Below the pieces are notes generated by a model. The model did no database searches and was not told the origin of the DNA. It was given only the letters and a program-made list of their open reading frames with translations. From Candidatus Benthicola marisminoris (lineage in GTDB: Bacteria > Gemmatimonadota > Gemmatimonadetes > Palauibacterales > Palauibacteraceae), in assembly GCA_023554335.1 (NCBI GenBank), contig JAMJQR010000135.1, positions 1 to 35,914 of the forward strand: a stretch of DNA of 35,914 nucleotides, in the 5' to 3' direction. The first letter of the stretch is position 1. Each line of letters starts with the position of its first letter. Of the stretch, positions 1 to 35,914 are shown one piece after another. The position numbers and the translations under genes were made by a program.

Positions 1-2338
<2,338 letters not shown>

Positions 2339-2339
<1 letters not shown>

Positions 2340-3715
2340 CAGCCGGCGCCCCCTCCGAGATTTCCACCGACCTTCTCTTCGAGGTTGGCCCAACCGATCA
2401 GATAGTCGTAGCGCTCCTGGAAGAGAGCCTGCTCAGACAGCGTCAACCGGTCGATCGCCTGCTGAAGGTTGAAGTACGGGATGCTGCCCAGGCGGTACTG
2501 CTCACGGGCCAGGTCGAGACGCTCGCCGGCCAGCAAGACGTTGCGCTCGAGGATCTCGAGGCGCTGGCTCCGGCGCTTGAGCTCCTTCACCAGGTCCCGC
2601 ACGTCCTTCTCGATCTGGAGCTGCTCGGCGGTGAGCTGCGCCGCGGCCTGTCTCTGCGCCCGGTCGGCCTGTGCCGTCTGTCGCTTCCGGGTGAAGCCCG
2701 AGAACAGGCTCCAGGATCCCTGGATTACGAAGCCGTCCGAGGTGTTGGCAGGGCTGAAGTCGAAGAGGCTCTCATCCCTCCCCAACTCCTTGCTCCGACC
2801 CAGCGTGTAACCGATGTCGATCCTCGGCAGATAGGCCGCCTTGGCCGACCACAGGTCTTCTCCCGCCGCTTCCCGGTCCATCTGGAGCGCAAGCAGGTTC
2901 GGGTTGGCCCGCAGCGCATTGGAGACCAGAACGTCCGCTTCGAGAGGCCGCGCGTCCGGCACCTGGTCCACGTCCACCAGCTCTACGGCCCCGGGGTCGG
3001 TATTCGTAACGGGCACGCCGAGCGTGACCTGCAGCTGCCGAAGGGCCCTGGAGAGCGCATCCTCCGAATCCAGCACGCGCAGCTCGGCGTCACTGAGGTC
3101 GATCTGAGCCCCCAGCAGATCGCTCCTGGACGCGGCGGCGATACGGTACCTCTGCTCGGTCACATCCAGGTCCTGTCGCCTGGCTTCCAACTGCCGGCGG
3201 GACACCTCGAGAAGCTGATTCTGCTTCAACGCCTCGAAGTACGAGCGCTTCACGTCCCGGATCACCGTGCGTTCGGTGGCCGTGAGCCGGTACTGGGCCG
3301 CATCCTCTCGCCGGTTCCCGGCCTTCACGTTTGCGATCCGCTCCGGGTTCAGCAGAGCGAGCCCGAAGGTCAGGGAGCCCGAACTGCTCTTCCGCGTCGA
3401 GGTGATCGGATCCTCCAGCTCCTGGGACACGCCGGTAGGATCCACGAAGGTCACCGTCGTGAAGTCCGTCTGCGACAGCGAACCGCGAAGATCGATCGTC
3501 GGCAGGAACGCGCCCCAGTCCGCCCACCTGGAAGAGGTCGCCGCTGCGGCCGCTGCGGACGACGACTCGACGTTGGGATTCAAGGTGAGCGCGGTACGCA
3601 GCGCCTCTTCGAGCGTGGTGACTTGCTGCGCTCTGGCGGCACGAGGGGCCATGAAGCCCGCGGCTCCCAGCACGGCCAGCGAGGTCAGAATGGCTCGGAC
3701 TCGGGGCGATCTCAT
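2339..3715 (-). CDS. TolC family outer membrane efflux protein
   Basis: 458 aa, signal peptide, TolC-like heptad pattern (LEEALRTALTLNPNVESS..., YLPRIDIGYTLGRS), located between adaptor and pump genes. Confidence 0.9.
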
Positions 3716-4914
3716 GGCGCCCCTCCCCCACTGCCTCCCGTCTCCGCGAGCCGCACCATGGCGTCATGGGTGAGCGTGGTGTGTCCCCCGACAAGCACGA
3801 TTTCACCCTCGAAGAGTTCGTCCGTATCCTCGGATGACACGACTTCGATAGCCTCCTCGTTCTCCAGTCCCGTGGTTACGTAGCGCCATTTGGCGCGCCC
3901 GGTGCTCGCGCCCTCGTCCTCCGGCTCGAACACGAACACGACCTCCCGGCGGCTGCGCTCCACGATCGCTTCCTTCGGGACCGAGACCCGGTCCTCAAAC
4001 AGCCGACCCGCCACACGGACGTTGGCGTGCATACCCGGCAAGATCCTGGCACCAGGGTTTCGGAGCCGGACGGTAGCACGCCCCACGTGGCTGACCGGAT
4101 CCACGACTGGGTTCACGGTCACCACGACCGCCTGGAATTCCTCCCCGGGAAAGGCCGTGAAGGTCACCGCCGCATCGCGTCCGACCTCGAGCGCCGCGAT
4201 CTCGCTCTCCAGCACCTGCACATCCACTTCAATACTGGAAAGGTCCACCACCGTGGCCACTGAATCGTTGACGCTGAGGCGCGTGCCCACGTCCACCACC
4301 AGGTTGGCTACGCGGCCCGAGTACGGAGCCCTGATCACTGTCTTCTCGAGGTTGTACTCGGCCTGCTCGAGGCGGGCTTCGGCGCCGGCGAGCCCACTCC
4401 GGATTCGAGCCTGGCCCTGCCGTACGGCGAGCACCTCAGGATCGTCGATCGTCTCGTCCCCAAGGGTGAGGTCCTGGTAGGAGGCCTCCGCCTGCTCGAG
4501 CGCCCCCTGTGCCTCCTTGCGGCTGATCTCGTACTCCACCGGGTCGATTCTGGCGATCACGTCGCCAGCCGACACCCACACGCCCTCCCGTACCGGGACT
4601 TCGATCACGGGGCCGCCCACCTGCGCGTGGAGCGGAGCTCTTCTCATGGCGGCGGCCTGGCCCTCGGCGGTGACCCAGAGGACGAACGTCCCACGCCGCA
4701 CCGCGGCCCCCTCTACCGGGACGGCCACGCCGGTGGCGAACGCCGACGCCGCGGCCGTGCTCTGTGCCGCGGCCCTGGCCGAGTCGACCGTGGCGCTCTC
4801 CTCGGAGTTCTCCGCGGAGTCTTCGCTGTTCTCCTGGAGCCGCAGGTAGATCCCGCCGAGGGCGGCAGCTGCGACGATGAATACGATGATCGTGACGAGG
4901 TAGCGCGACTTCAT
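3712..4914 (-). CDS. RND efflux periplasmic adaptor subunit (HlyD/MFP family)
   Basis: 400 aa; N-terminal TM, biotinyl-lipoyl-like APLHAQVGGPVIEVPVREGVWVSAGDVIARID and VIRAPYSGRVANLVVDVGTRL; first gene of the efflux operon. Confidence 0.92.
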   Translation of the reverse strand: MKSRYLVTIIVFIVAAAALGGIYLRLQENSEDSAENSEESATVDSARAAAQSTAAASAFATGVAVPVEGAAVRRGTFVLWVTAEGQAAAMRRAPLHAQVGGPVIEVPVREGVWVSAGDVIARIDPVEYEISRKEAQGALEQAEASYQDLTLGDETIDDPEVLAVRQGQARIRSGLAGAEARLEQAEYNLEKTVIRAPYSGRVANLVVDVGTRLSVNDSVATVVDLSSIEVDVQVLESEIAALEVGRDAAVTFTAFPGEEFQAVVVTVNPVVDPVSHVGRATVRLRNPGARILPGMHANVRVAGRLFEDRVSVPKEAIVERSRREVVFVFEPEDEGASTGRAKWRYVTTGLENEEAIEVVSSEDTDELFEGEIVLVGGHTTLTHDAMVRLAETGGSGGGAP

Positions 4915-5115
4915 GGAGACGCTTCCCGGTTCAGAGTTCTAGCCTGTCTCACGAAATACACCCGGGGACGCAAAATCTTCTGAAATGAGTGCTCTCGAGC
5001 ACATCATTATGACAACACCCGGCCCTTCGACGGCGCTGGGTGAAGGCGCCATCGCTCGCAGAGTTAGACTCGACCCCGGAGGCCGGGGTTGCCCGAAGCG
5101 AGGCTGCCCGCCCGG

Positions 5116-6231
5116 TCAAACCGGGAGGAAGAAGAACGCCAGCCCGAGCATGACGTACACGGCCAGGAGCTGAACCCCCTCCATCCAATGCGATTCGCCG
5201 TCGAGCGATACCAGGGCCATGACCCCGGTGGAGAGCACCACGGCCACGACCTCGAGCGCCGTGAAGTGCAGGTCCATGGGCGCCGGGCCGATGACATAGC
5301 TCAGGAAGACGAGCAGCGGCGCAATGAACATCGCAATCTGGATGGAGGATCCGACCGCGATGTTCACGGACAGGTCCATCTTGTTCTTCGCCGCCATGAT
5401 GACGGCTGTCGAATGCTCCGCAGCGTTGCCCACCAGCGCAACCAGGATCACGCCGACGAACACCTGGTTCATGCCCAGGTCGTGCGCTGCCTCCTCGAGT
5501 GCCCCGACCATCAGCTCGGACATCACGCCGACCGCAGCGGCGGACAGTAGCAGCAGCCCCAGGGCCCGCGACGCGCTGCCATGCGCGGGGGCTTCCTCGT
5601 GTGCAGGCGCGTGATCCATGGCCGCGCCGGTGCCGAGATAGAGGTGCGAGTGGGTGCGAAAGCTGAAAACCAGGCCGAGCACGTAGGTGATCATCAGGAC
5701 GATCGAGATGTCCAGGCTGAGCCCGCGCTCGAGCCGAACCGAGCCGTCGCCGACCACGTGGTGGAAGATCGCGGGCAGGACGAGCCCGACCGTCGCCAGG
5801 AGCAGCATGGTGGCACCCATGCTGGCCGCGGTTCGATTGAACCTCTGGATCGGAGGAAACTTGAGCCCGCCCACCAGGATGCTCAGCCCGAGCACCAGCA
5901 ACAAGTTCCCGATGATCGAGCCGGTGAGCGAGGCCTTCACCACGTCCATCAGTCCCGCGCGAAGCGCCATCATCGCGATGATCAGCTCCGCCGCGTTGCC
6001 GAACGTGGCGTTGAGGAATCCGCCCCAGCCGGCCCCCAGATGCTCAGCGAGGCGTTCGGTGGCCCGGCCCATGTAGCCGGCCAGCGGGATGATGGCCACC
6101 GCGCTGGCGATGAATACGGGCGTCCCGTGAATTCCGAGGGCCAGCTCCATGAGCAGGGCCGCGGGGACGAAGAGAAGGAGGACCAGAAGGATCCGGTCCA
6201 CGGTGAACACGCCGCGGGCTGACTCGCTCAC
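5116..6231 (-). CDS. Calcium/proton exchanger (CaCA family, Cax type)
   Basis: [42 protein letters not shown] and [36 protein letters not shown] repeats. GTG start at 6231 preceded by GGAGGTGCG; the longer track ORF runs through tRNA-Cys and is unlikely. Confidence 0.92.
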
Positions 6232-6330
6232 CGCACCTCCCTGCTCCGGCCGGTCGGCGGGCCCCCGTCGGTAGGCGCCCGACATCGTGACGTCTGTGGT
6301 GAAGTCGCCCCGATACCACGCTGGGGGCAG

Positions 6331-6401
6331 AGGCGTCGTCCGGATTCGAACCGGAGTAGGGGGCTTTGCAGGCCCCTGCCTAACCACTCGGCCACGACGC
6401 C
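6331..6401 (-). tRNA. tRNA-Cys (anticodon GCA)
   Basis: GGCGTCG-TG-GCC(GAGTGGTTA)GGC-A-GGGGC(CTGCAAA)GCCCC-CTAC-TCCGG(TTCGAAT)CCGGA-CGACGCC-T folds as a full cloverleaf with a 7-bp acceptor and U73 discriminator (expected for Cys). CCA is not encoded. Confidence 0.96.
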
Positions 6402-6501
6402 GTACCGGAGAGCAGCAGCGCTTCCGGGGCGCAGAAAGTAGCGGCTTCCCCGACCGCTGGCCAGAGTCGGGGATCGCTTGTGCCGCGGCGCGGCGGACAC
6501 C

Positions 6502-6507
6502 TATACT
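6502..6507 (+). promoter_or_regulatory. Candidate -10 element (TATACT) upstream of the outer-membrane-like gene
   Basis: TTGTGC (6478-6483), 18 nt spacer, TATACT; weak -35. Confidence 0.35.
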
Positions 6508-6559
6508 CCGGGCCTCGCTGCCGCCCTGGCGGAGCGGTTTCACGAAACCGGAGAGCGTC

Positions 6560-8296
6560 ATGTCACGGAGCGCCGCTCCGTTCACTCGATTTCGGCTGCC
6601 TGGCCTGGCCGTGGCCCTGGCTTCGTGTCTCCTGGGGCTGCCCGCGACCGGTCAGGGCCAGGTTCGGGACCGGGATGCCCGCATCCCGCGGGCGGGCTCA
6701 CTATGGATCGAGCTGGCGCCCGAGTTCTACTCGTGGAACGAGCAGTTCGCAGAGAACAGTCTGGAGACGGCCGACGGCAGCCGTGAGCCCCTGTTCGCGG
6801 ACTACGACGGCAGCGTGGCCGCTCGCCTGTTTCCCGGACTCGACCCCATGCTGGCGGTGGTCAACCAGGACGCCAACGCGCTCGGGTTTACGCCCCTGAC
6901 CGGGAGCGACATCAACCTCGGAGACCTGGACTTCGGGTCGATCGACGTGTTCGTGCGGCGCATTCCGCTGGCGTTCCAGCTCGGCGTGGGTGGATTCGCC
7001 GCCATCGAGGTGCTCGCCCCGCTGGTGAAGACGGAAGTGGAGACGGGCTTCGTGTTCGACTCCACAACGGCGGACGTACTGCGCGCCGAGACGGCCCTGG
7101 CGGACCCGGCGGCGTTCTTCACGGATCTGGACGCGGCCCAGGCACAGCTCCAGGCCCTGGTGGACGGAGGAACGCTGACGCCGGAGGAATCGGCGGCAGC
7201 CACTCAGCTCCTGTCCGACACCGAGATCTTCCAGAGCGCACTGAACGCGCGAATCTCTGGCCAGCAATACCTGTTCACGTCCGGGAGCACGGCGGGACAG
7301 GAGATCACCGGCTATTACGGCGGCTTCGAGACGGGCTTCCAGTCGTTCGGGATCGCCCTGCCGGCGTTTGCTCTGCCCGAGTCCGCGACGCGGTCTGACC
7401 TCAACGCGTACTTCGCTCGGGATCCGGTGCTGGGCCAGCCGCTCGGTAAGGTGACACGCGGCTGGGCGTTCTCCGAGATCGAGATCGGAGCGCGTTTCAA
7501 GCTGCTCGACAACTTCGGGTGGCCGGAGCGCCCGGAACCGACGCAGGAGGAGGAAGCTGCACCCGCGGACGCGGGCCAGGTCGCCGTGGATTCTGCCGGC
7601 GAGCCAGCTTCAGCGCCTGCAACCGCTCCCCCCACGGCGGGCGGAGAGGCCACGCCGATCGACCGCCCGGGTATCCAATATCGTACGACTGTTGGCGCCC
7701 GGTACCGATTCCCGCTCTCGGATCCTGATGGGGATCCGTACCTGGATCCGGACGTCTTTCTTCAGCAGCCGATCGGGACCGGACAGGCGGACATCGAACT
7801 CGAGATCTATCAGGACCTGGCGTTCGGGCAGCGGTTCCGGGTGGTGGCCGGGGCCACCTACGGTATCCAGCTACAGGACGAGCTGGTCCGCCGCGTAGCC
7901 CCACCGGGGCAGCCGTACGCATACGCCTCGCAGAAGGCCACGGTGTCCCGGGATCTCGGTGACTTCCTGGAGATCGTGCTCTCGCCGCGGTTCGCGCTGG
8001 CCGAGGCCATGTCGCTCGCCGTCGAGTACACGTACTGGAACAAGGGCGACGATGTGTACGAGACGGTGGGACAGGGGGTGGACGCGTCTCCTCTCACCCT
8101 GGAGACGTCACAGACGCGACACGCGCTGGGGATCGGGGCGTACTACCGAACCACGAGGTTGTTCGCCGCCGGAAGGGCCGGTATGCCGATCGATCTGGCG
8201 TTTCTCTGGCAGACAGCGATCGGGGGCTCGGGCGGTCAGACGCCGAGCGCCGGTGTGGTCACGGTCTCGGCGCGGATACCGATCCAGCTATTCTGA
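6560..8296 (+). CDS. Hypothetical exported/outer-membrane beta-barrel-like protein
   Basis: Start [34 protein letters not shown] (signal peptide); alternating hydrophobic/polar strands with barrel-like C-terminus ending in PIQLF; internal Ala/Pro/Glu-rich linker. Confidence 0.75.
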
Positions 8297-9946
8297 GAGC
8301 AGTTCCTCTGCATGCTTCCGTGAGGTCTCGCGGCCTGGATCACCTCCGAGCATCCGGGCCAGCTCCTCCACCCGATCTTCTCCGGTCAGCGCACGCACGC
8401 GGGCCGCAGCCATGCCTTCCTCCTGCACCTTCTCGACATAGAGATGGACGGAGGCCTTCGATGCGATCTGGGGCAGGTGCGTGACCGCGAATACCTGGTG
8501 ACTGGCGGCGACGCGCGCCAGCTGCTCTGCGACCTGGTGCGCCACGCGCCCTCCGATACCCGAATCGATCTCGTCGAACACCAGGCTGGGGATCCGGTCC
8601 ACTTCCGCCAGCGCAGTCTTGAGGGCGAGCATCACCCGGCTCATCTCGCCCCCTGACGCGATGCGGGACAGTGGGGCCGGATCGAAGCCGGGGTTGAGGG
8701 TGGCCAGAAACTCGGCCGACTCGGATCCGTTCGTGCCCGGGTCGTCCAGGGCCTGAAGGTGAATCTCGAACCGCCCTCCCTCCATTCCGAGGTCCGGAAG
8801 CAGCCGCGTGACCTCATCCTGAAGCTTGGAGGCGGCCTGACTTCGCGAGACGGTGAGCCTGCGAGCCGCGGCCTCGAGATCGGCGCGGACCGCCTCTCTC
8901 TCGCGCTCGAGAGCCTCCAGGTCGAGCGCGCTGCGGTCGGCAAGCTCGAGCTCCGCCCGTGCCTTGCGGCCGGCCTCCAGCACGGCCTCGATCGTCTCTC
9001 CGTACTTCCTCTTCAGGCGGTGTATCAGGTCGAGGCGTTGCCGCAGCTCAGCAAGGCGCTGCGGATCGTGCTCCACGCCGTTGTGGTAGGCCGAGAGACG
9101 CCTCCCGAGCTCGTCCAGCGTCGTGCGGGCCTCGCCGAACATCCGGGCGAGCTCCTCAGCACCTGGATCGATGCGAACCAGGTCATCCATCTTGCGGGAC
9201 AGCTCCCCCAGGGCATCCACCGCGGAGCCGTCGTCGCCGTACACCGCCCCGTGCAGACCCGAAGACAGATCCAGCAGCTCCTCGGAATGCTCCAGGCGCC
9301 GGACCTCAAGTTCGGCCGCGCTATCCTCGCCCTCCACGAGGGCGGCGCCCTCGATTTCACTGGCCAGGTAGTCGAGGTAGTCCGACCGTTCCCGGGTTGC
9401 GGCGGCCTCGGACCGCGTCCGGTCGATGCGGCGGCTGATCTCCACCAGCCGCCCGTGCGCATCGGCCACGGCGAGGGCTTCATCCCCTGCCCCGGCATAC
9501 GCGTCGAGGATGTCCCTCTGCGCCTCCCGCCTGAGCAGTGCCTGGTGCTCGTGCTGGCCATGCAGGTCCACCAGACCCTGTCCGAGGCTGCGGACCAGCG
9601 ATGCGGTCGCAGGCGAGCCGTTCACCCAGGCCCGATTGCGGCCGGCCCGCACGACTTCGCGCCGCAGGATCAGCCATCCGTCGTCGACCGCTATCCCCTG
9701 CGCTTCGCACTCACGGACCAGATCGGGGACGTGGCGGCCGTCGAACACTCCCTCGACCAGGGCCCGGTCTTCGCCGGCCCGGACGACCTCCTCCGAAGCC
9801 CGCTCGCCCAGGAGCAGCGAAAGGGCCCCTACGATCAGCGACTTCCCGGCTCCCGTCTCTCCCGTGAGCACATTTAGACCGGGAGACAACTCAAGACGCA
9901 AGTCATTGATCACAGCGTAATTACGTACGCGAAGCTCAGTCAGCAT
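8288..9946 (-). CDS. recN: DNA repair protein RecN
   Basis: MLTELRVRNYAVINDLRLELSPGLNVLTGETGAGKSLIVGALSLLLGERA (Walker A) and LVFDEIDSGIGGRVAHQVAEQLARVA (Walker B). Confidence 0.97.
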   Translation of the reverse strand: MLTELRVRNYAVINDLRLELSPGLNVLTGETGAGKSLIVGALSLLLGERASEEVVRAGEDRALVEGVFDGRHVPDLVRECEAQGIAVDDGWLILRREVVRAGRNRAWVNGSPATASLVRSLGQGLVDLHGQHEHQALLRREAQRDILDAYAGAGDEALAVADAHGRLVEISRRIDRTRSEAAATRERSDYLDYLASEIEGAALVEGEDSAAELEVRRLEHSEELLDLSSGLHGAVYGDDGSAVDALGELSRKMDDLVRIDPGAEELARMFGEARTTLDELGRRLSAYHNGVEHDPQRLAELRQRLDLIHRLKRKYGETIEAVLEAGRKARAELELADRSALDLEALEREREAVRADLEAAARRLTVSRSQAASKLQDEVTRLLPDLGMEGGRFEIHLQALDDPGTNGSESAEFLATLNPGFDPAPLSRIASGGEMSRVMLALKTALAEVDRIPSLVFDEIDSGIGGRVAHQVAEQLARVAASHQVFAVTHLPQIASKASVHLYVEKVQEEGMAAARVRALTGEDRVEELARMLGGDPGRETSRKHAEELLSE

Positions 9947-9952
9947 GGGAGA

Positions 9953-10840
9953 TCAGTCAGCGTCGGGTCGCACGTCACCCCAGCGCATCTTCTGGCGCAG
10001 GACCGAGAAGAAGTTCTGATCGGGCAGGCGGATCAGGCGTACCGGGTGCGGGGACTTCCTCACCGTGACCCGACCGCCTTCGCCCAGGTGACCGCCGCTC
10101 TGGCCGTCCACGGTAACCAGCATCCGGTCCATGGGGCTGAGGATCTCCACGCTGATCGTGGCATTGGAGGGAACCACCACCGGACGGATCGCCATCGAAT
10201 GCGGGCAGATAGGGCTTGCCACCAGGGCGTCCAACGCCGGAACGAGGATCGGGCCACCGGCCGACAGGCTGTAGGCCGTCGAGCCCGTGGCCGTCGCCAC
10301 GACGATTCCGTCGGCGCTGTACTGACCCACCTCCTCTTCGTTCACCCACACGCGCATCGAGATCAGGCGTGCGAAGCCTCCCTTGTGGACGACCGCGTCG
10401 TTCAGGGCATAGAACGTCTCAGTGGGCGGCGCAGTCTGGCCCGGACCGGGGCCATCCGCGGGATGGATTCCCACGTCCAGCGCGAGCCGCCGCTCCTCCT
10501 CATACCGACCATCGCGCAAGCGGTGCAGCAGGTCCTCGAGACCGTCGAGGGGGGCGGTGGTGAGGAATCCCAGCTTCCCCAGATTGCACCCCACCACGGG
10601 GACTTCGCGGGGCCCCGCCATACGAGCCCCCCTGAGCAGCGTTCCATCCCCTCCCAGCGTCAGTAGGAAATCCACCCCGGCGAGATCTTCCTCGAGAGCG
10701 GGGCCTTCGCCTCCCGCCACGTCCATGAGGTCAGAGGTCAGGACGAGTTCGGCATCGACCTCGGCCGCGGACGCCCGCAGCCTTCCCATGATGTCGCGCA
10801 ACGCCGGATGGTGCGGCTGTGACAGCACTCCCAGTCGCAT
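9953..10840 (-). CDS. nadK: NAD kinase
   Basis: FLLTLGGDGTLLRGAR (GGDG motif), NDAVVHKGGFARLI, DGIVVATATGSTAYSLSAGGPI. Confidence 0.97.
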   Translation of the reverse strand: MRLGVLSQPHHPALRDIMGRLRASAAEVDAELVLTSDLMDVAGGEGPALEEDLAGVDFLLTLGGDGTLLRGARMAGPREVPVVGCNLGKLGFLTTAPLDGLEDLLHRLRDGRYEEERRLALDVGIHPADGPGPGQTAPPTETFYALNDAVVHKGGFARLISMRVWVNEEEVGQYSADGIVVATATGSTAYSLSAGGPILVPALDALVASPICPHSMAIRPVVVPSNATISVEILSPMDRMLVTVDGQSGGHLGEGGRVTVRKSPHPVRLIRLPDQNFFSVLRQKMRWGDVRPDAD

Positions 10841-10841
10841 T

Positions 10842-11780
10842 TCAGTGCGTCCTCTCGATAACGTACGAGGCGATGGCCGTCAGGCCCTCCGGTCGCTCGA
10901 GCAGCTCCAGCTCCGCAATGGCCGCGTTGGCGAACGCCCGGCTGATCTTCTCCGTCTCCTCCAGCCCGAAGAGCGCCGGGTACGTAGCCTTGCCCAGCGC
11001 CCGGTCGCGGCCGCTCTCCTTGCCAAGCTCTCCCGACGTACCCCGAAGATCCAGAATATCGTCTACGGCCTGGAAGGCCAGCCCGAGATCCATCCCGAAT
11101 CGATGTAGCGCCTCGAGCGTGGGCTGTGAGGCGCCCGCCGCGATACCTCCCATCACCGTCGAAGCCGCGATGAGGCGCGCCGTCTTTCCGGAGTGAATCT
11201 CCTCCAGGTCGTCGCCCGATATGGCCCGACCCTCCGCTCGCAGGTCCAACAGCTGCCCACCCACCATGCCCGAGGCTCCGGAAGCACGGGCCAGCATGGC
11301 CACCAGTCGATCCACAGTCGCCGCTTTCAGCTCGAGAAGCGATGCTCCGCGGAGGATGGCCCGCACGGCCAGCGGCATCAGGGCGGCACCAGCGAGAACC
11401 GCAACAGGGGTCCCGAAGCGGACGTGCACAGTGGGTCGTCCCCTTCTCAATACATCGTCATCCATGCACGGGAGGTCGTCGTGAACCAATGAGTAGGCGT
11501 GCACCAACTCGACGCTGAGCGCCAGGGGTGCGATCCGGGGATCGACCCCCGCCGTAGCCTCGTAGGAAGCCATCAGCAGAAGAGGCCTGATTCTCTTGCC
11601 CGGGCTGAGCACGGCGTACCGCACGGCATCCGCTACGTCCGGCTCCAACCCCCTGAGCTCATCGGATAGAAACGTCTCCAGCGCGTCATCGAGAAGGGCA
11701 CGCATTTCTTCGAGGCGCTCGTTCGAGCGGGACTTACCCGAGCCCGGATCGCCGGCTGCCTCAACCGGTTGCCAGCCCAC
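10842..11780 (-). CDS. ispA: Polyprenyl synthetase (farnesyl/geranylgeranyl diphosphate synthase)
   Basis: DDLPCMDDD (first Asp-rich motif), FQAVDDILD (second); next to xseB, as is common for ispA. Confidence 0.92.
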   Translation of the reverse strand: MGWQPVEAAGDPGSGKSRSNERLEEMRALLDDALETFLSDELRGLEPDVADAVRYAVLSPGKRIRPLLLMASYEATAGVDPRIAPLALSVELVHAYSLVHDDLPCMDDDVLRRGRPTVHVRFGTPVAVLAGAALMPLAVRAILRGASLLELKAATVDRLVAMLARASGASGMVGGQLLDLRAEGRAISGDDLEEIHSGKTARLIAASTVMGGIAAGASQPTLEALHRFGMDLGLAFQAVDDILDLRGTSGELGKESGRDRALGKATYPALFGLEETEKISRAFANAAIAELELLERPEGLTAIASYVIERTH

Positions 11781-12027
11781 TCGATTCCTCCTCGTCTTCG
11801 TCGGCGGGGTCGAGGGGCTGAATCGTCAGCCCTGCGGCACCTTCCACCAGCTCCTCCACCCGGCCGTGCGCCGCGTCGAGCAATGCGGCCGCGACCCTCA
11901 ATCTCTCGATGCCGACCTCGAAACTGCGGAGCGCCTCGTCCAGCGGCAGGTTTCCAACCTCCAGCGAGTCCGCAATCTCCTCGAGTTCGGCCAGCAACTG
12001 CTCGAAACTGGTCTCCTCACCGGTCAT
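11761..12027 (-). CDS. xseB: Exodeoxyribonuclease VII small subunit
   Basis: SFEQLLAELEEIADSLEVGNLPLDEALRSFEVGIERLR typical of XseB; ATGA overlap with xseA. Confidence 0.95.
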   Translation of the reverse strand: MTGEETSFEQLLAELEEIADSLEVGNLPLDEALRSFEVGIERLRVAAALLDAAHGRVEELVEGAAGLTIQPLDPADEDEEESSGLATG

Positions 12028-13193
12028 TCCTCGTCCGCTTTCTCATCGAGTGGCCGCACGTCGCGCACCGTGCAGGCAACGTGCGCGTCGAGCACGCGGA
12101 GATCGAAGTCGGGTTGCTCGGCGAACGCGGCGCCGTGCCGCAGAATCGTCCCGTCGCTCGCGGACGCAATCGAATAGCCGCGACCGAGAACCGCCAGCGG
12201 ACTGAGCGCATTCAGGCGAGCGGAACCTACGGACAACCTCTGCTCGCCCCGCTCGAGAGTCAGTCTCGCTGACGACACCAATCGAGTTCCCTCCGCCAAC
12301 ATCCTCTCCCTGCCCCGGGTCGTCATGGCCTGGAGCGCCAGCGTCAGGTCGTCTCGGAGGCGGGAGAGGCGGGCCATCAGAACCCTCTCTTCCGGAGCCA
12401 CCGCTTCCGCCGCGGCAGACGGTGTAGCCGCCCGGTGATCGGCCACCAGGTCGGCAATGGTGAAGTCGATCTCGTGCCCCACTGCAGAGACAACGGGAAT
12501 CGGGCACCCGGCGATGGCCCTCGCGACCGATTCCTCATTGAAAGCCCAGAGGTCCTCCACGGATCCACCGCCTCGTGTGACGATGACGAGGTCGCATGTG
12601 CCCTCCCGGGCCACCCTGTCGAGCGCACGTACGATCTCCGGCGCCGCCTCCCGACCCTGGACCCGGGTGTCCGAGACGAGAATCTGCATCCACGGGGCCC
12701 TTCTCCGGATCACGGCCACCACGTCGCGCAGAGCGGCACCGGAGCGGGACGTCACGACGGCGATCCGCCGGGGAACGGCAGGAAGCTCCTTCTTGCGGGC
12801 GGCGTCCAGAAGACCCTCGGCAGCGAGCGTCGAACGCAGGCGCTCGAAAGCGAGCCGCCAAAGTCCGTCGCCGCTGGCCTCGAGGGCCCGGACCACCAGC
12901 TGGAATCGTCCACCGGCCGGATAGAGCGTGATCCGCCCGAAGACGCACACCTCCATCCCGTCGTCCGGGTCCGTCGGCAAACTGCGCGCATCGGACCGGA
13001 ACATCACGCAATCGACCTGCGCGTCCTGATCCCGAAGCGTGAAGTAGCAGTGGCCCGAGCCGTGCCGCCGCCAACGGCCTACCTCCCCACGGACCCACAG
13101 AGGCTCGAAGTTGGACTCCAGCACTTGCCGGACGGCTTCGTTGACCTCAGAAACCGGCACCGCCGTGGCCGGCGTCCGGCCGGGGTCAGACAC
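12024..13193 (-). CDS. xseA: Exodeoxyribonuclease VII large subunit
   Basis: OB-fold VRGEVGRWRRHGSGHCYFTLRDQDAQVDCVMF and VIVTRGGGSVEDLWAFNEESVARAIAGCPIPVVSAVGHEIDFTIADLVADHRAATPSAAAE. Confidence 0.97.
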   Translation of the reverse strand: MSDPGRTPATAVPVSEVNEAVRQVLESNFEPLWVRGEVGRWRRHGSGHCYFTLRDQDAQVDCVMFRSDARSLPTDPDDGMEVCVFGRITLYPAGGRFQLVVRALEASGDGLWRLAFERLRSTLAAEGLLDAARKKELPAVPRRIAVVTSRSGAALRDVVAVIRRRAPWMQILVSDTRVQGREAAPEIVRALDRVAREGTCDLVIVTRGGGSVEDLWAFNEESVARAIAGCPIPVVSAVGHEIDFTIADLVADHRAATPSAAAEAVAPEERVLMARLSRLRDDLTLALQAMTTRGRERMLAEGTRLVSSARLTLERGEQRLSVGSARLNALSPLAVLGRGYSIASASDGTILRHGAAFAEQPDFDLRVLDAHVACTVRDVRPLDEKADEE

Positions 13194-13222
13194 CTGCGAT
13201 CCTGCGTCGAATCCCGCCGTCC

Positions 13223-14113
13223 TCAGGCGAGGCCGGAAAGCCGCCTAGCGGCGACTACCGTGTTCTTCAGGAGCATAGCGATGGTCATCGGTCCAACGCC
13301 GCCGGGAACGGGCGTGATCCATGAAGCCTTCTCCGCCACCTCGTCATAGGCCACATCTCCGACGAGCCGGTAGCCGCGCTCCCGGGTATCGTCATCTACC
13401 CGATTGACTCCGACGTCGACGACTACGGTGCCCTCCGACACCATGTCGCCGGTGACGGCGTTGGGCCAGCCGACCGCCACGATGAGAAGGTCGGCGGACC
13501 TGGTGATCGCGCCCAGATCCTCGGATCGGCTGTGGGCCATGGTGACCGTCGCGTTGGCCCAGGGCGCCTTCTGCGACAGTATTGCTGCCATCGGGCGGCC
13601 CACGATGTTGGACCTCCCGACGATCACGGCGTGCTTGCCGGCAGGGTCGTATCCGATGTGCTGCAGCATCACCTGAACTCCGGCCGGCGTGCACGGGCGG
13701 AAAGCATCCGGATCGCCGCTGGCCAGTCGGCCGACGTTGACCGGATGGAAGCCGTCCGCGTCCTTGTCCGGGCGGATCCGCTCCATGACGGTCTTCTCGT
13801 CGACGTGGTCCGGCAGAGGCAGCTGGACCAGGATTCCATGCACCGACGGGTCCTCGTTCCACGAATCCAGGATAGCCAGGATCTCCTCCTGCGAAGTCTC
13901 TGCCGGGAGACGCTGGTCCACCGCCTTGATGCCCACCTCGGCGCACTTCTTCTCCTTCATACCGACGTAGACCTTGGACGCCGGGTTCTCCCCCACCAGC
14001 ATCACGGCCAGGCACGGCTCCACGCCCGACGCTTTCAGGTCCTCGACCTCCCGCGCGACCCCATCCCGGACCGCCTGTGAAATCACCTTGCCATCTATGA
14101 TCTTCGCGGACAT
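13223..14113 (-). CDS. folD: Bifunctional methylenetetrahydrofolate dehydrogenase/cyclohydrolase FolD
   Basis: VGENPASKVYVGMKEKKC, HGILVQLPLPDHVDEK, DGFHPVNVGRL, VIVGRSNIVGRPMA, PVPGGVGPMTIAMLLKNT. Confidence 0.97.
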   Translation of the reverse strand: MSAKIIDGKVISQAVRDGVAREVEDLKASGVEPCLAVMLVGENPASKVYVGMKEKKCAEVGIKAVDQRLPAETSQEEILAILDSWNEDPSVHGILVQLPLPDHVDEKTVMERIRPDKDADGFHPVNVGRLASGDPDAFRPCTPAGVQVMLQHIGYDPAGKHAVIVGRSNIVGRPMAAILSQKAPWANATVTMAHSRSEDLGAITRSADLLIVAVGWPNAVTGDMVSEGTVVVDVGVNRVDDDTRERGYRLVGDVAYDEVAEKASWITPVPGGVGPMTIAMLLKNTVVAARRLSGLA

Positions 14114-14155
14114 GTCATCTCCTGGATCTACGCCGTCCGGCCGGCCTGCCCGGCC

Positions 14156-15730
14156 CTACCTGGCGAAGTTGACGGCCCGGGTCTCCCGGACCACGACGAC
14201 CTTGATCTGCCCCGGGTACTGGAGCTCTTCCTCGATGCGGCTTGCCGTCTTCTCGCTCAGCGCCGCCATTTCCTCGTCCGTCACCTTCTCCGGCATGACC
14301 ATGATACGGATCTCCCGGCCGGCCTGGATCGCGTACACCTTGCTCACTCCCGTGTAGGAGCGGGCGATCTCCTCCAGCTTCTCCAGCCTCTTCACGTAGT
14401 GCTCGAAGGACTCGCGCCGGGCTCCAGGACGAGCGCCCGAGATGGCGTCTGCCGCCGTGACCAGAAAGGTCTCGGGATAGTGCGCGGGCTCTTCACCGTG
14501 ATGCGCCTTGATCGCGTTCAGTACCTGGTCGCTCTCGCCCGCTCGCTTGCACAGCTCATACCCGATCTCGACGTGGCTGCCTTCCTGCATGTGCGTAAGA
14601 CCCTTGCCGATGTCGTGCAGGAGGGCCATCCGCTTGCACATCTCTACATCTACGCCGAGCTCGGCCGCCATGTTGCCGGCGAGGAGCGCTACTTCCTTCG
14701 CGTGCATGAGCTGGTTCTGCCCGTAGCTCGTTCGGAATTTCAGGTTGCCCAGCACGTCGATCAGCGAGTCCGGCAGATCGTGGATGCCGAGCTCGTAGAG
14801 CGTTTCCTCGGCCGCTTCGAGCATCTCTCCCTTGACGTCCTCACCCGCCTTCTCGACGACTTCTTCGATGCGCCCGGGGTGAATCCGTCCATCCGCAACG
14901 AGTCGCTCCATGGCGATGCGCGCGACCTCGCGTCGTATGGGATCGAAGCTCGAAAGGATGACGGCTTCCGGGGTGTCATCCACCACGACATCCACGCCGG
15001 TAGCCGCCTCGAAGGACCTGATGTTGCGACCTTCACGACCGATGATGCGACCCTTCATGTCGTCGCTCGGAAGGGGCACCACGGACACGGTGATCTCGGA
15101 GGAATGGTCTACGGCGAGTCGCTGGACCGACATGGCGATGATCTTACGAGCCTCGCGCTCGGCGTCCCTCCGAGCGCGATCACGGATGTCCCGGACCGTC
15201 CTGGAAGCCTCGGCCTTCGCCTCGTCTTCAATTCGCGAAATGAGCTCGTTCCGGGCCTCCTTCGCGGTGAGGCCGGCGATCTTCTCGAGTCGCCCCACGA
15301 GCTCCGCCCGATCCGTCTTGAGCTTTTCCTCCGCCGCCTTCAGGGACTCGCGGCGCTGACCTACCTCTTCCTCTCTCTGGGCGATCCGCTCCTGGCGCTG
15401 ATCGAGGACATCCAGCTTCCGCTCGAGGCCCTCTTCTCTCTCGCTCAGTCGCTTCTCGGTCTTGTCCTGCTCGGCGCGGCGCTGCTCCGCTTCCTCCAGG
15501 AGCTCCTGCTTCAGGCGGTAGCCTTCTTCCTTGCCTTCGAGCTCCGCGGCTCTCTTCAGGTTGTCGGCCTCGGTCCGGGCCGCTCCCAGAATGCCTGCCG
15601 CTTCGTCCTCCGCGGTCCGCCGAGCCGCCTTGAGCTTTCTGACTTCGAGGGCTCGGCCCGCAAACAGTCCCACGACCAGGGCGACGACAGCCGCGGCGAC
15701 GGTGATGAGGTTCTCCATCGCTGACTCCAT
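14156..15730 (-). CDS. rny: Ribonuclease Y
   Basis: N-terminal TM, long coiled coil, KH domain (MKGRIIGREGRNIRSFEAATGVDVVVDDTPEAVILSSFDPIRREVA), HD domain (ALLHDIGKG). Actual start may be ATG at 15718. Confidence 0.96.
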   Translation of the reverse strand: MESAMENLITVAAAVVALVVGLFAGRALEVRKLKAARRTAEDEAAGILGAARTEADNLKRAAELEGKEEGYRLKQELLEEAEQRRAEQDKTEKRLSEREEGLERKLDVLDQRQERIAQREEEVGQRRESLKAAEEKLKTDRAELVGRLEKIAGLTAKEARNELISRIEDEAKAEASRTVRDIRDRARRDAEREARKIIAMSVQRLAVDHSSEITVSVVPLPSDDMKGRIIGREGRNIRSFEAATGVDVVVDDTPEAVILSSFDPIRREVARIAMERLVADGRIHPGRIEEVVEKAGEDVKGEMLEAAEETLYELGIHDLPDSLIDVLGNLKFRTSYGQNQLMHAKEVALLAGNMAAELGVDVEMCKRMALLHDIGKGLTHMQEGSHVEIGYELCKRAGESDQVLNAIKAHHGEEPAHYPETFLVTAADAISGARPGARRESFEHYVKRLEKLEEIARSYTGVSKVYAIQAGREIRIMVMPEKVTDEEMAALSEKTASRIEEELQYPGQIKVVVVRETRAVNFAR

Positions 15731-15772
15731 CTATCTTCAAGGAAGCGCGATGCGCGCTTTGCGCCGCCCACA

Positions 15773-15813
15773 ATAAGAAAGGGCCGGCGGCCTCTCCGAG
15801 GCCCCGCCGGCCC
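15773..15813 (-). terminator. Strong intrinsic terminator between zapA and rny
   Basis: GGGCCGGCGGGGCCTC-GGA-GAGGCCGCCGGCCC followed by TTTCTTATT on the minus strand; 14 bp with a 2-nt bulge. Confidence 0.85.
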
Positions 15814-15922
15814 GATGCACGGCTTAATGAGCGCGATCTCAGCCGCGCGAGCCGTGCGATCTATCCGTCCACTTGACCGTTAGCGATTCACCTCGGTGCT
15901 GTGACCCAAGTTGTCCGGTCAA
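15773..15922 (-). ncRNA. Candidate structured RNA between zapA and rny (6S-like by position only, or rny leader)
   Basis: Two nested or complementary arm pairs (TTGACCG/CGGTCAA at 15916-15922 and 15873-15879; GCACGGCT/AGCCGTGC at 15850-15857 and 15817-15824) followed by an intrinsic terminator. Confidence 0.45.
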
Positions 15923-16245
15923 TCTCCTGTCCGCAAGCCGCCGTCGTCCGCATCCGCCACCGCTCTCACCCGTTCTCTCAGGGCGCTCACCCGCTCGAAG
16001 ACGTCGCCGGCGTGCTTCGCCTGGTCCCGACGCAACCGGAACAGCTCATCCGTAATCTGGAGAGCCGCCAGCACTGCCGCCCGATGCGGCTCGGCCACCT
16101 GCCCCCGGACATGCGCCTGCTGCACGGCATCGTCGACATAGCGGGCGCACTCCAGCGTGTACTCCTCGGGAGCGTCCGTGCGGATCGCGTATTCCTCGCC
16201 GAAGATCGTAACCCGAACCGTGGCCTTTTCGCCTCCGTCGCTCAT
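15919..16245 (-). CDS. zapA: Cell division protein ZapA
   Basis: VRVTIFGEEYAIRTDAPEEYTLECARYVDDAV typical ZapA N-terminus; 108 aa. Confidence 0.9.
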   Translation of the reverse strand: MSDGGEKATVRVTIFGEEYAIRTDAPEEYTLECARYVDDAVQQAHVRGQVAEPHRAAVLAALQITDELFRLRRDQAKHAGDVFERVSALRERVRAVADADDGGLRTGD

Positions 16246-16256
16246 CGCCTCGCTCC

Positions 16257-16574
16257 TCAGCCCGCGGATTCGTCTTCCATAACGATCAACCGACCACGAA
16301 TGCGCTTCGCCCGTGTACGCGCCTCCCGCAGGACCTCTTTCAGGCGGAAGTTCTCCTCCGTCAGCTCCTGCAGACGGCGCTCGAGCGACGCTGGATCCGA
16401 GACGTCCACACCCGACTTGGCCAGCAGGCCGGTCAGGCGGGCGTGCTCTCCCTCTGCGGCGGAGGCGCGGCTGCGATACTCCTGCAGCTCGCGAACGAGC
16501 CTGTCCACGCCCTCCTCGAGGACGCCGAGTTCTCGATCGATGGCGGCGGAATCACGAGGAGCGGATTCTGGCAT
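16257..16574 (-). CDS. Small coiled-coil protein (possible ZapB-like cell division factor)
   Basis: 105 aa coiled coil (LEEGVDRLVRELQEYRSRASAAEGEHARL, LERRLQELTEENFRLKEVLREARTRAKRIRGRL) between pheT and zapA. Confidence 0.6.
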   Translation of the reverse strand: MPESAPRDSAAIDRELGVLEEGVDRLVRELQEYRSRASAAEGEHARLTGLLAKSGVDVSDPASLERRLQELTEENFRLKEVLREARTRAKRIRGRLIVMEDESAG

Positions 16575-18993
16575 CGAAACGTTCCTCCAGATTGACTGTG
16601 ATCAGGCGCAGTCCCTCCTCCACCTCCTCGTCCCTCAGCGTACGGTCGGCGGCACGGAACACGAGGCGCCAGGCCAGGCTCTGCAGCCCTTCTCCGAGCT
16701 CGTCTCCCTCGTACACATCGAAGAGCGAAAGCGACTCGAGCGTCGCCGGCGCCGCGGACCGGATGGTCGCCTCTACGTCTGCAGCGGATACCGAACGATC
16801 CAACACGAACGCCAGGTCCCGCGATACCGCCGGGTATGTCGGCAGCTGCGCGTAGGCCTCTTCCGAGCCGACCGTCACCGCGTGCAGCCTGAACTCGGCA
16901 GCATAGACGGGAGCCGCCCATACCGGCAAATCCATGGCCTCGTCACCAACTCTTCCCGCGACACCGACCAGGCCTCCCTCGTCAAAGATGCAGAACGACT
17001 CTCCTCCGAGCCACTGCGAACAGCCGAAGGGAAGCCCGGCGTCGGAAGCATCCGGTTCTCCCGGGCGTATATCTCCCAGCCCCAGCGTAGACGCCAGGGT
17101 CTCGAGCCAACCCTTCAGATCCCAGAGATCGATGTCCTCGCGGTTTCCGGACCAGTGCGGAGGTTCCCGCAGGCCGGTGATCGCGAGGCCCACCCGGGTC
17201 TCCTCAACCACCGGAAGGTCGTCACTTCCCTTCCGGTCCGCGTCCGTCCGCTGGAACACGTTCCCAATCTCATAGAGTCGGACATCCCGACGACCGCGCG
17301 ACCAGTTGTGCTCCACCCGGCCGAGCAGGACCGGCACCAGGTCCGTACGGAGCAGCGACTCGGCCTCCGAAAGCGGTTTCAGCAGGCGAGCCGGGTTCCC
17401 GGCTGTACGATCCTCAGACGCGAAGCTCGCGCTGCGAGCCTCCAGGGCGCCCATGGACGAGAGCGCAGATCGCACGCTCGAGGCCCGATGCCAGACCGGG
17501 CTGTCCGGCACGGCGCTGGGTCGGAAGGCACGAGGCTCGTGCGGAAAGGACTCGTATCCATACCGCCGCGCCACTTCCTCCAGGAGGTCCACTTCGGCAC
17601 GAACGTCGGGGCGCCAGCCCGGAGGAACGACCTGCAAATCGTCGTCCCCCTCCCCCACCTCGAAACCCAGCGGGACCAGAAGCTCCCGGATCTGTAGCGG
17701 AGACAGCTCGATTCCGAGGACGCGCTGAATGCGCGCCGGCCGCAGCCGGATCGCCGGCGCCTCCACGGGGGCCCGGCCCACCCGGAGCGCCTCTCCATCG
17801 GCGGACCCGCCGGCGGTGACCAGAATCAGCTCCACGCACCGACGCAGCGCAGCCTCCATGCCGGATTCATCGATCCCGCGCTCGAAACGATACGATGCGT
17901 CCGTCGCGAGCCCCGTGGCGCGCGCCGTGTTCCGGGTGTGGCGCGGATCGAACGAGGCGCACTCGATCAGCAAGCTCGAAGTCGACCCAGAGACCTCCGA
18001 GTCCGCTCCCCCCATCACGCCGGCCAGAGCGACCGGCCACTCCGCATCCGCGATCACCGTGACCTCGGATCCGAGACGGTGTTCGGTACCGTCCAGGGTG
18101 GTGTGATCTTCGCCGCGGGCGGCGCGCACACGGATCTCGGCGCCGCCTACCTTCTCCAGGTCGAACGCGTGCAACGGCTGGTTCAACTCGAGCAGGACGT
18201 AGTTCGTGGAGTCCACCACGTTGTTGATCGGTCGGGATCCCGCGGCCCGCAGACGTGCCTGGAGCCATTCCGGGGACGGGCCCACTTGCACGTTCCGGAC
18301 GATGGCCGCCAGGTAGCGGAAGCACCGCTCGGGATCCTCGATCGCTACCTTCACGCCGCCGGCCGACGCGTCCGTCGCCCCCGAGACCCAGGTGGGCTCC
18401 CATACGGGCCCGCCGAAGGACGGGAGAACCACGTCCTCCTCGCCCCCGGGCGCGAGCTCTCGCGCCACGCCCCTGTGGCATGCGAGATCGATTCGATTGG
18501 GCGTTAGATCCAGCTCGAGCCGCGCGTCCGGCAGGCCCATGACCCGTGCGAACGGTTCTCCCGGCGTGTGGTCGTCGCCGAGCCGCATGATCCCGGCGGC
18601 ATCTCGTCCGAGCCCGAGCTCCTTCTCCGAACACAGCATCCCGTTGCTGACCTGCCCCCTGATCTTGCGGCGCTCGATCTTGAAGCCGCCCGGGAGCGTT
18701 CCGCCAGCGGGAATGAACGGATAGCACGCGCCAGAGACCACGTTCGGCGCGCCGCACACGACATCCAGGGGCTCGCCGGAACCTGCATTCACGCGGCACA
18801 GGGACAGCCGGTCTGCATTCGGGTGCTTTCCGACTTCGAGAACGCGGGCGATCACGACGTCGTCCAGCTCGTCACCGAAGCTCTCCACGCGGTCCACTGG
18901 AACGGCCCGTGAACTCAGGAGGGACGCAAGGTGCTCCGGCGAGCCATCGATCGAGGGTGCCAGGGCCCTGAGCCAGCTAACGCTTACATCCAT
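16552..18993 (-). CDS. pheT: Phenylalanyl-tRNA synthetase beta subunit
   Basis: [37 protein letters not shown]..., tRNA-binding domain, B3/B4, B5 and C-terminal anticodon-binding domain; ATGA overlap with pheS stop. Confidence 0.97.
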   Translation of the reverse strand: MDVSVSWLRALAPSIDGSPEHLASLLSSRAVPVDRVESFGDELDDVVIARVLEVGKHPNADRLSLCRVNAGSGEPLDVVCGAPNVVSGACYPFIPAGGTLPGGFKIERRKIRGQVSNGMLCSEKELGLGRDAAGIMRLGDDHTPGEPFARVMGLPDARLELDLTPNRIDLACHRGVARELAPGGEEDVVLPSFGGPVWEPTWVSGATDASAGGVKVAIEDPERCFRYLAAIVRNVQVGPSPEWLQARLRAAGSRPINNVVDSTNYVLLELNQPLHAFDLEKVGGAEIRVRAARGEDHTTLDGTEHRLGSEVTVIADAEWPVALAGVMGGADSEVSGSTSSLLIECASFDPRHTRNTARATGLATDASYRFERGIDESGMEAALRRCVELILVTAGGSADGEALRVGRAPVEAPAIRLRPARIQRVLGIELSPLQIRELLVPLGFEVGEGDDDLQVVPPGWRPDVRAEVDLLEEVARRYGYESFPHEPRAFRPSAVPDSPVWHRASSVRSALSSMGALEARSASFASEDRTAGNPARLLKPLSEAESLLRTDLVPVLLGRVEHNWSRGRRDVRLYEIGNVFQRTDADRKGSDDLPVVEETRVGLAITGLREPPHWSGNREDIDLWDLKGWLETLASTLGLGDIRPGEPDASDAGLPFGCSQWLGGESFCIFDEGGLVGVAGRVGDEAMDLPVWAAPVYAAEFRLHAVTVGSEEAYAQLPTYPAVSRDLAFVLDRSVSAADVEATIRSAAPATLESLSLFDVYEGDELGEGLQSLAWRLVFRAADRTLRDEEVEEGLRLITVNLEERFDARIRSS

Positions 18994-20036
18994 CAGGCGA
19001 ACTGCTCCAGGAACCCGACGTCGGCCTCGTAGAGCAGTCGGATGTCGGGAACGCGGTAGCGGAGCATCGCGATACGTGCCGGGCCCATCCCGAAGGCGTA
19101 CCCGGTGTACCGCTCGGGGTCGTAACCTACCGCCTCGAAGACGGCCGGATTGACCATTCCGCTCCCCATGATCTCGATCCAGCCAGTGCGCTTGCAGACA
19201 CCGCATCCGGAGCCTTCACAGATGATGCAACTGACATCCACCTCTGCGGACGGTTCCGTGAAGGGGAAATACGAAGGGCGGAATCGCGTGCGCGTGGCCG
19301 GACCGAAGAAGCGGTGCACGAAGTAGTCGATCGCCGCCCGGAACTCGATGAAATCGATTCCCTCGTCCACCGCCAAACCCTCCACCTGCTCGAAGGCCGG
19401 TGCGTGCGAGGCGTCGTACGGATCACGGCGAAAGACCATGCCCGGAGCCAGGATCCGGACCGGCGGCTCGTGCTGCATCATCACCCGAGCCTGCACGGGA
19501 GACGTATGGGTCCGGAGGAGCACCCCTTCATCGAGGTAGAAGGTGTCGTGCATGTCCGCCGCCGGGTGGTCCAGCGGAATGTTGAGGGCAGTGAAGTTGT
19601 GCCAGTCCGTCTCCACCTCGGGACCGGCGGCCCGCGTGAACCCGAGCTCCTTGAAGATCTCGCAGATCTCGTCGATGACTCGCGTCACAGGATGCACGCC
19701 CCCGCGCCACTGCCGCCGTCCCGGAAGCGTCAGGTCCGCCTTCGGCACCTCATCGGGCTCCGCGAGCGCAGCCAGCTGATCCACGCGAAGCTCGAGGGTG
19801 GTCTCCAGGGTCTGCTTGACCTCGTTGGCCGTCTTGCCGGCCTCAGGACGTTCCTCGGGCGCCACGTTTCGCAGGCCCGAGAGCGCCCGAGACAAGAGAC
19901 CGTTGCGGCCCAGGAACCGAACACGTGCCTTCTCGAGCTCCTCGGAGTCGTCAGCCTCCTGGATCGCCTCCAGCGCCTCGCGCCGGATCGACTCGAGCGT
20001 CTCCTTCAGGTTTCCCGAATCCCCGCCTGAGCTCAA
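18993..20036 (-). CDS. pheS: Phenylalanyl-tRNA synthetase alpha subunit
   Basis: [124 protein letters not shown] start overlapping rplT stop. Confidence 0.97.
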
Positions 20037-20389
20037 TGCGCGTGCTCTTTCGCCAGTCTGGCCAGCTCGGCGAACGCCTCCGGCTCGCGAACCGCCAGAT
20101 CGGCCAGCGCCTTGCGATCGAGGTCCACTCCGGCATTCTTGAGCCCCGAAATGAACCGCGAGTAGGAAAGATCGTGCTCACGGCTGGCCGCGTTGATTCG
20201 GGCGATCCACAGCCGGCGGAAATCCCGCTTGCGACGGCGCCGGTCACGGTACGAGTACGCCCAACCCCGCTCCACCGCGTTCTTCGCGGTGCGATACAGC
20301 TTGGAGCGGGCCCCGAACTGTCCGCGGGCCTGCTTCAGTACCTTCTTCTTGCGCTTATTCCGAGCGACGCTCGTGGTCACACGCGCCAT
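20033..20389 (-). CDS. rplT: 50S ribosomal protein L20
   Basis: [70 protein letters not shown]. Confidence 0.98.
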
Positions 20390-20467
20390 GTCGATATCCT
20401 CTGCTTTCTATACGTTGCATCACAGCTCACGTCCGAACCGGCGTCGCGGCCCGGACCTTCTTCAAGC

Positions 20468-20662
20468 TCAGCCTCCGAGCAGACGCCGCACCCTGCTCTC
20501 ATCCGCCTTCGAGACGAGCGTCTTCTTGCGGAGATTACGCTTCCGCTTGGGGCTCTTTTTCGTCAGAATGTGGCTGTGAAAAGCCTTGTTGCGCCTGAAC
20601 TTCCCGGAGCCGGTCTTCCGGAACCGCTTCGCGGCCGACCGGTTCGTCTTCTGCTTCGGCAT
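20468..20662 (-). CDS. rpmI: 50S ribosomal protein L35
   Basis: [46 protein letters not shown]. Confidence 0.98.
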
Positions 20663-20679
20663 GAATTCCGCCTTTCTAT

Positions 20680-21192
20680 CTAGGCCTTGGGACCGATGAG
20701 CATGGTCATGGTCCGGCCTTCCTTGCGTATGTCCGATTCTACGTTTCCGAGCTCGACGAGCTCCTGCTTGACGCGCTCCAGAACGCGAACGCCGAGTTCC
20801 GGATGCGTCATTTCACGACCCCGAAAGCGGAGCGTGAACTTCACTTTGTCGCCATCCTCGAGGAACCGCCGAGCGTGCCGCAACTTGAACCCGAAGTCGT
20901 GGTCCTCGATCTTCGGGCGCATCTTGATTTCCTTCACGTGGATGATGTGCTGCTTCTTCTTCGCCTCTCTGTTCTTGCGCGCCTGCTCGTACTTGAACTT
21001 CCCGTAGTCCATGATCCGGCACACCGGAGGGCGGGAGTTCGGCGCTACCTCGACCAGGTCCAGGCCCTGCTCCGCGGCGATGTTCCGGGCTTCGTCGGTG
21101 GGTACGATCCCCACCTGCTCTCCGTCCGCGTCGATCAGCCGGACCGGACTGATGCGAATTCTGTCGTTTACTCGCAGTTCGTCGTGGCTCAC
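20680..21192 (-). CDS. infC: Translation initiation factor IF-3
   Basis: [64 protein letters not shown]...; GTG start. Confidence 0.97.
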
Positions 21193-21260
21193 TTCACCTC
21201 TTCAAGGGTCGCGGTCCTCCCATCGCCAATCCACCCGACCCACGTGGGCTGGCGCACACG

Positions 21261-21291
21261 AAAAAAGCCCGTTCGGCAAGGCCGACCGGGC
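21261..21291 (-). terminator. Intrinsic terminator in the infC leader (candidate attenuator)
   Basis: GCCCGGTCGGC-CTT-GCCGAACGGGC then TTTTTT; 10 of 11 bp stem, about 70 nt upstream of infC. Confidence 0.85.
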
Positions 21292-21422
21292 GCGCGACAC
21301 GCGAACGCGAGCACGAAGCTCGCGTCGGTGAGTCGACCCGGCAGCTGAGGCGAAGCCCTGCGACTCCGACACGCCGAAAGGTGGGAGCGAAACGCTCCGC
21401 TTTCCGTGTTTTCAGGGCGCGC

Positions 21423-21451
21423 AACTTAGGGCGGGCGTCCCGGAGTGTCAA
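21423..21451 (-). promoter_or_regulatory. Sigma70-type promoter of the infC operon
   Basis: TTGACA (21446-21451) - 17 nt - TAAGTT (21423-21428) on the minus strand. Confidence 0.75.
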
Positions 21452-21655
21452 CGAGACCGGGACCTCCGGCCCGGCGTGTAACTTTTGCCGCGCGCCCGGC
21501 AAAGTAGGAGTGAAGCAGGTCGCGATCGATCGCCTCGGCGCTTTCCGGCCGGCTTCGCTCACGCTGAAGATCTGACTTGGGGGCCGGTGCGGGGCGCAGC
21601 GAGCCGAAAGGCTCGAACCGGTCTCCGGTCGGGTCTATTCAGTTCGAGCTCCGCC

Positions 21656-22381
21656 TCACCGCTCCCGCGCCGACTCCAACCGCTCCGGCGTGCCAACGTC
21701 AAGCCACGTCGCGCCTGTGACGTCACGATCCCGCACCCAACCACCCGCGGCGGACAGCCGCAGGTAGGATCGGATGATGGAGAAGGCTCCCCCTTCCGAA
21801 AGGAGGCGCGGAAGCTCGGCGGCCACTGCCTGAACGCCCGTAAAGGCCCTCCAGCGCTGCCCGGCCGATGGGCTCCGGCTCCATTCGGACACGCCGCTGC
21901 GACGGTCCAGACGGCTGCACAGACCACGATCGTCGAACAGGAGCAGCCGGCTGGCCGGCCGCTGATTCACGGCGAGGGTCGCCAGCGCCCCCGACGCATC
22001 GTGGTCCTGGAGCAGGGCTGCCAGGTCGAGATCGGAGATCACGTCCACGTTGTGGATGAGGATCGGTCGATCGCCCCGGAAATGAGGAGCCGCGTGCTTC
22101 AGCCCGCCCCCGGTCTCCAGGGGCTCCTCCCGTTCCCATGAGAGCACGATCTCGGCGCGGCACTTCATCGACGCGAGGGCCTCCGCGATGCGCTCGGCAT
22201 GATGGTGCACGTTCACCACGATCCGGTCGCAGCCGGCCTCGGCGAGTCTCTCGACGGTGCGCTCGAGCAGGGTCGCGCCGCCGACCTCGAGCAGCGCTTT
22301 CGGAGTGTCCCTCGTCAGCGGAAGGAGCCGGGTGCCAAGACCAGCGGCGAAGATCATCCCGTCCGCCGGCCGACCGGTCAC
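21656..22381 (-). CDS. NTP-sugar nucleotidyltransferase, MurU/mannose-1-phosphate guanylyltransferase-like
   Basis: MIFAAGLGTRLLPLTRDTPKALLEVGGATLLERTVERLAEAGCDRIVVNVHHH, ETGGGLKHAAPHF. GTG at 22381 overlaps the upstream TGA (GTGA); track ORF begins at TTG 22405. Confidence 0.88.
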   Translation of the reverse strand: MTGRPADGMIFAAGLGTRLLPLTRDTPKALLEVGGATLLERTVERLAEAGCDRIVVNVHHHAERIAEALASMKCRAEIVLSWEREEPLETGGGLKHAAPHFRGDRPILIHNVDVISDLDLAALLQDHDASGALATLAVNQRPASRLLLFDDRGLCSRLDRRSGVSEWSRSPSAGQRWRAFTGVQAVAAELPRLLSEGGAFSIIRSYLRLSAAGGWVRDRDVTGATWLDVGTPERLESARER

Positions 22382-23826
22382 GCGGTGTCCGCCGATGAAG
22401 GCCAATAGGGTTCCTCACGGTGGTGGACGCTCACGCGCACCTCCGGGAAGACGCCGCGCACGTGACCTGCCAGTCGCTCGGCGAAGTACACCGAGCGGTG
22501 CTGCCCTCCGGTGCAGCCGAACGAGACGGTGAGACTTTCGAAGCCGCGCCGCGCGTATTCGGACAGGTGCACCTCGGCCAGGTCCCGAACGCCGGCCCAG
22601 AACGCCTCGGTGGCCTGGTTTCCCTCGATGAATCGCACGACCGACGGGTTCAGGCCGGTCAGGCCCCGGTACTCCGGCTCGCGGCCCGGATTGCGTACCG
22701 AGCGGCAGTCGAAGACGAATCCGCCCCCGTGTCCGTCGACGGGTTCCGGGTAGCCACGCCGGTAGCTGAAGCTGAACACGTGCAGCGTCAGGCCGGCATG
22801 ACTCGGGAGCGAGTCGGGTCCCGACCATCCGCTCGCGATGTGAGCACAGACGCGTTCGAGTTCCGGAACGACCACCGGCAGCCCGCCATCGAGCAGCTCG
22901 CGGAGGTTGCGAGCGGCGAAGGGGACGCTCTTCAGGAAGCGCGGCTTGCGCTCGAAGAAGCCCCGGTACCCGTAAGCGCCGAGGGCCTGCATGATTCGAA
23001 CGAGGACATATCCCTGGAATTCGTGCCGGAATCGGTCCCGGTCGACGGGCACTTCCAGTTCCAGCGAGTCAAGATACTCGGAGAGGAGGCCCGCCCGAAG
23101 CTCGGCAGGCAGATCTGCCTTGGCGTCGTACAGCAGCGAGGCAACATCGTAGGCGAGTGCCCCCCGACGGCCTCCCTGATAGTCGATGAACCGGGGAGTA
23201 CCATCCAGGAGCATGACGTTTCGCGACTGGAAATCCCGGTACATGAAGTGCCGGCGATCCGCCTGCAGGAGGAACTCCACGAGAGTCTCGAAGTCGCGCT
23301 CCAGGCGCGCCTCCGAGAAGGGGACATGTGCCAGCTTCAGGAAATGATACTTGAAGTAATTCAGATCCCAGAGTATCGACTGTCGATCGAACGCCTCCCG
23401 CGGGTAGGCCACGGAGTAGTCCGCCACCTCCCCTCCCCGGACCTGAAAGCGGGGAAGCCAGCGAATGACCTCTCGGTACACGGGGATCATCGCCTCGGGA
23501 AACTCCCCGCCCGCCTGCACTCGAGCCTCGTCCACGGCATCGAACAGCGTCGTGTCGCCGAGGTCCTCGAGGAGGTACACCCCGCCCTCTTCGTCGACGG
23601 CGAAGAGCTCCGGTACGGGTAAGCCAATCGCATGGAAGGCTCGCGTGAAAGACAGGAAGGCCCGATTCTCTTCCGGGTCGGGCCCCATCACCCCGATGAT
23701 GGGCGCGCTGTCGGGGCCGAGCAGGCGGCGATAGGCACGGTTCGACCCGTCCCCGGCCAGGGCCAATACGGCCGACGGGGCTTGTCCGAAGTGTTCCCGA
23801 TAGAGTCCAATCAGGCGTTCCTGCAT
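22378..23826 (-). CDS. Fusion protein: APH-type sugar kinase (AmgK-like) + RapZ C-terminal domain
   Basis: N-terminus MQERLIGLYREHFG...LAGDGSNRAYRRLLG with HFMYRDFQSRNVMLLDGTPRFIDYQ kinase loop; C-terminus LTLHVFSFSYRRGYPEP...GGFVFDCRSVRNPG...LTVSFGCTGGQHRSVYFAERLA matching RapZ C-terminal motifs. Confidence 0.85.
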   Translation of the reverse strand: MQERLIGLYREHFGQAPSAVLALAGDGSNRAYRRLLGPDSAPIIGVMGPDPEENRAFLSFTRAFHAIGLPVPELFAVDEEGGVYLLEDLGDTTLFDAVDEARVQAGGEFPEAMIPVYREVIRWLPRFQVRGGEVADYSVAYPREAFDRQSILWDLNYFKYHFLKLAHVPFSEARLERDFETLVEFLLQADRRHFMYRDFQSRNVMLLDGTPRFIDYQGGRRGALAYDVASLLYDAKADLPAELRAGLLSEYLDSLELEVPVDRDRFRHEFQGYVLVRIMQALGAYGYRGFFERKPRFLKSVPFAARNLRELLDGGLPVVVPELERVCAHIASGWSGPDSLPSHAGLTLHVFSFSYRRGYPEPVDGHGGGFVFDCRSVRNPGREPEYRGLTGLNPSVVRFIEGNQATEAFWAGVRDLAEVHLSEYARRGFESLTVSFGCTGGQHRSVYFAERLAGHVRGVFPEVRVSVHHREEPYWPSSADTA

Positions 23827-23842
23827 GATGGGAGGAGAAGCT

Positions 23843-24472
23843 ATGGCGAGGGACAGCGGGCGCAACAGCGAGCGAAGCCGACCGGAGGGCGCACGGCGAC
23901 TCCTCCTCGCCATGCTGGAGCGCGATCAGGTGGTTCGTGAGGATCTCGTCCGGTGCGGAACGTTGTTCGAGTCCTATGATCGCCGGATGGAAGAAGTCCA
24001 CCTGGAGAACGCCGCCGGGCTGGAGGCCATTCTCAGCCGGCACGGTTGGCCCGACGCGGAGCGTTTTGGGGCGGACGGGCAGACCGCCGCCTGGACCATT
24101 CTCATGCACTCGATCTCGCGCCCGGATCTGATGCGACGCGGACGGGAGCTGCTCGCTGCATCCGTGGAAGCCGGCTCGACACCGCGGCACCTGCTCGCGC
24201 GATTGGAGGATCGGATCCAGACGCTGGAAGGTGAGCCGCAGACGTACGGCACCATCCTGGATTGGGACGAGGAGGGCGTCCTGCGCTGCCTGCCGATACG
24301 GGACGAGGACACCGTGGACGCCCGTCGGGCCGCGGTCGGGCTTCCGCCCCTGGACGAAGATCTGGCGCGTCGGCGGCTCGCAGCCAGGACCTCAGGCGAG
24401 GTCCCGCCCGCCGACCCGAGCCGCAAGGCGCGGGAGTACGAAGAGTGGCTGCGACGAACCGGGTGGCGCTAA
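23843..24472 (+). CDS. Hypothetical protein, DUF6624-like
   Basis: RRMEEVHLENAAGLEAILSRHGWPDAERFGADGQTAAWTILMHSISRPDLMRRGRELL; GGAGGAG ribosome site before ATG 23843. Confidence 0.7.
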   Translation: MARDSGRNSERSRPEGARRLLLAMLERDQVVREDLVRCGTLFESYDRRMEEVHLENAAGLEAILSRHGWPDAERFGADGQTAAWTILMHSISRPDLMRRGRELLAASVEAGSTPRHLLARLEDRIQTLEGEPQTYGTILDWDEEGVLRCLPIRDEDTVDARRAAVGLPPLDEDLARRRLAARTSGEVPPADPSRKAREYEEWLRRTGWR

Positions 24473-24502
24473 GCTCAGGGTTCAACCGAGGGGAGGGATG
24501 CG

Positions 24503-25168
24503 ATGGGTCGAAGCAGGGAATATGAGGGAGACGGGATCGCAGTCAGCTTCGAGGCGGAGCGGTGTATCCACGCCGCCGAGTGCGTGGGTGGACTGCCAGC
24601 GGTCTTCAACCCGGACAGCCGGCCGTGGATCTCCCCGGACGGCGCGTCGCCGGAGGACGTGGCCCGGGTCGTGAGCCGCTGTCCTACCGGAGCCCTCTCG
24701 TTCGAAAGGCGGGATGGCGGCCCGGCGGAAGCGCCCCCTCCCTCGAACAGCCTCCGCGTCGGAGCCGACGGTCCGGTCTTCGCGACCGGGCGCCTGGTCA
24801 TCCTCGATGCCGAGAGGCGAGAGCTCTGCCGGGAGACGCGCGTCGCCCTCTGCCGGTGCGGCGCTTCCGGAAACAAGCCGTACTGCGACGGAGCCCACAA
24901 GGCAGCAGGATTCCGTGACCCGGGAACCGTGGAAACCGCTCACGTGAAGCCAGCGGAGCGCGAAGGCGGGCCAGACCTCACGATCCGGCTCCGCGCCGAC
25001 GGACCCCTCGTGCTCGAGGGCCCTTTCGCGCTAAGCGGATCGGATGGATCGGCGGTGCGCGGAGCCGCGGCCGCCTTGTGTCGATGTGGAGCCTCGAGGA
25101 ACAAGCCCTTCTGCGACGGCAGTCATCGACACATCGATTTCAGCCCGGACGATCCGTCTGCCGGCTGA
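24503..25168 (+). CDS. Iron-sulfur protein: Fer4_19-type N-terminal domain plus two CDGSH domains
   Basis: ERCIHAAECVGGLPAVFNPDSRPWISPDGA...CPTGAL; CRCGASGNKPYCDGAH and CRCGASRNKPFCDGSH. Confidence 0.9.
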   Translation: MGRSREYEGDGIAVSFEAERCIHAAECVGGLPAVFNPDSRPWISPDGASPEDVARVVSRCPTGALSFERRDGGPAEAPPPSNSLRVGADGPVFATGRLVILDAERRELCRETRVALCRCGASGNKPYCDGAHKAAGFRDPGTVETAHVKPAEREGGPDLTIRLRADGPLVLEGPFALSGSDGSAVRGAAAALCRCGASRNKPFCDGSHRHIDFSPDDPSAG

Positions 25169-26894
25169 CGGCGGGCATCTGCTCCTCCGGCACGGGGAAC
25201 CAACGGAGGTGCTCGAAGTCGCCCGTGGTGGCGCTCGTGCATCTTCCTCGTGCGGATTCGTCCGCGCCCTCTGCCTTGACGATGCGCTTCGCCTGCGCGA
25301 GGTAGCCGCGAAGCTCGCCCTCGGTCGCGGAGTACCGGTGCCTGGGAGATTCGATCCCGTTGGGAGTGTAGCGTATCTGCCAGAGGCTGGCCGGCGGGTC
25401 GCTGCGCCCACGCACGTGCTTCCACAGGCCGGTGTGAGGATCGAAGTCATACTGATCCAGCAATCGCTCGCCGTGGCGGGCCACGAAGTGTACGGCGTCG
25501 AGGATGAACTGGAAGACCGTCTCCGAGATGAAGTAGTTGAAGTTCACGCGTACCCAGCCCGGCTTGATGCCCTCGCAACCTCGACTGATCTCACGCTCGA
25601 ACTCGAGTGACTTCTCAAGGTCGATTCCGAGCAGGCGATGCCCGTAAGGCCCGGCGCACGAACAGCCACCCCTGGACTGTATGCCGAACAGGTCATTCAG
25701 CAGCGCGACCACGAAATTGTGATGCAGGTACCGGCCGCCGCTCCGGATCACGAAGGACACGATCGAGAGGCGCTCGTGGGAATGGTCACCCAAAATCTCG
25801 ATCCCCGGGTTGGCCTCCCACGAGGCGATCGCCCGGCGAATGAAATCCTCCTCACGCTCGCGTATCGCCTCCAGTCCCACCGCTTCTTTCAGCGCGAAAA
25901 CGAGCCCGGCCCGGATCGAGCCGATGATCTGCGGCGTACCACCTTCCTCTCTGAGCTCCGGATCCTCGAAGTATCGGTGATGGTCCGGATTCACGTATGA
26001 CACCGTGCCGCCGCCCGGCACGTCGGGGACCCGATTCGAGAAAAGCTCCCGCCGCGCCACCAGCAGACCGGGCGTATCCGGCCCGCCGATCATCTTGTGC
26101 GGAGATATGAAGACGGCGTCCTTGTAGTCACCCGAGTCGTAGCCGGGCTCGCCGGGCGTGCCCATTCGGATGCCAACGTAGGGAGCGGCCGCCGCGAAAT
26201 CCCACAGAGCCAGGGCTCCATATCGGTGCAGAAGGACTGACACCTCGCTCACGGGTGTGGTAATGCCGGTCACGTTCGATGCCGCCGAGAACGAACCGAT
26301 CTTCAGCGGTCGATCGGCGTACTCTCGAAGCTTCGTCTCCAGCTCTTCCAGATCGATTCCACCGCTGAGATCCTCGTGGATCGTCACCACGTCAGCGATC
26401 GATTCTCTCCACGGCAGCTCGTTCGAGTGGTGCTCGTAGGGGCCTATGAACACCACCGGACGCTCGTCCGCCGGGATGTGGCCGCTCAGCTCGTAGCGAT
26501 CATCGAGATCCGCCGGTATTCGAAGGTTCAGCACTCCCACCAGTCGGTCGATCGCGCCGGTCGAGCCGGTTCCGCAGAAGATGACCGCGTGCTCATCGGT
26601 CGCCCCGACGCAGCGCCGGATGATGGCCCGGGCGTCCTCGCGGAACCGCGTGGTCTGTAGCCCGGTGCCCGAGCTCTCGGTATGCGTGTTGGCATAGAGC
26701 GGAAGCACGGCTTCACGCAGAAAGTCCTCGATGATCGAGAGCGAGCGGCCGGACGCGGTGTAGTCGGCGTAGGTGACACGGCGCGGGCCGAAAGGACCAG
26801 GCACCGCCTCATCCTCCCCGATCACCGAGGCCCGGATCAGCTCCAGGAGGTCGCGACCATCCGCTGGCCCGAAGTCGATCACGACCCCACCCAC
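25140..26894 (-). CDS. Aminotransferase class V-fold PLP-dependent enzyme (cysteine desulfurase-like)
   Basis: YADYTASGRSLSIIEDFLREAVLPLYANTHTESS, PYEHHSNELPWRE, FISPHKMIGGPDTPG (PLP Lys), SRGGCSCAGPYGHRLLGID. Confidence 0.9.
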   Translation of the reverse strand: MGGVVIDFGPADGRDLLELIRASVIGEDEAVPGPFGPRRVTYADYTASGRSLSIIEDFLREAVLPLYANTHTESSGTGLQTTRFREDARAIIRRCVGATDEHAVIFCGTGSTGAIDRLVGVLNLRIPADLDDRYELSGHIPADERPVVFIGPYEHHSNELPWRESIADVVTIHEDLSGGIDLEELETKLREYADRPLKIGSFSAASNVTGITTPVSEVSVLLHRYGALALWDFAAAAPYVGIRMGTPGEPGYDSGDYKDAVFISPHKMIGGPDTPGLLVARRELFSNRVPDVPGGGTVSYVNPDHHRYFEDPELREEGGTPQIIGSIRAGLVFALKEAVGLEAIREREEDFIRRAIASWEANPGIEILGDHSHERLSIVSFVIRSGGRYLHHNFVVALLNDLFGIQSRGGCSCAGPYGHRLLGIDLEKSLEFEREISRGCEGIKPGWVRVNFNYFISETVFQFILDAVHFVARHGERLLDQYDFDPHTGLWKHVRGRSDPPASLWQIRYTPNGIESPRHRYSATEGELRGYLAQAKRIVKAEGADESARGRCTSATTGDFEHLRWFPVPEEQMPAVSRQTDRPG

Positions 26895-27961
26895 CGCGTG
26901 GGGTCATCGCCGGGTCCCCCCACGACGACCTCGGGCGGACGGGACCCGAGCAGGACCGCGATCCACCTCGTGTCATCGGAAGCCTCGAGGATGATCTTCA
27001 TGATCATCGTCAGAGGCACGGAGAGGAGCATCCCGACCGGACCGAGAACCCAGCCCCAGAAGATCAGGGAAAGGAACACGACCAGCGTGGACAGCCCCAT
27101 TCCCTCACCCATCACCCGCGGCTCGATGAAGTTGCCGATGACCGTATTGATCACGAGGTAGCCGATGGCGGTCACCGTTCCGTCTCCCGGGCCGAACTGG
27201 AGGAAGGCCAGCATGACGGCCGGAATGGCCGCGATGAAGGACCCGATGCTGGGAATGTAGTTGAGCAGGAAGGCCAGGAGACCCCAGAGCAGTGCGTAGT
27301 CTACCCCTATGATGCTGAGCCACACCGCGACGAGGACACCCGTGGCGAAGCTGATCAGCGTCTTGAGAGCCAGGTAGCGCCGGACGTCGTCGTTTATCTG
27401 CGCGAAGGGGATCAGGTTCTGACTCGTGTCCGGGAAGGCGGAACGAACCTTGGCCGAAAAGCCAGAGATCTCGAGCAGGATGAACACGGTGATGATCAGG
27501 ATGATCGCGATCTTGCCGAGTACGTCCCCGACGCCAGTGAAGATGCGGCCGACGATTCTGAGTATCTCGCCCGGGTCGAACGACTCGGCGAGCAGTTGGC
27601 CCGAGACTTCGAAGCCGTGCGACGACAACCACACCACCAGCTCCGCGACCTCCCGCTCCAGCCTGACCTGGTAGCCGGGGAGTGAACGCGTGAAATCGAT
27701 TAGAGAGGTCCCGATCAGAGTCCCGGTCATGGTCCCGATCCCCAGCAACGCGAGGACAATGATCAGAACGGAAAGCCAGGTTGGCAGCCCTTTCCGCTGC
27801 ATCCAGCTGAGCGGAGTCGCGCAGATGATGGCGAGCATGACCGCCAGCAGGAACGGAACCAGGATCGGTTCCGCGGTCCGCACACCCGCGACCAGCACCA
27901 CGAACGCGGCCCCGATCAGCAGAAATCTGCCGGCCCTTGTAAGTCCTGGCCCGTTGCTCAT
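26879..27961 (-). CDS. AI-2E family transporter (PerM/YdiK-like)
   Basis: Multi-TM 360 aa; NYIPSIGSFIAAIPAVMLAFLQFG, VIGNFIEPRVMGEGMGLSTLVVFLSLIFWGWVLGPVGMLLSVPLTMIMKIILE. Confidence 0.92.
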   Translation of the reverse strand: MSNGPGLTRAGRFLLIGAAFVVLVAGVRTAEPILVPFLLAVMLAIICATPLSWMQRKGLPTWLSVLIIVLALLGIGTMTGTLIGTSLIDFTRSLPGYQVRLEREVAELVVWLSSHGFEVSGQLLAESFDPGEILRIVGRIFTGVGDVLGKIAIILIITVFILLEISGFSAKVRSAFPDTSQNLIPFAQINDDVRRYLALKTLISFATGVLVAVWLSIIGVDYALLWGLLAFLLNYIPSIGSFIAAIPAVMLAFLQFGPGDGTVTAIGYLVINTVIGNFIEPRVMGEGMGLSTLVVFLSLIFWGWVLGPVGMLLSVPLTMIMKIILEASDDTRWIAVLLGSRPPEVVVGGPGDDPTRWVGS

Positions 27962-28073
27962 CCGACTCCTCAGAGCGGTGTTGAAGCCTTTTGCGCCCGG
28001 TGGCGGACACGTAAGGTAACGTGCCTCACGGTGCTGCCGTCAACGGGGATTCCACAGCCAGGAGAGCCCGCGC

Positions 28074-29516
28074 GTGACACTCCTCCAGACCGCCTGGCCG
28101 TACATAGCGGCCACGCTCGCGTTCCTCCTGTCGCTGCTCGTGTCAGCGCACATCCTGCTGCACAAGCGCGAGGTTCGCGCGGCGGTTGGCTGGATCGGAC
28201 TGGCCTGGCTGGCCCCGGTCGTCGGCTCCTTGCTGTACCTCGTATTCGGAATCAATCGGATCAAGCGGCGCGGATCCGAGATCCACGCCAGCATGGACCG
28301 GGTCCCCGTCCCCCGTCGCCTGCCTGCAACTCTGACGCCGCCGCTTCCCGCTCCACCCCTCGATGAGTCTCTTCGGGAGCTGGCTCGATCCGTCGATCGC
28401 GTCACCCGAAACGAGCTGCTGGCGGGAAACCGCATCGAGCCACTGCGAAACGGGGATGCTGCATACCCCGAGATGCTTCGCGCGATCCGGGAGGCGCGCA
28501 CGTCCGTTGCGCTCGCCACGTACATCTTCGACATGGACCGGGCGGGTCGGGAGTTCGCCGACGCCCTTGCCGAAGCGGTCAGTCGAGGAGTTCACGTGCG
28601 CGTTCTCATCGACGGCGTCGGTGCCGCCTACAGCAGGCCAAGGGCTCCCGGAGTGCTCCGCGAGCTGGGAATCCAGGTGGGCCAGTTCGGGGGGGGGATG
28701 GTCCCGTGGCGGATGCCATACGTGAACCTGCGAAACCACCGAAAGATCCTGGTGGTCGATGGAAGCGTCGGGTTCACAGGTGGTATGAATATCCGAGAGA
28801 GCTCCTACCTGGCCCTTGGCACGCGCTACCCGACGCGGGACCTGCACTTCAAGCTCGAGGGGCCCGTCGTTGCGCAGCTGGTAGACGCATTCGCGCAGGA
28901 TTGGACCCACACCACCGGCGAACAGCTGCCCGGCGCACTCTGGTGTCCGCCCCTCAAACCGGTCGGTCCATCGGCTGCGCGCGGAATCAGCGACGGCCCG
29001 GACGACGATTTCGAGAAGCTGTCCTGGACCATCCTCGCGGGCCTGAGATCGGCTCATCGGCACGTGCGAATCGTCACCCCGTATTTCCTTCCCGACCAGG
29101 CTCTGCTCACCGCCCTCAATGTGGTCGCAATGGCCGGTGTGCGCCTCGACATCGTACTCCCGGAGAGGTCGAACCTGAGAATCGTGGGCTGGGCCATGCG
29201 CGCACAGCTGGCACAGGTCATGGAGTATGGCGCTCGCGTGTGGCTGAGTCCGTCCCCGTTCGACCATTCGAAGTTGATGCTCGTCGATGACGGCTGGGCG
29301 CTGTTCGGCTCGGGCAATTGGGACCCTAGGAGCCTGCGCCTGAACTTCGAGTTCAACGTCGAGTGCTACGACGAGCAGCTGGTGACGAAGCTGGACGAGC
29401 TCGTGACCGAGAAGATCAACGACGCCCGGCCGCTCTCGCGGGACGAGCTGGACCGCCGTTCCCTCCCGGTGAAGCTTCGCGACGGTGCCGCGTGGCTCTT
29501 CTCTCCCTACCTGTGA
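28074..29516 (+). CDS. cls: Cardiolipin synthase (phospholipase D superfamily)
   Basis: Two HKD motifs: NHRKILVVDGSVGFTGGMN and DHSKLMLVDDGWALFGSGNWDPRSLRLNFEFN; N-terminal TM helices; GTG start. Confidence 0.94.
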   Translation: MTLLQTAWPYIAATLAFLLSLLVSAHILLHKREVRAAVGWIGLAWLAPVVGSLLYLVFGINRIKRRGSEIHASMDRVPVPRRLPATLTPPLPAPPLDESLRELARSVDRVTRNELLAGNRIEPLRNGDAAYPEMLRAIREARTSVALATYIFDMDRAGREFADALAEAVSRGVHVRVLIDGVGAAYSRPRAPGVLRELGIQVGQFGGGMVPWRMPYVNLRNHRKILVVDGSVGFTGGMNIRESSYLALGTRYPTRDLHFKLEGPVVAQLVDAFAQDWTHTTGEQLPGALWCPPLKPVGPSAARGISDGPDDDFEKLSWTILAGLRSAHRHVRIVTPYFLPDQALLTALNVVAMAGVRLDIVLPERSNLRIVGWAMRAQLAQVMEYGARVWLSPSPFDHSKLMLVDDGWALFGSGNWDPRSLRLNFEFNVECYDEQLVTKLDELVTEKINDARPLSRDELDRRSLPVKLRDGAAWLFSPYL

Positions 29517-29531
29517 ACGGGGAGGAATGAC

Positions 29532-30659
29532 ATGCGCGTAATGGGGCGCGAGACGCGGTCGATCAGGCTGTCTTCCGAAGGAGGCCGTGCCCCGGTTCCC
29601 GAGGTGCTGGACCAGACCCGGCTTCCGCACGAGGTGAGATTCGTGCGTCTGGAATCCGCGGGAGATGCCGAGCGGGCGATTCGCGAGATGTGGGTGCGTG
29701 GGGCGCCCCTGATCGGAGCTACGGCCGCATACGGCCTGGCACTGGCGGCGCGGGCGGATCCCTCCGACGCGGAGCTCGCTGCGGCGGCCGAACGCCTGGT
29801 CGGCACTCGGCCCACGGCCGTGAACCTGGGCTGGGCGGTTCAGCACGTGCTCGACAGGCTCGCGCCCCTGGGGGAGCCGGAACGGGAGAAGGCGGCGTTC
29901 GAGATCGCAGCCGCGCTGGCCGATGCCGACGTGGCTCTCTGCCGCGCCATCGGCGAGCACGGTGAGTCCTTGCTGCGCCGGCTTGACCACGTGTCCGGCA
30001 GGAATCGCCCGTTGCAGATCCTCACCCACTGCAACGCGGGGTGGCTGGCCACCGTCGACTGGGGAACCGCTCTGGCGCCTGTCTACAGGGCGCACCGGTC
30101 GGGCCTTCCGGTGCACGTGTGGGTCAGCGAGACCCGGCCGCGCAACCAGGGCGCGGCCCTGACGGCGTGGGAGCTGGCCGGTGAGTCCGTGCCCCATACC
30201 GTGGTCCCCGACAACGCCTCGGGCCACCTGCTTCGCACGGGCCGCGTGGACCTGGTCCTTACCGGCACGGATCGCACGACCGCGGCCGGCGATGTTTGCA
30301 ACAAGATGGGCACCTACCTGAAGGCGGTCGCCGCAAACGACTGTGGAGTTCCCTTCTACGCCGCCGTGCCGGGACCTTCGATCGATTGGTCCCTGGGCCC
30401 CGGGGAGGCGGACTTGATCCCCATCGAGGAAAGAGCCGACGAGGAAGTGTCGGAGGTCCGGGGGTACGCGGTCGGGTTGGGCCAGAGCTCCGTGCGGATC
30501 ACGCCCGCTGGAACACCAGTGGCCAACTTCGGGTTCGACGTGACTCCCGCACGTCTGGTATCAGGCCTCGTGACGGAGCGGGGCGTGTGCGAGGCGAGCC
30601 CGGATGGACTCGCCGGTCTGTATCCCGAGCGGGCATTCCCGGAAGGCAGCAAGTCATGA
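29532..30659 (+). CDS. mtnA: S-methyl-5-thioribose-1-phosphate isomerase
   Basis: MWVRGAPLIGATAAYGLALAA, ILTHCNAGWLATVDWGTAL, DLVLTGTDRTTAAGDVCNKMGTYLKA, AGTPVANFGFDVTPARLVSGLVTERG. Confidence 0.95.
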   Translation: MRVMGRETRSIRLSSEGGRAPVPEVLDQTRLPHEVRFVRLESAGDAERAIREMWVRGAPLIGATAAYGLALAARADPSDAELAAAAERLVGTRPTAVNLGWAVQHVLDRLAPLGEPEREKAAFEIAAALADADVALCRAIGEHGESLLRRLDHVSGRNRPLQILTHCNAGWLATVDWGTALAPVYRAHRSGLPVHVWVSETRPRNQGAALTAWELAGESVPHTVVPDNASGHLLRTGRVDLVLTGTDRTTAAGDVCNKMGTYLKAVAANDCGVPFYAAVPGPSIDWSLGPGEADLIPIEERADEEVSEVRGYAVGLGQSSVRITPAGTPVANFGFDVTPARLVSGLVTERGVCEASPDGLAGLYPERAFPEGSKS

Positions 30660-31453
30660 AAATGTACCAGGTCGATTCGTTCACCGACTAGCCGTTCCGC
30701 GGCAACCCTGCGGCTGTGTGCATGCTGGAAGAGTCGGCCGACCCGGGTTGGATGCAGAAGGTCGCGCGGGAGATGAACCTGTCCGAGACCGCGTTCCTGC
30801 ACCCGGCCGGCGACGCATATGGCCTCCGCTGGTTCACTCCCGCGGTGGAGGTCGAGCTGTGCGGGCACGCGACGCTGGCGGCCGCCCACGTTCTGTGGGA
30901 AGAAGGCCACCTGGACACGCGCGACGCAGCGCTGTTCGATACGGTGAGCGGTCGGCTGGCGGCGACGCGGCGTGGCGACAGGATCGAAATGGACTTCCCC
31001 GCCGAGCGCGCGGAGCCGTGTGAGCCTCCGCCGGGGCTCCTGGAGGCTCTGGGCGGAGCCTCCCCGGTCGCCGTGGCCCGCAACCGTTTCGACATCCTGA
31101 TCGAGGTGGCCGATGAGGACACCGTGAGATCCCTATCCCCCGATTACCAGCGAATCGGCACCCTGCCGGTTCGCGGCGTAATGGTGACCGCATCGGCGGA
31201 CGCGCTGGTATCGAACGGAATCGACTTCGTGTCCCGGTTCTTCGCGCCAGCGGTGGGCGTGAACGAGGACCCGGTCACCGGCTCGGCCCACTGCTGCCTC
31301 GGTCCCTGGTGGTCGGATCGTCTCGGCGTGGCGGACCTGGTGGGGCGACAGCTCTCCGAGCGCGGCGGGATCGTGGGAGTGGGAGTACGGGGCGACCGCG
31401 TTCTCCTGGCCGGCGCTGCCGTCACGGTGCTGCGGGGCGAGCTCCTGGGATGA
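30656..31453 (+). pseudogene. PhzF family (phenazine biosynthesis-like isomerase) gene with in-frame TAG at codon 12
   Basis: ATG at 30656 overlaps the mtnA TGA (ATGA): [79 protein letters not shown]. TAG at 30689-30691. Remaining frame intact to 31453 (track ORF starts at 30716). Confidence 0.85.
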
Positions 31454-31466
31454 CGCGGGGGAAACG

Positions 31467-31865
31467 ATGACCGGTCGGAACTACGAAGCCGGATCCGGGC
31501 AGGCCGGGATTCGATTCATCGATACGACCGAAGAGCTCGACCAGGTCTTCGACCTGCCGGCGGCGCTGCTTTTCAAACACTCGACCCGCTGCGGTACCAG
31601 TCGCAGGGCCCTGGCCGAGGTCGAGCGTTACTCCCGTGAAGACGGCGCCCTTCGCGTGTTCGGCATCGACGTGATTCGGCACCGCGGCCTCTCGCGGCAA
31701 GCAGCCGAGCGCCTCGGGATCCGGCACGAGTCGCCCCAGGCCATCCTGATCCGGAGCGGGGCCGCTGCCTGGGACGCCTCACATCACCGCGTCACCGCCG
31801 AAAGGATGCGCACGACAGCGGAGGAAGTGCTCAGCGACGAGCAGCGGAGGCAAACCGACGAATGA
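31467..31865 (+). CDS. ytxJ: Bacilliredoxin-like YtxJ family protein
   Basis: 132 aa; LPAALLFKHSTRCGTSRRALAEVERY...VFGIDVIRHRGLSRQAAERLGIRHESPQAILIRSGAAAWDASHHRVTAE. Confidence 0.85.
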   Translation: MTGRNYEAGSGQAGIRFIDTTEELDQVFDLPAALLFKHSTRCGTSRRALAEVERYSREDGALRVFGIDVIRHRGLSRQAAERLGIRHESPQAILIRSGAAAWDASHHRVTAERMRTTAEEVLSDEQRRQTDE

Positions 31866-32823
31866 TGTCACCGGCCGGCTCGACGGAGGTCACCCCGGCT
31901 ACGCTCTTCCCGGCCTGCCAGAACTCTCGCCGTCCCGACTCATCCCGGTTGGCACGCGCGAGGCGAATGCCGGAACGGACGGCGTAGAAGGACCGCATCC
32001 AGTGTTTGGTCCGCCGACCGCGCAGCAACTGCCGCGCAACGGAGCCTGCCTTCGTCCCCATGGCCTCCACATATGGCGTCCGAAGGACCGCCAGCGGCAC
32101 CCCCGTCACCTTCTCGCTCAGAACCACATCGCTCGCATCGGCCTCGACGATCGCCCTCTTGTACGCGTCGCTGGCGTTGCACTCGGTCGTGGCAATGAAC
32201 CGCGTTCCCATCTGCACACCAGCATAGCCCAGACCTAGAGCCCCGACGAAGTCGTCCTCGGTGCCTATTCCTCCGGCGCAGACCACGGGCAAGCCCAGGT
32301 CCCCCACCTCTCCCAGCAGGTCCTCCGCCGATCTCGGGCCCGCGTGCCCCCCGGCACGGTCGTTGACGGCGATGAGACCATCCACGCCTGCGTCGACCGC
32401 CTTCAGCGCCCACTTGCGTTCCGTCACATCGTGATAGACCGAGCCACCTGCAGCGTGCGCGCGCTCGACCACCCACGCCGGGTTGCCGAGAGAGGTCACG
32501 AAGAAGCGCACACCCTCCTCCAGGGCCACGTCGACCCATTCCGACATGCGTTTTCCGTATCGGCGGGAGGACTTCTCGATCAGGGCGTTGAAACCGATGG
32601 GACGGTCGGTGAGGCGCCGGATGTAGCGCAGGCCCTCTCTGAAATCATGTCCGTGGACGTAGGTGAGAGAGACCGGCTGGACGATTCCGACTCCCCCGGC
32701 CTCCGACACGGCCGCGACGAGCTCCGGATTGCCGCACGGGTACATGGCGCCGCCGATCAGGGGCACCGCGATGCCGGCATCCCGGGTGAGATCGGTGGCG
32801 AGAGAAGGCACGCTCTCCGTCAC
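31831..32823 (-). CDS. Nitronate monooxygenase-like / FMN-dependent enzyme
   Basis: AVPLIGGAMYPCGNPELVAAVSEAGGVGIVQP, DRAGGHAGPRS, PVVCAGGIGTEDDFVGALGLGYAGVQMGTRFIATTEC; GTG start overlapping the upstream stop (GTGA). The track 507-aa ORF has a spurious N-terminal extension. Confidence 0.9.
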   Translation of the reverse strand: MTESVPSLATDLTRDAGIAVPLIGGAMYPCGNPELVAAVSEAGGVGIVQPVSLTYVHGHDFREGLRYIRRLTDRPIGFNALIEKSSRRYGKRMSEWVDVALEEGVRFFVTSLGNPAWVVERAHAAGGSVYHDVTERKWALKAVDAGVDGLIAVNDRAGGHAGPRSAEDLLGEVGDLGLPVVCAGGIGTEDDFVGALGLGYAGVQMGTRFIATTECNASDAYKRAIVEADASDVVLSEKVTGVPLAVLRTPYVEAMGTKAGSVARQLLRGRRTKHWMRSFYAVRSGIRLARANRDESGRREFWQAGKSVAGVTSVEPAGDIIRRFASAARR

Positions 32824-33815
32824 AGCGCGTATCTCTGCCCCGCCCTGGCAACGGCGAACCCGGCGTCGAGCACAGCCGCCCGCTCGGGGCTTCCCTCGTC
32901 CAGTACGGGATTGGAGTTGTTGAGATGGGTTAGCACCACGGTCCGACCGGATCGTGCGGCGTGACCGAGGCGACGCATCGTGTCCGTCACGAGCGGGTGC
33001 GGGATCTGCTCCTGGCTCCGCCCACCCACCTCCGCGGCGGAGTAGAACGTGGAATCCAGCAGCGCGATGTCCACCGCATCGACGACCGATTCGATATCCC
33101 GATCCCATGCGTCCCAGCGATCGATGTCCGGGAGGTACAGGAGCGAGCGGCTGCGGCCGCGGAACACGAAACCAAAGGTGTCGGAGTACTCGTCCCGGTG
33201 CGGCACGGGAAGCGCCGTCACTTCCAGGTCTGGCGCCAGGCGCATGGGGCGGTCCGGCATCAGGACCTTCAGGTCGAGGCGCCCCTCCTCCACCAACAGG
33301 CTCCACGGCCCGTTCGTCGCCAGGAAGTCGGCCATCCGAGCGCTGCAGTAACACGGGGTCCGATCGATGGCGAGCGCCTCGCGCCCGAGCAGGGCCAGGC
33401 CCAGGTAGTGGCCGATGTGCGCGTGCGTGAGCAGGATCCCTTCGAAGGGGCGTCGTCGAGCCGCTCGCTCGCGAAAGCTATCGCCGGGGATCAGGTCCAT
33501 CTGTCGCACGAGGTCGGGCGTCGCATCAACCAGGAAGGCCCTGCCCGACGAGGGCTCCGTGATACACAGAGAGGCCACGTAGTGGGGATCGGACCGGGCC
33601 CTCTCGCACCGATCGGTGTAGCACCCGGCCTGCGGCAGCCCCCCGTCCTGGATCGAGCCGAGGACGACAGCGGTCCAGTCTACCGCCCCGCGCCCGTTCC
33701 ACGACCACGGGAGCGCCGCGGCCAGCGCACCACCTCCCGACACGGCCAGGAAGTGCCGGCGGGTCCAGGGCGGCCCGTCAGTGGAAGGCGTCGCCAGCGG
33801 CCGCGGATCTCTCAA
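32820..33815 (-). CDS. PqqB-like MBL-fold metallohydrolase with Tat-like signal
   Basis: WTRRHFLAVSGGGALAAALPW twin-arginine N-terminus; VVLGSIQDGGLPQAGCYTDRCERAR; ILLTHAHIGHYLGLALLG; YLPDIDRWD. Confidence 0.85.
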   Translation of the reverse strand: MRDPRPLATPSTDGPPWTRRHFLAVSGGGALAAALPWSWNGRGAVDWTAVVLGSIQDGGLPQAGCYTDRCERARSDPHYVASLCITEPSSGRAFLVDATPDLVRQMDLIPGDSFRERAARRRPFEGILLTHAHIGHYLGLALLGREALAIDRTPCYCSARMADFLATNGPWSLLVEEGRLDLKVLMPDRPMRLAPDLEVTALPVPHRDEYSDTFGFVFRGRSRSLLYLPDIDRWDAWDRDIESVVDAVDIALLDSTFYSAAEVGGRSQEQIPHPLVTDTMRRLGHAARSGRTVVLTHLNNSNPVLDEGSPERAAVLDAGFAVARAGQRYAL

Positions 33816-35752
33816 GGCACGAGCGCCCGCGCGCGGACCTCCTCACGAATCCGATCGGCGAACTCCTGCACGGGCATGACCACCTGCTTTTTCTCAGCGC
33901 CACGCGCCCGCACGGCCACGGTGCCCGCCTCGAGCTCCCGTCCGCCGACCACCAGGAGATAAGGCACCTTGTTGAGCTCTCCGTCCCGGATGCGGTAGTT
34001 GAGGGTGTCCGAGCGAACGTCGATCTCGGCGGAGACCCCCGCGTCGCGCAGCACGCTCACGATCGCTGCCGCACCCTCCGCCTGTTCATCGGTGATGGGC
34101 AGGACCCGCACCTGCTCCGGAGCGAGCCACACCGGAAACGCGCCGGCGAAGTGCTCGATCAGGAAACCGGTGAAGCGCTCCAGTGTCCCGAAGATGGCTC
34201 GGTGGATCATCACCGGTCGGTGCGGCTTGTTGTCCGCTCCGATGTACTCGAGCTCGAACCTCTCCGGCAGATTGAAATCGAGCTGGATCGTCGCGCCCTG
34301 CCACTCACGTCCGATGGCGTCCTTGAACTTGATGTCGATCTTCGGTCCGTAGAAGGCGCCTCCGCCCACGTCGACGCCGTAAGGCCGACCGACCCGGTCC
34401 AGCGCCTGCCTTAGATCCGCTTCGGCCCGGTCCCACACCTCGTCGGCCCCGATGCGTTTTTCGGGCCGGGTCGAGAAATCAAGCCGATACTCGAGTCCCA
34501 GCGTGCCCATCACCTCGTCGATCAGGTCGATGCAGGTGAAGATCTCATCTTCCACCTGATCCGGAGTGCAGAACAGGTGACCGTCATCCATCGTGAGCAT
34601 GCGGACGCGGAGCAGACCATGGAGCGTGCCGGACCGCTCGAAGCGATACACGTTGGCGATCTCGGACAGCCTCAGCGGAAGATCACGATAGCTGCGCTGC
34701 CTGGCCGCGTAGATCATGGTGTGCCCTGGACAGTTCATGGGCTTCACGCGGAACGCGTCCCCTTCCCCGTCCTCCTGCATGCTCGGGTACATGTTTTCGG
34801 CATACGCAGGCAGGTGGCCCGACCGACGGAACAGCGACTCGCTGGCGACGTGGGGTGTATAGACGAACTCGTACCCCTGCTTGAGGAGCAGATCTTCAAT
34901 CCACCGCCTGAGCGCCATCTGGATGCGGGCGCCTTTCGGGTGCCACGCCACCAGACCCGGCCCGAATTCCTCGTGGAAGCTGAACAGGTCCAGGTCCTGG
35001 CCAAGCTTCCGGTGGTCCCTCTTCTTCGCCTCCTCGAGCTGCGTCAGGTACGCGGACAGGGACTTCTTGTCGTAGAAAGCCGTGCCGTAGATGCGCTGGA
35101 GCATCTGGCGCGTCTCGTCGCCCCTCCAGTAGGCGCCCGCCCCGGACAGCAGTTTGAAGTGGCGGATCTCGCCAGTCGAGGCGACGTGTGGACCCCGACA
35201 CAGGTCGGTGAACGGACCGTCCGTGTAGGTGGAGATCGTCTCCCCTTCGGGGATCTCCGCCAAGCGCTCCAGCTTGAGTGGGTCGTCGGAGAACAGGTCC
35301 TCCGCCTCGGTTCGGTCGATTTCCCGGCGGTCGAACGTGTATCCCTCCGCGACGACCTCGGCCATGCGGGCCTCGATCTTCTCCAAGTCCTCCGGCGTGA
35401 ACGGCTCGGGTACCTCGAAATCGTAGTAGAAGCCGTTTTCGATCGGCGGTCCGAAGCCGATGCCGGCGCCCGGAAACAGGTCGCGAACGGCGGTCGCCAG
35501 CACGTGGGCGGTGGAGTGACGCAGAGCATACAGGGCATCCGCATCGTCGTCACCGCGCGTCACGATCGCCACGTCCGCATCGGGAGGCAGGGGACGATTC
35601 AGATCCCACAGTTCGCCGTTCACCTTCGCGGCGACGGCGGCGCGGGCCAGGCCGGCACCGATGCCAGCAGCCAGGTCTGCGGCGGAGGAGCCGGCGGGGA
35701 GTTCCTTAACGGATCCGTCGGGGAGGGAGACCCTCAGCATGGAGTCGCTCAT
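33812..35752 (-). CDS. thrS: Threonyl-tRNA synthetase
   Basis: TGS domain, ALRHSTAHVLATAVRDLFPGAGIGFGPPIENGFYYDF, KPMNCPGHTMIYAARQRSYRDLPLRLSEIANVYRFERSGTLHGLLRVR, HRAIFGTLERFTGFLIEHFAGAFPVWLAPEQVRVLPI. Confidence 0.98.
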   Translation of the reverse strand: MSDSMLRVSLPDGSVKELPAGSSAADLAAGIGAGLARAAVAAKVNGELWDLNRPLPPDADVAIVTRGDDDADALYALRHSTAHVLATAVRDLFPGAGIGFGPPIENGFYYDFEVPEPFTPEDLEKIEARMAEVVAEGYTFDRREIDRTEAEDLFSDDPLKLERLAEIPEGETISTYTDGPFTDLCRGPHVASTGEIRHFKLLSGAGAYWRGDETRQMLQRIYGTAFYDKKSLSAYLTQLEEAKKRDHRKLGQDLDLFSFHEEFGPGLVAWHPKGARIQMALRRWIEDLLLKQGYEFVYTPHVASESLFRRSGHLPAYAENMYPSMQEDGEGDAFRVKPMNCPGHTMIYAARQRSYRDLPLRLSEIANVYRFERSGTLHGLLRVRMLTMDDGHLFCTPDQVEDEIFTCIDLIDEVMGTLGLEYRLDFSTRPEKRIGADEVWDRAEADLRQALDRVGRPYGVDVGGGAFYGPKIDIKFKDAIGREWQGATIQLDFNLPERFELEYIGADNKPHRPVMIHRAIFGTLERFTGFLIEHFAGAFPVWLAPEQVRVLPITDEQAEGAAAIVSVLRDAGVSAEIDVRSDTLNYRIRDGELNKVPYLLVVGGRELEAGTVAVRARGAEKKQVVMPVQEFADRIREEVRARALVP

Positions 35753-35786
35753 CGCATACCCGTCGATGATTCGAGTGATGTTGGAC

Positions 35787-35810
35787 GGCCCGGCGACGCT
35801 CGGCCGGGCC
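35787..35810 (-). promoter_or_regulatory. Perfect 8-bp leader hairpin upstream of thrS
   Basis: GGCCCGGC-CGAGCGTC-GCCGGGCC about 35 nt upstream of the thrS start. Confidence 0.5.
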
Positions 35811-35887
35811 GTGAATCGAGGGGGGAAGGTAGAATGCGCCCGGCGAGTTGACCAGCGTACTCGCCCGGCAGCGCCGTCGGACAGTGC

Positions 35888-35914
35888 TCAGTCGTCTTCC
35901 GGCGCCAGCTCGAT
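35888..35914 (-). CDS. C-terminal end of an unidentified upstream gene (…IELAPEDD*)
   Basis: Reverse frame open from window edge to TGA; too short to identify. Confidence 0.25.
   Translation of the reverse strand: MELAPEDD

Follow-up and report, generated by a model that had tools for sequence, protein, structure and literature searches.

In PhzF, four residues, E45, H74, D208 and S213, are treated as the active centre (PMC5524880). For a full protein, a family member needs an uninterrupted frame, whereas the gene described here has a TAG at codon 12 and is thus an interrupted member. Besides the PhzF family, the closest described systems are recent nonsense-mutation pseudogenes, which carry one private in-frame stop in a gene that purifying selection had maintained until very recently. 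Restart of translation has been reported in bacteria over more than 40 bases, at a start codon preceded by a Shine-Dalgarno (SD)-like sequence (PMC5972666). The gene lies in a 35,914-nucleotide stretch (hereafter the window), a single contig from a Gemmatimonadota metagenome draft; this assembly totals 2.57 Mb over 280 contigs and is 88% complete. A search across this whole draft genome found a single phzF copy, the one carrying the in-frame TAG.

Downstream of the stop, the frame matches PF02567 (PhzC-PhzF) with an E-value of 1.2e-57, covering positions 8-281 of the 281-position profile at 196.1 bits against a cut-off of 27, and the NCBIfam model TIGR00654 at 113.1 bits against a cut-off of 76.2. 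The residues ahead of the stop align to homologues too; therefore, what precedes and what follows the TAG belong to one gene and are no chance match, as the original prediction had held from the resemblance of both sides to PhzF. The read-through form, modelled by AlphaFold2 with Glu as residue 12, has a mean pLDDT of 93.9 and strands at residues 2-8 and 17-23. Its best matches in the PDB are PhzF-family structures, followed by DapF, with a diaminopimelate-epimerase-like two-domain fold. By sequence, the nearest solved structures are 1s7j and 4dun, and 1s7j, from Enterococcus faecalis, compares with the predicted read-through form at a TM-score of 0.89-0.91 and 41% identity. The 265-residue short form stands closer to 1s7j and 4dun (Clostridium difficile) than to the genuine phenazine enzyme PhzF (28% identity), so a role in phenazine synthesis does not follow. 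The active-centre Glu, His, Asp and Ser are present as E44, H71, D205 and S210, assigned by their positions in the motifs ETAF, CGHAT and EDPVTGSAH. By profile, predicted fold and active-centre residues, the locus is an interrupted gene for a putative PhzF-family isomerase.

The features of the locus are collected in Table 1. The ATG had been described as overlapping the mtnA stop, and the overlap is four bases; from this ATG the sequence reads ATG AAA ATG TAC CAG GTC GAT TCG TTC ACC GAC TAG CCG TTC CGC GGC AAC CCT. Past the TAG, the frame, 265 residues in all, is open through to a TGA at 31451-31453, so that the earlier account of a codon-12 stop in an otherwise intact gene is exact at the sequence level.

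Table 1. Coordinates within the window of the interrupted phzF gene, its parts and its neighbours
Feature	Position	Strand	Basis
phzF-family gene (PhzC-PhzF isomerase/epimerase fold), one interruption	30656..31453	+	PF02567 and TIGR00654 downstream of the stop; nearest structure 1s7j
In-frame TAG at codon 12; congeners GAG, GAG, CGA	30689..30691	+	Sequence; stop at this codon in 0 of 105 aligned homologues
11-codon leader ahead of the stop; four-base overlap between its start and the mtnA stop	30656..30688	+	Sequence; anti-SD duplex energy
First candidate restart codons after the stop (GTG 30716, ATG 30722), without a Shine-Dalgarno site	30716..30724	+	Duplex energies
Remainder of the phzF frame, all near-invariant residues kept, including E44, H71, D205 and S210	30692..31453	+	Homologue alignment
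mtnA (S-methyl-5-thioribose-1-phosphate isomerase), upstream neighbour, intact	29532..30659	+	TIGR00512 above cut-off; synteny
Monothiol bacilliredoxin BrxC/YtxJ-like gene, downstream neighbour, intact	31467..31865	+	PF11009, E = 3.3e-26; TIGR04019

For comparison, 106 homologues were aligned, 105 of them readable at codon 12. Three congeners that have a full-length phzF correspond to public Gemmatimonadota metagenome assemblies. Codon 12 is a stop in none of the 105; the residues there are R in 39, E in 26, K in 12, Q in 10, T in 9 and V in 6, with A, H and G once each. That this position is variable speaks against a special amino acid at the amber codon. Elsewhere the gene shows little or no decay. 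Columns with conservation of 95% or more across the other homologues were counted as near-invariant, and all 77 such residues are kept here, as they are in the three congeners. The dN values to three outgroups are 0.298, 0.299 and 0.318, against 0.301-0.329 for the congeners with intact copies. Relative to those congeners, dN/dS is 0.11-0.13 for phzF versus 0.16-0.18 for the neighbouring mtnA over the same three pairs, figures that are rough because synonymous sites are near saturation in these Nei-Gojobori counts; the dN comparison among sister copies stands despite that saturation and is independent of dN/dS. On these sequence comparisons, phzF has been under purifying selection until very recently, and the stop would be very young, not real, or harmless.

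The original prediction had left open a list of options, namely a recent nonsense mutation, restart downstream, readthrough or suppression, and a sequencing or assembly error, and the tests narrow it to the first and the last. Our preferred explanation, which we hold to be probably correct, is that a nonsense mutation, private and very recent, has struck a PhzF-family gene that is not essential. One substitution in codon 12 would have produced it, the simplest being GAG to TAG. Among the three single changes named earlier (from CAG, AAG or GAG), GAG is the likeliest precursor, since the congeners have GAG, GAG and CGA at this codon. RF1 would then end translation after 11 residues, the ribosome would release, and no functional PhzF would be made; we infer both the reality of the TAG base and the lack of any useful product. 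The resemblance to recent nonsense-mutation pseudogenes includes a stop private to one lineage, and no difference from them was seen, the sole uncertainty being whether the TAG base is real.

Loss of phzF seems bearable, as a match at E ≤ 1e-20 is absent from 44 of 97 good-quality relatives; the gene thus looks dispensable, albeit by indirect evidence, from a strict cut-off and in part from incomplete drafts. Sporadic interruption of phzF does occur, since the phzF of a distant relative (G050, contig C187) has an in-frame TAG at another place, no more than about 80 bases from a contig end, where it replaces the glutamate of most homologues. This copy and the one in the present genome (G000) make two interrupted by one TAG among about 74 in these relatives. 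The same search with mtnA flagged stops in G081, G006 and G066, none of which was retained: those in G081 and G006 lie outside the well-aligned body, and the one in G066 belongs to a second, degraded copy. Clear single interruptions thus number none for mtnA versus two for phzF, too few to mean anything. The degraded mtnA-like copy of G066 (C11:7000-8200), with its in-frame TGA, sits beside an intact one.

The next explanation in order is that sequencing or consensus calling put one wrong base into the draft metagenome assembly, with the organism's own gene intact. In the assembly, such a base and a real nonsense mutation would be indistinguishable. We regard such an error as possible, albeit doubtful. 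It draws on the draft state of the genome, with the contig number and completeness given above, on a phzF that shows no decay, and on a TAG that is one substitution away from the congeners' GAG. The same intactness weighs against the nonsense mutation, in that phzF has no second inactivating change, be it a frameshift, a deletion or a second stop. Against an error, however, the TAG is not at a contig end, being about 5 kb inside one of 36 kb, and about 320 kb of the same assembly showed no further in-frame interruption, so that such errors do not abound in it. The latter result comes from a same-frame junction scan, which requires at least 25 coding codons before a stop and is blind to stops at codon 12, including that of phzF; within this scope, no second interrupted gene was seen. 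Of the 71 stops that the scan gave between coding-like stretches, 47 shadow other frames and the remaining 24 read as the boundaries of separate adjoining genes, e.g., rny-folD and nadK-recN. On the minus strand of L172, same-frame stops at 16871 and 17306 divide small ORFs that look alike, both stops being followed by MADIAFLL; these are probably tandem ExbD/TolR-like genes.

A functional restart would require post-termination ribosomes to begin again at GTG 30716 or ATG 30722 and to make an active protein of 243-245 residues. The two codons are 25 and 31 bases past the stop and so inside the reported range (PMC5972666). Nevertheless, neither is preceded by an SD-like sequence, with anti-SD duplexes of -1.7 and -1.8 kcal/mol that are weaker than the background median of -3.1, whereas the start at 30656 follows GGAAGG by 9 bases and has a duplex of -5.7 kcal/mol against the same median. 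Further, a restart at residue 21 or 23 would, in the predicted structure, lose the strand 2-8 and cut into the strand 17-23, and it would delete seven near-invariant residues (D7, F9, F14, G16, N17, P18 and A19). All homologues aligned from residue 1-6 have the full N-terminus. Because the orthologues have this N-terminus and a sense codon at position 12, the native start is 30656 instead of 30716 or 30722. The restart option, raised earlier, has thus fared poorly: by sequence and model alike, a functional short product is unlikely, and we would give it only a slim chance.

Slimmer again are the prospects of amber suppression or programmed readthrough yielding the full-length protein. The gene is intact and conserved on both sides of the TAG, and a suppressor tRNA could sit unseen in the roughly 12% of the genome that is missing. 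The search for a CUA-anticodon tRNA suggested earlier has now been run, however, and none was found among the 38 tRNAs of the 88%-complete genome, nor was PylS found in it. Position 12 varies and no homologue has a stop there, which speaks against both a special residue and a readthrough signal kept by conservation, and TAG terminates 45 of 257 coding ORFs. It is equally improbable that the amber is tolerated and the gene works via low-level readthrough, or via a suppressor tRNA in the missing 12%, with TAG otherwise a stop. If the full gene were translated nonetheless, it would offer an example from nature of an amber codon tolerated through readthrough.

As for reassignment of TAG to sense, one result at first points towards it: the prfA (RF1) profile has no match above cut-off in the draft genome. 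Of two other matches, the one on contig C46 is a distinct factor of full length, with a score like that of the congeners' sub-cut-off second factor, and is taken as RF2, and the one on contig C92 is a short GGQ protein. By contrast, prfA is above cut-off in 36 of 41 genomes searched, including 4 of 5 congeners; G001, too, has no such match. In the genome G003 the gene order, with names from translations, is hypE, a lipoprotein gene, prfA, prmC and a CDP-alcohol phosphatidyltransferase gene. In the present genome hypE and the lipoprotein gene occupy the end of C154, and contig C23 starts inside prmC, ahead of the phosphatidyltransferase gene. The absence of prfA is therefore no evidence of loss, since its position falls in the gap between C154 and C23, and with the flanking genes at contig ends on both sides, RF1 loss was rejected as support for reassignment. 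An assembly break that runs exactly across prfA could be misread by automatic annotation as RF1 loss. The stop codons themselves speak plainly. In about 320 kb of the genome, window included, the 257 coding ORFs end in TGA (203), TAG (45) and TAA (9), and within the window recN, rny and infC end in TAG at normal C-termini, which bears out the earlier judgement, made from these three genes, that whole-genome reassignment was unlikely. With TAG a common terminal stop, prfA found in most congeners and its site here an assembly gap, reassignment is refuted as far as the draft assembly allows, and we consider its remaining probability negligible.

As a recent nonsense allele of an ordinary kind, or else an error of assembly, the case matters little in itself. 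It shows, rather, that one stop within a frame of a draft metagenome is no ground for assuming recoding, even when RF1 is apparently lacking: here a contig break took the release-factor gene, and the stop is private.

Around phzF, the order with mtnA is the same in the three congeners, and a scan of 27900-32000 found no sigma-70 promoter. On the downstream side, the neighbouring gene is of the BrxC/YtxJ monothiol bacilliredoxin type, which suggests the use of bacillithiol in this Gemmatimonadota genome.
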